DNA from: Myxococcaceae bacterium
Lineage (GTDB): Bacteria > Myxococcota > Myxococcia > Myxococcales > Myxococcaceae
DNA length: 64,000 bases
Direction of reading: 5' to 3'
Assembly (NCBI GenBank): GCA_017881265.1
Contig: JADGRA010000059.1
Coordinates: forward strand, 1-64,000
Below, piece by piece: positions 1 through 64,000 of the stretch. The notes below the pieces were generated by a model. The model was not told the DNA's origin and searched no databases. It worked only from the letters and a program-made list of their open reading frames with translations. A program made the translations under genes and the position numbers. The first letter of the stretch is position 1. Each line of letters opens with the position of its first letter.

Positions 1-28
1 GCCGGGTGTGCGAGAAGCCGCGGGGCCC

Positions 29-1420
29 ATGTCCCGCATGCCGCCCTCCCCGCTTCGGGGTGAATTCCATGCGCTGCTGCAGCTGGCGCTCCCGCTCGCG
101 TTGACGCAGGCCGGTCACGCGCTAATGGGCGCGGTGGACACGGCCGTGGTGGGACGCACCGGCGCGGTGCAACTGGCCGGGGTGGGACTGGGCAACGGCA
201 TTTTCTTCGCCATCGCCTTCCTCGGCATCGGCCTGCTGATGGGCGCCGACCCCCTCATCTCCCAGGCGGTGGGGGCCGGCGACGCCCTGCGCGCCCGGCG
301 CCTGTACTGGCAGGCGGTGTACACCGCCGTCGGGGCCAGTCTGGTGCTGGCGCTCCCCATCCTCGGCGTGCTTCCGCTGCTGCGGCCGCTGGGCATTCCG
401 GACGACGTCGCCGCCAGCGCCTCCAGCTTCCTCGTGTGGCGCGTCCCCGGCCTGCTTCCGATGCTGCTTTTCTTCGCAGCACGCGCCTACCTGCAGGCCG
501 TCGGCCGCGCGCGGTGGTTGCTGTACGCCGTCCTGGCGGCGAACGTCCTCAACTTCTTCGGCGACTTGCTGTTCGTCTTCGGCGGGCAAGGACTGCCGGC
601 CTGGACCGGCCCGTTGCGCTGGGTGCCGCCGATGGGGGCGGCGGGTTCGGCCCTGGTGACCAGCCTCGCCACCCTCTTCGAGTTTCTGGTGCTGACCCGG
701 GTGGTGAGCCGCGTCGTCCTCCCCGCCGGGCCCCACCTTGGCCTGCATGCCCCGTTGCCCCAGGACTTGCGCCGTGTGCTGCAGGTGGGCACCCCCATTG
801 CCCTGCACCTGGGCGCCGAGGTGGGGTTGTTTTCCGGGGCCGGCTTCCTGGCCGGCCTCCTCGGCGCGCCCAGCCTGGCCGCCCACCAGATTGCGCTGAT
901 GTACAGCTCCCTCACCTTCACCTTCGCCTCGGGGGTTGGAAATGCCGGCAGTGTGCGCGTCGGCTACGCGGTGGGTGCCCGGGACACGCCGCGCGCGCGG
1001 AGGGCCGGGCTGCTCGCCTTCGGACTGGGCACCGCCTTCATGGTGTGCATGGCGGGGGTGTTTCTCCTCGCCCCGCGCGCCTTGGTGGCCCTCATGACGA
1101 CCGACCCCTCGGTGGCACGCCTGGCCATCCCGCTGCTCGGCATCACCGCGCTGTTTCAGGTGTCCGACGGCATCCAGGGCGTGGGGGCCGGGGTGCTGCG
1201 GGGCGCCGGGGACACGCACTTCACCTTCCTCGCCAACGTGGTGGGCCACTGGTGCATCGGCCTTCCGGTGGCCCTGCTGTTGGGCTTCGGCGCCCACCAG
1301 GGCGTCTTCGGCATCTGGTGGGGGCTGGCCGCGGGACTGAGTGCGGTGGCGGCGGCGTTGGCCTACCGGTTTCTGCGCCTGTCGGCCCGGGAGATTCGCC
1401 CGCTCGCCGCGGCGCCCTGA
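29..1420 (+). CDS. MATE family efflux transporter
   Basis: A 463-residue integral membrane protein with about twelve hydrophobic helices arranged as two similar halves, as in the MATE/DinF/NorM family. These are inner-membrane antiporters that export cationic or aromatic compounds using a Na+ or H+ gradient. Family landmarks seen are the N-terminal helix ending in LPLALTQAG, the GAVDTAVVGR segment of helix 2 and a matching ARxAGL-type segment after the central loop. A GTG at 8 and ATGs at 29 and 38 are in frame; 29 is preferred because the hydrophobic core begins soon after. The gene lies at the window edge, so upstream partners are unknown. Substrate cannot be predicted. Confidence 0.9.
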   Translation: MSRMPPSPLRGEFHALLQLALPLALTQAGHALMGAVDTAVVGRTGAVQLAGVGLGNGIFFAIAFLGIGLLMGADPLISQAVGAGDALRARRLYWQAVYTAVGASLVLALPILGVLPLLRPLGIPDDVAASASSFLVWRVPGLLPMLLFFAARAYLQAVGRARWLLYAVLAANVLNFFGDLLFVFGGQGLPAWTGPLRWVPPMGAAGSALVTSLATLFEFLVLTRVVSRVVLPAGPHLGLHAPLPQDLRRVLQVGTPIALHLGAEVGLFSGAGFLAGLLGAPSLAAHQIALMYSSLTFTFASGVGNAGSVRVGYAVGARDTPRARRAGLLAFGLGTAFMVCMAGVFLLAPRALVALMTTDPSVARLAIPLLGITALFQVSDGIQGVGAGVLRGAGDTHFTFLANVVGHWCIGLPVALLLGFGAHQGVFGIWWGLAAGLSAVAAALAYRFLRLSAREIRPLAAAP

Positions 1421-1469
1421 AGAGAAAGGACACGCCCTGGCCGCGGGGCGGCCGGGCCCCCCCCCGGGG

Positions 1470-3295
<1,826 letters not shown>

Positions 3296-3299
<4 letters not shown>

Positions 3300-4000
3300 G
3301 AAAGCCCCTTCGTCGCGGCCGCGGGCTCCGCGTCACCGGCAGGCGTCGCAGGCTCGGCCGGGACCACCGGCGCCCGGGCCACCGACACTAGCGCCGGCCG
3401 CACCAGCCGGTCATGCAGCATCCAGCCGCGCAGCACCTCGGACAGCACCGTGTTGGGCGCCGCCTCGGTGGACTCCACCGCGCCCATGGCCTCGTGCAGG
3501 TTGGGGTCGAAGGGCTGGCCCAGCGTCGTCAGCGGCCGGGCCCCGTGCCGGCCGAGGGTGTCCTCGAACTGCTTGCGCGTCATCTGCAGCCCCTGCTCGA
3601 GGGTCGCCCAGTCCCGCGTGGCGCTTCCGTGGCCGAGGGCGCGCTCCAGGTTGTCCATCACCGGCAGGAAGTCCTTCAAGAGCCTCTCGTTGGCGAAGCG
3701 GACCCCGTCCTGCAGCTCACGCTGGGCGCGCTTTCGGGCGTTGTCCAAGTCCGCCGCCGCACGCAGCGCCGTCTCGCGCTCCGCTTTGAGTTGCGCTTCG
3801 AGCTCCACCACCCGCGCCTCGGCGGCGGCGCAGCGGCTGGCCAGGTCTTCCGGCTGCGGCTCCGCCGGCGCCGGGACGCCGGAGGCCTCGACCGCGGCGG
3901 GCTGCTCGCCGGAGCGAGTGCGCTGCTCGACGCTGTCGAGGGCCGCAGCAATGACGTCCTCGCCAATGTCGGCGGAGAACTTGCCCTTTTCAGTGGCCAC
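3296..4000 (-). CDS. grpE: GrpE nucleotide-exchange factor for Hsp70
   Basis: A 234-residue GrpE. It has a long acidic/alanine-rich N-terminal extension, then a coiled-coil region (about residues 55-95), then the globular head with family signatures [16 protein letters not shown] and FDPNLHEAM. GrpE dimers release ADP from DnaK. The C-terminus is extended by an Ala/Pro-rich tail beyond the usual family end. The start is GTG at 4000; the stop overlaps the dnaK start by four bases, so stoichiometric production with the adjacent Hsp70 is expected. It sits 44 bases downstream of a small lysine-rich protein gene. Whether it serves all DnaKs or is a dedicated GrpS-like partner is open. Confidence 0.95.
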
Positions 4001-4044
4001 GTTGACCCGAGACTATGGCACAGGCCCCCGTCCGCGGGGGGGTG

Positions 4045-4365
4045 TCAGCGCCGGCGCTTGGCGCCGCCGCGGGCCTTCTTCTTTCCCGGGCTTTTCTTGG
4101 CTTTCTTGGCCGTCTTGCGGGGCTTCTTGGCCGGCTTGCCGCCGAACGCTTCCTGCAGCTTGGCGGACGCCTCCGCCGCCGTCTGCTTGGCGGCCTGGCC
4201 AAGCTGGGCCAAGCGCTCCTTCAGCCGCGTCCGCATCTCGGGGTCCGTCATCTCGTCCAGGACGCGCTGGGACTCGGCCTTGAGTTCCTCCCCCGTCCTG
4301 CGCAGCTCCTCACCCGCGGCCTTCAGGTAGTCCATCAGCTTCTGGTCCCACGGTTGTTCCGCCAT
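4045..4365 (-). CDS. Small protein with acidic helical front and histone-H1-like basic tail
   Basis: 106 residues. Positions 1-70 are predicted helical and mixed-charge, with heptad-like spacing (LKAAGEELRRTGEELKAES). The last 30 or so residues are almost only K, R, A, P and G with repeated AKK/GKK units, resembling histone H1 or AlgP-type tails. Such tails usually bind nucleic acid or polyanions. The start ATG at 4365 is preceded by a purine-rich GGAGCGAG-like region. It sits between larC and grpE in the same direction with short gaps (35 and 44 bases), so it is probably co-transcribed. I do not recognise a named family. Confidence 0.75.
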   Translation of the reverse strand: MAEQPWDQKLMDYLKAAGEELRRTGEELKAESQRVLDEMTDPEMRTRLKERLAQLGQAAKQTAAEASAKLQEAFGGKPAKKPRKTAKKAKKSPGKKKARGGAKRRR

Positions 4366-4400
4366 GCCTCGCTCCTTGTCGTTGTCAGTGTCTGTACGTC

Positions 4401-5573
4401 TCAGCCGCGACGCCAGTACGCGGCAAGCGCCTCGGCCCACAGCTGCTTCACCGGGACGCGGGCCTGCTCGGCCAACGCCCGGACGTCTTCGTACTCCGGC
4501 GCGGCATTGAGTGCCTCCGCGCCAAGTGTGCCCACCTTGATGCGCACCGGCCCATACCGGGTGTCCACGGAGACATGGTGCCGCGCCAGCGTCGTGCGCT
4601 CCACTGCAAACGTCCGCACCCCCAAGGTGGTGGATTCGCGCAGCACCAGCTCGACGAGGGCCTCGCGCACATCGGCGCCCAGAAGCGCCCCCAACAGGTG
4701 CCCGGGCCGCCCCTTCTTCATCGTCGCCGGCACCACCCAGGCATCCAGCGCCCCGGCGGCCAGCAGCTTCTCCACCAGGTAGCCCAGCAGCTGCGGCGAA
4801 CAGTCGTCCAGGTTGGCTTCGAGGACGAAGGTGGCGGTGTCCGCGCGAGCGGATGGCTGACCAAGTGTCGCCCGGAGGACATTTGGCCGGTCCGCCAGCT
4901 CCCGCGTCCCGACGCCGTAACCCACCCGTTGCACCCAAAGGGGCGGCGGGGGCGCCATGTGCGCCAGCACCCGCACCAGGGCGGCGCCGGTGGGGGTCGT
5001 CAGTTCTCCCACCCCTTCGAAAAGCACGGGGAGGCCTTCCAGCAATTCCAGGGTGGCGGGAGCAGGGACGGGCATCCGTCCGTGCGCCGTCTGCACGGTG
5101 CCGCTGCCCAAGGGAAGCGGGGCGCAGTGCACGTCCGGGTCGCCCAGCAGTTCCAGGGCCAAGGCCGCACCACAGACGTCGAGGATGGAGTCCACCCCCC
5201 CCACCTCATGAAACTCCACCGCCTCCACCGGCACACCGTGGATGGAGGCCTCCACCTTGCCAATGGCCTGGAAGACGGCGGCCGCGCGCGCCCGGGCGCG
5301 GTCTGGAAGCCGGGAGGCGGCCACCAGGCGCAAGATTTCCGAGAGTGGGCGGTGGCCCGACGGCGGCACCGTCTCCACCACCACCTCCAGGTGCACGCCG
5401 GAGAGGCCGTGGCGCTGAGCCACCGACGTCACCAGGTGCCAGCCGCCCAGCGGCAGCGTGCGCAGCCCCTCCTCGAGGGCCGTCTGGGACACCCCGAGGT
5501 CCAGCGCCGCGGCGAGAAACATGTCGCCGGAAATGCCGCCCACCGGCTCCAGGTAGAGAACGGGGCGACTCAC
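4401..5573 (-). CDS. larC: LarC, nickel insertion protein for the nickel-pincer nucleotide cofactor
   Basis: 390 residues. The N-terminus carries the family signature YLEPVGGISGDMFL, and the central region has the His-rich metal-binding segment (EFHEVGGVDSILD). LarC inserts nickel into the pincer cofactor made from nicotinic acid adenine dinucleotide by LarB and LarE, using CTP. In Lactobacillus LarC is made by programmed frameshifting; here it is one continuous frame. The GTG start at 5573 was chosen because it overlaps the larB stop as GTGA. No larA racemase or larE sulfur transferase is in this window, so the cofactor user lies elsewhere. Confidence 0.93.
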   Translation of the reverse strand: MSRPVLYLEPVGGISGDMFLAAALDLGVSQTALEEGLRTLPLGGWHLVTSVAQRHGLSGVHLEVVVETVPPSGHRPLSEILRLVAASRLPDRARARAAAVFQAIGKVEASIHGVPVEAVEFHEVGGVDSILDVCGAALALELLGDPDVHCAPLPLGSGTVQTAHGRMPVPAPATLELLEGLPVLFEGVGELTTPTGAALVRVLAHMAPPPPLWVQRVGYGVGTRELADRPNVLRATLGQPSARADTATFVLEANLDDCSPQLLGYLVEKLLAAGALDAWVVPATMKKGRPGHLLGALLGADVREALVELVLRESTTLGVRTFAVERTTLARHHVSVDTRYGPVRIKVGTLGAEALNAAPEYEDVRALAEQARVPVKQLWAEALAAYWRRG

Positions 5574-6322
5574 CGTCGCCGTCCCCGGGACACCAGGGCC
5601 GCGTAGAAGCCGCCTCCAAAGCCGTTGTCCACGTTCACCACCGCGACGTTGGGGGCGCAGGAATTCACCATGGTGAGCAGCGCCGAGATGCCCCCGAGGT
5701 TGGCTCCGTACCCCACGCTGGTGGGCACCGCCACCACCGGCACCCCCACCAGTCCCCCCACCACCGAGGCCAGCGCCCCTTCCATGCCGGCCACCACCAC
5801 CGCCGCGTCGGCCTGCTGCACTTCTGCCCGGCGCCGCAACAGCCGGTGCAGCCCGGCCACGCCGACGTCGTACACCCGGGACACCTGGGCGCCGAGGGCC
5901 GCCGCGGTGACGGCCGCCTCCTCGGCGACGGGAATGTCCGACGTGCCGGCGCACACCACCGCCACCCGGCCAGCGCGGGGGCGGCGGCCCTGGGGCAGGT
6001 GAAGAATGCGTGCCTCGGCGTGCCACAGCGCCTGGGGCCAACGGCGCAAGAGGGCCTCGGCCTTGTCTTCTGCCAGGCGCGTCACCAGCACCGGCTGGCC
6101 CCTGCCGGCCAGCACCCCGACAATTCCCTCAAGCTGCGGCAGGGTTTTTCGCTCCCCGAACACCACCTCGGGAAAGCCAGACCGCAGGCCGCGGTGGGTG
6201 TCCACCGTGGCGTAGCCCAGGGCTGCAAAGGGCAAGTCCGCCAGCGCCTGGGCAGCCTCCTCCACGCTGGCACGGCCCGCGGCCACCCGGCGAAGCAGCT
6301 TCCTGAGTGAGGCGGCGTCCAT
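5570..6322 (-). CDS. larB: LarB, nickel-pincer cofactor biosynthesis carboxylase
   Basis: 250 residues with a PurE/AIR-carboxylase-like C-terminal half: the VVCAGTSDIPVAEEA phosphate-binding segment, the GVAGLHRL motif and the NVDNGFGGG end segment. LarB carboxylates the pyridinium ring of nicotinic acid adenine dinucleotide and hydrolyses the phosphoanhydride, the first step of nickel-pincer nucleotide synthesis. The start ATG at 6322 lies 32 bases after the cheC stop, so larBC may be read through from the chemosensory operon. It is coupled to larC by a four-base overlap. Some database entries call this protein NCAIR mutase-like or PurE-like. Confidence 0.93.
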   Translation of the reverse strand: MDAASLRKLLRRVAAGRASVEEAAQALADLPFAALGYATVDTHRGLRSGFPEVVFGERKTLPQLEGIVGVLAGRGQPVLVTRLAEDKAEALLRRWPQALWHAEARILHLPQGRRPRAGRVAVVCAGTSDIPVAEEAAVTAAALGAQVSRVYDVGVAGLHRLLRRRAEVQQADAAVVVAGMEGALASVVGGLVGVPVVAVPTSVGYGANLGGISALLTMVNSCAPNVAVVNVDNGFGGGFYAALVSRGRRR

Positions 6323-6354
6323 GGGGAACAAGTCTCCGTCCCTGGGGGGGACTG

Positions 6355-6936
6355 TCAGACGCGAAGGGCCTTCAGCAGCAAAGGTAGCGACTCCGCCTCC
6401 GGCAGGAGGAGGAAGTCGGTGGCGAATGCCGGTGCCTGTAGCCGCGCCTGCAGCACCAAGCCCTCCGGCTCCCTGCGCAGGCTTCTGGCCAGCATGGCGG
6501 CAGAACAACGGCGCAGGGGGGCGGCCGCCGCTTCCAGCCCAAGCCCGGTGAGGCGGGCCACCGCGTCAAGCGCGGCCGCCCCCGCCTGGTGGGCCACATC
6601 AGCCAGCGCCGCGTCCATGGCCGGCTCAAGTGCCGGCGTCTGCCCCAGCAGCCGGCCAGCAAGCCAGTCGGCGTCGGCCAGGCCCAGGACGAAGACGAGG
6701 GCGCCCGCCACCTGGCCGCGCACTTGGACGCCGGCCGCCACGCGCGCCGCCCCCGCGCCGCCAAGCCAGCCCGCGAGCTCGGCCTCGCGGACGCTGCGGG
6801 CCTCGGGCGGCTGGAAGACCAGCCGCTCTCCCGCCAGTCGCCGGGACAAGGCGGATGCGGCATGGCCGGCGGCGACGTTGGTGAGCTCGCGCAGCGCGTC
6901 CCGCTGCTCCTCGTTCAGCGGCACTTGCAACGTCAA
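6355..6936 (-). CDS. cheC: CheC-family phosphatase (DifG-like)
   Basis: 193 residues. The CheC/CheX/FliY active-site helix is present once near the N-terminus as DALRELTNVAAG, giving D13-x3-E17-x2-N20-x3-G24, where E and N drive dephosphorylation of CheY-P. The symmetry-related second site (around residues 108-120) has D and H where E and N are expected and is probably inactive. ATG at 6936 overlaps the cheA stop by four bases. In M. xanthus the equivalent DifG dephosphorylates DifD. The lack of CheD and of a receptor methylation pair nearby fits a Dif-type system. Confidence 0.85.
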   Translation of the reverse strand: MTLQVPLNEEQRDALRELTNVAAGHAASALSRRLAGERLVFQPPEARSVREAELAGWLGGAGAARVAAGVQVRGQVAGALVFVLGLADADWLAGRLLGQTPALEPAMDAALADVAHQAGAAALDAVARLTGLGLEAAAAPLRRCSAAMLARSLRREPEGLVLQARLQAPAFATDFLLLPEAESLPLLLKALRV

Positions 6937-8852
6937 GCCAAGAGCCGCGGGACGTCGAGGATGAAGACGGGGCGTCCGCTGCCAAGAATGGTGACGCCGG
7001 CCAGACCTGGCAGCTGGTCCAGCGGCCGCGAGAGGGCCTTCAGCACCACTTCCTCCTGCCCCACCAGGCCGTCCACCGCAAGGGCCACCGGACCCGGCTC
7101 GGCCTCCATGACGACGAAGGTGCGCCCGGCCGGCCCTGCGCTCTCCGCAAAGCCCAAGAGCGCCGCGAGGCTGTGGACGGGCAGCTGCACCTGCCCGTGG
7201 CGCAGCGTCCGCCCAGGCGAGGCCACGTCCACGGGAGAAGTCTCGGCTTCCACCGCGCTCAGCACCTTGGTGATGGGGAGGCCGACCACCTCGCCCGCGG
7301 CCCGCACCAGAAGCAGCTGCAGGACGGCCACGGTCAGCGGCAGCCGGAAGGTGACGGCCGTGCCTTGCCCGGGCTCCGAGGCGAGCTCCAGCGTGCCACC
7401 CACCCGCTCCACCGCCCGCTTCACCGCATCCATGCCGACACCGCGTCCGGAAATGTCGCTCACATCCGGTGCGGTGGAGACGCCGGGCAGGCAGGCCAAC
7501 AGCAGCACCTCGCTCCTCGGCAGCCGCGCGGCCGCCTCGGCAGAGAGTGCGCCGCGCGCCACCGCCGAGGCGCGCAGGGCCTGCTCATCCATGCCCCGCC
7601 CGTCGTCGGCCACCTCGATGTGGACTCGGTCCCGGGCCCGCCGCACCGTCACCCGAACTTGGCCCCGTGGCGGCTTGCCGGCGCTGGCGCGCCCAGGCCC
7701 ATCCTCAATGCCGTGGTCGATGGCATTGCGCAACACGTGCAACAGCGGCTCGGCCAGCGCATCCAGGATGGCCCGGTCGAGCTCGATTTCGGCGCCCTCC
7801 ACCACCAGGTCCACTTCGCGCGCCCGGCGGCGCGCCACGTCCCGGACGGCGCGCGGCAGCTGGTCGGTCACCACCGCCACCGGCGTCATGCGGGCGCCCA
7901 TGACGCGGCCGTGCATCTCCTTGGCTAGGCCGTGCAGGCGGTCCACGCCCTCCTCCAGCGCCGGGCGCTGGGCCTCGCCCAGCCGCTTTCCAATCTCCCG
8001 AAGGCGCGACGTCGCCAGCAGCAGCTCGCCGGCGAGCTCCAGAAAGTCATCCAGCAACTCGGTGCGCACCCGCACGCTGCGGGCCGCTTCCAGGGCCACC
8101 GGTGCCTCGGCCGGTGTGGGCGGTGTCGGCCGGTGCGGCGCCACCGAGACGAGCTCCACCTCGGCCAGCGCATCCAGGGCCTTTCGCACGGCCGCCTCAC
8201 CACCGGCCGCCTCCACCGCCAGGGTGAGCTTGCCGTCCGGCAGGGCGCCGGCGCGTAATTCCTCCAGCGGCGGCTGGACGCTGAGGACCCTGCCCAGCGC
8301 GGCCAGCTCGCGGTGCACCAGGAAGGCCCGCACCCCGGGGCTTCCCGAGGACAGCGACACCTGCACCTGGACGTCCAGGGCCAGGGGCCCCGCCGGCGCG
8401 GGCGCAGGGCCGGGGGTGAAGTGGACGTCGCGCGCGACGCGGGTGGGCGCGGCCTGCTTGCCGGTGCGCGCCTGGACGGCCTCCGACAGCCGGGCCAGCA
8501 GGGCCGTGGGCGGGGCCACCGGGGCGCTGGCCGCGGCCGCCTGCACCTGCCCCTGCATGGTGTCGGTGGCCTCCAGCATCAAGTCGACCAAGCCCTGGTC
8601 CCAGGCGCTGGCGCCACTGCGCAGCGTCTCCACCAGGTCCTCCACCCGGTGCGCCAGGGTGGCGATGGCTTCCAGGCCCATCGACGCCGCCATGCCCTTC
8701 ACCGAGTGGGCGTGGCGGAAGAGCGAGTCCACCGTCTCCGGGGTCCGCTGCTTCTCGAGCGACACCAGGTCGCGCGAGAGCGCCTGCAGGTGCTCGGCCG
8801 CCTCGGCCACGAAGAGGCCCAAGTACCGGGACATGTCGAGGGTGGGCGGCAC
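6933..8852 (-). CDS. cheA: CheA-type chemosensory histidine kinase (DifE-like)
   Basis: 639 residues. The N-terminal HPt domain has its phospho-accepting His49 in RHAHSVKG. A variable linker containing a P2-like region follows, then the dimerisation domain, an HATPase domain with N-box LRNAIDHGIE and G-boxes ADDGRGMD and ISGRGVGMDAV, and a C-terminal CheW-like P5 domain. It is slightly shorter than E. coli CheA. The start is GTG at 8852 with Shine-Dalgarno AGGAGAG a few bases upstream; an ATG six codons later is possible. It follows cheY by 20 bases. In M. xanthus DifE drives exopolysaccharide production rather than flagellar switching. Confidence 0.95.
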   Translation of the reverse strand: MPPTLDMSRYLGLFVAEAAEHLQALSRDLVSLEKQRTPETVDSLFRHAHSVKGMAASMGLEAIATLAHRVEDLVETLRSGASAWDQGLVDLMLEATDTMQGQVQAAAASAPVAPPTALLARLSEAVQARTGKQAAPTRVARDVHFTPGPAPAPAGPLALDVQVQVSLSSGSPGVRAFLVHRELAALGRVLSVQPPLEELRAGALPDGKLTLAVEAAGGEAAVRKALDALAEVELVSVAPHRPTPPTPAEAPVALEAARSVRVRTELLDDFLELAGELLLATSRLREIGKRLGEAQRPALEEGVDRLHGLAKEMHGRVMGARMTPVAVVTDQLPRAVRDVARRRAREVDLVVEGAEIELDRAILDALAEPLLHVLRNAIDHGIEDGPGRASAGKPPRGQVRVTVRRARDRVHIEVADDGRGMDEQALRASAVARGALSAEAAARLPRSEVLLLACLPGVSTAPDVSDISGRGVGMDAVKRAVERVGGTLELASEPGQGTAVTFRLPLTVAVLQLLLVRAAGEVVGLPITKVLSAVEAETSPVDVASPGRTLRHGQVQLPVHSLAALLGFAESAGPAGRTFVVMEAEPGPVALAVDGLVGQEEVVLKALSRPLDQLPGLAGVTILGSGRPVFILDVPRLLA

Positions 8853-8872
8853 CGGAGCTCTCCTGTGTTTCT

Positions 8873-9250
8873 CTAGCCGGCGACTTCCTCGCCCAGCACC
8901 TTGCGCACCACCGCCAGGACGTCCTCGGCGCGGAAGGGCTTCACCAGGAAGTCCACCGCTCCGGCCTCCAACGCCTCCAGGACTTGTGCTTCCTGGCCGA
9001 GTGCAGAACAGATGACCACCCGCGCCTGCGCATCCGCGCGGACGATGTCGCGGGTGGCGTCGACGCCGTTCCGGTAGGGCATGACGATGTCCATGGTGGT
9101 GAGGTCCGGCTTCAGCTCTCGGTGGCGCTGCACCGCCTCCACGCCGTGGCTCGCCTCCCCCACCACCTGGTAGCCGGCCTCCACCAGAATCTCGCGCAGC
9201 ATGGCCCGCATGAAGGAGGCATCGTCGACGATGAGGACTCGCTTCGCCAT
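8873..9250 (-). CDS. cheY: CheY-like single-domain response regulator (DifD-like)
   Basis: 125 residues, a bare receiver domain. The acidic pocket is D9-D10, the phospho-acceptor D54 (TTMDIVMP), the switch residue S82 and the invariant K104 (LVKPF). There is no output domain. It lies 21 bases downstream of cheW and 20 upstream of cheA. In M. xanthus DifD acts mainly as a phosphate sink that dampens DifE signalling, and the neighbouring CheC-type phosphatase fits that role here (inference from gene order). Confidence 0.94.
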   Translation of the reverse strand: MAKRVLIVDDASFMRAMLREILVEAGYQVVGEASHGVEAVQRHRELKPDLTTMDIVMPYRNGVDATRDIVRADAQARVVICSALGQEAQVLEALEAGAVDFLVKPFRAEDVLAVVRKVLGEEVAG

Positions 9251-9271
9251 TTGGAAGACCCTTCGGAAAGC

Positions 9272-9700
9272 CTATCTGCCTCGGAAGAGCGCCGTCACCC
9301 GGGCGTCGAGTGCCTCGGCGTCGAGCAGCTGCACCGCGACTTCGCCCAAGCGCGCTACACCCCGCACCAGGCCAGTGCCCTCCGCCGGGACAGACGGCGG
9401 CTCCAGCTCGGCGATGGCCTCCACCTCCGCCACGCCGAGGGCGAGGTCGCGCCGGCCCCGGTCGAGCAGCAGCAGCTTGGCTGCAGGTCGGGCGGCCTCC
9501 CCAAGGCCGAGGACAGGACGGAGGTCGACCACCGTCACCACCCGGCCGCGCAGGTTGATGACGCCGGTGACGGCCGCCGGCGCCCGCGGGACGCGGGTGA
9601 AGTGTTCGGGCGTCACGACCACCTCCCGCACCGCGGCCAACGGCAGCGCGTAGCGGCCGGTTTCGACCCGGAAGACGACGTGCCGCGTGCTGTCAGCCAT
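9272..9700 (-). CDS. cheW: CheW-type coupling protein (DifC-like)
   Basis: 142 residues with the CheW double beta-barrel pattern. The diagnostic segment GVINLRGRVVTVVDLRPVLG is at about residues 46-65. The protein bridges the receptor tip to the kinase P5 domain. The start ATG is at 9700, 26 bases after the receptor gene. It is close to the minimum CheW length and has no additional domain. Confidence 0.93.
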   Translation of the reverse strand: MADSTRHVVFRVETGRYALPLAAVREVVVTPEHFTRVPRAPAAVTGVINLRGRVVTVVDLRPVLGLGEAARPAAKLLLLDRGRRDLALGVAEVEAIAELEPPSVPAEGTGLVRGVARLGEVAVQLLDAEALDARVTALFRGR

Positions 9701-9726
9701 TTGGAAGGCGGGGCCCCAGAGCCCCT

Positions 9727-11139
9727 TCAGGCGCCGAGCCGGAACCGCCGCACGACGCTCTGCAGCTCGAGCGACAGGTTGTTGAGCTCCTGCGCGGCGG
9801 ACGTCATCCGCGCGACCGCCGCCGTCTGCTCGCGAATGACCGCCTGCACGGCGTTGGTGGACCCGGCATTGCCCTTGGCCACCTCGGAAATCTCCTGGAT
9901 GGCCTTCACCATCTCCTGGCTGCCCTGCAGCTGCTCGCGCGCGCTCTCGGAGATGAGGTGCACCTTGTCGGCGCCCTTGCGCGTGGTGTCGGTAATGGAG
10001 CCCATCGAGCGCAGGATGCTGGTCAGGTCCTCGCGGCCCTCGGTGAGCTCGGCGATGCCCTCGCGCATCGCCGTCACCACGGCGGCGGATTGGCGCGAGA
10101 TGTCGCGCGCCAGCTTGGAGATTTGCTCGGCGCTGCGCCCGGCGCTGTCCGCCAGCTTGCGCACCTCGTCCGCCACCACCGCGAACCCCCGCCCGTACTC
10201 GCCTGCCCGCGCCGCCTCGATGGTGGCGTTGAGGGCGAGCAGGTTGGTCTGCTGGGCGACGTGGGTGATGGCGTCCACAATCTTGGAAATCTCCTGCGTC
10301 TTCTCGCCGAAGGCGAAGACTTCCTGGCTCGCCACCTCGATGCGGGAGAACACCTTGTTCACCTTCTCCCCCGCCAGCCGCGCGGCCTTGCTGCCCTGCT
10401 CGGCGGCGCTGCTGCTGTCTCCGGCGGCGCGGGCCGCATCCTCGGCACTCACCGCCGTGCGCTGGATGCTGCCGGCCATGCCGGTGATGACCTTGGAGGC
10501 CTGACCGACCAGGTCCGACTGGGCCACCGCGCCCTGGGCGATGGTGAGGATGGATTCGCCCACCTCCTCAGTCGCGGCGTTGACGTTTTCCGCCGAGCGC
10601 TCGAGGTCGTTGGCCGAATCGGCCACGGACTGGGCGGTGTGCTGGATGTGGCCCACCAGCTCGCGCAGGTTCTCCTGCATGTGGCGGATGGCGGTGGCCA
10701 GCTCGTCAATCTCGTCCCGGCCGAGGCTGGCGCGCGTCTCCAGGGGACTGGTCAGGTCGCCGCGTGAGATTTCCAGCGCCGAGCGGCTCAGCACACGCAG
10801 CCGCGCCACCCGGGCCAGTACCGCCGGCACCAGGAAGGCAAGCCCCAGGGTGACGACGGCGGCCACCAGGAGCCGGACTTCCAGGGGCTGGCTGCGGACC
10901 AGGTGCAGCGCCAGAAACAGCGCCGCCCCCAGCACCAGGTAGCCGAGCACAATCTTGTTCTGCAGCGGCAGGGTGAGGCCGCCCTGCCGTTCATCCACCG
11001 CCTGCAGGACGCGCTGGGCCGGCTCCCGGCGCGGCAACAGCGCGGCCGAGAACTCGTCGAGCACCGGACGGCGCGGGGCGGCATTCCGGGAGGGAGGTTG
11101 GGCGATGGCCATGACCCTTGGGGCGCTGGGGGTGGCCAT
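9727..11139 (-). CDS. Methyl-accepting chemotaxis protein with almost no periplasmic part (DifA-like)
   Basis: 470 residues from ATG 11139. Residues 1-60 are cytoplasmic and Pro/Arg-rich. TM1 (63-81) and TM2 (88-109) are separated by only about six residues (RSQPLE). A HAMP region follows ([10 protein letters not shown]), then a long coiled-coil signalling domain whose hairpin tip includes [17 protein letters not shown]. With no external sensor domain the receptor must sense membrane state, a partner protein or a cytoplasmic cue. M. xanthus DifA has the same unusual design and relays signals connected to type IV pili. An ATG at 11112 is an alternative start; neither has a strong ribosome-binding site. 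No cheR or cheB is nearby. Confidence 0.88.
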
Positions 11140-11248
11140 TGTGGACTGAATTGCTCCGCTTTTCACATTCCGTCCCCCAGCGCCGACACCTACCGCCGGG
11201 GTGGGGAGAACGGACACCCCAAAACAGGGGACGGCCCCGCGGGCCGCG

Positions 11249-12268
11249 TCAGCCGAAGAGGGCGCGGTTGTCCTGCACCCACCTGTGCAGCCGCTGGACG
11301 CCGGTGCGCACGTCCACCTGCGGCCGCCAGCCCAGGGCGGTGCTGGCCCGGGAGATGTCGGCGACGAAGACGGGCTGGTCTCCCGGGCGCCAGTCGGCAA
11401 ACCGCGGGTGCAGCGGGCGGCCCGTCAATTCCTCCAGCATCGCTACCAGTTCCAGCAGCGACAGCGTGTGGTCGGGGCCGCCGCCCAGGTTGAGGACGGC
11501 CCCCCGCAGCGCATCGGCACGCGCCACCGCCGCGTCATAGGCGTCGCAGAGGTCATCGATGAAGAGGAGGTCCCGCACCTGCTTTCCGTCGCCGTAGATG
11601 CACACCGGCTGCCCGGTGACAGCGGCAATGGTGAACCACGCCACCCAGCCCTGGTCCTCCACGCCGAATTGCCGGTAGCCGTAGATGCAGGACTGCCGGA
11701 AGCACACCGTGCGCAGTCCGTAGATGCGCGCGTAGTCCCGAACGTATTGGTCCGCGGCCCCCTTGCTGCAGCCGTAGGGCGAGTGAAAGTCCAGGGCCTG
11801 CGTCTCCGGGATGCCGCCCGGCCGGCGAAACCGGTAGCGCCCGGCATGCTCCTCGACGCCTTCCGCTTCCAGGCCGCCGTACACCTTGTTGGTGGACGCA
11901 TACAGTAGCACCGCCTGGGGGGCGTGCCGGCGCACGGACTCGAGGAGGTTGAAGGTGCCGAGCGCGTTGACCTCGAAGTCGTGGCGCGGGTTCACCACCG
12001 AGGTGGTGACGGCCACCTGCGCCGCCAGGTGCAGCACCACCGCGGCGTCCTGGTGGCGTGCGACGGAGGCGTCCAGGGCGGCTTCGTCGCGGATGTCCAC
12101 CTTCTCGAAGACGAAGTGCCCGCCCTGCCGCTGCAGCCAGGCCAGGTTCGCGTCGGCCCCGCGCCGCGACAAATCATCCACCACCACCACCACGTGGCCC
12201 GCCCGCAGCCAGCGCTGGACGGCGTTGCAACCGATGAAGCCAGCTCCTCCGGTGACGAGGTATTTCAT
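11249..12268 (-). CDS. NAD-dependent sugar-nucleotide epimerase, CDP-paratose 2-epimerase-like
   Basis: 339 residues, extended short-chain dehydrogenase fold. The Rossmann glycine motif GGAGFIG is at 7-13, [10 protein letters not shown] at about 81-90, and the catalytic pair is Y165-x3-K169. Segments such as [19 protein letters not shown] and [16 protein letters not shown] are characteristic of the CDP-tyvelose (CDP-paratose 2-) epimerase branch. The likely role is a nucleotide-sugar precursor for O-antigen or exopolysaccharide. It lies between thiL and the chemosensory operon, separated by about 109 bases on either side. Substrate is inferred from similarity only. Confidence 0.85.
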
Positions 12269-12377
12269 TGCGCCGCAGTCTCGCATGCACCAGGGCCGCC
12301 ATGGGGCGGCCCTCCGGCCTGCGGGCGGTGCAGTGGAACCGGCAATTTCTCCCGACACCGAGACCGCCGCAGCCGCC

Positions 12378-13355
12378 TCACGCCCGCCGTCCGGCGAAGT
12401 GGTCGAATCCCGGGACCTGCAGCCGGGTGCGCCGCCCGCGCCCGTCCACCAGGGAGACGCCTCGCCCCGGGACAAGCATCCCGACGTGGCTCACCACCTC
12501 GGCGGCGCGGGCGCACGCCCTCTCGAACGCGGCCGCCCGCCGGCGGGGCACGGCCAGCAGCAATTCGTAGTCCTCGCCGCCGCGCAGGGCCAAGGCGAGG
12601 GCACGCCGCGGCCCCCCGGTGGACGCCCGCACGTCCGGGTCGACGGGAAGGGCCGCAGCCTGGACGACGGCACCCACCCGGGAGGCGGCGAGCAGGTGTC
12701 CCAAGTCCTGGACGAAGCCGTCCGAGACGTCGATGGCGGCCGAGGCGTAGCGGGCGGCTAGCAGGCCCAGGGCCACCCGTGGTTCCGGCCGGCGCTGCCG
12801 ACGTTCGGCCCGCGCCCGGTGCGGCGTGCGGCCGCGCAAGGACAGAAGGCCCAGGCGCGCTGCGCCCAGCGTCCCGGAGACGTACAGCCAGTCGCCGGCC
12901 CTGCCGCCCGAGCGCAGCAGGGGACGTGGGCCCGCCGGGGGGCCGGCGGCCGTCAGCGTCAGGGAGAGCTCGCGGGCACGGCTGACGTTTCCGCCCACCA
13001 GGGCAATGCCGGAGCGCCGCGCCAGCGCGGCCATCCCGCGCGCCAGGGCGCGCACGTCCCGCAGGCGCAAAGCCGGCGCCGCCAGCGCGCAGACAAACCA
13101 GGCCGGCCGGGCCCCCATCGCCGCCAAGTCCGAGAGGTTGACGGCCAGCGCCTTGTGCCCGACGTCTTCCAGCGGCCCGTCGGCGCGGCGGAAATGGACG
13201 CCCTCCACCACCGCGTCCGTGGTGACGCACAGCCCTCCTGCCCGGACGGCGAGGACGGCGGCGTCATCCCCCGGGCCGACGGGGACACCGGCGCGCGGAA
13301 AGGCAGCGAGGAAGGCCCGGATGGCCGCAAATTCGCTGAGGGCGGCGCCTCTCAG
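12378..13355 (-). CDS. thiL: Thiamine-monophosphate kinase ThiL, CTG start
   Basis: 325 residues when started at CTG 13355. ThiL phosphorylates thiamine monophosphate to the coenzyme thiamine diphosphate. The essential N-terminal metal/ATP loop GPGDDAAV is at about 27-34, followed by TTDAVVEGVHF, HKALAVNLSDLAAMGARP and the C-terminal GGEDYELL. No in-frame ATG, GTG or TTG exists upstream of the GPGDDAAV loop until well inside the preceding gene. The nearest canonical start, GTG at 13211, would delete the loop. CTG at 13355 overlaps the upstream TGA as CTGA and has AGGA six bases before it, so it is the most likely start. Confidence 0.88.
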   Translation of the reverse strand: MRGAALSEFAAIRAFLAAFPRAGVPVGPGDDAAVLAVRAGGLCVTTDAVVEGVHFRRADGPLEDVGHKALAVNLSDLAAMGARPAWFVCALAAPALRLRDVRALARGMAALARRSGIALVGGNVSRARELSLTLTAAGPPAGPRPLLRSGGRAGDWLYVSGTLGAARLGLLSLRGRTPHRARAERRQRRPEPRVALGLLAARYASAAIDVSDGFVQDLGHLLAASRVGAVVQAAALPVDPDVRASTGGPRRALALALRGGEDYELLLAVPRRRAAAFERACARAAEVVSHVGMLVPGRGVSLVDGRGRRTRLQVPGFDHFAGRRA

Positions 13356-14839
13356 AAGCGGTCCTGCACCTGCGCGCCTCCGTCGGAGGCTGGCGGAGGA
13401 ATGACGCTGCCCGGTGCAGGCGGCTTGGCGGGCAGCACCACCTCGAAGCGGGAGCCGCGCCCCACCTCGCTCGTCACCCGCACCACGCCGCTGTGCCCCT
13501 CGACGTAACTCTTCACGATGGCCAGGCCCAGGCCCGCGCCGCCAAACTCGCGCGTCGAGCTGTTGTCCACCTGGTAGAAGCTCTGGAACACCTTGTCCTG
13601 CTGGTCAGCGGGGATGCCCACTCCGGAGTCCTGCACCACAATCCGGTACCCGCTCGCGCCGCCCAGCTCCAGCTGGGGCTGCAGGTCGGTCAGCACCACC
13701 TGGACCCATCCCCCCTTGGGGGTGAACTTCACCGCGTTGGACAGGAGATTCACCACCACCTGGCGCAGCTTCTCGCGGTCCGCCCGCGCCTCCACCGCCC
13801 GCGGCGGAAGCTTGGTGTCCACCATCAGCCCCTTCTTCTGGGCCTGGGGCTTGATGCTGGAGAGCGCCGAGGTGACGACGTCGGACACCAGCACCCCGTC
13901 GAAGGTGAGGCGCACCTTGCCCGCCTCTATCTGGCTGATGTCCAGGATGGAGGAGATGAGCTTCAAGAGCGTGTCGCCCTTGTCCATGATGGTGCGCACG
14001 TAGTCCGTCTGCTCGGGGTTGAGCGGGCCGACCAGGCCCTCGGACAGCATCTCCGAGTAGCCGATGATGGAGGTGAGGGGCGTGCGCAGCTCATGGCTCA
14101 CGGTGGCCAGGAAGCTCGACTTGAGCCGGTCCATCTCCTTCAGGCGGATGTTGAGCGCCTCCAGCTTTCGGTTCTGCGCCTCGAGGTCGCGGTTGCTCTC
14201 CAGCGTGGCCTCGATGTGAACCTGGCTGGTGAGGTACGTCTTCTGCCCGGCCGCCACCAGCGCTTCGAGGAGCTGGGCGAAGTGCAGCATCACCTTGGCC
14301 ACTGTCTGCTCGGGAGCCCGGCGGATTTTCGCCAGATGCCCCTGGGCCAGGGCGATGTCGATGCCCGGGGTCAGGTCGGTGAGGCTGGGCGGCAAGTCGC
14401 CCATCTCCTCGGGGGTGAAGGGGCCGAACACCACCCGGCCGAGGGTATCGCCCTCCCAGAGGATGGGCAGCACCAGGTAGCGCAGCCCGGTGAAGCAGGG
14501 CACGGTGACCATTCCCCGGAGCGGCAGGCCCGGGGGGACCTGGGGCGCGCGCGCATTCTGCACCGGGCCCACCGGCCCCTCCTTCACCCGCGCTACCGTC
14601 GCCGTGCAGCAGCGGCGCCCTTCGGCGAAGGAAAAGACGTAGCCGCAGAAGTCGCCGTTGCCGACTTTGATGTCGGCCAGCCGGTTGCCCTTCTCGTCGA
14701 AGACCTTGACCCCGACCTTGTAGAGCTCGGCAAACCCCTTGGCCAGCTCTCCAAACGTCTGCAGGTCGAGCAAGTCGCTCAGCGCCAGCCGGCGCTGGAG
14801 CACCGACTCGGGCGGGCGCGGAGGCGCCTCGGCACTCAT
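13352..14839 (-). CDS. PocR-domain sensor histidine kinase
   Basis: 495 residues. Positions about 20-190 form a PocR-type sensory domain with a conserved Cys set (FCGYVFSFAEGRRCC, TVPCFTGLRY). Then come a coiled coil (about 205-240), a HisKA domain with phospho-His249 in VSHELRTPL, and an HATPase domain with N-box NLLSNAVKF and G-boxes DSGVGI and GAGLGLAI. There is no transmembrane helix, so it is a cytoplasmic sensor; PocR domains are thought to bind small hydrocarbon-derived ligands. ATG at 14839 overlaps the GTPase stop as ATGA. No receiver partner is adjacent. The stop overlaps the proposed CTG start of thiL. Confidence 0.88.
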   Translation of the reverse strand: MSAEAPPRPPESVLQRRLALSDLLDLQTFGELAKGFAELYKVGVKVFDEKGNRLADIKVGNGDFCGYVFSFAEGRRCCTATVARVKEGPVGPVQNARAPQVPPGLPLRGMVTVPCFTGLRYLVLPILWEGDTLGRVVFGPFTPEEMGDLPPSLTDLTPGIDIALAQGHLAKIRRAPEQTVAKVMLHFAQLLEALVAAGQKTYLTSQVHIEATLESNRDLEAQNRKLEALNIRLKEMDRLKSSFLATVSHELRTPLTSIIGYSEMLSEGLVGPLNPEQTDYVRTIMDKGDTLLKLISSILDISQIEAGKVRLTFDGVLVSDVVTSALSSIKPQAQKKGLMVDTKLPPRAVEARADREKLRQVVVNLLSNAVKFTPKGGWVQVVLTDLQPQLELGGASGYRIVVQDSGVGIPADQQDKVFQSFYQVDNSSTREFGGAGLGLAIVKSYVEGHSGVVRVTSEVGRGSRFEVVLPAKPPAPGSVIPPPASDGGAQVQDRF

Positions 14840-15540
14840 GGCTCTTCCTTCTGCAGCTGCTCGAGCCAACCGGCCACCTGCGTGCCGCTGGTGTCGATGC
14901 GGTCGAAGACCTGGGCCAGAAACCCCGCCTCGCTCAGGCCCAGGTTGCGCGCCAGCCCGGCCTGCTCATCCATCTTGCGGTAGGCGAGCTGGATGACGGC
15001 AAACAGCGTCTCCAGCACGCCCTCGCCCCGAATGGCGACCGCGCCGATGACGGGCTCCCGGCCCCGGGTGCGCGTCTCTTGCAGCTCCTCCTCGGTCTTC
15101 GTGTCGGGCAGGTCCCGCTTGTTGAACTGAATGACAATCGGCACCTGGGCCGCGTCCAGGCCGTTCTCCCGCATGTTCTCGTGCAGGTTGGCCCAGTAGG
15201 CATTGTTGTCCTGGTTGGCGCTGCGGCGGCTGTCGGCGATGAAGGCCACCGCGTCGGCGTTCTGCAGCACCACCCGCCGGGTCGCGTTGTGGATGACCTG
15301 CCCGGGCACGGTGAAGAGCTTCACCTTCACCGTGTAGCCGCCCTTCGTCTGGAAGAAGACGGGCAGCAAGTCGAAGAACAGCGTGCGGTCGTCGTGGGTC
15401 TCGACCGTGAGCAGCTTTCCCCGGCCCTCAGTCTGCGTCCGGGCGTGGATCAGCTGCAGGTTGGTGGTCTTTCCGGAAAGTCCGGGGCCGTAATAGACGA
15501 CCTTGACCGTAAGTTCCCGCTGGGCGTGGTTGAGTTGCAC
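14836..15540 (-). CDS. MglA-family small GTPase
   Basis: 234 residues. The Ras-like GTPase has P-loop GPGLSGKTT (18-26), the switch segment TLFFDLLP, the G3 region TVPGQV in place of DxxG (typical of MglA), and a G4-type FNKRDLP. A C-terminal extension of about 40 residues beyond the MglA core is present. In M. xanthus MglA sets cell polarity for both gliding and pili; paralogues with kinase partners are widespread but poorly understood. Coupling by ATGA to the PocR kinase suggests the two act together. No MglB-type roadblock GAP gene is adjacent, so this is a paralogue rather than mglA itself. Confidence 0.9.
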   Translation of the reverse strand: MQLNHAQRELTVKVVYYGPGLSGKTTNLQLIHARTQTEGRGKLLTVETHDDRTLFFDLLPVFFQTKGGYTVKVKLFTVPGQVIHNATRRVVLQNADAVAFIADSRRSANQDNNAYWANLHENMRENGLDAAQVPIVIQFNKRDLPDTKTEEELQETRTRGREPVIGAVAIRGEGVLETLFAVIQLAYRKMDEQAGLARNLGLSEAGFLAQVFDRIDTSGTQVAGWLEQLQKEEP

Positions 15541-15740
15541 TGAACGGGGAGGGCGGGCGGCGAAGCACCCAAGCGAGGGTTACAAGAACGAGCAGTGCAG
15601 CATCCTACCGAGAAAGGCGGCCCGACCCCAGGATCCTGCCCTCCTACACGTGGGGAGACGGGCTCCTCTGAGAAGAGGTGACCTGGAAGACGCGCAGCGG
15701 TTAGGATTTGGGTGGTTCGAGGTGAGGAGGGCCACAACAG
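15541..15740. other. Divergent intergenic region between MglA-like GTPase and GNAT gene
   Basis: 200 bases with no gene, holding the promoters of both flanking genes. It contains a perfect 5-bp hairpin (CCTCT-GAGA-AGAGG, near 15666-15680) and an AGGAGG ribosome-binding site about ten bases before the acetyltransferase start. No clear -35/-10 pair stands out on either strand. Confidence 0.5.
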
Positions 15741-16262
15741 ATGACCATGAAGCGGGTGGAGACTCCCTCGGAACCCAGCGCCATGCCGGTGGTCGATGAA
15801 GGCAGCTTGCCGACCGACCTGACGCCGCTTCTCAAGTACGGGCCACTCGGCGACGATGAGCTGCCGCTGGTGGGAACGCTCCGGGCAACCTACCGGGGGG
15901 AAGCCCTCGAGAAGTCCCTGGAGGCTCTCACTCCGTTGCGCCCCTTCGTCCAGGTGGTTCGGCTGCGCGGGCAGATTGTCGGCTACGTCACCGTCGAGCG
16001 GGACGGCCCGGTGCCGGGGGCCGCGTACCTGCGCAACATCGTCGTCAAGAATGACCTGCGCAAGCGCGGCATCGGCACCTCGCTGCTCAAGCACGCCATC
16101 CAGGTGTCCAAGGACATGTACCGGAAGACGCTGGCTCTGCGCGTCGACCCGGCCAATGCACCGGCCGTGAATTTCTACCGCTCGATGGGCTTCACCACCG
16201 TCGCCACGGTGGTCTCCAAGAAGTCCGGCAAGCTGCGGCTCCTCATGTCGCGCGAGCTGTAG
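15741..16262 (+). CDS. GNAT family N-acetyltransferase
   Basis: 173 residues. An N-terminal segment of about 55 residues precedes a compact GNAT fold. The acetyl-CoA pyrophosphate loop is in LRKRGIGTSLL (about 113-123), and the terminal NFYRSMGF motif is typical of RimI-like members. An amino group on a protein or small molecule is the likely acceptor. ATG at 15741 follows AGGAGG by about ten bases. It diverges from the MglA-like GTPase gene, sharing its upstream region. Confidence 0.88.
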   Translation: MTMKRVETPSEPSAMPVVDEGSLPTDLTPLLKYGPLGDDELPLVGTLRATYRGEALEKSLEALTPLRPFVQVVRLRGQIVGYVTVERDGPVPGAAYLRNIVVKNDLRKRGIGTSLLKHAIQVSKDMYRKTLALRVDPANAPAVNFYRSMGFTTVATVVSKKSGKLRLLMSREL

Positions 16263-16274
16263 CTTGCTGCGCTG

Positions 16275-16291
16275 GCAGCCCCGTTGGCTGC
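16275..16291. other. Perfect 6-bp inverted repeat between GNAT and LytS-type kinase genes
   Basis: GCAGCC and GGCTGC are separated by CCGTT, twelve bases past the acetyltransferase stop and 49 before the kinase start. There is no T-run, so it is either a weak terminator or an operator. A TGGCAG...TTGG arrangement overlapping it resembles a sigma-54 promoter but misses the key -12 C spacing. Confidence 0.35.
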
Positions 16292-16339
16292 AGGCACCTG
16301 CGTCTCGGCGCGACGGCCTGCCATAGGCTTGAAGGCTTG

Positions 16340-17437
16340 ATGGTCGCCTTTCAACGGCTCGCGCTGCGCATCCTCGGGTTGTTTGTGCTGGGCATGGTGC
16401 CGGCGCTGGTGAGCTGGTCGTCCATGCTGTCCTCCCCGGAGGGCTCGGTGTTCACCGGCCCGAAGCAGCTGGCCTACTACGCGCTTCCCTGGCTGGTCTG
16501 GGCCTACTACTGCCCGCTCATCCGCGTCATCCTCCGGCGGTGGGCGCCGCTGGAGAATGCGGGCCGGGCGAGCTGGATTGCCGTCCACCTACTGACGTTC
16601 TCCCTCGGCTGGGTGGGCAATGAAGTCGTGCAGAGTGCCCTCGGTCCCTGGTCCCCTTGGGCCTATGAGCGCGCGCTGGGCTTCCTTCCATTCCTGGCGA
16701 AGTTGCTCCGGCACTCGTTGATTATTGACTTGATTGCTTACGCCGGGGCCTGCGGCGTCATCTACGGGCTTGAAGCCCGCAGCCGACTGCGCGCCCAGGA
16801 GATGACTGCCGCCCGGTTGGAGGCCCAGCTGGCACGCGCGCAACTGGAGGCGCTGCGCGTCCAGCTGCACCCGCACTTCCTCTTCAACACGCTGAACGCC
16901 ATCTCGATGCTGGCACGCAAGGGCGAAACCGACGGGGTGGTCCGCATGCTGTCCGGCCTGAGCGACCTGCTCCGGCTGGCGCTGGCCTCCGTCGGAAAGG
17001 CGGAAGTGCCCCTTCGGGCCGAGCTCGACTTCCTCGAGCGATACCTGGCCCTTCAGCAAATCCGGTTCTCCGACCGGCTGCAGGTGAAGATGCGCATCTC
17101 GCCCGAGGCGATGGACGCCCGCGTCCCCTCGCTGGTGCTGCAGCCCTTGGCCGAGAACGCCGTCCGCCACGGCCTGGCCCCCCAGAATGCCGGGGGACTG
17201 CTGGAGATTGGAGCCGAGCGCTCCGGGGCGGACTTGGTGCTGTCCGTGCGCGACACCGGGGTGGGGCTGCCGCCCGAGTCCGAGCGGCGGGGTGGCCTCG
17301 GGCTGCAAAACGTCCGGGCCCGGCTGGCCGTCCTCTACCCCGACACCCACCGCTTCACCCTGGAAAACCACCCCGCCGGCGGCACGCTGGCGGTGGTGTC
17401 CATCCCCTTCCACCGGGAGGCGCTGGCGGATGCCTGA
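16340..17437 (+). CDS. LytS/YehU-type membrane sensor histidine kinase
   Basis: 365 residues. About four transmembrane helices occupy residues 8-145. A short coiled coil follows, then the His_kinase (PF06580-type) domain with phospho-His179 in HPHFLFNTL and an HATPase domain with N-box PLAENAVRHG and G-boxes DTGVGL and GGLGLQNV. ATG at 16340 has GAAGG four bases upstream. The stop overlaps the next start by eight bases. This architecture pairs with LytTR response regulators, and such a regulator follows immediately. The stimulus is unknown; many family members sense membrane potential or small metabolites. Confidence 0.92.
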   Translation: MVAFQRLALRILGLFVLGMVPALVSWSSMLSSPEGSVFTGPKQLAYYALPWLVWAYYCPLIRVILRRWAPLENAGRASWIAVHLLTFSLGWVGNEVVQSALGPWSPWAYERALGFLPFLAKLLRHSLIIDLIAYAGACGVIYGLEARSRLRAQEMTAARLEAQLARAQLEALRVQLHPHFLFNTLNAISMLARKGETDGVVRMLSGLSDLLRLALASVGKAEVPLRAELDFLERYLALQQIRFSDRLQVKMRISPEAMDARVPSLVLQPLAENAVRHGLAPQNAGGLLEIGAERSGADLVLSVRDTGVGLPPESERRGGLGLQNVRARLAVLYPDTHRFTLENHPAGGTLAVVSIPFHREALADA

Positions 17438-18173
17438 ACGCCTGCGCGTCGCGGTGGTGGACGACGAGCCGCTCGCCCGGGAGGGCGTCCGGCTGCTGCT
17501 CAACCGCGACCCGGACGTGACGGTGGTCGGGGAAGCGGGAAACCTGAGCGAGGCGCTGGCCCTGCTGGACAGTACCCGGCCACAGCTCCTCTTCCTCGAC
17601 GTGCAGATGCCCGGCGGGGACGGCTTCGAGGTCCTCACCCGCGCCAGCCAGCCGCTGCCGCTGGTGGTCTTCGTCACGGCCTACGACGCGCACGCACTGC
17701 AGGCCTTCGCCGTGCACGCCCTGGACTACGTGCTGAAGCCCTTCGACGACGAGCGCTTCACCCAGGCCCTGCAACGGGCCAAGCAGGAGCTGCGGCGCGC
17801 CGCCGCGGCGGAGATTGGCGAGCGGATGCTGCAGGGCGTGCAGGCGCTGGAGCGGACGCGGGTGGTGGTGCGGGACCGCGGCCGGGTGACGTTTCTGGAC
17901 GAGGACGAGATTGAGTGGATTGAGGCCGCCGACTATTACGTCGAGCTGCACGTGGGGGAGCAGACGTACTTGCACCGCGAGTCCATGTCAGCCTTAGAAG
18001 CCCGGCTCGACGCCCGCCGCTTCGTCCGCATCCACCGGAAGGCCATCGTCAACATCCGCTGCCTGCGCGAGGTGCGACGGGACGCCGCCGGGGGCCTGGT
18101 GGCCGTCCTGTCCAGCGGGGTGTCCCTGCCGGTGGCGCGCAGCCACCAGGCGCACGTGCGTCGGCTGGCCTGA
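17430..18173 (+). CDS. LytTR-family response regulator
   Basis: 247 residues. The receiver domain has D11-D12, phospho-acceptor D57 (LFLDVQMPGGDG), a T in FVTAYD and K in YVLKPF. A linker leads to a LytTR DNA-binding domain (about 145-247) with EIEWIEAADYYVELH and FVRIHRKAIVN signatures. Members bind paired short direct repeats upstream of target genes. The start overlaps the kinase stop by eight bases, so the pair is translationally coupled. Targets are not obvious in the window. Confidence 0.94.
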   Translation: MPERLRVAVVDDEPLAREGVRLLLNRDPDVTVVGEAGNLSEALALLDSTRPQLLFLDVQMPGGDGFEVLTRASQPLPLVVFVTAYDAHALQAFAVHALDYVLKPFDDERFTQALQRAKQELRRAAAAEIGERMLQGVQALERTRVVVRDRGRVTFLDEDEIEWIEAADYYVELHVGEQTYLHRESMSALEARLDARRFVRIHRKAIVNIRCLREVRRDAAGGLVAVLSSGVSLPVARSHQAHVRRLA

Positions 18174-18192
18174 AAAAACCCGCGCACGGGCG
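18174..18192 (-). terminator. Terminator-like hairpin oriented leftwards
   Basis: Read on the minus strand, CCCG-TGCG-CGGG is followed directly by six T residues, ending at the stop of the LytTR gene. The stem is short (4 bp), so the call is weak. It would serve a leftward transcript coming from the kinase relic. Confidence 0.3.
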
Positions 18193-18195
18193 AGC

Positions 18196-18342
18196 GTGCT
18201 GACTTCGGCTCAGCTGGAGGATGCGGTAGGGGCCGATGGTCTCGGGTCCGTCCAGTGTGCTCGCCAGAACAGTCGCTGGCCGTCCTGGCACTGCCAGTAT
18301 GTCCTCGAGAGCCCTGGCGTCAGCGGTTGTCCGGCCGCCCAC
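18196..18342 (-). pseudogene. Relic of a Hanks-type Ser/Thr protein kinase N-terminus
   Basis: On the minus strand a short frame reads LDGPETIGPYRILQ. The IGPYRIL segment is the typical run into the glycine-rich loop of myxobacterial eukaryote-like kinases (normally followed by KLGEGGMG). Here the reading frame continues into unrelated sequence instead of the nucleotide loop and ends in the terminator-like hairpin, so the catalytic domain is missing. Upstream residues (AVPGRPATVLAST) resemble variable kinase N-termini. Evidence rests on about 10-14 residues. Confidence 0.35.
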
Positions 18343-18524
18343 CCTTTTCCGAGACCGCCTCTTTCCTGAAGCTAGACCGCAGTGGGAGGCCGCGCGGCAC
18401 CGGCCCCAGGCGCATTCCTTGGCGTCCTTGCAACTCCCTGCACCGGGTAGCGCCCTGGCTGCTCCCGTCGCGCAAGGGCTGCGCGGGTGGGGGAAAGTCC
18501 AGTTGCTGCTGCGGAGGTCACCTC

Positions 18525-19094
18525 ATGCGTCGCCCCTTCCTCCTCCTCCTCCCCCTGGCCTTCGTCGCGCTGGCCCTGGGGGTCCCCACACTGGGCCGGC
18601 TTATCCAAAACTGCACGGCGCCCACGGCCAGCGCCCGGGCGGACGACGGCATCCTCACCACCAGCGACGGCCCGGTGCACTTCACCCTGTACTGGCCCAC
18701 CGCGGCCCGCAGCGCGCGCACCCTCGTCATTCTCGCTGCCGACGCGCGCGCGCCCCACCCCCGGCCGCTCCGGTTTGCCGCGCAGGCCGCTGCCGCTGCG
18801 GGCTTGGCGGCCGTCTACCTCGAGCCCAGCCAGGCGCCCGGCGAAGCCGCGGCCCGGCTGAAGGGGCTGCTGCAGCGGCACGCGGCCAGCCTCGGCCTGG
18901 ACACCCCCACCGTCTGGACGTGGGTGGAAGGCCGGCGCGTCAGCGCGCCGCCCTGCGGCCGAATCAGCCTGGGCACCCCGCTGGCCGCCCTCGGCCGGCT
19001 GGGCCCGCACCTCAGCGCGCCGGGCGCGCTGCTGCGCACGGCCTTCGAGGCGCTGTCGCACTCCGGCTGCTCGGTGGCAGGAAACCTCTTCTAG
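18525..19094 (+). CDS. Exported or membrane-anchored protein of unknown function
   Basis: 189 residues. ATG at 18525 has GGAGGT seven bases upstream. Residues 1-27 form a positively charged, then hydrophobic signal/anchor (RRPFLLLLPLAFVALALG). The remainder is an alpha/beta-looking domain with alternating hydrophobic stretches (ARTLVILAADA, GLAAVYLEP) that suggests a hydrolase-like or thioredoxin-like fold. There is no catalytic motif I recognise. Several cysteines (near 35, 148 and 183) could form disulphides outside the membrane. It stands alone, convergent with the helicase operon. Confidence 0.75.
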   Translation: MRRPFLLLLPLAFVALALGVPTLGRLIQNCTAPTASARADDGILTTSDGPVHFTLYWPTAARSARTLVILAADARAPHPRPLRFAAQAAAAAGLAAVYLEPSQAPGEAAARLKGLLQRHAASLGLDTPTVWTWVEGRRVSAPPCGRISLGTPLAALGRLGPHLSAPGALLRTAFEALSHSGCSVAGNLF

Positions 19095-19126
19095 CCGCCC
19101 CAAGCAGCTTGGGCGAGGGGCGCCCG

Positions 19127-21097
19127 TCACTCTGCAGGCACAGCCGCCACGGCCGCGCCGGCAGAAAACCATTCTCCCAGCGCGTCCAGGCTGCGAAAGC
19201 GGCGGGCCGGCGGCAGCGACTGCACCAGCTGCCGGCCGTAGGCGCGGCGGGAGACGCGCACGTCCAGCAGCGCGACAATGCCCCGGTCGGCCCGGCTGCG
19301 GATGAGGCGGCCGAAGCCCTGGCGCAGCGCCAGCGCCGCCTCGGGCAGCTGGTAGGCCGAGAAGGGTTCCTCGCCCTGCGCGGCCAGCTGTTCAATGCGC
19401 GCCGCGGTGAGGGGGTGGCCAGGGGAGGCGAAGGGCAGCTTGTCCATCACCACCAGCGACAGGGCATCTCCCGGGACGTCCACCCCCTCCCAGAAGCTGC
19501 TGGTGGCGAAGAGGACGGACGGGGTGGCCCGGAACGCCTCCAGCAGGGCGTGCTTGGGGGCCTCCCCCTGCTTTAACACCGGCCACGGCAGCCGGTGCTG
19601 CAACAGGGCATGCACCGCGTCCATGTTGCGCAGGGAGGTGAAGAGGACGAAGGCACGGCCACCGGTCACTTCGGTGAGGGAGAGGACTTCGGCGGCCACC
19701 GACTGCACGAAGCCCGGCTGGTTGGGTTCCGGCAGGTGCGTAGGCAGGTAGAGGGCCGCCTGCCGGGGGTAGTCGAAGGAGGAAGGCACGGCCAGCTGGG
19801 TGAGGGGGTGCACCGGCTCCCCCGCCTCGTCCAGAAGGCCGAGGCGCCGGCAGAAGTAGCCGAAGGAGTTGCCCGCGCGCAGCGTGGCGGAGGTGAAGAC
19901 AAGCGTGTCTACGCTTTTGTACAGCTTCTCCCGCAGCGCCTCCGCCACCGAGATGGGCGCCGCCCGGAGGGCGACGCCCCGGCCGCGGCCCTCGGCCCAG
20001 TACACGTGGTCCTGCGAGTCGGCCCGGCGGACGAAGTCCAGCTCCGCGCACAGCTCGCTGCTGCGCCGGCCCAGCGCCTGCACTTCCGGCTCCTCGGCCC
20101 CGGCAGCGAAGGCGCCGAGGGCGGAGAGCCCCTCCAGCACCCCGTCCACCTGCCGTCCCAGCGGCTCCAACAGCGCCGGGGTGAGGCGGATGGCCGACTC
20201 GGACAGAAGGCCCAGGGCCCGCGGCGCGCTGCTGAAGAGGGACTCGGCCTGCCCCCGCACCTTCAGGGCCAGCGCGGCCAGCATCCCGGCCCGTGCATCG
20301 GCCGGCTCCAGCGCCACCTGCGCATCCCGCGCCAGGTCCTCGAAGCGAAAGCTGCTGACGGCCGTCCCGAAGTATTCCGTCGCCGCGTCCTCCAGCGCGT
20401 GGGCCTCGTCGAAGATGACGGCGTCGTAGCGCGGCAGCACCCCTTCGCCACTGCCCCGCGAGGTGCGCAGGGCGAGGTCCGCGAAGAAGAGGGCGTGGTT
20501 GACGACGATGATGTCCGAGGCGTCGGCGCGCGCACGCAGCCGGGTGACGAAGCACGCCTCGTGCAAAGGGCAGCGTGCGCCGAGGCACGTCTCCCGGGTG
20601 GTGGATAGCCGGGGCCAGCCGGCGAAGTCATCCGGCAGTTCCAGTTCCGCCCGGTCCCCCGTCTCGGTGCGCCCGGCCCAGGCGTGCAGCTGGGCCCAGG
20701 CCTCCTCCGCCCCGGGGCCCAGCAGCGCAGGCTCTCGCTCTATGCGCTCCAGCCGGTGCAGGCACAGGTAGTTGGCCCGCCCCTTCACCAGGGTGGCGCG
20801 GACGTCCAGGCCGAGCCCGTGTTGCACCAGGGGCAAGTCCTTGTGGAACAGCTGGTCCTGCAGCGTCTTGGTGGCGGTGGAGATGACGACTTTGCGCCCG
20901 CTAAGGGCCGCCGGGACGAGGTAGGCCAGCGTCTTGCCGGTGCCGGTGCCCGCCTCGGCCACTAGCACGCGCCTTTCGCCGAAGGCCCGCTCCACTTCGC
21001 GGGCCAGGGCCAGCTGCTCGGGGCGGTGTTCCCAGCCCGGCAGCACCTGGGACAGGCGGCCGCGCGGGCCCAGCAGCGCTTCCACCGACGTCGTCAA
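19127..21097 (-). CDS. DinG/YoaA-type ATP-dependent DNA helicase
   Basis: 656 residues. Walker A is AEAGTGTGKT (about 48-57), the DEAH box is VIFDEAHALED, and motif VI is QGFGRLIRSRADRG. Four cysteines between motifs I and II (NYLC, ETC, RC, EAC) form the Fe-S cluster site of the XPD/DinG superfamily, a 5'-3' helicase acting on forks, R-loops or G-quadruplexes. TTG at 21097 is chosen because it overlaps the upstream TGA as TTGA and leaves a normal family N-terminus. A GTG at 21085 would cost four residues. It is last in the operon hrcA-protease-zinc ribbon-helicase. Confidence 0.92.
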   Translation of the reverse strand: MTTSVEALLGPRGRLSQVLPGWEHRPEQLALAREVERAFGERRVLVAEAGTGTGKTLAYLVPAALSGRKVVISTATKTLQDQLFHKDLPLVQHGLGLDVRATLVKGRANYLCLHRLERIEREPALLGPGAEEAWAQLHAWAGRTETGDRAELELPDDFAGWPRLSTTRETCLGARCPLHEACFVTRLRARADASDIIVVNHALFFADLALRTSRGSGEGVLPRYDAVIFDEAHALEDAATEYFGTAVSSFRFEDLARDAQVALEPADARAGMLAALALKVRGQAESLFSSAPRALGLLSESAIRLTPALLEPLGRQVDGVLEGLSALGAFAAGAEEPEVQALGRRSSELCAELDFVRRADSQDHVYWAEGRGRGVALRAAPISVAEALREKLYKSVDTLVFTSATLRAGNSFGYFCRRLGLLDEAGEPVHPLTQLAVPSSFDYPRQAALYLPTHLPEPNQPGFVQSVAAEVLSLTEVTGGRAFVLFTSLRNMDAVHALLQHRLPWPVLKQGEAPKHALLEAFRATPSVLFATSSFWEGVDVPGDALSLVVMDKLPFASPGHPLTAARIEQLAAQGEEPFSAYQLPEAALALRQGFGRLIRSRADRGIVALLDVRVSRRAYGRQLVQSLPPARRFRSLDALGEWFSAGAAVAAVPAE

Positions 21098-21768
21098 AGC
21101 CGCCCCAACAGCCGCAGCAGGGCAAACATCAGCGTCGGCGCCAGCAGCAGCACGGCCGCCATGGCCACCGCCTTGGCCCGCCGGCGGGAAGGCGCGGACG
21201 CCGCGTCCTGGCGTAGGGCCGCCACGCTGACCGGCGCCGAGGCCAGCTTGACGGCCGCCTCCAGGGACTGGCGCGCCACCGCGTCCCCGGGCGCCCGGGC
21301 CAGGCGGATGCGGTACAGGTGTCCGGCCGCTGCCAATTCCCCCCCGGCAGACGCCTGCCGAAGGAAGCGCACGTGCTCCGCCGCGTCCCCCCAGTGGGCG
21401 GCCAGGGCACGCCACGCGTCCGCCAGCGGCGGCGAGGGCTTCAGCGCGCTGTCCACCACGGCGGTGGCGAAGACGAGGCCGCACGCCGGGCAGCTGGTGG
21501 CGCCTTCTGCCCGGGGCGAGACGCACTTGGGGCAGAAGCCTCGCGGCACCTCGAAGTCCCCCGCGCTGGACGCCGGGGCCGCCGGCCGCGCGCCCGAGGG
21601 CGACGGTGGTTGCGGCGGCGGCGGCCGGGCCGCGGCGCCGCTGGCCTGTGAGACGGAGAGGCGTTCTTGCTGGCCGCAGGCCGTGCACCGGACGAGGACG
21701 AAGCCCTCGTCGAGACGGAAGTCCACCACCTCCACCGGCTGCCTGCACGCGGAACAAAGGCCATTCAT
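21094..21768 (-). CDS. Zinc-ribbon protein with C-terminal membrane anchor
   Basis: 224 residues. Two zinc ribbons are visible: CSAC at 5-8 paired with CTAC at 28-31, and a second CPKC...CPAC set near 80-98. They are joined by a Pro/Ala-rich linker. A helical region follows, then one C-terminal transmembrane helix (about 200-220). The MJ0042-like first ribbon is common in myxobacterial proteins of unknown role. ATG at 21768 lies 44 bases after the protease gene, and the stop overlaps the helicase TTG. Function is not predictable from sequence. Confidence 0.8.
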   Translation of the reverse strand: MNGLCSACRQPVEVVDFRLDEGFVLVRCTACGQQERLSVSQASGAAARPPPPQPPSPSGARPAAPASSAGDFEVPRGFCPKCVSPRAEGATSCPACGLVFATAVVDSALKPSPPLADAWRALAAHWGDAAEHVRFLRQASAGGELAAAGHLYRIRLARAPGDAVARQSLEAAVKLASAPVSVAALRQDAASAPSRRRAKAVAMAAVLLLAPTLMFALLRLLGRL

Positions 21769-21812
21769 GCGACGGGCCGTGCAGCTAAGCACACCTTGGG
21801 GTGGGCGCCGCG

Positions 21813-22754
21813 TCAGGGTGGCGCCAGCACCAGTCGCACCGGCGACGGCGTGAGGCAGAGGACGAAGACGGCGAGGCAGGCCAGGCAGATGAGAAGGCGA
21901 CGGGCGTCCAGCGCCTCCTCCGGGCGCTCCACCTCCGGGTGCCGGAAGCCCACCGCCAGGGACGTCACCAGAAGCCACAGCAGCCACGAGACATTGAAGA
22001 AGAGAACCAGCCCGAGGAGGCCCACCGCTGCCAGCTTCCCGACGCGCACCGCCCGGCCGCCCAGGTTGGCGAACGCCAAGTGCCCGCCGTCCAGCTGGCC
22101 GATGGGAAACAGGTTGAGGGTGGTGACGATGCAGCCGAACCAGCCAGCCACGATGTACGGGTTGGCCAGGACGTCCTTGCCCTCGGGCAACGGGCCCACC
22201 ACCAGCCGCTGGATGAGCAGCGTCAGCAGGTTGTCCCCGAAACTCTGCCCGACGATGGCCGGGCTGCGCCCGTCCAGCACCATCCGGACCACCTCCGGCA
22301 GGGACTCGAGCGGCGGGAATGACGTTGCAGACACCGGCACGTCGACGACGGTGGCGTGGGCATAGCCCCACACCAGGATGGGAATGGCGACGAGGAAGCC
22401 GGCCAGGGGGCCCGCCGCGCCGATGTCCACGAGCGCGTTGCGGGTGGGGATGCGACTCCGGATGCGGATGACGGCCCCCAGCGTCCCGAAACCGAAATGC
22501 GGCAGCGGGATGAAGTACGGAAGCGAGGCGTCCACCCCGTGGCGGCGGGCGAGCACGTAGTGGCCCATCTCGTGACTGCCGAGGATGGCCACCAGCGACA
22601 GGCTGAAGGCGACGCCCTCGAGGATGTTGGACCGGCTCCAATCCCCCGACGTCTGGTCCGCCAGGAAGACCTCGAAGGTGGTGGCTAAGGTGAGGAGCAG
22701 CAGGCCGAGGTGCAGCAGCGGCCGCTGGGCGGGGCGGAGGGCGACGCTTTCCAT
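21813..22754 (-). CDS. Site-2-type (M50) intramembrane zinc metalloprotease
   Basis: 313 residues with about seven hydrophobic helices. The zinc site is GSHEMGHY (HExxH) in an early helix. The third ligand Asp lies in NLFPIGQLDGGH, the class signature. The long insertion with GPLAGFLVAIP is usual for plant EGY-like and bacterial homologues without PDZ domain. Such enzymes cut membrane-bound anti-sigma factors or other single-pass proteins. ATG at 22754 is 14 bases after hrcA; GTG at 22760 is also possible. The substrate is unknown; the anti-sigma factor at 30.5 kb is one candidate but that link is speculative. Confidence 0.92.
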   Translation of the reverse strand: MESVALRPAQRPLLHLGLLLLTLATTFEVFLADQTSGDWSRSNILEGVAFSLSLVAILGSHEMGHYVLARRHGVDASLPYFIPLPHFGFGTLGAVIRIRSRIPTRNALVDIGAAGPLAGFLVAIPILVWGYAHATVVDVPVSATSFPPLESLPEVVRMVLDGRSPAIVGQSFGDNLLTLLIQRLVVGPLPEGKDVLANPYIVAGWFGCIVTTLNLFPIGQLDGGHLAFANLGGRAVRVGKLAAVGLLGLVLFFNVSWLLWLLVTSLAVGFRHPEVERPEEALDARRLLICLACLAVFVLCLTPSPVRLVLAPP

Positions 22755-22768
22755 GGACACTGGGTGTG

Positions 22769-23794
22769 TTAACCCTGTTCCAGGACCTGCCGCAGCGTTT
22801 GTGCGGTGAATTGCACCAGCGGGATGACGCGGGAGTAGTTCATCCGGGTGGGGCCGATGACCCCCAGCGTGCCCAGGGTGCGGTCTTCGTTGCCGTAGGG
22901 GCTGGCCACCACCGTCACGTCCCCGGCCGAGGAGAACTCGCTCTCGTTGCCGATGAAAATCTGCATCGCCCCCCCCTGCTCCACCCGGTCGAGCAGCGCC
23001 ACCAGCTTGCTCTTCTCGTCCAGCGCCCGGAACAGCGAGCGCATCCGCTCGACGTCGGCGAATTCGGGCGCCTCGAGGAAGGAGCCGGTGCCCTCGATGT
23101 GGATGCGCTCCGGGGCGTGCAACTCCGTCGCCGCATACCCAAGGCGCAGCGCCTGGGCCTGCAGCTGGTCGAGCAGCGCCTGCTCCTGCGCCTGCTCGGC
23201 CTGGATTCTTTCCCGGAGCCCCTCGAAGGGCACCTCGTGCAGCAACTCCGACAGGTAATTGGAGGCGCGGACCAGCTCCGCCTCGCTCATCTGCACGTCC
23301 AGGCTGAGGGGCTTGTTCAGCACCTGCCCGTCGCGCCCCACCAGGATGGCCAACACCCGGTTGTCGCGGAGCCGCACGAATTCAATCCGGTGAAAGACGC
23401 CTGCCGACGGCCGCGGCGCCACCACCACACAGGCATGCTTGGTGACGAAGGCCAGGACGCGGCTGGCCTCCTGCAGCGACTCCTCGAGGCCGGCCCCGGT
23501 GGGGATGCCCCGCTGGATGAGCTCCCGGTCCCGGGGCAGCGGCTGGCGAAGCTGCATCAGCGAGTCGACGTAGAAGCGGTACGCCCGGCCCGTCGGTACC
23601 CGGCCGGCCGAGGTGTGCGGCTTCTCGAGGTAGCCGAGCGCCTCGAGGTCCGCCATGACGTTGCGCAGCGTGGCGCTGGAGACGTCGAACTGGCTGCGGG
23701 CAAGCTGGTGGCTGCCTACCGGGCCACCGGTCGCGATGTACTCGCGAATGACCGCATGCAACACCGAGCGCGCACGCTCATTCAGGTCTTCCAT
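22769..23794 (-). CDS. hrcA: HrcA heat-shock repressor
   Basis: 341 residues. An N-terminal winged helix includes IREYIATGGPVGSHQL and SSATLRNVMADLEALGYL. The central GAF-like dimer region follows, then the C-terminal end with GVIGPTRMNYSRVIPLV. HrcA with GroE represses genes carrying the CIRCE inverted repeat. I found no CIRCE element (TTAGCACTC...GAGTGCTAA) before hrcA, before grpE or elsewhere in the window. Its targets, probably groE, lie outside. It heads an operon with a protease, zinc-ribbon protein and helicase, rather than the common hrcA-grpE-dnaK order. Confidence 0.95.
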   Translation of the reverse strand: MEDLNERARSVLHAVIREYIATGGPVGSHQLARSQFDVSSATLRNVMADLEALGYLEKPHTSAGRVPTGRAYRFYVDSLMQLRQPLPRDRELIQRGIPTGAGLEESLQEASRVLAFVTKHACVVVAPRPSAGVFHRIEFVRLRDNRVLAILVGRDGQVLNKPLSLDVQMSEAELVRASNYLSELLHEVPFEGLRERIQAEQAQEQALLDQLQAQALRLGYAATELHAPERIHIEGTGSFLEAPEFADVERMRSLFRALDEKSKLVALLDRVEQGGAMQIFIGNESEFSSAGDVTVVASPYGNEDRTLGTLGVIGPTRMNYSRVIPLVQFTAQTLRQVLEQG

Positions 23795-24050
23795 GAAAGA
23801 GCCGACTCTAAATGCTAGGGCCGCGGCCGGGCCGTTTCAACGGCAGCGGGCGCTGAGGTAACCCCCCGCAACCCCTGGTAACAGCGCCGAATTTGCGCGG
23901 GGTGAGGCTGCGCGCGGGGGCCGGGCAACCCGGCCGGACGGATGGCGGCACAGGCCTGTCGTTCGTCGTTTCCTTTTCTGTCTCCTTGAGGCTTCATGCC
24001 GGCTTTGGCGCAGGGCGGCAGGCACACCATTCGTCAGGAGGCGAGCGTCG
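23795..24050. other. Divergent intergenic region hrcA / glnA
   Basis: 256 bases without a gene. It contains a strong hairpin (GGCCGGG-CAA-CCCGGCC, near 23921-23937) and an AGGAGG site before glnA. I looked for a sigma-54 promoter, expected for nitrogen-regulated glnA, and found only near-misses (GG/GC spacing one base short near 24005-24016). Confidence 0.5.
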
Positions 24051-25466
24051 ATGAAACCGAAGGACGTACTGGGGATGGCCAAGGAGCACGGCGCGGTGAT
24101 GGTCGACCTCAAGTTCATGGATTTCGTGGGCACCTGGCAGCACTTCACCGTGCCAGTCCACGAGTTGAAGGAGGAGATTTTCGAGGAGGGCCTGGGCTTC
24201 GACGGCTCCTCCATCCGCGGCTGGGCGGAGATTCATGCCTCGGACATGCTGGTGATGCCCGACCCCACCACGGCGGTGATGGACCCCTTCGCCAAGGACC
24301 TGACCTTGAGCGTCATCTGCACCATCGCCGACCCCATCACCAAGGAGGCCTACGGGCGGGACCCGCGCAACATCGCGCTGAAGGCCGAGAAGTACCTGCG
24401 GTCGACCGGAATTGCCGACACCGCCTACTTCGGGCCGGAGGCGGAATTCTTCGTCTTCGACTCGGTGCGCTTCGACAACAAGGTGAATGGCGCCTTCTAT
24501 GAAATCGGCTCGGGCGAGGCGGCGTGGAGCACTGGGCGCGAGGAGGAGGGCGGCAACCGCGGCTACAAAATCCGCCACAAGGAAGGCTACTTCCCGGTCG
24601 CGCCGCTCGACAGCCAGAATGACCTGCGCACCGAGATGTGCCTCGTTCTGGCCGCGGTGGGCATCGAGGTGGAGCGGCAGCACCACGAGGTGGCCACCGC
24701 TGGCCAGGCCGAAATCGACTTCCGCTTCAACACCCTGGTGAAGTGCGCCGACCAGCTCAGCTGGTTCAAGCACATCGTCAAGAACGTCGCCTGGCGCAAC
24801 GGCAAGACGGCGACCTTCATGCCCAAGCCCCTCTTCGGCGACAACGGCAGCGGCATGCACACCCACCAGTCGCTGTGGAAGAACGGCAAGCCTCTCTTTG
24901 CCGGCGACGGCTATGCCGGGCTCTCCGAGATGGCGCTGCACTACATCGGCGGCATCCTCAAGCACGCGCGCGCCCTGGCCGCGCTCTGCAACCCCACCAC
25001 CAACAGTTACAAGCGCCTGGTGCCGGGCTTCGAGGCGCCGGTGAATCTCGCCTACAGCAGCCGCAACCGCAGTGCCTCCATCCGCATCCCTATGTACAGC
25101 CCGAGCCCCAAGGCGAAGCGGCTGGAGTTTCGCAGCCCGGACCCCTCCTGCAACCCCTACCTCGCCTTCGCCGCCCAGCTGATGGCGGGCCTCGACGGGG
25201 TGGAGAATAAAATCGACCCCGGGGACCCGCTGGACAAGGACATCTACGGGCTGACGCCGGAGGAGCTGAAGGACGTTCCGAAGATGCCGGGCAGCCTCGA
25301 GGAGGCGCTCGACTGCCTCAAGAAGGACCACAAGTTCCTCCTCAAGGGCGACGTCTTCACCACCGACGTCATCGACACCTGGATTCACCTGAAGACGGAG
25401 CGCGAGCTGAACGCCGTCCGGCTGCGGCCTCACCCCATGGAGTTCGCGCTGTACTTCGACATTTAA
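24051..25466 (+). CDS. glnA: Type I glutamine synthetase
   Basis: 471 residues, the normal GSI-beta length. The signatures are FDGSSIRGW near the N-terminus, [10 protein letters not shown] for metal binding, the [20 protein letters not shown] loop, and [10 protein letters not shown]399 in [10 protein letters not shown] is at the position adenylylated by GlnE. The enzyme makes glutamine from glutamate, ammonia and ATP as a dodecamer. ATG at 24051 follows AGGAGG by nine bases. No PII or ntrBC gene is adjacent; a P450 gene follows 133 bases later. Confidence 0.97.
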
Positions 25467-25599
25467 GCGCGCCTCCGGGGCGGCCTCCGCCGGAACGGGC
25501 CCTCCCCCGGGCACGGGGCGCACCCATGGCCCTCGACGGCATTGCTTGCTACGTCCGCGCCGTCTTCGTCCGCCCCGGCCCGGGGCGGGTGAGTTGCCA

Positions 25600-26970
25600 G
25601 TGAGCGCGCCAGCGCCCGGACGGGCCGCCGCGCCCGGCGTCCCCACCGTGCGCCCCCGCTGGCCGGGCCAGCTTGTGCTGCAGATGCAGCGAGACCCGCT
25701 GGCTTTCTTCTCCCAGGCGCAGGCCACCCACGGGGACGTGGTGCGCTTCGCCTTCGGCCGGGAGACGGTGTACCTGCTGTCGCACCCCGACTTGGTGCGG
25801 GACGTGCTGCTCACCCACGCCCAGAAGTTCCACAAAGGCCTGGGGCTGCAGCGGGCCAAGCTGCTGCTCGGCGAGGGCCTGCTGACCAGCGAAGACGAAG
25901 CGCACCTCCGGCAGCGGCGGCTGATGCAGCCGGCCTTCCACAAAAGCCGCATCGCCACCTATGCCACGGCCATGGTGGACGCCGCCCTGGCCACCGCCGG
26001 GCGGTGGCGACCCGGCGTCGAGTTGGACGTCCCGGCGGAGATGGCCCGTCTCACCCTGGCGGTGGTGGCCAAGACACTCTTCGACGCCGACGTGGAAGGG
26101 GCCGCCGCCGACATTGGCCAGGCCCTCACCGACACGCTGGGCCTCTTCGGCGCCCTGTCGCTGCCCTACGGGGAACTGCTGCTGAAGCTGCCCCTGCCGG
26201 CCGTGCGGCGCTTTCGCCGGGGCAAGGCGCGCCTGGACGCCGAAGTCTTCCGCATGGTGAGCGAGCGGCGCCGGGACGGACGCGACCGGGGCGACCTTCT
26301 CTCCATGTTGCTGGCCGCGCGCGACGAGGATGGTCAGCCCATGTCCGACACGCAGCTGCGGGATGAGGCGATGACGCTTTTCCTCGCCGGCCACGAGACG
26401 ACCGCCAACGCCCTGGCCTGGGCCTTCCACCTGTTGGGGGAGAACCCAAGAGTGGACGCCGCCCTGCAGGAAGAACTGCGCGCCGTCCTCGGCGGCCGTC
26501 GGCCCGGGCCGGAGGACGTGCCGCAGCTGCGCCTCACCACCGCCGTCTTCGCCGAGGCGCTGCGGCTGTACCCACCGGCGTGGGTGATTGGGCGGCGCGC
26601 CCTGCAGCGTGTGCAACTCCAGGACGGCACCGTGGTTCCCACGGGCGCCCTCGCCGTCCTCTCCCCCTGGGTGGTGCACCGCGACGCCCGGTGGTTTCCC
26701 CAGCCTGAGCGCATGCAGCTGGAGCGCTGGACGCCGGAGGCCAGGGCCAGCCGGCACCGCTTCGCCTACTTCCCCTTCGGCGCAGGCACACGGTCCTGTA
26801 TCGGCGAGCCCTTCGCCTGGATGGAGGGCACCCTCGTCCTGGCGGTGCTGAGAAGCCGCTGGCAGTTGGTGCCTGGCCCGGGCAGCGCCGTCCACACCGA
26901 GCCCAAAATCACCCTCCGGGCGCGGGGGCTGCGCATGCGCCCTCTGACAGTCCACACTGCCAGCGACTGA
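25600..26970 (+). CDS. Cytochrome P450 monooxygenase
   Basis: 456 residues. The heme-binding loop is FGAGTRSCIGEPFA with axial Cys400, the I-helix oxygen motif AGHETT is at 263-268, and the K-helix ExxR is at 319-322 (EALR). It has no membrane anchor. The overall pattern (HHPDLVRDVLLT-like B region, FHKSRI) is close to the CYP102-heme/CYP110-like bacterial group acting on fatty acids or terpenes. GTG at 25600 gives the usual N-terminus. No ferredoxin or reductase is adjacent, so electrons must come from elsewhere. Confidence 0.92.
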   Translation: MSAPAPGRAAAPGVPTVRPRWPGQLVLQMQRDPLAFFSQAQATHGDVVRFAFGRETVYLLSHPDLVRDVLLTHAQKFHKGLGLQRAKLLLGEGLLTSEDEAHLRQRRLMQPAFHKSRIATYATAMVDAALATAGRWRPGVELDVPAEMARLTLAVVAKTLFDADVEGAAADIGQALTDTLGLFGALSLPYGELLLKLPLPAVRRFRRGKARLDAEVFRMVSERRRDGRDRGDLLSMLLAARDEDGQPMSDTQLRDEAMTLFLAGHETTANALAWAFHLLGENPRVDAALQEELRAVLGGRRPGPEDVPQLRLTTAVFAEALRLYPPAWVIGRRALQRVQLQDGTVVPTGALAVLSPWVVHRDARWFPQPERMQLERWTPEARASRHRFAYFPFGAGTRSCIGEPFAWMEGTLVLAVLRSRWQLVPGPGSAVHTEPKITLRARGLRMRPLTVHTASD

Positions 26971-27011
26971 CGGCGGCTAGCCAGCAACAAGACGGTTGAA
27001 GGAGGACCCTC

Positions 27012-27521
27012 ATGTCTCTTCACGAAGCGGTGTCCAGCTACTTTCAGGGCGAGAAAATCGAGTGCCTCGTCTTCGTCCTTCCCTTGGGACTGTTGAGCGT
27101 CGTCTTCGGGTGCTGGTTGCTGGTCGATTCCAGGGAGGCCTTTGCGCGCGGCGTCGGGCTGCCCTTCATCGTCCTGGGCCTGGCGCTGGCCGTCACCGGA
27201 GCCACCGTCGGCTTCCGGACGCCCGCCCAGGTGGAACGGCTGGAGGCGGGCCTCGCGGCGGCGCCGCAAGAGACCCTGGCCCTGGAGAAGGCCCGGATGA
27301 GGAAGGTGAATGCGGCGTGGCCCGCGTACGCCGCGACCTTCGCGGCGTTCGCGCTGTGCGGCCTCGGCCTGCGCTTCGGCGTCCGGTCCGACGTCGCGCG
27401 CGGCATCGGCGTGGCACTCACCTTTTTCGCCGGCGTCGGCTTCCTCATCGACGGCTTCGCCGAGCGCCGGGCGAAGGGGTACGTGGCCTCGCTGGAGGCT
27501 CCGGCCGCGCCACCGAAGTAG
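27012..27521 (+). CDS. Four-helix membrane protein of unknown function
   Basis: 169 residues with hydrophobic helices at about 19-40, 46-65, 103-125 and 128-148, and a charged cytoplasmic middle segment (QETLALEKARMRK). ATG at 27012 follows AAGGAGG ideally spaced. It lies 41 bases after the P450 gene and converges with the potassium channel. I recognise no family; it might be a small channel or lipid-associated protein. Confidence 0.78.
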   Translation: MSLHEAVSSYFQGEKIECLVFVLPLGLLSVVFGCWLLVDSREAFARGVGLPFIVLGLALAVTGATVGFRTPAQVERLEAGLAAAPQETLALEKARMRKVNAAWPAYAATFAAFALCGLGLRFGVRSDVARGIGVALTFFAGVGFLIDGFAERRAKGYVASLEAPAAPPK

Positions 27522-27547
27522 GACGCACGGGGCCGCCCCGGGGGCCC

Positions 27548-28471
27548 TCAGGCCGCCGGCGCGCCCGACGGGGGCGGGAGCGGCTCGGTGTCGTGAAACT
27601 TGGTGTAGTCCACCTGGCGCGTGCCGTCCGGCAGCAGGCGGAGAATGTCCACGAAGCGCGCATTCCAGTGGATTTCGTCCGCGACATAGCTGTGCCGGGT
27701 GTGGATGGTTTGCGACAGCGTGGCGTCGAAGCCGGTGAAGGTGACGAGAATCTCCACCTGCTGCTCGGCCAGCTGTTCAGGCGTCGCGCCGTGCAGCGGG
27801 CTCTTTTCATTCAGCGGGTGCATCGCCGTCCAGGTGAGGATGAAGGCCGACGACTGGTTGCGCATGAGGGGCAAGTCCACCATCCGCCGCAGGCGGTCCC
27901 CTTCCTTGGTGACCTCGGGGGCCATCAGCGTCACCCGCAGCTGCGCCTCGGCGATGTGGTTGGCCCTTTCGTTGGCCACCCGGAACATCAGCGTTGGCAC
28001 GCCGTTGCGCGGCGCCACCACCGCCACGTCACTGAAGACGACGCGGGCACGCGGCCGGCTGAACTTGGCGAAGACGAGGCCCGTCACCACGGCCACCCCC
28101 AGCATGCTCAGCATGGCTTCGGCAGTGACGAGGAGGTGCGCCACGGTGGAGCGCGGCGTCATCTCCCCGTAGCCGATGGTGCCCATGGTTTCCACGCTGA
28201 AGAAGAAGCCGTCGACGAAGCTTCCCGGCCGCGCGTTCTCCACGCCCCCTAGCAGCGCGTAGGCCGCCCCGAAGAGGGCGTTGGTGCCGAGGAAGGAGAC
28301 GGCGAAGGCCGTCAGCAGCACCGGCCAGCTGGTGGAGATGAGGAAGTAGTAGAAGTCGTGCCACCAGTCGGCCTTCCAACCGACAATCTCCGTCGACTTC
28401 CACAGCGGTTCGCCATCGCGCGGGAAGAGTCGGGGCTGGCTGTTGCGCGCGCCGTGCGTCTTGGTGGGCAC
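27548..28471 (-). CDS. KirBac-type inward-rectifier potassium channel
   Basis: 307 residues. An interfacial N-terminal helix (WHDFYYFLIS) precedes TM1 (about 47-67), a pore helix and a selectivity filter TIGYG at 98-102, then TM2 (about 112-135). A cytoplasmic immunoglobulin-like domain fills the rest, with FSDVAVV and MRNQSSAFILTWTAMHP signatures of the Kir family. The start is GTG 28471 with GGGAG five bases upstream. Homotetramers conduct K+ and respond to lipids or pH. It follows the NRDE gene by only 11 bases. Confidence 0.93.
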   Translation of the reverse strand: MPTKTHGARNSQPRLFPRDGEPLWKSTEIVGWKADWWHDFYYFLISTSWPVLLTAFAVSFLGTNALFGAAYALLGGVENARPGSFVDGFFFSVETMGTIGYGEMTPRSTVAHLLVTAEAMLSMLGVAVVTGLVFAKFSRPRARVVFSDVAVVAPRNGVPTLMFRVANERANHIAEAQLRVTLMAPEVTKEGDRLRRMVDLPLMRNQSSAFILTWTAMHPLNEKSPLHGATPEQLAEQQVEILVTFTGFDATLSQTIHTRHSYVADEIHWNARFVDILRLLPDGTRQVDYTKFHDTEPLPPPSGAPAA

Positions 28472-28482
28472 AGCGCTCCCTT

Positions 28483-29223
28483 CTAACAGCCGAGGACCTC
28501 CTGCAGCAGTGCAGTTCCATCCAAAAGCGGAGAGGTACAGGGCGGTCCCACGGTGAAGGCGCACCGGCCGGGGGCGGCGCCGGCAGGAAGCTGCAGCAGG
28601 AAGGAGGAACGGGTGCCGTAGCCGAGGGCAGGCGCGTGCAGGCAGGTGCCGTCGCGCGGGTTGTCCTGGTCATGCACCCGCAGCACCTCGGCCCAGGCCT
28701 CCAGGGGAAGCGGCCCGGAATGGCCCTGCAGAAGACGCTGGGCCAGGGCCGTCCGGGCGCCGTCCTCCCCGGCATCCAGGCTGCGCTCGGTGAGGACGTG
28801 GAGCCCGGGCCCGAGCAAGCGCTGCTGGACGGACAGGCCGTCACAAAACGTCAGCCCGGCGTGCCCCGCCGCGTCGGCGTACAGAAGGTGGAACGGGTTG
28901 TACTCGCGGCTGCCGAGGGCCTGCAGCGACTGGTGCAGTTCCGCCACCGAAGGGGCCCGCAGGGCCCGGGCCACCAGCTGGCCCCGCGAGGCCAGGCGGC
29001 GGTCACGGGTGGCCCCGTGGCGGTTGGTGACGCCGACGAAGAGGCCGTTCGCGTTGACGCCCAGCCACGTGCCGCCGGCCTCTTCATCCCGGGGTGCCAG
29101 CACCGCCGGCTCCCCCGGCCAGCGCCTGGGCGCGGACGCCGGGCGGGCCAGGAATTCATCGCGGTTGGCGGCGACTTGCAGCACGCCGCCCGGCGACGGG
29201 ACGAGCGCGAGGAGGGTGCACAT
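28483..29223 (-). CDS. NRDE/TANGO2-family protein
   Basis: 246 residues. It begins with MCTLLAL and has the family-naming NRDE motif at about 20-23 (ANRDEFLARP), then GGTWLGVNANGLFVGVTNR. The N-terminal Cys2 at the processed end resembles an N-terminal nucleophile hydrolase arrangement. Homologues (human TANGO2) are linked to lipid or heme trafficking, without a settled activity. ATG at 29223 follows GAGGAAGG. It is probably co-transcribed with the channel gene downstream. Confidence 0.88.
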   Translation of the reverse strand: MCTLLALVPSPGGVLQVAANRDEFLARPASAPRRWPGEPAVLAPRDEEAGGTWLGVNANGLFVGVTNRHGATRDRRLASRGQLVARALRAPSVAELHQSLQALGSREYNPFHLLYADAAGHAGLTFCDGLSVQQRLLGPGLHVLTERSLDAGEDGARTALAQRLLQGHSGPLPLEAWAEVLRVHDQDNPRDGTCLHAPALGYGTRSSFLLQLPAGAAPGRCAFTVGPPCTSPLLDGTALLQEVLGC

Positions 29224-29256
29224 GGCCTTCCTCTAACGCCCGCCGCGCCCAGGCGG

Positions 29257-29919
29257 TCAGCCGAAGAGCAGCTCGCGCAGCCGCTGGTGGGCCCGGCGGC
29301 TGTGGCGGGTGGCGTCGCGCAGCCCGGCCACCGCGTCTTCCAGTTCCAAGTCCGGGTGAATGTCGGCCAGCGTCTCCACCTCGTCCCCCACCACCTGCAG
29401 GACGTCCAGCGCCTGCGCCAGTGGCTGTTCCACATCCTCGAGGGCCGTCGTCAGGGCCTCGGCCGTGCCCAGACGCCGCTCCAGGGCGCGCTTCGCTGTC
29501 AACTCCTCGGTGAGGAAGGCAAAGCGGGGGGCCGAGCCAGCCGGGGTGGGCAGCGGCACCACCGTGGTGCGAAAGCTGGAGACGCCGTGCGGCGTGCGCG
29601 CCTCCCACTCCCCGCGCGTAGCGACATGGCGCCGCTCGGCTTCGCCGGCCAGCTGCGCCCAGGCCGCGCACGCGTCCGCCGGCAGCCCCAAGTCCCGGGC
29701 CCGTGCCCCGCGGATTTCGTCCACCGGCCGTCCCAGCCGCAAGGCGGTGGCTGGATTCACCGACAGGTAGCGCCCGTCATCCCCCAGCCACTCCAGCACG
29801 CCCACGTACAGCGGGGACTGGGTGAAGAGGAGGTGGAAGAGCGGGTCATCTCCTTGCGGTTCACTGGCAACGGGCGGCAACAGGACAGGGGTAGGGGCGC
29901 GGAGGGAAGGCTGCGACAT
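29257..29919 (-). CDS. PAS-domain protein with C-terminal helical region
   Basis: 220 residues from ATG 29919. One PAS domain at about 25-140 (YVGVLEWLGDDGRYLSVNPATALRLGR) is followed by a long helical, probably coiled-coil, tail ending in RAHQRLRELLFG. The tail has no phospho-His or ATPase motif, although it resembles a HisKA dimer helix pair (DVLQVVGDEVETLADIHPDLE). It may be a stand-alone sensor adaptor. A GTG at 29994 would extend the N-terminus by 25 residues. Confidence 0.72.
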   Translation of the reverse strand: MSQPSLRAPTPVLLPPVASEPQGDDPLFHLLFTQSPLYVGVLEWLGDDGRYLSVNPATALRLGRPVDEIRGARARDLGLPADACAAWAQLAGEAERRHVATRGEWEARTPHGVSSFRTTVVPLPTPAGSAPRFAFLTEELTAKRALERRLGTAEALTTALEDVEQPLAQALDVLQVVGDEVETLADIHPDLELEDAVAGLRDATRHSRRAHQRLRELLFG

Positions 29920-30043
29920 TTCTGCTTTCGACGAAGGAGGGGAAGCACGGCTTTGGACGGGCGGCCTCCTACGTCCTTCGACGCAGTGTGACAAACACGT
30001 GGCAAAGTCTTTCTAATGGAGTCAGTAACTGCCCCTGGCCCCT

Positions 30044-30472
30044 TCAGCCCCCGGACGGGGTCAGGACCAGGATGAGGACGCCGCCGGCGTGCGGGCCCGC
30101 CTGCAGGTACACGGAACCTTCCCGGCCCAGCGTGTAGGTGGTGTGCAGGGGCGGCAGGCTGACGGACACCTGGCTCTGGCTGCCCTTGACGCTGAGGAGG
30201 GTGAGGGTGGCGGCCTTGCCGTTGGGCAGCCGCACCTCGGCGGGCTTGCCCAACACCAGCTGCAGGGGCACCTCCGACAGCCGGCGGTAGGACTTGTAGA
30301 TGATGCCACTCTTGGCGAACTGCTCGCGCATCTTCTCCAGGCCGGCGTCCACCCCGGTCTCCTCGTTGGAGGCCTGGACGACGTCGGCCACCAGGGCGAC
30401 GCGGCTGTCGGCCCGCGCCGGGACGGCGAGAAGCAGCGCGGCAAGCAGCGGCACCGGCAGCCGGGCCGTCAC
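30044..30472 (-). CDS. Exported protein of unknown function, last gene of the sigma-factor operon
   Basis: 142 residues. Residues 1-21 are a signal peptide (PVPLLAALLLAVPARA). The mature part starts with a charged helix, then beta-rich segments suggesting a small beta-sandwich. GTG at 30472 overlaps the anti-sigma stop as GTGA. Its coupling to the sigma/anti-sigma pair suggests a periplasmic modulator or effector of that signalling system (inference). No known family recognised. Confidence 0.75.
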   Translation of the reverse strand: MTARLPVPLLAALLLAVPARADSRVALVADVVQASNEETGVDAGLEKMREQFAKSGIIYKSYRRLSEVPLQLVLGKPAEVRLPNGKAATLTLLSVKGSQSQVSVSLPPLHTTYTLGREGSVYLQAGPHAGGVLILVLTPSGG

Positions 30473-31056
30473 AGCTCGCCGCCCTTGGGACGCGCCGTGG
30501 GCGCCGGCGCCACGTCGGGCACCGAGGCGTCGGTGCCGAGATTCAGGCTAGGCCGGTCCGGGTGGTCCACGAGCCAGATGATGGCATCTCCCCTTTCCGT
30601 CTTCAGCACCACCGGGGCGACATGGGACGTCTCGTCGGTGGAGACGGCCTGAAGCGACGGGTGCCCGGCCTCGCCACCCGCCTCGCGGCCGAGCGGCAGA
30701 AGGACCAGCACGGCCACCAGCGCGGCTGCGGCCAGCCCGAGGCCGCCCCACAGCGCGCCGGACCGGTGCGTCTTCCACTCCGAGAAGGCCACCTGCAGCC
30801 GCTCCCCCAGGGGCGGACGGTGCGGGCGCAGCCGGGCCAGCACGCCCTCGGTGAAGCCCGAGAAGTCGGCCGCCTCGGCCTGGGCTTCAAACTGCCGGCG
30901 CAGGGCCTCCCCCACCGCCCGAAGCGCGGCCAGCCGCCCCCGGCAGCTGGGGCAGCCGTCCAGGTGGGCCTCCAGCGCCACGCGCGCGGCCGGGGAGAGC
31001 TCCCCGTCGAGATGCGCGGACAGTTGCTGGACGGTTGTGCAGTGTGCGTCGGCCAT
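30469..31056 (-). CDS. Membrane anti-sigma factor with zinc-binding (ZAS) domain
   Basis: 195 residues. The N-terminus holds the anti-sigma zinc motif H-x3-C-x2-C (EAHLDGCPSCRGRL), with an earlier His at about 15. One transmembrane helix is at about 98-118 (GGLGLAAAALVAVLVLL) and a periplasmic domain follows. Such proteins hold an ECF sigma factor at the membrane until proteolysis or conformational change frees it. It lies 42 bases downstream of the sigma gene and is coupled to the exported protein. Confidence 0.88.
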   Translation of the reverse strand: MADAHCTTVQQLSAHLDGELSPAARVALEAHLDGCPSCRGRLAALRAVGEALRRQFEAQAEAADFSGFTEGVLARLRPHRPPLGERLQVAFSEWKTHRSGALWGGLGLAAAALVAVLVLLPLGREAGGEAGHPSLQAVSTDETSHVAPVVLKTERGDAIIWLVDHPDRPSLNLGTDASVPDVAPAPTARPKGGEL

Positions 31057-31098
31057 GCTTTTCCCAGGAAGGACACGAAGACGAGGGCACCCGGCCCT

Positions 31099-31731
31099 TT
31101 ATTCGCTCCCCTGGCCCCCTTTCCCCTTGCCCTTGGTCCCGGGCACGTCCGCCAGGTAGTCCGCCATCAGGCGCTGCACCTTGGCCCGGGCGTGGAACAG
31201 CCGGGACATGACTGTCCCCTTGGGGATGTCCAGCGTCTGCGCCAGGTCCTCGTAGGACATGCCCTCCAACTCGCGCAAAAGCAGGATGGCGCGGTGCTTC
31301 TCCGGAAGCTGGGCAAGCGCCTCCTGCAGCTTCTCCCCTAGCTCGCGGCGCAGCGCGCTGCGGGCCGGACTCGTCTCCAGCTGGCTCCCCAGCGCGCCGA
31401 GGTTGGCCTCGGCCAGGTCCATCTGCACGCTGTCGTCGTACTCGACCGACTCGGCGCTGCTGCTGCCGCGGCGGCGCAGCACGTCGATGCAGGTGTTGGT
31501 CGTGATGCGGTACAGCCAAGTGTAGAAGCTGCTGTCGCCCTTGAAGTGGTCGAGGTAGCGGTGCACCTTGACGAACGCCTCCTGCGCGACGTCCCGCGCT
31601 TCCTCGGCGTCCTTCACCATGCCCAAGGCGACGGCGTACACCTTCTTCTGGTAACGCTCGACGAGCAGGCCGAAGGCCCGCTGGTCGCCGGAACGGGCAC
31701 GGCGGACGAGCGTGAGGTCGTCGGTCGGCAA
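31099..31731 (-). CDS. ECF RNA polymerase sigma factor (RpoE-like)
   Basis: 210 residues. Region 2 (about 22-90) has EEARDVAQEAFVKVHR and FYTWLYRITTN. Region 4 has LPEKHRAILLLRELEGMSYEDLAQTLDIPKGTVMSRL with the helix-turn-helix. A short basic Gly/Lys tail ends the protein. TTG at 31731 is supported by GGTGGAG five bases upstream. Gene order sigma-anti-sigma-exported protein is a self-contained extracytoplasmic stress module. It resembles the M. xanthus RpoE1 type, linked there to motility behaviour; orthology is not established. Confidence 0.93.
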   Translation of the reverse strand: MPTDDLTLVRRARSGDQRAFGLLVERYQKKVYAVALGMVKDAEEARDVAQEAFVKVHRYLDHFKGDSSFYTWLYRITTNTCIDVLRRRGSSSAESVEYDDSVQMDLAEANLGALGSQLETSPARSALRRELGEKLQEALAQLPEKHRAILLLRELEGMSYEDLAQTLDIPKGTVMSRLFHARAKVQRLMADYLADVPGTKGKGKGGQGSE

Positions 31732-31768
31732 GGGCGCTCCACCTTACCAGGGGGCCGCGCCGCCGGTC

Positions 31769-32671
31769 CTAGGCCCACGCGCGCGGATGCCGCAGCACCT
31801 CCACCAGTCGCGCCTCCTCGCTTCCCGGCTCGGGCTGCACGTCGTACACCCACCGCACCCGCGGAGGCATGGAGACGAGGATGCTCTCCACCCGGCCTTG
31901 CGTCTGCAACCCGAACAGCGTCCCCCGGTCGTGCACCAGGTTGAACTCGACGTAGCGCCCGCGGCGGATTTCGGCCCAGGCGCGCTGGGCGTCGGTGAAG
32001 GGAAGCCCCTTTCGCCGCGCGACGATGGGGAGGTAGGCCGGCACAAAGGCCCGCGCGCAGTCCTGCACGAAGGCGAAGTCCACCTCTGGCTCCCGGCCGG
32101 TGTCCTCGAAGAAGACGCCGCCCACCCCGCGCGACTCCGCACGGTGGTGCAGCCAGAAGTACTTGTCGCACGCCTGCTTGAAGCGCGCGTAGGAGCCAGC
32201 CTCATGCTGCTCGCAGGCAGCCCGCAGCGTGCGGTGGAAGTGTGCCGCGTCCTCGTCGAAGAGGTAGTGCGGGGTGAGGTCCGCCCCGCCGCCGAACCAG
32301 GCCTTCGCCCCATGCTGGATGAAGCGGAAGTTGGCGTGGACGGTGGGCACCAGCGGGCTTCTCGGGTGCAGGATGAGACTGACGCCGGTGGCGAAGAAGT
32401 CACGCCCCTCTCCGCCCAGCCTCCGGGCGAAGGCCTCGTCCAGCTCCCCCCACACCGCCGAGACGTTGACGCCGCCCTTCTCGAAGACGCGCCCCTCCTC
32501 CAGCACGCGCGTGCGGCCGCCGCCCCCGCCCGGACGTTCCCAGACGTCGTCGCCGAAGCGACCCGCGCCGTCCTCGGCCTCCACCGCCCGGCAGATGTCG
32601 GCTTGCAGGCCTTCCACGAAGGCCTGCATCCGCGCTCCGAGATTGTTGAGGGTCCGCGCGGGGCTGGTCAC
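31769..32671 (-). CDS. hemF: Oxygen-dependent coproporphyrinogen III oxidase
   Basis: 300 residues, normal HemF length. Signatures include EKGGVNVSAVWG near the N-terminus, SLILHPRSPLVPTVHANFR, WFGGGADLTPHYL and RRGRYVEFNLVHDRGTLFGL. It oxidatively decarboxylates two propionates to yield protoporphyrinogen IX in aerobic heme synthesis. GTG at 32671 shares one base with the TAG stop of the upstream DUF3467 gene. It ends 37 bases before the sigma-factor start. Confidence 0.95.
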   Translation of the reverse strand: MTSPARTLNNLGARMQAFVEGLQADICRAVEAEDGAGRFGDDVWERPGGGGGRTRVLEEGRVFEKGGVNVSAVWGELDEAFARRLGGEGRDFFATGVSLILHPRSPLVPTVHANFRFIQHGAKAWFGGGADLTPHYLFDEDAAHFHRTLRAACEQHEAGSYARFKQACDKYFWLHHRAESRGVGGVFFEDTGREPEVDFAFVQDCARAFVPAYLPIVARRKGLPFTDAQRAWAEIRRGRYVEFNLVHDRGTLFGLQTQGRVESILVSMPPRVRWVYDVQPEPGSEEARLVEVLRHPRAWA

Positions 32672-32958
32672 TAGTGCACCGGGAGGTCCGGGCTCAGCGT
32701 CTCGATGACGCCGAAGCGGGCCTCGTACTTCTGCAGATTGTCGGACATCGCCGCGAGCAGCCGCTTCATGTGCCGGGGGCTGGTAATGATCCGCGCGCGC
32801 ACCGCGGCCTTGGGCTGCTGGGGCTGGACGTAGATGAAGTCCAGGGTGAATTCCGCGTCGGTGTGGTTCACCAGCGCCATGTTCGCGTAGAGACCTTGCG
32901 CGACGGTCTCGTCGATCTGGATCTGCAACGCAGTCTCGGGCACCTTGGGGTCGGACAT
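32671..32958 (-). CDS. DUF3467-family small protein
   Basis: 95 residues, almost all one DUF3467 domain: ANMALVNHTDAEFTLDFIYVQP followed by RIITSPRHMKRLL and a C-terminal helix. The family is widespread and uncharacterised; members are soluble and small. ATG at 32958 lies within a CATG palindrome shared with the start of the divergent hydrolase gene. The stop overlaps the hemF GTG by one base, implying coupled expression. Confidence 0.85.
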   Translation of the reverse strand: MSDPKVPETALQIQIDETVAQGLYANMALVNHTDAEFTLDFIYVQPQQPKAAVRARIITSPRHMKRLLAAMSDNLQKYEARFGVIETLSPDLPVH

Positions 32959-33817
32959 GGCCTCCGTGCATACCGCCCCGATGGGCGCCGGTGCCAGGGG
33001 GGCGCCGTCGGACGCGCCCCCCTTGGACCCGACGCTGACGGCGCCCTTCGAATTGGGGGTGGGCCCCGGGGCCTGCCTCCTCCTTCACGGCTTCACCGGG
33101 ACGCCCTGGGACGTCCGGCCCCTGGGTGAGGCACTCGCCGCCGGCGGCTTTCGCGTGCGGGGCCTCCGGCTGCCAGGCCATGGCACGACGCCCCAGGCGA
33201 TGCTGGACGCCGGCGCGGAGGACTGGCTGGCCGCCTGCGAGGAGGGGCTGGCTGGCTTTCGCGAGCCGCGGGTGGCCGTGGTGGGGCTTTCCATGGGGGC
33301 GCTGCTGGCGCTGGTATTGGGCGCCCGGCACCCGGACCGCGTCCAGGCGGTGGTGGGCATGGCACCCGCCGTCCGCTTCAAGGACCGGCTGACGCGGGGC
33401 TTGCGCCTGGCGCGCCCGGTGTCCCTGGCGCTGGCGGAACGCCTCCGCCCCTGGGTGCACAAGTCCACCACGGACTTGCTCGACCCGGTGGCCCGGGCGG
33501 CCGCCCCGGTGCTGGCCGCCTGGCCGCTGCGACGGCTGCGCGACTTGTGGACCATCCAGGACCTGGCCTGGGCGGCGGCCCCGAAGGTGCGCGCCCCGGT
33601 GCTTCTGGCCGTCGCACGCCACGACCAGGTGGTGGACGCGGGCGGCACGCAGGAACTGGCCCGGCGCCTCAAGCGCGCCGCGAGCGTGCGCTTCATTGAA
33701 TTGGACCGCGGGGCGCACATCATGCCGCGGGACGAGGGACGCCTGGTGCTGCAGCAGGAAGTCCTCGCCTTCCTGCGTCGTGCGCGCACCCTCGATAGCG
33801 GCGCGCCAACGGTATAG
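32957..33817 (+). CDS. Alpha/beta hydrolase, carboxylesterase/monoacylglycerol-lipase type
   Basis: 286 residues. The oxyanion region is LLHGFTGTP (about 42-50), the nucleophile Ser112 is in GLSMG, an acid Asp in ARHDQVVD and the base His in RGAHIM. The HGFTGTP and RLPGHGT patterns match thermostable carboxylesterase Est30-like and bacterial monoacylglycerol lipases. The start could be ATG 32957 (used; GGGG nine bases upstream) or ATG 32981, which avoids overlap with the divergent gene. Glycerol kinase lies 80 bases downstream, so glycerol released from esters could be fed in. Confidence 0.88.
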
Positions 33818-33896
33818 GTTCGTCGGACACCCCTGGGGGTGGCGGTGGGGACTTGGTGGCCCCCACCTTGGGGGCGGCAAGCGTGAAGGAGGAAGC

Positions 33897-35381
33897 ATGG
33901 CCAAGCGGCGCTACATCCTCGCCGTCGACCAGGGCACGACCGGCACGCACGTCACGGTGCTCGACGACCGGCTGAAGGTTTCCGGGCAGGCCTACCGGGA
34001 GTTTCCCCAGGCCTTCCCGCAGCCGGGTTGGGTGGAGCACGACCTCGAAGACATCTGGCACTCGGTGGAGCGCTGCATCACCAAGGGCCTCAAGGACGCC
34101 GGCATCGACCCGGCTTGGGTGTCCGCCATCGGCATCACCAACCAGCGCGAAACCACCGGCCTGTGGCGGCGCGACAGCAGCAAGCCGGTGCACCGGGCGA
34201 TTGTCTGGCAAGACCGGCGCACGGCCGAGGCCTGCGCGGCGCTGAAGGCGCGCGGGGAAGAAGCGGCGGTGCGGGCCAAGACGGGCCTCGTCCTGGACCC
34301 CTACTTCAGTGCCACCAAGCTGGCCTGGCTGCTCGACAACGTGGAGGGTGCGCGCGCCCGGGCCGAGGCCGGGGAATTGTGCTTCGGCACCATCGACAGC
34401 TGGCTGGTGTGGCGCTTCACCGGCGGCGCGGTCCACGTCACCGACGCCTCCAACGCAAGCCGCACGCTTCTGTACGACATTCACGCCGGCGGCTGGGACG
34501 ACGGCCTGTGCGCCCTCTTCGGCGTGCCCAAGGCGGTGCTGCCGGAGGTGAAGTCCTCGGCCGAGGTGTACGGCCTCACCCAGGGCTGTGGCGTGCTGCC
34601 GGACGGCATCCCGGTGTGCGGCATAGCCGGCGACCAGCAGTCCGCCCTCTTCGGCCAGGCGTGCTTCCAGCCGGGCGAGTCCAAGTGCACCTACGGGACG
34701 GGCGCTTTCTTGCTGATGAATACCGGCCCGGTGCCGGTGGAGAGCCACCACGGGCTGCTCACCACGGTGGCCTGGCGGCTGGGCGGCGTCACCACCTATG
34801 CCCTGGAGGGGTCCAGCTTCGTCGCCGGCGCCGCGGTGCAGTGGCTGCGCGACGGCCTCGGCCTCATCCGCAAGGCACGCAAGGTGGAGGACCTCGCCCG
34901 CCAGGTGCCGGACACCGGGGGGTGCACCTTCGTCCCGGCACTGGCCGGGCTGGGCGCGCCGCAGTGGCGGCCCGAAGCACGTGGCCTGCTCATGGGCATG
35001 GACCGGGGCACCACCGCCGCGCACGTGGCCCGCGCCGTCCTGGAAGGCATTGCCCTGCAGACGGCCGACTTGGCCGAGGCGATGCGGAAGGACAGCGGGC
35101 ACGCCATCCCCCTCTTCAAGGTGGACGGCGGGGCCGCCGGCAATGACTTGCTGATGCAGATGCAGGCCGACATCCTGGATGTGCCGGTGGTGCGTCCGCG
35201 CAACCTGGAAACCACCTCCCTCGGCGCCGCACTGCTGGCGGGGTTAGGGTCTGGACACTGGAATTCCCTCGAGGAAATCCGCAGCGTCTGGAAAGCGGAG
35301 AAGACTTTCAAACCCAAGGCCACGCCGGAAGCCCGCGCCGAGGCGATGGCCCGCTGGCGGCGGGCGGTGGACCGGGCCTGA
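33897..35381 (+). CDS. glpK: Glycerol kinase
   Basis: 494 residues. The FGGY kinase shows phosphate loop DQGTTGTHV, the glycerol-contacting NQRETTGLW and GWVEHD, and the C-terminal signature [13 protein letters not shown]. It phosphorylates glycerol to sn-glycerol 3-phosphate. ATG at 33897 follows AAGGAGGAAGC. No glpF or glpD is adjacent; the esterase upstream and pterin dehydratase downstream are in the same direction. Confidence 0.96.
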
Positions 35382-35416
35382 GGGCCCCTCTTCCGCCTGC
35401 GCAAAGGAGGCAGCCC

Positions 35417-35707
35417 GTGGCCCGTGACAGAACGAAGCTGACGGAGGGCGAGGTGCAGGCGTTTGTGCAGTCGCACCCGGGCTGGGCCCTCGCCGGCGGC
35501 ATGCTGAAGAAGACGTACGGCTTTGCGGACTTCCGCGCTGCCATGGCCTTCGTCAACCGGGTGGCGGACGCCGCCGAGGCGGCTGACCACCACCCGGACA
35601 TCGACATCCGCTACAACAACGTGACGCTGGCCCTGCAAACCCACGACGCCGCCGGGCTCACGGCGCGCGACACGGCCCTGGCGGCCCAGGTGGAGCGCTT
35701 CGCCTAG
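35417..35707 (+). CDS. phhB: Pterin-4a-carbinolamine dehydratase
   Basis: 96 residues, full-length for the family. The active-site cluster is ADHHPDIDIRYNNVTLALQTHDAAGLT (quoted here in two parts: ADHHPDID and YNNVTLAL), with the catalytic His pair. The enzyme recycles the cofactor of aromatic amino-acid hydroxylases and may also act as a regulator. GTG at 35417 follows AAAGGAGG six bases upstream. No hydroxylase is in the window. Confidence 0.93.
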   Translation: MARDRTKLTEGEVQAFVQSHPGWALAGGMLKKTYGFADFRAAMAFVNRVADAAEAADHHPDIDIRYNNVTLALQTHDAAGLTARDTALAAQVERFA

Positions 35708-35734
35708 AGGGGTTCCGCGGCCCCGGGTCCCGCC

Positions 35735-35797
35735 GGTGTCGACACACCAGGCGTCTGCCCAGGTGTCATGCCGGGGTCCGCTTCGCTACCTGGTGTC
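35735..35797. repeat. Three spaced GGTGTC units downstream of phhB
   Basis: GGTGTC occurs at 35735, 35762 and 35792 (spacings 27 and 30), in contexts CCGGTGTCGAC, CAGGTGTCATG and CTGGTGTCAGT. An ACACCAGG/CCTGGTGT inverted pair (35745-35752 and 35789-35796) can form a large hairpin. The block lies between convergent genes, so a role in transcript ends is possible. The units are short and could be coincidental. Confidence 0.35.
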
Positions 35798-36065
35798 AGT
35801 CTCGACGGACCGGGTCCTTCGTCCAGGAACCGCTGTCCAGGGCTGCCGGCACCCGCCCGTCGCCCGCTCGAAGTCGGGCCACCTCATCCTCGAGGCGCGC
35901 GAGGCGTTGCTGGGTCTGGTCCTGGTCCGAACGTAAGCCCTCCCGGAGTCTGAGAATCGCGTCGATGGTGGGCTTGACCGTGATGCGAAAGACGAAGCCA
36001 CCCACCAGAACGAGCACCACCATTCCTGGAAAGATGACCTCGAGCAGGCGCGGCAGGTCGTTCAT
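35796..36065 (-). CDS. Small single-pass membrane protein with coiled-coil tail
   Basis: 89 residues. One transmembrane helix is at about 10-30 (VIFPGMVVLVLVGGFVFRI). A helical heptad region follows (LREGLRSDQDQTQQRLARLEDEVARL, about 40-65). ATG at 36065. It resembles the many small myxobacterial membrane proteins that organise oligomers. No family name can be given. It is convergent with phhB. Confidence 0.7.
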   Translation of the reverse strand: MNDLPRLLEVIFPGMVVLVLVGGFVFRITVKPTIDAILRLREGLRSDQDQTQQRLARLEDEVARLRAGDGRVPAALDSGSWTKDPVRRD

Positions 36066-36191
36066 GGGAAAACTACGGCCGACCCCTCCGGCGATTGCAA
36101 GAGGCCCCCCAGGGAAACAGGCGCGCCCCGGGGCCAGCGAGGCATGGCGGCGGCCGGGCGTGCCCTGCGAAGACGTCTGCAGGCCCACGCC

Positions 36192-37685
36192 CTACGCGCT
36201 CACCGGCGGACGGCGGCCCGCCCAGGGCCGGGCTTCCTCCAGCTGGCCGGCCAGCTGCAGCAGCGTCGCCTCGCCGTGGACGCGGCCAATGGCCTGCACG
36301 CCCACCGGCAGGCCCGCCGCATTCCAGTGCAGGGGCAGGGACATGGCCGGCTGTCCGATGACGTTGGCCAGGGGGGTGAAGGGGATGAAGTCGAAGACTC
36401 TGTCCACCGCTCCGTCGATGCCGCCGCCCAGCTTCAACAGCAGCATGCTGCTGAAGCTGGCGGCCAGACGCTGGACGGCCGCCTCCGCGCCCTTGGGCTG
36501 CAGCGCCCCGACGGGCGGCGGCGGCTGACCCAAGGTGGGGGTGAGGAGGACGTCATAGTCCTCGAAGAAGGCGGCCACCTGTCGCGAGACGCCTTGCAGG
36601 TAGCGCAGGGCCAAGGACAGGTCCTGCGCGCTGGCCGAGCGGGCCAGCATGGTGACAAGCCAGGTCTGCGCTTCAAAGCCTTCGGGGGTGGGCTTGCGGC
36701 CCAGCAGCCGGCCGCCGACGGCGACGTCCGCGGCCGCCTCGGACACCACCACGGTGAAGAAGGCCTTGGCCAGCGCGCGGGCCTCCAGGTTTAGGTGGGC
36801 CTCGCGTACCTCGTGGCCCAGCTGCTGGCAAAGCGTCACCGCCTCCTCCAGCGCCTTGACGCAGTCCGGGTGGACGCGGCTGGGCATGTGCGGCCGCGCG
36901 CTGAAGGCGATGCGCAGGCGCCCCGGCGCGGTACGGACTTCCTCCAGGAAGGGCCGGGCTGGGGGCGGGGCCCGGTGGACGGACAGGGGTTCCGGGCCGG
37001 CGGTGGCGTCCAGCGCCGCGGCGCTGTCCCGCACGCTGCGGGACACCACGTGGTCCACCTCGCAGCCGAACCACACTTCCAGGCGGTCCGGCCCCACCGG
37101 CATGCGCCCACGGCCCGGCTTGAGGCCAAACAGTCCACAGCAGCTGGCGGGAATGCGGATGGAGCCGCCGCCGTCGTTGGCGTGGGCCATGGGCAGCGCC
37201 CCGGCGGCCACCAGCGCGGCCGCCCCTCCGCTCGAGCCGCCCGGGGTGTGGCCGACATTCCAGGGGTTGAGGGTGGGCCCGTGCAGTTCCGGTTCCGTGA
37301 CGGGCAGCAGTCCGAATTCCGGCGCATTGGTGGTAGCGCACAACAGAAGCCCCGCCTGGCGGTAGCGGCGCACTAGCTCGCTGTCGTGCGGAGGGAAGAA
37401 GTCCTTGAAGAAGCGGCTGCCGGCCGTCAGGCGCACGCCCTTCACCGCCGCCAGGAGATTCTTCGTGGCGAAGGGCACGCCGGCCAGCGGCCCGGCGGCC
37501 CGGCGGCTGGCCTCGCCTCGCGCCGCCTCGTACATGCGTTCCACCACCGCGTTAAGCGAAGGGTTGACGCGCTCGATGCGGGCGATGGCCTCCTCCAGCA
37601 GCTCGGCCGACGTCACCTCGCGCCGGCGCACCAGGTCGGCCAATCCCACCGCGTCGTACTGCCCGTACTCGGCAAAAGCCGCCAT
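36192..37685 (-). CDS. Amidase-signature family hydrolase
   Basis: 497 residues. The Ser-Ser-Lys triad is visible: Lys75 (FATKNLL), cis-Ser151 (TPGGSSGG) and nucleophile Ser175 (GGGSIRIP). Length and internal pattern resemble 6-aminohexanoate-cyclic-dimer hydrolases and related broad amidases rather than GatA, which would sit beside gatB/gatC. ATG at 37685 follows GGGAGG. It has no signal peptide. Substrate unknown. Confidence 0.9.
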   Translation of the reverse strand: MAAFAEYGQYDAVGLADLVRRREVTSAELLEEAIARIERVNPSLNAVVERMYEAARGEASRRAAGPLAGVPFATKNLLAAVKGVRLTAGSRFFKDFFPPHDSELVRRYRQAGLLLCATTNAPEFGLLPVTEPELHGPTLNPWNVGHTPGGSSGGAAALVAAGALPMAHANDGGGSIRIPASCCGLFGLKPGRGRMPVGPDRLEVWFGCEVDHVVSRSVRDSAAALDATAGPEPLSVHRAPPPARPFLEEVRTAPGRLRIAFSARPHMPSRVHPDCVKALEEAVTLCQQLGHEVREAHLNLEARALAKAFFTVVVSEAAADVAVGGRLLGRKPTPEGFEAQTWLVTMLARSASAQDLSLALRYLQGVSRQVAAFFEDYDVLLTPTLGQPPPPVGALQPKGAEAAVQRLAASFSSMLLLKLGGGIDGAVDRVFDFIPFTPLANVIGQPAMSLPLHWNAAGLPVGVQAIGRVHGEATLLQLAGQLEEARPWAGRRPPVSA

Positions 37686-37813
37686 CGGTTCCTCCCTTTT
37701 CGTGGCCGCCGCCGGACCGGCACCATCGGCCGGTAGGGCGCGCGCGGGGGGCCCCCGGCGGGTACTGACTACACTAGCTGCTTGCCCACCTTTCCAGGCG
37801 GAGGGCCTCGCCG

Positions 37814-38143
37814 CTAGCGGGGCGGGGCGGCGACCAGGCGAATCCCTGCGGGACGCAGGCTCTCAAAGCGTTCTTGCCCGCGCAGGGGCTTCAGCCGCGG
37901 GTCCACCGAGAGGTACGTCAGCCAACCGGACCGCTCGCGGCGAGCTGGCTCCAGGAAGGCCAGGGCCGTCTCGCCGACTCCCCCAGGGCGAGGTGAATCA
38001 GCGCGATTTTCTACTCCCTCGAGCGTCTGTGTGGGCTGGCCCGGGTCGAGCCCGCGCAGCCGCGTGGGCGCGCTACTCGTCCTGACGACGGACGCTGACT
38101 GCTGCCCGCCCGCCGGGGAGCGCTCGTCGTCGTCGAGGCTCAT
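37814..38143 (-). pseudogene. Relic of a TPR-type kinase or regulator C-terminus
   Basis: The minus-strand frame can be read as 109 residues, but only the last 50 look like protein: FLEPARRERSGWLTYLSVDP then PLRGQERFESL. This matches the recurring end of TPR tails in bacterial Ser/Thr kinases and adenylate-cyclase-like regulators (xxLExAxxERxxWLxxLxVDPRxDPLRxDPRF). The front part is Pro/Ser/Thr-rich without TPR repeats, so most of a parent gene is gone. The flanking 37686-37813 and 38144-38275 hold nothing I can identify. A short real gene cannot be excluded. Confidence 0.4.
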
Positions 38144-38275
38144 CAGACTCTCAGTCGCAAGCGTAGTCGACGGCGGATGAAGCTGTCACACGCCCTGGCC
38201 CGGCAACGCCTCTTCGTGTGCCCCGGCCGGTGCGGCAACGGACGGCCGGGCAGTCAACGCCCGGACCCCGAGGTA

Positions 38276-38878
38276 TCAGGCGAGGTGGGCCACTACCAAG
38301 CACAGGCACGCCACCCCGGGAAGCGCCGTCAGCGCGTGGTGGCTCCCGGCCGGCATGGTGAGGGTGTCACCGGGCCACAGTTCATGCCCCTCGGTGTCGC
38401 GAAAGCCCCCCTGCAGCACCAGCGTGTCCTCGGGCGCCTCATGGGCGTGGTCGTCCAGCCCGGCGCCCGGCTCAATGCGGCACAGCGTGGCCAGCGCCTC
38501 GGCGGCGCGCGGGCCGGTGGGCACGGCCAGCACGGCAATGCCGGGGGTGATGAGCCAGTCCTCGGCCACGTCGACGCGGGCGAGCAGCGCCCGGGCCGCC
38601 TCCACGTCGATGTCCAGAAAGCTGGCCACCTGGCCCGCTAAGCGTTCTAGACGCCTTGGTCCCGTCATCTCTTCCCGCAGCGAGGCGAGGACACCTTCCG
38701 GGGCCTCCAGCGGCGTCTCGCCCGTCAGCAACGCTGAGGCGGCGCCGAGCAGTTCCTCTGCCGCCTGCGCGCAGCTGGCGCAGCTGTCCAGGTGGGCGCG
38801 CACCTCTGCGGCCAGCGGCGCCTGTGGCGTCAGGGCGTGCAGGACCAGCGCCTCCTTCGGGTGGTTGGGGGGGGACAT
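38276..38878 (-). CDS. ChrR-like cupin protein with anti-sigma zinc motif
   Basis: 200 residues. N-terminal H-x3-C-x2-C (HLDSCASC, about 32-39) is the zinc motif of anti-sigma factors. The C-terminal half is a cupin (DDHAHEAPEDTLVLQGG and WPGDTLTMPAGSHHAL) with His ligands, as in ChrR-type proteins that release ECF sigma factors on singlet oxygen or related stress. No ECF sigma gene is adjacent, so the partner is distant or the role has changed. ATG 38878 is used; GTG 38890 is possible. It lies 119 bases downstream of dapE and is paralogous to the cupin protein at 40061-40678. Confidence 0.82.
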   Translation of the reverse strand: MSPPNHPKEALVLHALTPQAPLAAEVRAHLDSCASCAQAAEELLGAASALLTGETPLEAPEGVLASLREEMTGPRRLERLAGQVASFLDIDVEAARALLARVDVAEDWLITPGIAVLAVPTGPRAAEALATLCRIEPGAGLDDHAHEAPEDTLVLQGGFRDTEGHELWPGDTLTMPAGSHHALTALPGVACLCLVVAHLA

Positions 38879-38997
38879 CCAGTGTTCCACTCTCGACTAC
38901 AAGCTACGTGCTCACCGGGTCGGGTGGATGGGTCCCACGTCCCGACCGCTTGGGGCCTCCCTCGGGGGGCCCCCATGGCCCCTTGTTCTCAGGTTTC

Positions 38998-40074
38998 CTA
39001 TCCGCTTCCCAGCACCGCGGCCAGCGCCTCGTAGGCGGCCCCCAGCGCCTGCACCGAGGCGCTCTCACCAGCCTGGTGCGCCTGGGCCGTTTCCCCGGGG
39101 CCGAAGTTGACGGCCTCCACGCCATGCTGGGCCAGGCGGGCCACGTCCGTCCAGGCCTGCTTGGCGGTGGCCGGTCGGCCGCTGGCCTGCACCAGGGCCT
39201 GGAAGAAGGGGTTGGTGGTGCACACCGGAGCGGAGGGAGAGCGGTCCGTTACCTCCACCTCCGCCCGGCCCGCCACCAGCCGGCGCAAGTCGGCCTCGGC
39301 GTCCTCTACCGTGCGCCCCGGCGCGAAGCGGACGTTGACGTTGAGGGAGAAGAGGTCCGGGACGACGTTGCGGGCGCGTCCCCCCTGACCCAGGGTGGCC
39401 GTGACGACTTCCCGGAAGTCGAAGCCGCCGCAGTCAACCTGCCGCGGGGGCAGGGCCAGCAACTCCGCCAGGACGGGCCCGGCCAAGTGCAGCGCATTCA
39501 CCCCCTGCCAGGGGCGCGCAGCGTGCGCCGCCTTGCCGACAAAGCGCAGGGTGGCGTGCAGCGAGCCGACGCAGCCCACCTGCACCAGCCCGTCGGTGGG
39601 CTCCATCGCCACGGCGAAGCGCGCGCGGGCGAGCTCCGGCACCCGTTGGAAGAGGGGGCCGAGGCCGCTCTCGGCGTAGGGGCCCTCCTCCCTCTCGTAC
39701 AGGACAAGCAGCAGGTTGACGGCCAGGCGCTCGCGCGGAAGGGACTCGGCGAGCGCCATCATCACCGCCACCCCACCCTTCATGTCGCTGGCGCCGGTGC
39801 CCACCAGCCGGTCGCCCTTCCGCCGGGGCGCCCCGGTGTCCGCGTGCGCCGGGACGGTGTCCAGATGCCCCACCAGCGCCACCGTCGGACGCGTATCCGT
39901 CCGGCGCCCGAGGACGAAGCTGTGGCCCACCCGCACCCGTTCCTCGGCCGGCCACACCCGGGCCGCCCAGCCCTCCACGTAGTCCGCCAGCGCGCCTTCC
40001 GCGCCGGTCGGGCTGGGAATGGCACACAGCGCAAGGGTGGTGCGCGCCAGCGCCTCCGGGTCAGCCGCCGCCAT
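38998..40074 (-). CDS. dapE: Succinyl-diaminopimelate desuccinylase (M20 family)
   Basis: 358 residues. The di-zinc hydrolase motifs are GHLDTVP, GASDMKGGVAVM, the catalytic Glu in EREEGPY, MEPTD and the C-terminal ligand His in ETAQAHQAGE. A dimerisation domain sits between. It removes succinate from N-succinyl-LL-diaminopimelate in lysine/peptidoglycan precursor synthesis; dapD two genes upstream supports this over other M20 peptidases. ATG 40074 overlaps the cupin gene by 14 bases; ATG 40083 would add three residues. Confidence 0.9.
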   Translation of the reverse strand: MAAADPEALARTTLALCAIPSPTGAEGALADYVEGWAARVWPAEERVRVGHSFVLGRRTDTRPTVALVGHLDTVPAHADTGAPRRKGDRLVGTGASDMKGGVAVMMALAESLPRERLAVNLLLVLYEREEGPYAESGLGPLFQRVPELARARFAVAMEPTDGLVQVGCVGSLHATLRFVGKAAHAARPWQGVNALHLAGPVLAELLALPPRQVDCGGFDFREVVTATLGQGGRARNVVPDLFSLNVNVRFAPGRTVEDAEADLRRLVAGRAEVEVTDRSPSAPVCTTNPFFQALVQASGRPATAKQAWTDVARLAQHGVEAVNFGPGETAQAHQAGESASVQALGAAYEALAAVLGSG

Positions 40075-40678
40075 CCCCGCCATCCAGCCACAGAAGGGCG
40101 GCGCAGACGCACGCCGGCCCGGGCAGGCCCCACATGGAGTGCTGCGTCCCGGCGGCCATCTCCAGCGTCTCCCCCGGCCACACCACGTGGCCCTCGGAGT
40201 CCGCGAAGCCGCCCTCCAGGACGAACAGTTGCTCGCGGCCCACGTGGGGGTGGGCCGACAGGCCCACCCCCGCCGGGAGCCGGACGAGCGAGGCCAGGGC
40301 TTGCTGCACCCCGGGGCCCGCTTGCACGGGCAGCACGCTGATGCCCGCGTCCGGGCCCTCCATCCACTCCTCCGGTACGTCGATGCGGGAGAGCAGCTGG
40401 CGGGCCTGCGCCTCGTCGAAGTCGAAGAAGCGCGCCAGCGCGTCGCAGAAGCGGTCCAGGCGGCGCGGCCCGATGGCCGGTCCGGGCACGGTGCGGAGGA
40501 CTTCCCGCCCCGGTTCCACCATCTTCGCCATGGCCTCCACGGCCCGGCCCACCCGGTCCATGTCCTCGTGGGGGGCGACGCCGTCGATGAGCGGTGGCGG
40601 CGTCTCCGCCTCGTCGGCCGGGGTGGCGGCCACCAGCGACGCCACCAGCAAGTCAATCGGACGGTCGGTGTCGCTCAC
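40061..40678 (-). CDS. ChrR-like cupin protein lacking the zinc motif, inside the dap operon
   Basis: 205 residues. The C-terminal cupin (SAHPHVGREQLFVLEGG, WPGETLEMAAGTQHSM) and the preceding helical part (RLDRFCDALARFFDFD) align closely with the protein at 38276-38878. The N-terminal HxxxCxxC zinc site is absent, replaced by an acidic segment. GTG start at 40678, 31 bases after dapD, and it overlaps dapE by 14 bases. Loss of the anti-sigma module suggests a purely metal- or ligand-sensing role. Function is unknown. Confidence 0.78.
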   Translation of the reverse strand: MSDTDRPIDLLVASLVAATPADEAETPPPLIDGVAPHEDMDRVGRAVEAMAKMVEPGREVLRTVPGPAIGPRRLDRFCDALARFFDFDEAQARQLLSRIDVPEEWMEGPDAGISVLPVQAGPGVQQALASLVRLPAGVGLSAHPHVGREQLFVLEGGFADSEGHVVWPGETLEMAAGTQHSMWGLPGPACVCAALLWLDGGDGGG

Positions 40679-40709
40679 GGGAGGAGGCCGGCGGAGGGCG
40701 GGCAGCCTA

Positions 40710-41531
40710 TCAAGCCGGCACCGCGAAATCGCGGAGCGCACTCTCCAAGGACGTCTTGCGGTCGGTGCTGGCCGTGCGCTGGCCGATGATGAGAGCACAC
40801 GGCACGCCGTAGGTACCGGCTGGGAAGGTGCGCGGGATGGTGCCCGGGATGACGACGCTGCGGGCCGGGACGCGGGCCCGGTACTCGCGCGGCTCCGGCC
40901 CGGTGACGTCGAGGATGCGGGTGGAGGCGGTGAGCACGACGTTGGCGCCCAGCACCGCCTCCTCCTCCACCAGCACGCCCTCCACCACCACCGAGCGACT
41001 GCCGATGAAGGCACCGTCTTCGATGATGACGGGACTGGCCCCCGGCGGCTCGAGCACCCCGCCCAGGCCGACGCCGCCGGAGAGGTGGACGTTGCGCCCC
41101 ACCTGCGCGCAGGAACCCACCGTGGCCCAGGTGTCCACCATGGTGCCGCTGCCCACCCGCGCCCCGATGTTGACGTAGCCGGGCATCACCACCGCGCCGG
41201 CCTCGACGTGCGCGCCGTAGCGGATGACGCCCGGGGGAACCAGCCGCACCCCGGCGGCGGCGAGGTCCTTCTTGAGCGGCACCTTGTCGTGAAACTCGAA
41301 CGGGCCGACGTGGAAGGTCCGCGTCTCGGCCAAGGTGAAGTACAGAAGGATGGCCTTCTTCACCCAGGCGTGCGTCACCCAAGTGCCGTCCCGCTTCTCG
41401 GCGACGCGCAAGTCTCCGCGGTCCAGCGCGGCCAGCGTCAGCAGCACCGCGCTGCGCGTGCCGGCGTCGCTGAGCAGGGTGCGGTCGGCGAAGGCCGCCG
41501 AGACACGGGATTCGAGCATGGCAACGTCCAC
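40710..41531 (-). CDS. dapD: Tetrahydrodipicolinate N-succinyltransferase
   Basis: 273 residues. The left-handed beta-helix hexapeptide pattern runs through VIRYGAHVEAGAVVMPG, YVNIGARVGSGTMVDTWATVGSCAQVG and IEDGAFIGSRSVVVEG, typical of DapD. It uses succinyl-CoA to acylate tetrahydrodipicolinate, the first committed step of the succinylase lysine route. GTG 41531 has AAGGAGAG nine bases upstream; an ATG five codons later is the alternative. It is transcribed from the dehalogenase-like gene through to dapE. Confidence 0.95.
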   Translation of the reverse strand: MDVAMLESRVSAAFADRTLLSDAGTRSAVLLTLAALDRGDLRVAEKRDGTWVTHAWVKKAILLYFTLAETRTFHVGPFEFHDKVPLKKDLAAAGVRLVPPGVIRYGAHVEAGAVVMPGYVNIGARVGSGTMVDTWATVGSCAQVGRNVHLSGGVGLGGVLEPPGASPVIIEDGAFIGSRSVVVEGVLVEEEAVLGANVVLTASTRILDVTGPEPREYRARVPARSVVIPGTIPRTFPAGTYGVPCALIIGQRTASTDRKTSLESALRDFAVPA

Positions 41532-41557
41532 GGCGTATCTCTCCTTCCCTGCAGACC

Positions 41558-42445
41558 TCAGTCGTCGGGCAGTCCGGCCAGACGCCGTACCGCCCGCGCA
41601 ATGGGCTCAGGCGCTTCTTCCTGCAGGAAGTGCCCGGCGTCCACCTCCGTGACGCGGGCCTCCGGCAGCGCAGCGCGGTGCCGCTTCAACGCCCGGCCGA
41701 GAATGGGGTCCCGGCGCCCCCACACCAACTCGATGGGCCCGGGGAAGCCACGCACCCAGCGCTCCACCAGGCCCAGGGCGGGGACGCTTGCGTGCCCCGG
41801 CCCGTCCGGCACCATCCTCGCCAGCGCCAGCGGGCCCGCGCGGTCGCGCAGGTGGCGCAGCGGCCAGCGGTAGGCATTGGCCACCTCGCCCGAGATGGAG
41901 CGCCCATCCGCCTGGGCCCGGCCGAGAACGCCCAAGGGAAAGCCGAGGAGGCGGAAGGCGACGTCGCTCACCACGGGCAGCCGCGCCAGCCGGTGGAAGG
42001 CCGTCCCCCGGAAGCGCAGGGGCAGGACGACGGCGGTGTTGAGGAGGCACACGGCCGTCACCCGGGGCGTGCCCTGCGCCGCGGCCCAGCAGCCCAGCGG
42101 TCCACCCCAGTCCTGCACCACCAGCACCACGTCCCGGAGGTCCAGCGCCATCATCCAGGCGGCCAGGGCCCGGCCATGGGCCTCGACGCTGTGCCAGGCC
42201 AGCGAGCGGGGCTTGGTGCTTCGTCCAAAGCCGAGGAGGTCCGGGACCAGCAGGCGCAGCGGCGCGCCCCACAGCGCGGCCATCACCCGTCGCCACAGAA
42301 AGCCCCAGGTGGGGTTTCCGTGCACCAGCACCACGGGCCGGCCGGCCCCCACGTCGACGTAGCCCAGCGTGCCACCGGGGACGCCGAGGGAGAGGGCGGG
42401 GTAGGGAAACTCGCGTTGCACGATGGGCGGAGCAGGCGTTTCCAT
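41558..42445 (-). CDS. Haloalkane-dehalogenase-like alpha/beta hydrolase
   Basis: 295 residues. The HGNPTWGFLWR motif supplies the first halide-binding residue (Asn44, or the tryptophan near it). The nucleophile position is Asp112 in QDWGG, with Trp113 next as the second halide ligand. His272 (DAGHFLQEEAP) is the base and Asp246 (GRRDPILG) the acid. An Asp nucleophile rather than Ser points to a dehalogenase or epoxide hydrolase, and Trp next to it favours the dehalogenase group. ATG 42445 follows AAGGA. It leads the dapD operon. Activity is not proven. Confidence 0.82.
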   Translation of the reverse strand: METPAPPIVQREFPYPALSLGVPGGTLGYVDVGAGRPVVLVHGNPTWGFLWRRVMAALWGAPLRLLVPDLLGFGRSTKPRSLAWHSVEAHGRALAAWMMALDLRDVVLVVQDWGGPLGCWAAAQGTPRVTAVCLLNTAVVLPLRFRGTAFHRLARLPVVSDVAFRLLGFPLGVLGRAQADGRSISGEVANAYRWPLRHLRDRAGPLALARMVPDGPGHASVPALGLVERWVRGFPGPIELVWGRRDPILGRALKRHRAALPEARVTEVDAGHFLQEEAPEPIARAVRRLAGLPDD

Positions 42446-42532
42446 GGTTTCCTTGTTGGCGGCCGGCACGCGCCCCTGCCCCCACGGGCGCCAGCTTGCC
42501 TTGCTTGCCCCTGCCCTGGAGAGTCCCCGCCC

Positions 42533-43390
42533 GTGCCTGCATCCGCGCCGCTCGTCTCGCTGGTCATCCCCGTCTACAACGAGAAGGCCACGCTCGCCGA
42601 GCTTCTCCGCCGGGTGGTGGCAGTGGACATGCGCAAGGAACTGGTCCTCGTCGATGATTGCTCGACCGACGGGTGCCGGGAACTGCTGCAACAGCTGGCC
42701 AGCGAGGGCCTCAGCGTCCTCGGCCCAGCCCGGCCAAGCAACGAGACGGCCGTCCGTGTCCTCTTTCAAAGCGTCAACCAGGGCAAGGGCGCGGCGCTGC
42801 GCCGCGGTTTCCAGGAGGCCACCGGCGACATCGTCATCGTCCAGGACGCGGACCTGGAGTACGACCCGCGGGAAATCCCCCGCGTCATCCAGCCGATTGT
42901 GGACGGCGACGCGGACGTCGTCTTCGGCAGCCGCTTCACCGGAACGCCCCGCCGGGTGCTGTTCTACTGGCATGCGGTGATGAATGGGCTGCTCACCACG
43001 CTGTCCAACATGACCAGCGGGTTGAACCTCACCGACATGGAGACTTGCTACAAGGCCTTCCGCCGTGAAGTCATCAAGTCCATCACCATCGAGGAAGACC
43101 GCTTCGGCTTCGAGCCCGAGATTACCGCCAAGGTCGCCCGCGGCCGGTACCGGGTGTACGAGGTGCCCATCAGCTACCACGGGCGCACCTACGAGGAAGG
43201 GAAGAAAATCGGCTGGAAGGACGGCGTTCGCGCCCTGTACGCCATCTTCAAGTTCGCCGTGAAGCGCAGCCCGGCGCCCCGGAAGGCGCCCCCCCCCGTT
43301 CCCGCGCTGTCGGCACCGCCGCCGCGTTCCGAGGCGGCGGCTGCCAGCGACGCCGCAAGCAGCCGGGCAAGCGCGCAAACACCGCGCTAG
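42533..43390 (+). CDS. GT2 glycosyltransferase, dolichyl/polyprenyl-phosphate hexose synthase-like
   Basis: 285 residues. The GT-A fold shows VIPVYNEKATL, the metal-binding VQDADLEYDP, and the later GSRFTG. Family-typical CYKAFRREVIK and EPEITAKVARGRYRVYEVPISYHGRTYEEGKKI follow. No membrane helix is present, so the product probably works at the membrane face. It transfers a hexose from a nucleotide sugar, likely to a polyprenyl phosphate. GTG at 42533 follows GGAGAG. The C-terminal 30 residues are Ala/Ser/Pro-rich and probably disordered. Confidence 0.9.
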   Translation: MPASAPLVSLVIPVYNEKATLAELLRRVVAVDMRKELVLVDDCSTDGCRELLQQLASEGLSVLGPARPSNETAVRVLFQSVNQGKGAALRRGFQEATGDIVIVQDADLEYDPREIPRVIQPIVDGDADVVFGSRFTGTPRRVLFYWHAVMNGLLTTLSNMTSGLNLTDMETCYKAFRREVIKSITIEEDRFGFEPEITAKVARGRYRVYEVPISYHGRTYEEGKKIGWKDGVRALYAIFKFAVKRSPAPRKAPPPVPALSAPPPRSEAAAASDAASSRASAQTPR

Positions 43391-43424
43391 GTCCGCGAAA
43401 CCTCAGGGTGGTAGCGTGGCATGA

Positions 43425-45301
<1,877 letters not shown>

Positions 45302-45305
45302 GGCG

Positions 45306-46364
45306 CTACCACAGCACGTCCTGGTTCTCGGTGACGCCCGGGAGGTCCGTCAGCGGCAGCACCTCGCCGCCGGCGTGGACGGTGCCGACGAAGAAGCCCT
45401 GCAGCTGCCAGAAGCGGCTGCGGACGACGCCCAGGGACCGCTCCTCCCGGTGCAGGTGCAGCGGCCGGAAGCGCAAGGAGAAGTCGCCCGTCTCGGATTC
45501 CAGGCGCCACAGGGCCAGCGGGTCATCCCGCCCGAAGCCAAACCGGGCGCGACCCAGCGGGTGCAGCGCCCCGCCCACCCACACCGCGTTCTCGTTCTCG
45601 CCCGGCCCGTCGTTGAAGCCTTCCACCAGGTTGAGGCTGAAGGGGCGGCCGTCTTCCAGGCGGCCGGCGCCCATCGCCCAGCGCCAGGCGGTGGCCCGCG
45701 CCGGCAGCCCCATGGTGACGTCCAGGCCGGCGACGCCGCCCTCCAGCGGAATGGTGCGCCGGCCCACCCGCAGCAGGCCCGAGGCGCGCAGGGCCCCCGA
45801 CTTCTGGGTGACGTTGAGGCCGCCCCCGGGCACTTCCGCCACCACCGCCAGCGGGGGAGGGGCTTCGTCCCGGGACAGCTGCAGGTCCAGGTGCACCGCG
45901 CCGGCCCCGTGCGTGCGGAAAGCGGCCAGCGTCGCGGTGACATGCACGGTGGTGGAGGTGCGCTCGCGGGCGAAGGCGAAGCGGGCCCCCGGGGAACGGA
46001 AGTGCGCCCGCATGCCCGCCGCCGGCCTGTCATTCACCGCGGCAAAGGGCGCAGGCAGGCCCACCGTGCCGAAGTCGACGAGGGCGCGCTTGTCCCGCAA
46101 GTCCACCACGGTGAGGAAGGCGTTGGAGGCGTAGCCCAGGTCGACGGCCGCCGTGGCGAGGATGACGTCGGGCGTCGTCACCAGCGCATACACCCAAGCC
46201 TTGCGGCGAAAGGGCAGCTTGAAGCGGGGGACACCGTGCGGGGCCAGCAGTTCCGAAAGGCGCACCTCGCCCACCTCCCCCCGGTAGGTGCCGAGACAGG
46301 GGCGCCCGGCAGCGTCAGGGATGCGTTCCGGCGCAGGCTGAAGCAGGGCCATGGCGGACACCAT
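45306..46364 (-). CDS. DUF2804-family protein
   Basis: 352 residues, beta-rich, with DUF2804 features: an N-terminal RKAWVYALVTTPD, a central GFNDGPGENENAVWVGG and a C-terminal LGVVRSRFWQLQGFFVG. The family is sometimes compared to lipocalin-like or hydroxyneurosporene-synthase-type folds that bind lipids. Its activity is unknown. No signal peptide. ATG 46364 is used; ATG 46352 is possible. It is convergent with the esterase gene (4-base gap). Confidence 0.85.
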   Translation of the reverse strand: MVSAMALLQPAPERIPDAAGRPCLGTYRGEVGEVRLSELLAPHGVPRFKLPFRRKAWVYALVTTPDVILATAAVDLGYASNAFLTVVDLRDKRALVDFGTVGLPAPFAAVNDRPAAGMRAHFRSPGARFAFARERTSTTVHVTATLAAFRTHGAGAVHLDLQLSRDEAPPPLAVVAEVPGGGLNVTQKSGALRASGLLRVGRRTIPLEGGVAGLDVTMGLPARATAWRWAMGAGRLEDGRPFSLNLVEGFNDGPGENENAVWVGGALHPLGRARFGFGRDDPLALWRLESETGDFSLRFRPLHLHREERSLGVVRSRFWQLQGFFVGTVHAGGEVLPLTDLPGVTENQDVLW

Positions 46365-46388
46365 CGCCTCGCCGCCCGGCCGGACGCA

Positions 46389-46415
46389 ATGACAGGCCCG
46401 GCCGACCCGTATACT
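46389..46415 (+). promoter_or_regulatory. Sigma-70-like promoter, possibly for a leaderless transcript
   Basis: ATGACA (46389-46394) and TATACT (46410-46415) are separated by 15 bases. The -10 element ends only four bases before the ATG at 46420, so transcription would start at or next to the start codon. The -35 spacing is short for sigma-70, so confidence is low. Confidence 0.4.
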
Positions 46416-46419
46416 GACA

Positions 46420-47022
46420 ATGGCAATGCAGCTGGACGACGTGAAGCGAGCACTCCGCAGCCTCGGCCCGGCCGGCCTCAAGCGGCTGGCGGGCCAGCGG
46501 CTGTCCACGCTGGTGCTGCAGGAGGCGCGGCGGGCCAAGCATCGCGTCAGCGAACTCAAGTCCCGCTACCCCTCCGCGGCACCACGCGAGGTCTCACAGC
46601 ACCTCATCGAGCAGAAGAAGCAGGTGGCCGCGCTGGTCGGCGGCATCTCCGGAGCCTTCGGCGTGGTGGGCATCCCCGCGGACTTGGTGGCCATGGCCGT
46701 CCTGGAAATCCAGCTGCTGGTCGACATCGCCACCGCCTATGACGTCCGGCTGGAATTCGCCCGCTCGCGCGAGGAATTGCTGGACGTGCTGGGCACGGCC
46801 AACGGCGTCGGCGCGCTGGGACGGGCCAGCCCCAAGGTGGTGGGCAAGCTGGCGCAAGTCCTCTTTGAAAGGGGCGGCCTGGCCAGCTTCGGGCGCGCCT
46901 TCCCCCTGGTCGCGGCGCCCGTCACCAGCTGGCTTAACAACCGCGACATCCAGAAGCTGGGGGACGCCGCGCTGCTGCACTACCAGGGTTTCGCCCGCGC
47001 CTCGGCCAAGCGCTCCTCCTGA
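46420..47022 (+). CDS. EcsC-family membrane-associated protein
   Basis: 200 residues. A central hydrophobic helix pair (VAALVGGISGAFGVVGIPADLVAMAVLEIQ, given as AALVGGISGAFG and PADLVAMAVLEI) and flanking charged helices match the EcsC/DUF697-like families, which are often tied to ABC transport or GTPases. ATG 46420 or 46426 may start it. The promoter-like TATACT ends four bases upstream and no ribosome-binding site is visible. Diverges from the DUF2804 gene. Confidence 0.75.
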   Translation: MAMQLDDVKRALRSLGPAGLKRLAGQRLSTLVLQEARRAKHRVSELKSRYPSAAPREVSQHLIEQKKQVAALVGGISGAFGVVGIPADLVAMAVLEIQLLVDIATAYDVRLEFARSREELLDVLGTANGVGALGRASPKVVGKLAQVLFERGGLASFGRAFPLVAAPVTSWLNNRDIQKLGDAALLHYQGFARASAKRSS

Positions 47023-47078
47023 CGGCCGCCGGCCCGTCCCCCGCCGAAGGGCGGCCCGTGCTACGCACAGGGGCGTCC

Positions 47079-47423
47079 ATGAAGAGACACCCCGTCCTCC
47101 CGTCCCGGCGTGCCCTGGCCCTGTGGGTGGGGCTGTGCGCGTGCGGCGGGGGAATCTACGTGGACGGCAACGTGCCGCTGACGGTGCCCTCCATCACCGC
47201 CTTCACCGCGGTGCCCGCGGCGCTGGACGCCGGCGGCGGCACCAGCACGCTGTCCTGGACGGTGCTGTACGCCGACAGCCTGTCGCTGCAGCCGGGCGTG
47301 GGCAACGTCACGGGCCTCACCAGCTGGCACGTCGCCCCCACCGCCACCACCGCCTACACCCTCACCGCCTACAACGCCTATGGCAGCAAGTCGGCCACCG
47401 TCACCCTTACCGTCGGCCCTTAG
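47079..47423 (+). CDS. Small lipoprotein with one immunoglobulin-like domain
   Basis: 114 residues. A basic start and hydrophobic stretch end in a lipobox-like LCAC at about 19-22, so Cys22 or Cys20 is probably lipidated. The remainder is one beta-sandwich repeat (TLSWTVLYADSLSLQPGVG; ATTAYTLTAYNAYGSKSATVTLTV) of the Ig-like type common on bacterial surfaces. ATG 47079 follows AGGGG. Its last 17 bases overlap the end of the convergent nadE. Confidence 0.8.
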   Translation: MKRHPVLPSRRALALWVGLCACGGGIYVDGNVPLTVPSITAFTAVPAALDAGGGTSTLSWTVLYADSLSLQPGVGNVTGLTSWHVAPTATTAYTLTAYNAYGSKSATVTLTVGP

Positions 47424-49392
47424 GGGGCTTGCCGCGCCCGCGGGGCAGCGGCGGCGGCTTGGTCCGCGCACGGGGCGACGGCAGCGCGGCCTTAGGCCGG
47501 TGGGGCCAGGCCCACTCCGGCGCATTCACCACCGGCAGCTGCAGCGCGCGTTCGCGGTCGAGGTCCAGGTTGCCAAGGTGCAGTGACAGCGGCGCCTGCA
47601 CCCACTTGTAGATGGAGCCGAGGAAGAGGCGGACAAACTTCTCCACGTGGGCGTGCACCAGCTGCCGGGACAACTCCGGGAACATGGTGCGCAGCACCTC
47701 GTCCACCTCCTCCGGCGTCAGCTTCTCCTCGGCGAACAGGTGGAAGCAGGCATCCAGGACGGGGAAGGGCATGAGCTCCTCCTCCCCCAGCTGGTGCAGC
47801 GCCAGCTCCGGTCCGGCCGGCAGCGCAAGCACCTGGCGGATGCCGTCCAGCTTCAGCCTCTGCTGCAGGTAGTCCAAAAGCACGGCCACCACCGTCTTGG
47901 GCACGTTGGCGATGACGGCCAGGCCGCCCTCCAGGTCACCGCCGACGGTGGTGTAGCCCACCGCCCGCTCGCTCATGTTGCCCGTCTGCAGGAAGAGGGC
48001 GCCGGCGGAGTTGCTCCAGTTCCACATCCTCTGGCCCCGGAGCCGGGCCTGGATGTTTTGCTCCGTCACCGGCGTGAGGGCCTGGCCCGGCCCCAGCATC
48101 TGCAGCACCGCGCCGCGCTCTGCCTCGAAGGCCGCGTCGATGCTCACCACCTGGAAGGGGATGGCCAACTCCTCGCACACCGTCCGGGCGGCCGACTCGG
48201 TCTGGGCGGAGGAGAAGCGCGAGGGCATGTAGAAGGCCTTCAGCAGCTCCCCCGGGTTGTCCGGCCGCACCCTGGAGGCGTAGCGGTGGGCCACCAACAG
48301 GGTGAGGAGGGAGTCGCGCCCGCCGGACAGGGCGACGCCCAGGCAGCGGAAGACGCGGTTCTTCTCGAAGTAGCCACCGACGCCGAGGGCCAGCGCCTCG
48401 AGGAGTTCCTCGCAGTACTGGGCGCGCGGGCTGTCCCCCGGCACTTCCGGCGGGAGGAAGAAGCTGCGGTGGGCGGGCACCGGGTAGCGCAGCCCGGCGC
48501 GGCGGGTGGCGAAGCTGGCCGCGGGTACGCTGCGCACGCTGACCGGCGGGTGGTGCGAAAGGTAAGCGGCCCGGTCTTGGCGCCAGGTGGTGTTCTCCCC
48601 GCGCAGGCGGCGCGTCCGGTCGAGGTCCACCGTCACCGCAGCGAAGCCTTCACGGAAGCGCGGGGCGTCCAGCATCTGCCGGCCGTTCTGGAAGACGAAG
48701 CCCCCGCCGTCGAAGATGAGGCCGTCGTTGGCGCCCACTAGGTTGACGTAGGCCAGCGTGCACTGCCGGTCGGCGGCCCGGGTGGCCAGCAGTTCCCGGC
48801 GGGTGGCCTGTGTCCCCACCCGGAACGGCGAGGCCGACACATTCACCACCAACTCTGCCCCGGCGTAGGTGCGCCGTCGCATGGGGCCGTCGGCACTCCA
48901 CACGTCCTCGCACACCTCGGCGGCGAGGATGCCGAAGTCGAATTCAAACACCTGGTCCCCCAAGGGGACGCCCCGGTGTTCCACGGCGAGGCCGGGGTGG
49001 CCACGGTCGAAGGTGCGCCCCTCGTAAAAGACGCTGTAGGTCGGAAGCTTCTCCTTCGGCACCAGGCCCAGCAGCCGGCCGCCCGCCACCACCGCGGCGC
49101 AGTTGTAACGGATGCCCTGGTGCGCGACGGCCACCCCCAACAGGTGCACCACGGGCTGCGCGGCGGTGGCCGCGGCGAAGCGCAGCAGGGCCTGCCACTG
49201 CCGCTCGAGGAAGCCCTGCCACTGCACCAAGTCCTCGGGCGGGTAGCCGCCCACCACCTGTTCCGGGTAGGCGGCGACGGTGACGCCGTCCTTGGCCATG
49301 GCCACGGCCTGGACGAGCGCGCGCTCGACGTTGGATTCGACGGCGCCGACCGTCGAGTCGATGGAGGCGAGGCCGATGCGGACCAGTCGCAC
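47407..49392 (-). CDS. nadE: Glutamine-dependent NAD+ synthetase
   Basis: 661 residues, the long form. The N-terminal nitrilase-type glutaminase has Glu44, a Lys in the PKEKLPTY segment (113 or 115) and nucleophile Cys161 (EVCEDVW). The C-terminal synthetase domain has the ATP loop LSGGRDSLLTL and TGNMSERAVGYTTVGGD. It amidates deamido-NAD+ using glutamine. ATG at 49392. A basic Pro/Arg/Lys tail of about 25 residues extends past the family end, and this tail is the part overlapping the convergent lipoprotein gene. Confidence 0.95.
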   Translation of the reverse strand: MRLVRIGLASIDSTVGAVESNVERALVQAVAMAKDGVTVAAYPEQVVGGYPPEDLVQWQGFLERQWQALLRFAAATAAQPVVHLLGVAVAHQGIRYNCAAVVAGGRLLGLVPKEKLPTYSVFYEGRTFDRGHPGLAVEHRGVPLGDQVFEFDFGILAAEVCEDVWSADGPMRRRTYAGAELVVNVSASPFRVGTQATRRELLATRAADRQCTLAYVNLVGANDGLIFDGGGFVFQNGRQMLDAPRFREGFAAVTVDLDRTRRLRGENTTWRQDRAAYLSHHPPVSVRSVPAASFATRRAGLRYPVPAHRSFFLPPEVPGDSPRAQYCEELLEALALGVGGYFEKNRVFRCLGVALSGGRDSLLTLLVAHRYASRVRPDNPGELLKAFYMPSRFSSAQTESAARTVCEELAIPFQVVSIDAAFEAERGAVLQMLGPGQALTPVTEQNIQARLRGQRMWNWSNSAGALFLQTGNMSERAVGYTTVGGDLEGGLAVIANVPKTVVAVLLDYLQQRLKLDGIRQVLALPAGPELALHQLGEEELMPFPVLDACFHLFAEEKLTPEEVDEVLRTMFPELSRQLVHAHVEKFVRLFLGSIYKWVQAPLSLHLGNLDLDRERALQLPVVNAPEWAWPHRPKAALPSPRARTKPPPLPRGRGKPPKGRR

Positions 49393-49425
49393 GTTGGAGG
49401 AGGGCGCCCCTTTCCTTGCTGGCTG

Positions 49426-50082
49426 CTAGTTCACCGGGCCTTCGGGTCTCACCGGCTGCAGCCGGGCGAGCACCTCGCTCACCTCGGCCAGCACGGCGCG
49501 TAGCCGGCCGCCCACTTCCAGCTCGCAGAGGAGCTCCTGGCGCCGTTCCACGTCCGCCACCACGCTGCTCGCCACCACGTCCGCCAGCGCGCCGCCGGCC
49601 GTCCGCGCCGCCGCCTGCAGCAGCCCCTGCGCCACCAGCGGCGGCAGCCGCGCGGCCAACTCGAAGACGGCCTGCCGCAGCTGCTCCTCCTCCGGGAAGT
49701 TTCGCTCGGCGTCCGGCAGTAGCGTGGCGTGGATTTCCCGGTAGGGCATGCGCGGCGGCAACTCTTCGATGATGCGGGCGCGCGTCGTCCCCTGCACGAT
49801 GATGTTGAAGCGGCCGCCCTCCAACTCCTCATGCCAGGCAATGACGCCGGCGCACACCATCGGCCGCATGCGCGGCCGCCCCGCGTAGCTGCCCTCGTAG
49901 CCCGGCTCGAGCTGGGCCAGCGCCATCACCCGGTCCTCCGTCAGCGCATCCCGCACCAGCTCCCGGTAGCGCGGCTCGAAAATGTGCAGGGGAAGCACGG
50001 TGTGTGGAAACAGCACCACCGAAGGAAGGGGAAACACTTTGAGCGCGTTCTTGGCGCGCTCCAGTCGCTCCAGCGCAGTCAT
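49426..50082 (-). CDS. Stand-alone LON substrate-binding domain protein
   Basis: 218 residues. It has the LON N-terminal fold (VFPLPSVVLFPHTVLPLHIFEPRYREL; GVIAWHEELEGGRFNIIVQGTTRARI) without the ATPase or protease domains of Lon. Such proteins (cereblon/YcaO-like LON) may bind unfolded or modified proteins. ATG at 50082 lies after a purine-rich AGGGCAGG. It is 33 bases upstream of nadE in the same direction. Confidence 0.88.
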   Translation of the reverse strand: MTALERLERAKNALKVFPLPSVVLFPHTVLPLHIFEPRYRELVRDALTEDRVMALAQLEPGYEGSYAGRPRMRPMVCAGVIAWHEELEGGRFNIIVQGTTRARIIEELPPRMPYREIHATLLPDAERNFPEEEQLRQAVFELAARLPPLVAQGLLQAAARTAGGALADVVASSVVADVERRQELLCELEVGGRLRAVLAEVSEVLARLQPVRPEGPVN

Positions 50083-50160
50083 GTGCCTGCCCTGCAAACT
50101 AACGCGTTTCCCGCACGCCCGCCCGCGCGGCGGCGCTGCTAGGCTAGAAAGGCTGCCCCT

Positions 50161-50760
50161 ATGGAAGACACCATTCCCGTCGTGAAATCCGGCTGGGTGA
50201 CCCGTCTCTACCTCCGGGTCGAGTCCTACGCCGGCACCCCGGCCGCCCTCGCCGCCCTGGTGGCCGTGTCCTTCGTCGACTCTTCCTTCTTCCCGGTGAC
50301 GCCCTTCGCGCTGCTGGTGCCGATGGTCATCGCCGAGCCCAGGCGCTGGGTGCGGCTGGTGTTGTTGGGCACCGCCGCCTCGGTGGCCGGCTCCGTGCTG
50401 GGGTGGGCCATCGGCCTGGCCATCCGCGCCGGCGTCTTCCACTTCTTCACCGTCGAGCTCAGCCTGCGCATCGACCGCTTCGGCCTGCATGGCACCATCG
50501 GCGAGCTCCTCGGGGGGAACCTCTGGACGCTGGTGGTGCTCTTCACCCTGACGCCCCTCTTCAAGGTAGTCACCATCGGCAGCGGGCTGGTGGCGGTGCC
50601 GCTGCACAGCGTCCTCATCGCCGCGGCCATCGGCCGCTCCATCCGCTTTCTCTTCTTCGCTGGGCTGGCCCGCTTTGGGGGCGCCCGGGTGCGGACCTGG
50701 CTGCTCGGCCGCTACCCCCACGCGCAATCCGTGAAGGTGCCAGACGTAGGAACGGGGTGA
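50161..50760 (+). CDS. YqaA-family (DedA-related) membrane protein
   Basis: 199 residues with about five hydrophobic helices. The PF09335-type core shows VSFVDSSFFPVTPFALLVPM and a later LGRYP end. Relatives in the DedA/VTT superfamily flip undecaprenyl phosphate or lipids. ATG at 50161 follows AAAGG. Divergent from the LON protein gene; the TM2-like gene follows 23 bases later. Confidence 0.85.
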   Translation: MEDTIPVVKSGWVTRLYLRVESYAGTPAALAALVAVSFVDSSFFPVTPFALLVPMVIAEPRRWVRLVLLGTAASVAGSVLGWAIGLAIRAGVFHFFTVELSLRIDRFGLHGTIGELLGGNLWTLVVLFTLTPLFKVVTIGSGLVAVPLHSVLIAAAIGRSIRFLFFAGLARFGGARVRTWLLGRYPHAQSVKVPDVGTG

Positions 50761-50783
50761 GCCCCTCGGAAGGAGGCTTGCCC

Positions 50784-51017
50784 ATGAATCGCCCGCCCGT
50801 CGCCGCCCTGCTGTCGTTTCTCATCCCCGGCCTCGGCCAGCTGTACAACCGCGAGTACCTGCGCGGGCTGTTCTGGCTGTTGGTGACGCCGGGGGTGTGG
50901 GTGTTCTCCGCCGGGCTGCTTGGCTGGGCGGTGCACCTGCTGTCGGCCGCTACGGCCTACCACCGCGCCGAGCTGCTGCAGCGCCGGCAGTCCTGGCCGG
51001 TGGGCTTGGAAGTCTGA
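50784..51017 (+). CDS. TM2-domain-like small membrane protein
   Basis: 77 residues: MNRPPVAALLSFLIPGLG then QLYNREYLRGLFWL, a TM2-domain pattern (helix, G-x-G-Q-x-Y turn, helix), then a charged tail. ATG at 50784 follows AAGGAGG. Probably co-transcribed with the YqaA gene. Function of TM2 proteins is unclear. Confidence 0.8.
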   Translation: MNRPPVAALLSFLIPGLGQLYNREYLRGLFWLLVTPGVWVFSAGLLGWAVHLLSAATAYHRAELLQRRQSWPVGLEV

Positions 51018-51053
51018 AGGCCCGCCCCGGGCGGGGGCCTCCACCTTCTTTTG

Positions 51054-51629
51054 CTACCGCTCCGCCGTCTTGGTGCCCTCGGGCTTACTGCCCGAGTCCA
51101 GCACGGCGAAGTTGAGGTTGCCGTAGCCCGCGTTCTGGCAGCTGAACATCACGCGCTTCAGCACCTTGAAGGGGATTTCCTTGTGCCCCTGGATGTTGAC
51201 GTCGCCACTGAAGGCCTGTCCGTCGGCCGCGGCGACGTGCAACTCCTCGGTCTGCTTCTTCTCCTCGCGCAGCCGCTCCTCCAGCGCCGGGATGCTCAGG
51301 TAGTCCTCCCGGGACAGGTCGCTCACCCGGGCCACCGCGACGCCATTCATGATGACGTCGGTGGAGGAAATCATCACCACCGGCGCCAGCTCCAATTCCT
51401 TGATGTGGCTGGCCGACGGCAGCTGCACGTCCTTCGTCATGTTGAGGATTTCGCCTGTCGCCGAGAAGTTGGCGATGAGGAAGAGCACGATGATGACGAA
51501 CATGTCGACCAGCGGCGTGATGAGCAGGTCGGCCGACGTCGACTTCTTGGCGGTCGAGTGGTGGCCGCTGAAGAAGTGCGAGCGCGACAGCCGGGCGCCA
51601 TACCGCTTGCCTGGAACCTGGATGGCCAC
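51054..51629 (-). CDS. ExbD/TolR-family stator protein (second copy; AglS/AglQ-like)
   Basis: 191 residues. A basic cytoplasmic start (about 1-34), one transmembrane helix with the proton-binding Asp42 (TPLVDMFVIIVLFLI), and a periplasmic domain. These features define the H+-driven ExbD/TolR/MotB-like stators. GTG at 51629 lies 13 bases after the first ExbD gene. ExbB plus two ExbDs is the arrangement of the M. xanthus gliding motor (AglR-AglQ-AglS), though generic Tol/TonB energisers can also look like this. Confidence 0.86.
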   Translation of the reverse strand: MAIQVPGKRYGARLSRSHFFSGHHSTAKKSTSADLLITPLVDMFVIIVLFLIANFSATGEILNMTKDVQLPSASHIKELELAPVVMISSTDVIMNGVAVARVSDLSREDYLSIPALEERLREEKKQTEELHVAAADGQAFSGDVNIQGHKEIPFKVLKRVMFSCQNAGYGNLNFAVLDSGSKPEGTKTAER

Positions 51630-51642
51630 GCTTAGCTCGCCC

Positions 51643-52128
51643 TCATGTCGCCACCGGTGAGACGGAGACGGCCGGCAGCCCGTCGCCGATGGCCTCGTCG
51701 ATGACGCGCACCAAGTCCTCGTACCGGACGTCGTCCTCGGTCTGGACGGTAATCGCCGTCTGGTCGGGAATCTGCTCGCGGATTTTCTTCAAGAGCTCCT
51801 GCACCTTCGCCAGCTGAAGCTGGCCCTTCTCGTCGCGCGTGTTGGGGATGGCATCGCCCAGCTGCGCCGAGCCGACCGAGATTTTGATTTCCTTCTCCGC
51901 CAGCAGCAGCGTGATTTGCGGCAGCTTGTCGTCCTTGTCCTGGTTCGGGTCGCTGTCGCCGCCTGAGCTGCTGACTTGAAGCCGGCCAATCTGCGTCCAC
52001 ACCGCCGTCATGATGAGGAAGCTGATGGTCACCGCCATCAGGTCGATGAAGGGCACCAGGTTGATGGTGGCATCCAGGGCCTTCTTCCCGCCCTTGGTAC
52101 TGGTGCCGAGGTCCATTCCTCCGGCCAT
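51643..52128 (-). CDS. ExbD/TolR-family stator protein (first copy)
   Basis: 161 residues. The single helix carries Asp29 (LVPFIDLMAVTISFLIM). The periplasmic part holds the short β-rich ExbD domain (AITVQTEDDVRYEDLVRVIDEA). ATG at 52128 follows GAGGGAG. The two ExbD copies differ strongly in sequence, so the stator is likely heteromeric. It lies 92 bases downstream of the ExbB gene. Confidence 0.86.
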   Translation of the reverse strand: MAGGMDLGTSTKGGKKALDATINLVPFIDLMAVTISFLIMTAVWTQIGRLQVSSSGGDSDPNQDKDDKLPQITLLLAEKEIKISVGSAQLGDAIPNTRDEKGQLQLAKVQELLKKIREQIPDQTAITVQTEDDVRYEDLVRVIDEAIGDGLPAVSVSPVAT

Positions 52129-52220
52129 CGCTGCTCCCTCTTCCTAAGCGTGTCTGAAAAAAGCCGCTGGCTGCCCGGGGGGACGAAGCGTGCCCGGGCA
52201 GCGCGGCGCGAAAAGTCCCG

Positions 52221-52958
52221 TCAAGCCTCGTCGGCGCGTCCTGCGGAGACGGTGGCGTTCTTGAATTTGTCCTTGTTGTTCACCACCAGGTTCAGCACCG
52301 ACACCGACGTCTCGTTGATGTCGTTGATGAGGGACTGGGTGCGCCCGTTGAGGATGGAGAACATCACCAGCGAGGGAATGGCCACCAGAAGGCCGAAGAA
52401 CGTGCAGTTCATCGCCTCGGAGATGCCGGTGGAGAGGATGGTCGCCTTGTCCGCCGCGTTGACGTGGGCCACCGCCTGGAAACAGGTGATGAGGCCGTTC
52501 ACCGTCCCGAGCAGCCCGGCCAGCATCGCCGCGTTGCCCAGCATGGCCAGGTACCCGGTGCGCGCCTCGAGCTTCGGAGTCTCGCGCAGGGCCGCCTCGT
52601 CCAGCGCGGCCTGCACCTCTTCCTCGCCCTTGGGCACGTTCATCAACCCGGACTTCACGACGTTGGTGAGCGGCGTGTTCTTCTGCCCGGCGACGTAGTT
52701 GATCGCCTTGTCCAGGTCACCGTTGTAGATGTACTTCTTCAGTCCGCGCAGGAAGCCGTCCTTGCTGATGGACGCGGAGAAGTAGAGGACGACGACGCGC
52801 TCGACGATGATGGCGAGGGCGACCACGGCGCAGAGCGCGATGGGGTACATCCCGCCCTTGCCAGCACGGAAGCGCTGGGCCAGTTCGTCGAAGGAGAAAC
52901 CCGAGCCGGTACCCTCGGCCGCCAGCAGCATCAACTTGGTGAGCAACCCCGAAGTCAT
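52221..52958 (-). CDS. ExbB/TolQ/MotA-family proton channel protein
   Basis: 245 residues with three transmembrane helices: one early (about 38-60, GGMYPIALCAVVALAIIVE), two later (TGYLAMLGNAAMLAGLLGTVNGLI and FFGLLVAIPSLVMFSILN). The GLLGTVNGLITCF segment is the family signature. It forms the pentamer around the ExbD dimer. ATG at 52958 follows GGAGG by about eight bases. Confidence 0.9.
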   Translation of the reverse strand: MTSGLLTKLMLLAAEGTGSGFSFDELAQRFRAGKGGMYPIALCAVVALAIIVERVVVLYFSASISKDGFLRGLKKYIYNGDLDKAINYVAGQKNTPLTNVVKSGLMNVPKGEEEVQAALDEAALRETPKLEARTGYLAMLGNAAMLAGLLGTVNGLITCFQAVAHVNAADKATILSTGISEAMNCTFFGLLVAIPSLVMFSILNGRTQSLINDINETSVSVLNLVVNNKDKFKNATVSAGRADEA

Positions 52959-53148
52959 CCCACGTCCTCCACAGCATTCGTGAATCCACCCGTCGTGACG
53001 CGTCCCTTGCAAGCACGCCTGCCCCCAACGGGACAGGCGCCAACGTCGAACGCCCGTGTGCGGGTGGGATGAAACCCCTTCAGCCGTCCATTCAAGGATG
53101 GGTCCCCGGGTGTGTCAAGCTTCGGGGTAGGGAAGTGCGCGGAATCCC

Positions 53149-53171
53149 TATACAATTGGCACCATCATTCC
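53149..53171 (+). promoter_or_regulatory. Overlapping sigma-70-like -10 and sigma-54-like elements
   Basis: TATACAAT (53149-53156) fits a -10 element, with no good -35. Overlapping it, TTGGCACCATCATTCC (53156-53171) matches the sigma-54 consensus except that the -12 GC is CC. Either would place transcription shortly before the ATG at 53197. Confidence 0.35.
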
Positions 53172-53196
53172 GCTGGAAGTAAACAGGCGGGAAGCC

Positions 53197-53901
53197 ATGG
53201 CCCGGAGAAGACTCGGGGAAGTCCTGCTCGCCCGCGGCGCCATCACCAAGGCGCAGCTCGACGACGCTCTGCAGTACGCGCGGCGCACCCGCCAGCGCCT
53301 GGGCGGGGCCCTGGTCCAGAAGGGCCACCTCACCGAGGAAGCCCTCGTCAACGCGCTGTCGGAAAGTCTCGGGCTGGCGGCCGTCGACCTGGAGCGCGTC
53401 TTCGTCGACTGGAATGCCGTGCAGCTGCTGAGCGCCCAGGTGTGCGAGGCCTACGGCCTTTTCCCCTACGCCGTCGAGGCGCTGCACGGCCGCCGCCAGC
53501 TGCTTCTGGCCATGGTGGACCCCCTCAACCTGTCCGCCGTGGAGGAGGTGGAATTCACCGCCGGCCTGCCCGTCTCCGCCCGCCTGGCCCCGCTGGCCGC
53601 GGTGCACGCCGCCATCCTCCGCCACTACCACCAGGTGAACATCCCGGCCGAGGCCCCGGAGGACGAAGTCATCGAGGGGGAGGAGATGGCGCCGCCCCCG
53701 GCCCCGCCGCGCATCGCCCCGGTGGCCGCACTCTCCGCCCAGGGCCAGGTGCACCGGGAGGACTACCCGCCCGACTTCCTGGACGACGGGCTGTCGGACG
53801 AAATCTGGCGCAGACGCTTCTGGGCCCTGGTGCGGCTGCTCGTGCAGAAGGGCGTCGTCACCCAGGCCGAGGTCACCCGCGCGCTGCGGGAGCTGGAGTG
53901 A
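53197..53901 (+). CDS. Stand-alone MshEN (GspE N-terminal) protein, putative c-di-GMP receptor
   Basis: 234 residues. The N-terminal 60 residues carry two MshEN units starting RLGEVLLARG and RLGGALVQKG, spaced as in the c-di-GMP-binding consensus RLGxxLxxxGxIxxxxLxxALxxQ. The terminal Gln is replaced in both, which may weaken binding. The domain continues to about 150. An acidic/Pro linker then leads to a third related helix pair (LVQKGVVTQAEVTRAL) at the C-terminus. There is no ATPase. It is divergent from the ExbB gene and ends 10 bases before the convergent sensor gene. Confidence 0.8.
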   Translation: MARRRLGEVLLARGAITKAQLDDALQYARRTRQRLGGALVQKGHLTEEALVNALSESLGLAAVDLERVFVDWNAVQLLSAQVCEAYGLFPYAVEALHGRRQLLLAMVDPLNLSAVEEVEFTAGLPVSARLAPLAAVHAAILRHYHQVNIPAEAPEDEVIEGEEMAPPPAPPRIAPVAALSAQGQVHREDYPPDFLDDGLSDEIWRRRFWALVRLLVQKGVVTQAEVTRALRELE

Positions 53902-53911
53902 GGGGCCCACC

Positions 53912-56023
53912 TCACGGCAGCTTGGACTTCGTCGCCGCCTCGCCCGCGGCCTTCTCCTGGGCCTCCTCCGTCTCGTCCGAGGTGCGCTCGAGGTCCAGAA
54001 TCTGCGCATCCCCCACGTAACTCTTCAGTTCGAAGCGGGTGATTTTCCCAATCTTCTTCACAATCTCCTTCATCCGCTCGGCCTCACGGAAGATGGTGTC
54101 CACCCGCTTGTAGGCGTCGTCGTCCGTCTTCAGCTTGCGCTTCAGCAGCTCGGCGAAGCCGAGGACCGAGGTGAGGGGCTGGTTCAGCTCATGCGCGGTC
54201 GTCCCGGCCAGCGCCATCAGCACCGCGTTCCGCTTGGACTCCTCCAGGCGCACCTCGGCGTCCGACAGCTTGCGCTCCAGCTGCACCCGGTCGCGCAAGT
54301 CGGTGACGATGGCCACCGTCGCCACCTCGCGCTCTCCCTCGTAGAGGATGGAGGCCGTCATATTGACGGGCACCCGCTCGCCTCCCTGGGTGAGGACCTC
54401 CACCCGGGTGGCCGACAGACGGCCCCGGCCGCCGAATTCATCGCTGCGCAGCCGCTCGATGAGCATCTGCGCGGCGCCCTCGGGGTACAGCTTGCGCAGC
54501 TCCAGGGACGAGAGCGCCTCGGACGCGCTGTACCCGGTGAGGGCCTCCGCCCCGGAGTTGAAGAGAATGATGCGCCCGTTCACGTCGGCGGCGATGATGG
54601 CGTCCACCGAGGAGTCGATGAGCTTCTCCAGAAACTCTTTGGTGTGGCGCAGCTCGTCCGCGATGCGCCGCGGGGCGGTGACGTCGCGGAAGCTGAGGAT
54701 GCTTTTCGCCTCCCCCTCCTGCAGGGCCGCCCCGTTGAAGGACAGCGTCACCGTGCGCCCGGCCGTCGTCTGAACGCTGAGGTCCACCGGATGACGGGGC
54801 CGGCCGCTGGCCACCGCCTCCAGCAGCTCTGAGAGTGCGGCGTCGGCGGCCCCCCGGGTGAGCGCCTGGATGGAGGCGCCCTGCGCCGTAGCGGCTTCCA
54901 CGTCCAGCAGCGCCGCGCCGGCCGGGTTGAGCGAGAGCACCCGGCCCTGGCCGTCCAGCACCGCGATGCCGTCGGAGACGTGGGCGAAGTAGACGGCGAA
55001 GCGCTGCAGGGTGGCCGCCTGCTGCTCGGCCACAATCCGCGCGGCCTTCTCCCGTTCCGTCTGGCCGCGCACCGTCTGCACCAGCTTGGCGTTGCGCAGC
55101 GCCACCGCGGTGGCGTGCGCCACGGTGGCGAGAAACTCCACCTCCCCGGCGCTGAAGGGCGGACGCCGCCCGGAGCCGCGCACCAGGAAGACGCCCGTCA
55201 CCGCCCCGCCCACCACCAGCGGCAGCGCGGCAATGGCGTGCACCCCGGCCGCGCTGACTTGCGGATGCACCCCCTCCAGCAGCGGGTGGCTGGGCGCGTC
55301 TGCCACCGTCACCGGCGCCCCGGTGCGCAGCACCTCCCGCACCTCCGGGTACAACGACAATTCGATGCGCAAGTTCTTCAGCGCCGGGTCGTCGCTCGCC
55401 GCCACCACCACGCCGGCGTCGCCGTCGACGACGATGAGGGAGGCCCGGACGATGTCCAGCGCCTCGGCCAGTTCCCGGGTGACGTCGTGCAGCAGCGCAT
55501 CGACGTCGGCCGTCTCCGCATAGCGCGCGGTCAGTTCCAGCAGGAAGGCCAGGTTGCGCTGGCCCTCGGCGGACCGGCGCTCGGCCGCACGGCGAGTCCT
55601 GGCCTCCGCCACCCGCGCGACCAGTTCCGACTCCACCCGGTCCAGCGCCAGCTGCGCGTCGGCCCCCGGGACGCCGCCCAGTGGCCCGAGCGGGCCGGAC
55701 GGCACCAGCACCACCACCGGGAGCGCCTCGCCGCGGAAGCCCTGGCGCAGCCGCGCCAGCACGTCAGCTCCCCCCGCCTGCCCGAGGTCCACCACCGCCG
55801 CGCCGGCACCGGCGAGCGAGCCGCCCGGTCGCAGCTGCAGCCCGCCCAGGGCGAGCGCTCGGGACACCCGGTCGCGCGCTGGGGACTCCTCCGGAAACAG
55901 CACGACGGCGGCTGGCCCTGGCAGGTGGGGGAGGCGCTCGGAAGCGGGCTCTAGTGCAGGTTCTCGCGGATGCAGAGGATGTTCCCTCGGCGGGGACTGT
56001 AGCGCACCCCCGGGCGGCGACAT
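53912..56023 (-). CDS. GAF-PAS-PAS-HisKA protein lacking an ATPase domain
   Basis: 703 residues. A receiver-like region of about 130 residues lacks a clear phospho-Asp and is followed by a GAF domain (about 180-330), two PAS domains (about 375-490 and 495-615) and a HisKA dimer with candidate His611 in TAHELNQPLTSVLGFAELL. The protein ends about 90 residues later in an acidic tail, so no HATPase_c (N-box, G-boxes) exists. It may receive phosphate from another kinase or act as a scaffold. ATG 56023 lies 27 bases from the divergent GTPase start. Confidence 0.85.
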   Translation of the reverse strand: MSPPGGALQSPPREHPLHPREPALEPASERLPHLPGPAAVVLFPEESPARDRVSRALALGGLQLRPGGSLAGAGAAVVDLGQAGGADVLARLRQGFRGEALPVVVLVPSGPLGPLGGVPGADAQLALDRVESELVARVAEARTRRAAERRSAEGQRNLAFLLELTARYAETADVDALLHDVTRELAEALDIVRASLIVVDGDAGVVVAASDDPALKNLRIELSLYPEVREVLRTGAPVTVADAPSHPLLEGVHPQVSAAGVHAIAALPLVVGGAVTGVFLVRGSGRRPPFSAGEVEFLATVAHATAVALRNAKLVQTVRGQTEREKAARIVAEQQAATLQRFAVYFAHVSDGIAVLDGQGRVLSLNPAGAALLDVEAATAQGASIQALTRGAADAALSELLEAVASGRPRHPVDLSVQTTAGRTVTLSFNGAALQEGEAKSILSFRDVTAPRRIADELRHTKEFLEKLIDSSVDAIIAADVNGRIILFNSGAEALTGYSASEALSSLELRKLYPEGAAQMLIERLRSDEFGGRGRLSATRVEVLTQGGERVPVNMTASILYEGEREVATVAIVTDLRDRVQLERKLSDAEVRLEESKRNAVLMALAGTTAHELNQPLTSVLGFAELLKRKLKTDDDAYKRVDTIFREAERMKEIVKKIGKITRFELKSYVGDAQILDLERTSDETEEAQEKAAGEAATKSKLP

Positions 56024-56050
56024 GCTATTGGCTCCGAGGTGGGGAAGCCC

Positions 56051-57808
56051 GTGCACCTGCACACCTCCTTGCCACTGCCCGCGGCGCTGGCCGACGCCGC
56101 CGCCGCACTGGACGCGCTCTTGCCCTCCCTCGACGCGGCCGCCGCCCAGCGGGCCCGTCGGCTGGGCGAGCGTCTCCGGCGCGACTTGCTGCCCCGCCTC
56201 GACGCCGAGGCCCCGCTGCTGCTGGCGGCCATTGCCGGCCCCAACAACGTCGGCAAGTCCACCCTCTTCAACGCCCTGGCCGGCGAGCGCCTCTCGCCCG
56301 CGCACCCGGAAGGGGGCCTCACCAAGCAGTGCCTGGCAGTGGCCCACCCGGAGACGGCTTCCGGGCCGGGGCAGCAGGCCCTCGCCCGCCGCTACAGCGT
56401 CGTCCCGGTGGCGGCCGGCGAGACGCCGCCGGTGGACGTGCCCGGCCCCGTCGGACGGCTGTACCTCGCCCAGCCCCGGCAGCTGGCAAAGGGCCTAGTC
56501 CTGCTCGACACGCCGGACCTGGACAGCGTCGTGGCCGACAACCGCGAACGCACGGAGGCCCTCCTCGTCACCGTCGACGTCCTCATCTTCGTCGTCTCGC
56601 GCCACACGTACCAGAATGCCGCCCTGGTGGCCTTCATCCGCGAGGCGGTGGCCCATGGCCGCCCCTGGCTGGTGCTGTACAACGAGGCCCCGGACGCCCG
56701 GCTCGCGGCTGCCCACCTGGACAAACTCACCCGGGACGTGGGCCAGCCGCCGCTGGCGCGCTTCTACAGCCCCCACGACGCCGCGGTGGAGGCGGGCACC
56801 GCCGCCTTGCGGCCACTGCCCCTCGACGGCGGGCCAGCGCTGTCGGCGCTTCTGTCGGACCCGGTGCGGGGCGCCGGCCTGCGCCAGCAGGCCCGGGCCG
56901 CCTCGCTGCAGCAGGCGCAGGCGGAACTGCGTGGCATGCGGGAGGCGGTGCTGGCCGCGGCGGCGGAGCCGGAACGGCTGCGGAGCCGGCTGCGGGATGC
57001 CCTCTTCTCCACCGGTTCCCAGGCCGCCCTGCACGCCGTCCCGGCGGACATTCTGGTGGAAGCCTTTCGGGAGGAACTGGACGCCAGAAGCCGCCTGCAC
57101 CGCTGGGTGCGCACGCCCTTCCGGGGCCTGGCCACGGTAGTGACGGCCCTCGGCCGGCGCATGCGACGTTCCTTCACCGGGGACGCCGGAGCCACCCAGC
57201 TGGACCCGGCCCACACGGTGGACGGCCTGCTGCGGGACGGACTGGGACGGCTGGTGGAGTCCCTGGCGCCGGAGCTGTCTGCCTGGAAAGGGGAGGTGGC
57301 CGGACGGCGCCTGCTGGAGGCCGCCCTGGGCGAGGAGATGCTGCGCGCCCTGCGCACCCCAGGGCCCCTGGTGGCGGACGACGCCCCGGCGGACCGCGAC
57401 GCCCTGAACACCTTCTGCCGCCAGCTGGTGCGCCAGGAATTGCCGGGCGGCCTCGCCGAGGGCGCCCTGCAGACGGTGGCCACCCTCGTCTATTCGGTGC
57501 CCGCCGGCGCGGCCGCCGTGGTGACGGTGGCCTTCGGCGGCATCGGCCAGGACGCCGCGGTGTGGGCCGGCACGCTGCTGTCCACGCCCCTCATGGAGCG
57601 CTTCGTCGACGCGCTGGGGACGGGCATCCGCCGCAACGTCTCGCTGGCCTGGGCCGAAGGGCACGGACGCACGTTGGCCCAGGCCCTGGAAGCGCGCTTC
57701 TTCCGGCCCCTCCTCTCTCACCTCGACGGGCAGGTGGCCGACGCGACGGAAAAGGCCGACCGCCTCGCCCGCGCGGCCGAGGCCATCGCAGCCGAAGGTG
57801 CGGCGTGA
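56051..57808 (+). CDS. Dynamin-like GTPase, first of a coupled pair
   Basis: 585 residues. P-loop GPNNVGKST (63-71), G3 DTPDLD (153-158), and a divergent G4 (YNEAPD). The long helical region after the G domain, with a hydrophobic stretch around 475-500 (SVPAGAAAVVTVAFGGI), fits a bacterial dynamin-like or YjdA/CrfC-like protein. GTG 56051 with GGGGA six bases upstream is preferred over GTG 56039. It is followed by the second GTPase with a GTGA overlap. Confidence 0.82.
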   Translation: MHLHTSLPLPAALADAAAALDALLPSLDAAAAQRARRLGERLRRDLLPRLDAEAPLLLAAIAGPNNVGKSTLFNALAGERLSPAHPEGGLTKQCLAVAHPETASGPGQQALARRYSVVPVAAGETPPVDVPGPVGRLYLAQPRQLAKGLVLLDTPDLDSVVADNRERTEALLVTVDVLIFVVSRHTYQNAALVAFIREAVAHGRPWLVLYNEAPDARLAAAHLDKLTRDVGQPPLARFYSPHDAAVEAGTAALRPLPLDGGPALSALLSDPVRGAGLRQQARAASLQQAQAELRGMREAVLAAAAEPERLRSRLRDALFSTGSQAALHAVPADILVEAFREELDARSRLHRWVRTPFRGLATVVTALGRRMRRSFTGDAGATQLDPAHTVDGLLRDGLGRLVESLAPELSAWKGEVAGRRLLEAALGEEMLRALRTPGPLVADDAPADRDALNTFCRQLVRQELPGGLAEGALQTVATLVYSVPAGAAAVVTVAFGGIGQDAAVWAGTLLSTPLMERFVDALGTGIRRNVSLAWAEGHGRTLAQALEARFFRPLLSHLDGQVADATEKADRLARAAEAIAAEGAA

Positions 57809-59529
57809 AACCAGAAAACGTCCCTTCGCTTCTGGAAACGGCCCTGGCCCTGCCCGGCCTGTCGGCCGAAGCCGAGGCCCTGCGTCCGTTGGCCCGGGAC
57901 GTGGCGCGCACGCGCGCGCTGGGGGCGCGCCCGCTGCGCGTCGCCCTGGTGGGCAGCACCGGGGCGGGCAAGTCCACCCTCCTCAACGCCCTGGCCGGGG
58001 CACCGCTGGCCGAGGAGGGCACCACCCGCCCCACCAGCCGCCAGGCGGTGGCCTACGCCCCCCATGGCGCGGACCTCGGCCGGCTGCAGCAGGTGGTGGG
58101 CCAGGTGGTGCGCTACACGCCGCAGGAGGGCGGACGGTGGACGGGCCAAGTCCTGGTGGACACGCCGGACTTGAATAGCGTCGCCGTGGAGAATCGCGAC
58201 CGGGCCCTGGACGTGCTGGCCGAGTGTGACGTGGCAGTGGTGGTGCTGCACCGGGGCAGCGTGGCCGAGGCCCGCCCCAACCAGGCGCTGCAGCCCTTCG
58301 CGCGCCGGCGTGCCCTCCTCCTCGTCCTCAACCACGCAGACCAGCTGGGCGCCCAAGCGCGCGCCACCCTCTCCGCCCAGGCCGCCCGGGTGGCGGTGGA
58401 GGCCCTGGGGGCAGCGACGCCGCCCCCCGTCTTCGTGGTGAGCGCCGCCCGGGCCCGCGGCGGCCAGCCAGGGGACGACTGGGAAGCCCTGGTGGCGGCG
58501 CTGCGCCGCTTCGCGGAGGAGGCGGTGGCGGCACAGGTGCGCGGCGACAACAGCGCCCGGGGCCTGGCCGAGCTGCAGCAGCGCGTCGCCCAGGGGCTGG
58601 ACGCCACCCGCGCCCTCGAAGCCACCGTCCAGGCGGCCCTCACCCAGGGCCTGGACACGGCCCGGCCGGCCCTGGCGCAGGATTTCGACGTGCGCCTTCA
58701 GGCCGCCGCCGCCCAGCTGCAGGCCGCGGTGCGCCGCGCGGCGGCGGCCCGCCTCTCCGGCCCGGCCGCCTGGGGCTTACGGCTGTCGGCCTGGAGTGGC
58801 GGCGGACTCCTCGGCGGCACGCTGCTCGCCCGCGCCAGCCTCCCGGCCGGCCTGCTGGTGGCCGCCACCGGGGCGGTGCTGGACTCCGTCCAGGCACGCA
58901 CCCGGGCCCGCGCCACGGCGGAACGCATGTCGGGCGGGGGCGAGCCACTGCTGGAAGCCGAGGCCCGGGCCGCCCTCACTCCCGCCCGCGCCGCGGCCCA
59001 GCGCCAGGGCGTCGAGCCGGCAGTGTTGGGGCTGCCGACGCCCGAGGCGTGGGCTGCCACGCTGGAACGCACCCGCGCCGCCGCGTGGCGGGACGTGGAG
59101 GGATTCGGGGTGGAACAGGCGGTGGCCCGGTGGTGGCGCTGGGCGCGCGTGCTTCTTGTCCCGGTGGTGCAGCTGCCGCTGCTGGTGCTGTTGGGGGACG
59201 TGGCCTTTCGCACGCTGCGGGCCTATCTCCTCGGGCCCCTGCTGGACGTCCGCTACTACGTGAATGCGGCCGCCCTGGCGCTGGTGTGGACGGCGGCCGG
59301 TACGCTGCTGGCGGGGCTTTCCCTCGCCGGCGTGGCCACCCGGGCGCGACGCCGGGGCGCCCAGCGCTTCGCCGAGGGCCTGGCCGCGGCGGAGGCCTCC
59401 CTGCAGGCGGAAGTGCACGGGGCCCTCGCCCTCCCCCTGGCCGCGGCGGAGACGCTGTTGGCCGAAGGCACCGCCGTGCAGGCGGGGGCCGTCAGCCAGC
59501 CCGCAGCAGGCGCCGTAGCCGCGCCGTGA
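57805..59529 (+). CDS. Dynamin-like GTPase with membrane helices, second of the pair
   Basis: 574 residues. P-loop GSTGAGKST (50-58), G3 DTPDLN (119-124) and G4 NHAD (176-179) form a complete G domain. Helical arms follow, with hydrophobic segments near 330-352, 448-468 and 480-505 (VLLVPVVQLPLLVLLGDV; NAAALALVWTAAGTLLAGL), so it is likely membrane-inserted. The layout resembles dynamin-like pairs such as IniA/IniC, LeoA-B-C or DynA/B. GTG 57805 overlaps the first GTPase's stop. Likely partners in membrane remodelling or stress protection. Confidence 0.84.
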   Translation: MKPENVPSLLETALALPGLSAEAEALRPLARDVARTRALGARPLRVALVGSTGAGKSTLLNALAGAPLAEEGTTRPTSRQAVAYAPHGADLGRLQQVVGQVVRYTPQEGGRWTGQVLVDTPDLNSVAVENRDRALDVLAECDVAVVVLHRGSVAEARPNQALQPFARRRALLLVLNHADQLGAQARATLSAQAARVAVEALGAATPPPVFVVSAARARGGQPGDDWEALVAALRRFAEEAVAAQVRGDNSARGLAELQQRVAQGLDATRALEATVQAALTQGLDTARPALAQDFDVRLQAAAAQLQAAVRRAAAARLSGPAAWGLRLSAWSGGGLLGGTLLARASLPAGLLVAATGAVLDSVQARTRARATAERMSGGGEPLLEAEARAALTPARAAAQRQGVEPAVLGLPTPEAWAATLERTRAAAWRDVEGFGVEQAVARWWRWARVLLVPVVQLPLLVLLGDVAFRTLRAYLLGPLLDVRYYVNAAALALVWTAAGTLLAGLSLAGVATRARRRGAQRFAEGLAAAEASLQAEVHGALALPLAAAETLLAEGTAVQAGAVSQPAAGAVAAP

Positions 59530-59734
59530 CGTCCGGCCGGCCCTGGTACAGGCGCGCCCCGTCCCACAGCGCCGGCGTCTGCGTGCCGCCATGGCTGGCC
59601 AGGGCCGCTTCTGCCTCGGGAAAGGCGACGTTGCGAAACTGCACCTGCGTCTCCAGCCCCTCCTCCAAGACGAAGGTGCGCAGCTGCGCCGAGTCCACCT
59701 CGGCAATGCGATGGAAGAGCTCGAGCTTCGCCAA
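59492..59734 (-). CDS. Glutaredoxin-fold small protein without CXXC
   Basis: 80 residues with the pattern of a glutaredoxin/GST N-terminal fold: a starting beta strand (LELFHRI), a helix, a strand (VQFRNVAF) and cis-Pro-type GTQTPALWDG. It lacks all catalytic cysteines, so it cannot be a classic disulphide reductase. TTG at 59734 is weakly supported. Its 3' end overlaps the convergent GTPase gene by 38 bases. It lies 57 bases downstream of atpC in the same direction. Confidence 0.65.
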   Translation of the reverse strand: MAKLELFHRIAEVDSAQLRTFVLEEGLETQVQFRNVAFPEAEAALASHGGTQTPALWDGARLYQGRPDVTARLRRLLRAG

Positions 59735-59791
59735 AGGAGGGCGGGCCGTCCTTGTTGCGTGCGCCTGGCGGGCCCCGGCGGGGGCCGTGCG

Positions 59792-60199
59792 TCAGCGCCG
59801 CTGGCGGGCGGTATACAGCCGGCTGCGCTCGCGCTGCACTGCCGCGGCGGCGGCCGGCAGGCCCGGGTCTCCCGGGCCGAGGGCCGCATAGCGCTGTTCT
59901 GCCTCCCGCAGCCGCGCGCTGGCCCCCTCGACGTCCAGCGAGGCGAGCGGCTCGGCATGGTCCGCCAGCACCCGCACCGTGTCCTCGGCCACCTCGAAGA
60001 AGCCCCCGGCGACGAACCAGGCTTCGGTTTGCGACGCCGTTCGCACCGTCAGCGGCCCGGCGGCCAGCACGCCGAGGAAGGCACTGTGGCCGGGCAGCAC
60101 CCCGTACAGGCCCTCGGAGGCCGGAGCCACCACCTCGTCGGCTGTCAGCTGCGCCACCCGCCGTTCCGGGGTGACGATTTCCACGTTGAGCTTTGCCAT
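59792..60199 (-). CDS. atpC: ATP synthase F1 epsilon subunit
   Basis: 135 residues. The beta-sandwich start VEIVTPERRV, GVLPGHSAFLGVL and the C-terminal helical part identify it. It couples the rotor stalk and inhibits ATPase activity. ATG 60199 follows a GAAGGAAGGG tract. Separated from atpD by an extra exported-protein gene, which is unusual. Confidence 0.93.
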   Translation of the reverse strand: MAKLNVEIVTPERRVAQLTADEVVAPASEGLYGVLPGHSAFLGVLAAGPLTVRTASQTEAWFVAGGFFEVAEDTVRVLADHAEPLASLDVEGASARLREAEQRYAALGPGDPGLPAAAAAVQRERSRLYTARQRR

Positions 60200-60216
60200 C
60201 GCCAGTGTCCCTTCCT

Positions 60217-60771
60217 TCAGAAGTCCAGCCGGAACTGCTTCGGCTCCACCGTCTCGAATTCCACCTGGTTGGCCTCGGTGATGCGAGGGCGGCGTCCGGG
60301 CACGCCCACCACGCCTTCCAGCCAGCTGAAGCGCGCGTCCAGGTCTCTCAGCTTGTCGAAGCGCCGGGCCATGAAGTCGTGCAGCGTGCGCTCGGTCAGC
60401 ACCCGGCCCTGCCGGTCGAATAGCGTCGCCACCACCGCGCGCACGTACGGCTCGCCGGGCGGCGGCGTCTGGGGCTTGGCGGCCTTCGGCTTCGGCCGCG
60501 GCGGAGGCATCCGGGGCAGCACCGTCAGCACCCAGAAGTGCTCGCCGTCGTTGCTGATGAAGAAGAGGTCATCCACCGCCCCCACGCACCGTTCGAGACT
60601 CCAGGCCGGGTCGGCGTCGCGCGTCGCCTCGACGCGGCAGTGTTCCGGCGCGCTCTCCACCAGCTGGATGCTCCACACCCCGTTGGAGGAGGCACGCGCG
60701 CTGCTCTGCCTGGGCGCCGCCACTACCAGCGCCGGCAGAGCGAGCAGCGGTGCCAGCGCGCGAATGTCCAA
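60217..60771 (-). CDS. Exported protein of unknown function between atpD and atpC
   Basis: 184 residues from TTG 60771, with GAAGGG nine bases upstream. Residues 1-18 are a signal peptide (IRALAPLLALPALVVAA). The mature part has two Cys (near 45 and 62) that may pair, an SNDGEHFWVLTVLP beta pattern and a Lys/Pro-rich linker. It starts 35 bases after atpD and ends 17 bases before atpC. No family recognised. Confidence 0.78.
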   Translation of the reverse strand: MDIRALAPLLALPALVVAAPRQSSARASSNGVWSIQLVESAPEHCRVEATRDADPAWSLERCVGAVDDLFFISNDGEHFWVLTVLPRMPPPRPKPKAAKPQTPPPGEPYVRAVVATLFDRQGRVLTERTLHDFMARRFDKLRDLDARFSWLEGVVGVPGRRPRITEANQVEFETVEPKQFRLDF

Positions 60772-60806
60772 GCGTCGAACCCTTCGGTGGTTTGGGGGCG
60801 GCGCCG

Positions 60807-62252
<1,446 letters not shown>

Positions 62253-62269
62253 CTAGGGCTTTCCTTTTG

Positions 62270-63160
62270 CTATTTCAGCGCCTCGGCGCCGGAGACGATC
62301 TCCATCAACTCCTTGGTGATCGCCGCCTGCCGGGTGCGGTTGTAGAGGAGAGACAGCCGGTCGATGGCGTCGTCGGCGTTGTTGGTGGCGCTGTCCATGG
62401 CCGCCATCCGGGCGGCGTGCTCGGAGGCCACCGACTCGAGCAGCCCGTGCCAGATGCGCAAGGACCAGACGTGGGGCAAGAGCTGCTCCAGCACCTGCTC
62501 CGCGCTCGGCTCGTACTCGAAGTCGGAGAGCATGCGCTTCTCTGGCTCCGGCGGCCGCTCGACGCTCTCCAGCACCAATTCCTGGAGCGGGAGGATGCGG
62601 GTGAACTCCACCCGCTGGCTGATGGCGGAAATGAAGGTGTTGAAGGAGACGTAGACCTCGTCCACCCGGCCGGAGAGAAACTCCTCCGAGACCTCGCGGG
62701 CGAGCTCCGCGGCGGCCTGGTAGTTGAGCTTTCCGAGCAGACCCTGGTGGTCCTTGCGGATGGTCACCCCGCGGCGCCGGAAGAACTCGAAGCCCTTGCG
62801 GCCCACGGTGGTGAGCTGGACGGACTCGTAGGACGAGCCCTTCTCGTAAAGAAAACGCGTGACGCGCCGCAGGACGTTGGAGTTGAAGGCGCCGGCCAAT
62901 CCTCGGTCCGAGGTGAAGACCAGCACTTCGGCCCGCTTCGGCTGGGCCCGCGGGGTGAGCAGTGCGTGGGTGACTTCACCGTGCCGGCGCGCGACGTCGC
63001 GAAGCACCTGCTCCAGCGCGGCGGAGTAGGGCCTGGTGGCCAGAAGCGCCTCCTGGGCCCGCCGCAGCTTGGCCGCAGAAACCATCTTCATCGCCTTGGT
63101 AATCTGCTGCGTGCTCTTGAAGGAGCGAACGCGCTTGCGGATGTCGCGGAGGCTGGCCAT
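62270..63160 (-). CDS. atpG: ATP synthase F1 gamma subunit
   Basis: 296 residues. Start signature RDIRKRVRSFKSTQQITKAMKMVSAAKLRRAQ and the C-terminal NRTRQAAITKELMEIVSGAEAL form the rotor coiled coil, with the SDRGLAGAFN motif between. ATG 63160. The expected upstream atpA and atpH are absent; the upstream neighbour is a divergent SanA-like gene, so the operon starts at atpG. Confidence 0.95.
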   Translation of the reverse strand: MASLRDIRKRVRSFKSTQQITKAMKMVSAAKLRRAQEALLATRPYSAALEQVLRDVARRHGEVTHALLTPRAQPKRAEVLVFTSDRGLAGAFNSNVLRRVTRFLYEKGSSYESVQLTTVGRKGFEFFRRRGVTIRKDHQGLLGKLNYQAAAELAREVSEEFLSGRVDEVYVSFNTFISAISQRVEFTRILPLQELVLESVERPPEPEKRMLSDFEYEPSAEQVLEQLLPHVWSLRIWHGLLESVASEHAARMAAMDSATNNADDAIDRLSLLYNRTRQAAITKELMEIVSGAEALK

Positions 63161-63304
63161 CTGAGGGAAGGGATGCCCCGAGCGGAATCCCCCGCCAGGG
63201 CGGCGCACCCTATGTCGCAGCCCGGGCGAAAAATCAACGTCGGTGATCTCAGCCAAGACTGCTGGCTGCTGATAGGTGGGTTCTCCCCTCCGCCCCCCTC
63301 GCCC

Positions 63305-63928
63305 ATGGCCCGCCTCTCACTCCGACGCATGAGCCTTCTCGCCCTGGCCCTGGCCCTGGCTGCCTTCGTGCTGCCGTCGGTCTTCATCGACCTGCGCTAC
63401 GCGCCGGCCATCGTCTCGCTCGCGAACGCTCCCCCCGCCCCGGTGGGGGTGGTGTTTGGCGCGGGCCTCGCACCGGGTGGCGAGGCCTCACCCTTGCTCG
63501 CGGAGCGCCTGGACACGGCGCTCTCGCTGTGGCGCGCCGGAAAGGTGCAGCGGCTGCTCCTCACTGGAAACTCAGGCGCGCACCACGACGAGATTCGCGC
63601 CATGCGGCACTACCTCTTGGTGGCCGGGATGCCGGAGGAAGCGCTGTTGGGAGACCTGGAGGGGACGTCCACCTTCGACAGCTGCTGGCGCGCCCGAAGT
63701 GTTTTCGGCGTGGAGGACGCGTTGCTCATCACCCAGCGCTTCCACCTGCCGCGGGCGCTCTTCCTGGCCGCCCATGCCGGCATCCACGCCCACGGCGTGG
63801 CCGCAGGGGGACGTCCGCACTGGACGTCGCTCGCGGTGTGGCGGGAGTTTCTCGCGCGACCCCTGGCGGTGCTGGATGTGCTCACCCACGCCCCGCCCGA
63901 GCCACCGCAGGAGTCACGTCCGAGCTGA
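63305..63928 (+). CDS. SanA/YdcF-type (DUF218) membrane protein
   Basis: 207 residues. One N-terminal transmembrane helix (SLLALALALAAFVLPSVF) anchors a DUF218 domain with VVFGAGL, LLLTGNSG, the DSCWRARSVF segment and a TQRFHLPRALFLA motif. SanA/ElyC relatives affect envelope integrity or vancomycin sensitivity. ATG 63305. Divergent from atpG, with 144 bases between them. Confidence 0.88.
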   Translation: MARLSLRRMSLLALALALAAFVLPSVFIDLRYAPAIVSLANAPPAPVGVVFGAGLAPGGEASPLLAERLDTALSLWRAGKVQRLLLTGNSGAHHDEIRAMRHYLLVAGMPEEALLGDLEGTSTFDSCWRARSVFGVEDALLITQRFHLPRALFLAAHAGIHAHGVAAGGRPHWTSLAVWREFLARPLAVLDVLTHAPPEPPQESRPS

Positions 63929-63933
63929 GCTCG

Positions 63934-63998
63934 AAAAAAAAGACGCAGCCGCCCGCTTCTCCTCCCCAAAGGAAAGGAAGGAGAGCGGCAGCTGCGCC
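63934..63998 (-). terminator. Strong intrinsic terminator for a gene beyond the right edge
   Basis: Eight A residues at 63934-63941 (a T-run on the minus strand) lie next to a long imperfect hairpin. CGCAGC (63944-63949) pairs perfectly with GCTGCG (63991-63996), and inside this the pyrimidine-rich GCCCGCTTCTCCT arm pairs with AGGAGAGCGGC with a few bulges. The loop is around CCAAAGGA. Orientation (hairpin then T-run) is leftward. Confidence 0.75.
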
Positions 63999-64000
63999 TC

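Follow-up and report, generated by a model that had tools for sequence, protein, structure and literature searches.

The GTPase gene pair

The window, a stretch of 64,000 nucleotides from a Myxococcaceae assembly (4.4 Mb in 81 contigs), carries two GTPase genes, here called A and B, which lie head to tail and overlap by four bases (Table 1). Both open reading frames encode a P-loop and a DTPD motif, in agreement with an earlier reading of the DNA from its letters alone (the sequence-only reading). A Shine-Dalgarno-like GAGGTGGGG precedes the GTG start of A (56051) by about 8-10 bases, and B starts at the GTG (57805) within the GTGA overlap, with GAAGGT upstream. The 4-base overlap is found again in two related genomes (G006 and G026). 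The Pfam domain Dynamin_N scores above its gathering threshold in A (5.1e-7) and in B (5.9e-8), and MMR_HSR1 likewise exceeds the Pfam cut-off in both proteins.

The two proteins differ in the G4 motif and at the C-terminus. The degenerate G4 of A and the NHAD and membrane helices of B had been noted in the sequence-only reading and are conserved across orthologues. Residues 445-512 of B, which include two strong hydrophobic segments, correspond to a membrane-binding paddle or hairpin that is seen in B only; A has a single weak hydrophobic segment (residues 475-498) and no clear hairpin. A is probably a soluble or peripheral subunit with a regulatory or co-assembling function. Convergent with B lie F0F1 ATP synthase genes (epsilon, a gene at 60217-60723, beta and gamma; 59792-63160, minus strand), and the same block is located downstream of B in several genera.

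Table 1. Coordinates of the two GTPase genes, their motifs and the divergent neighbour (positions in the window)
Feature	Position	Strand	Evidence or conservation
Gene A, 585-aa dynamin-like GTPase without G4 Asp	56051..57808	+	Pfam, motif alignment, model
Gene B, 574-aa dynamin-like GTPase, complete G1/G3/G4, C-terminal membrane hairpin	57805..59529	+	
GTGA overlap between the stop of A and the start of B	57805..57808	+	
A, G1 P-loop GPNNVGKS	56237..56260	+	invariant, 15/15 aligned orthologues
A, G3 DTPD	56507..56518	+	invariant
A, G4 position, YNE replacing N/T-K-x-D	56678..56686	+	invariant, 15/15 aligned orthologues
B, G1 P-loop GSTGAGKS	57952..57975	+	
B, G3 DTPD	58159..58170	+	
B, G4 NHAD	58330..58341	+	N-x-A-D in 16/16 orthologues
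B, hydrophobic segment 1 (residues 445-471)	59137..59217	+	strong
B, hydrophobic segment 2 (residues 482-512)	59248..59340	+	strong
Neighbour outside the system, GAF-PAS-PAS-HisKA protein without HATPase	53912..55903 (or start 56023)	-	

Predicted folds of A and B

The AlphaFold2 model of B, built from 7 sequences, reaches a mean pLDDT of 80.3 and a pTM of 0.69. It places a G domain at residues ~40-236, followed by a helix of 62 residues (239-300) and two long helices (413-476 and 482-539). In Foldseek, the best match of B is BDLP (2j68, E 2e-10), followed by IniA (6j72, 5e-8) and mitofusins. The alignment with mitofusin-1 (5yew; VIA-align) yields a Z score of 22.1 over 292 residues at an rmsd of 3.1 and covers both ends of the model. 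Moreover, the mitofusin-1 and Fzo1 matches extend over residues 1-565 including the neck helices (Z 20-22).

The model of A is of low confidence (pLDDT 51.8), with only 4 alignable sequences behind it. Prediction is best for the N-terminal helices, the helix after the G domain and the C-terminal helix, which are the parts that form the neck of dynamins. With the same low-confidence model, Foldseek ranks the Campylobacter DLP pair and IniA on top, and the alignment with Fzo1 (9kfd) gives a Z score of 16.9 over 295 residues. The neck of A appears to be arranged as in B (Z 16-17 on this model), and the neck is firm for B only. Hence, a dynamin-like fold with neck and trunk helices, as proposed from the sequence, is predicted for B and probable for A, and the predicted folds of both place them in the mitofusin/Fzo1/BDLP class; the trunk of A is not established because its model is of low confidence. 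Sequence and profile searches of the PDB with A and B returned generic P-loop matches only (Der, Era and ABC proteins).

Distribution and separation of the pair in Myxococcota

We surveyed 195 Myxococcota genomes, in which each positive genome has one A locus and one B locus with a full orthologue. An extra match to the B profile in one genome (G061) carries a DTPG motif and, being another GTPase, was left out. A and B are present in exactly the same 69 genomes, all of them Myxococcaceae, including relatives of the genera Corallococcus, Pyxidicoccus, Citreicoccus and Hyalangium; no orthologue of either was found in the remaining 126 Myxococcota genomes. Many Myxococcaceae genomes are without the pair, and a clean "empty site" was not found in them, their flanks being different. 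A search of whole genomes for Dynamin_N with a cut-off of E 1e-6 failed to recover even A and B and is thus uninformative on the number of dynamins per genome.

The two genes lie on one contig in 58 genomes and on separate contigs in 11. They share a strand, with A first, in all 58 same-contig genomes. Only the genome studied here (G000), G006, G026 and G012 have the two genes side by side; in the other 54 the distance is 10.7-47.1 kb (median 19.5 kb). Given this spacing together with the constant strand and order, the pair is maintained even where it does not form an operon. The intervening DNA differs by genus and includes, for example, OmpA-family, lipase maturation factor, Ig-like-domain and genus-specific genes. 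At several main-clade loci (among them L038/L074 in G022 and L039/L078/L079 in G027), the interval resembles an insertion hot spot that splits an ancestral operon.

In two small trees, the genomes with adjacent A and B branch first within Myxococcaceae. Since the actinobacterial relatives described below are adjacent as well, the split is probably derived, through insertion into an ancestral operon. Both genes were kept after their separation, which argues that A and B work together. The strict co-occurrence could in part reflect shared descent within one clade.

A tandem pair of the same type in Actinobacteria

Tandem GTPase genes are also found at distant loci in Acidimicrobiia (L153) and Streptosporangiaceae (L154). 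A class search identified the tandem pair in 14 of 14 actinobacterial loci with sufficient flank. Of 198 Actinomycetota genomes, 38 have genes of this kind that the A profile matches. One Acidimicrobiia genome (G196) has two separate tandem pairs of the A/B type (L153/L216 and L215), and both GTPases of L216 are short (~370-400 aa).

Profile comparison relates A to the first actinobacterial member (E 1.8e-30 over 493 columns) more closely than to the second (5e-22), and B to the second member (2.3e-26) more closely than to the first (1.8e-23), whereas A and B match each other at 2e-17 only. The C-termini without the G domain follow the same assignment, with P values of 0.0015 for A and the first member and 0.0012 for B and the second member, as opposed to 0.09 to 0.47 for mismatched pairs. 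In a tree of the G domains, A groups with the first and B with the second members (FastTree support 0.97; UFBoot 82, which is moderate). The G4 Asp is absent in all 30 A and first-member sequences and present in all 32 B and second-member sequences, and a strong two-segment C-terminal hairpin is confined to B and the actinobacterial second members. Judged by these sequence comparisons, A and B are orthologous to the actinobacterial tandem pair in gene order and subunit type. The sequence-only reading of the locus as a heteromer-type gene pair is supported.

The divergent sensor gene

The gene upstream of A, on the opposite strand, encodes a sensor in which Pfam detects GAF, two PAS and HisKA domains and no HATPase, as had been read from the sequence. 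The gap of 27 bases to A that had been given for it holds if the sensor starts at the ATG at 56023; if it starts at the GTG at 55903, which fits the orthologues best, the gap is ~147 bases. Four relatives have an orthologue of about the same length in the vicinity of A. The loss of the HATPase domain through a frameshift in this genome was considered and rejected: all five sensor orthologues located close to A stop at the same point, and the next gene in the relatives is a separate full kinase, the orthologue of which is absent here. In addition, no HATPase match was found in an overlapping frame below the sensor, the stop codon of which lies 10 bases from an MshEN-domain gene (53197-53901, plus strand). 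Further along lies an ExbB/TolQ-like gene with two ExbD/TolR-like genes behind it (51054-52958, minus strand), a group that is conserved beside the sensor in several relatives.

The usual head-to-tail neighbour of the sensor is a full-length histidine kinase of ~645 aa. G000, G006 and G026 yielded no orthologue of this kinase; the best matches there are generic kinases with mostly 33-37% identity. The sensor seems, from these sequence searches, to have lost its usual partner kinase in these three genomes.

Proposed mechanism and alternative readings

We consider it likely that A and B together make up a heteromeric machine of the dynamin-like kind, as its two subunits, with a fold of the mitofusin/BDLP class. 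In such a machine, the C-terminal hairpin of B would anchor it in the inner membrane, and B, having complete G1-G4 motifs and long neck and trunk helices, would act as the GTP-specific motor that turns over GTP. A, which has no hairpin, would bind Mg-nucleotide via its intact P-loop and G3 without a guanine-selecting Asp, and might join B by contacts of the G domains and necks to regulate or complete B oligomers. A GTP-driven conformational change would then bend, tether or stabilise the inner membrane. By analogy with Streptomyces DynA/DynB, the leading candidate for the site of action is the constricting septum, a placement that we offer tentatively and with more doubt than conviction.

The main rival keeps the heteromeric pair and assigns it to envelope stress or membrane repair instead of division, as others have suggested for IniA/IniC, for Bacillus DynA and for the Campylobacter pair; we give it serious weight, if somewhat under an even chance. 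IniA and the Campylobacter pair are among the best Foldseek matches of both models, and A resembles IniA in having one hydrophobic stretch (PMC6715688). Furthermore, as many genomes of the family are without the pair, A and B are not a core division factor of Myxococcaceae. On the other hand, the subunit types, gene order and hairpin are those of the actinobacterial pair, and the pair is always kept in its clade, unlike typical accessory stress genes. That A and B are instead TRAFAC GTPases of the septin/IRG or Era/Der-like signalling type, which do not remodel membranes, appears improbable. Such a type would account for the MMR_HSR1 scores of both proteins and for the Der, Era and ABC proteins in the PDB searches, although these share the P-loop only, but the mitofusin and Fzo1 matches cover the N-terminal helix, the G domain and the C-terminal helix and lie well above plain G-domain matches.

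A different grouping would join A, B and the ATPase-less sensor in one regulated module. The divergent orientation is retained in several genera and the sensor adjoins A in G000, G006 and G026, but in most genomes the two are ~6 to 34 kb apart (~11 to 34 kb in the main clade, where they are still divergent), and in G012 they are on different contigs. The sensor occurs in 39 of 60 genomes at E 1e-60, including other families and genomes without A and B; it is a single-copy gene in most Myxococcaceae, again including those without the pair, and has its own partner kinase. Because its distribution is independent of A and B, the module was rejected and is very improbable. Regulation shared with the sensor, which had been suggested from the short gap, does not stand as a conserved property for the same reasons, namely the occurrence of the sensor without A and B, its kinase neighbour and its distance of mostly kilobases from A. 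In this genome shared regulation is possible; no consensus promoters were found in the divergent gap.

Returning to the heteromeric machine, few dynamins are known from bacteria and little is understood of them, and the papers searched contain no account of a myxobacterial dynamin. The consistent absence of the G4 Asp from one of the subunits, in both phyla, points to an inherent split between motor and regulator, which bears on how heteromeric dynamins and mitofusin pairs share work. We cautiously propose, at less than even odds, an ancient design common to Actinobacteria and a Myxococcaceae clade, in which a GTP-specific membrane motor is joined by a partner that has lost the guanine-selecting Asp for good. 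The myxobacteria may now use it in division or membrane integrity, with both halves retained although the operon is broken in most species. The myxobacteria perhaps gained it horizontally, since the other 126 Myxococcota genomes contain no orthologue. While the layout alone is unsurprising, the retention of the pair without an operon and the motor/partner split in two phyla are worth testing, and they are testable because A and B occur in clades with culturable genera (the four named above).

Comparison with known dynamin-like systems

The actinobacterial tandem pair (L154 of Streptosporangiaceae, L202-L216) is the closest counterpart, with the order and division of labour of A and B, an N-x-x-D motif in the second member and overlapping genes in L154. 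It differs in that its identity to myxobacterial A and B is ~26-27% only and in that the operon is split by 10-47 kb in most Myxococcaceae. This pair probably corresponds to Streptomyces DynA/DynB, which it resembles by description (gene order and membrane segments). DynA/DynB are probably the best-studied relative of A and B, matched by description and not by named sequences; a look-up of plasmid records for a DynA annotation gave a single Nonomuraea match, which is unannotated. In Streptomyces, dynA and dynB are consecutive genes (vnz_12110 and vnz_12105), with dynA preceding dynB (PMC6428758). The DynB protein contains a pair of membrane segments and is a binding partner of DynA (PMC8748795). 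According to a summary of earlier work, the two proteins stabilise FtsZ rings during sporulation (PMC6428758, citing Schlimpert 2017).

Campylobacter Cj-DLP1/Cj-DLP2 (5owv and 5oxf) share with A and B the heterotypic composition, the adjacent genes and the dynamin fold, and are the best Foldseek match of A; as a difference, the assembly domain of Cj-DLP1 has been described as Campylobacter-specific (PMC6104087), and no close sequence similarity to the Campylobacter DLPs was seen. Mycobacterial IniA/IniC are likewise encoded by tandem dynamin-like genes, and the IniA structure matches both models. The match to IniA is by structure only, with no sequence match in the PDB profile searches with A and B, and the neighbouring genes that we inspected showed nothing like iniB. 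The ETEC system LeoA/LeoBC also consists of tandem dynamin-like genes, and LeoA (4aur) is among the structural matches of B, but A and B are not arranged in three ORFs and the sequence similarity is limited to the P-loop level. An anti-phage assignment was rejected, the PADLOC matches to LeoA/LeoBC being weak and mostly to the P-loop. Nostoc BDLP1 and the mitofusins share the fold class, with a neck plus a hairpin or paddle, yet are remote (~12-14% identity).

Most bacterial dynamins occur as side-by-side gene pairs (PMC6104087, PMC4159319), and the paired layout of A and B is therefore expected in itself. The statement of the sequence-only reading that no described system has this combination was too strong, as bacterial dynamin genes come in pairs as a rule and an asymmetric pair like A and B exists in Actinobacteria. 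A and B are a further case of the known paired-dynamin design and not a new system.
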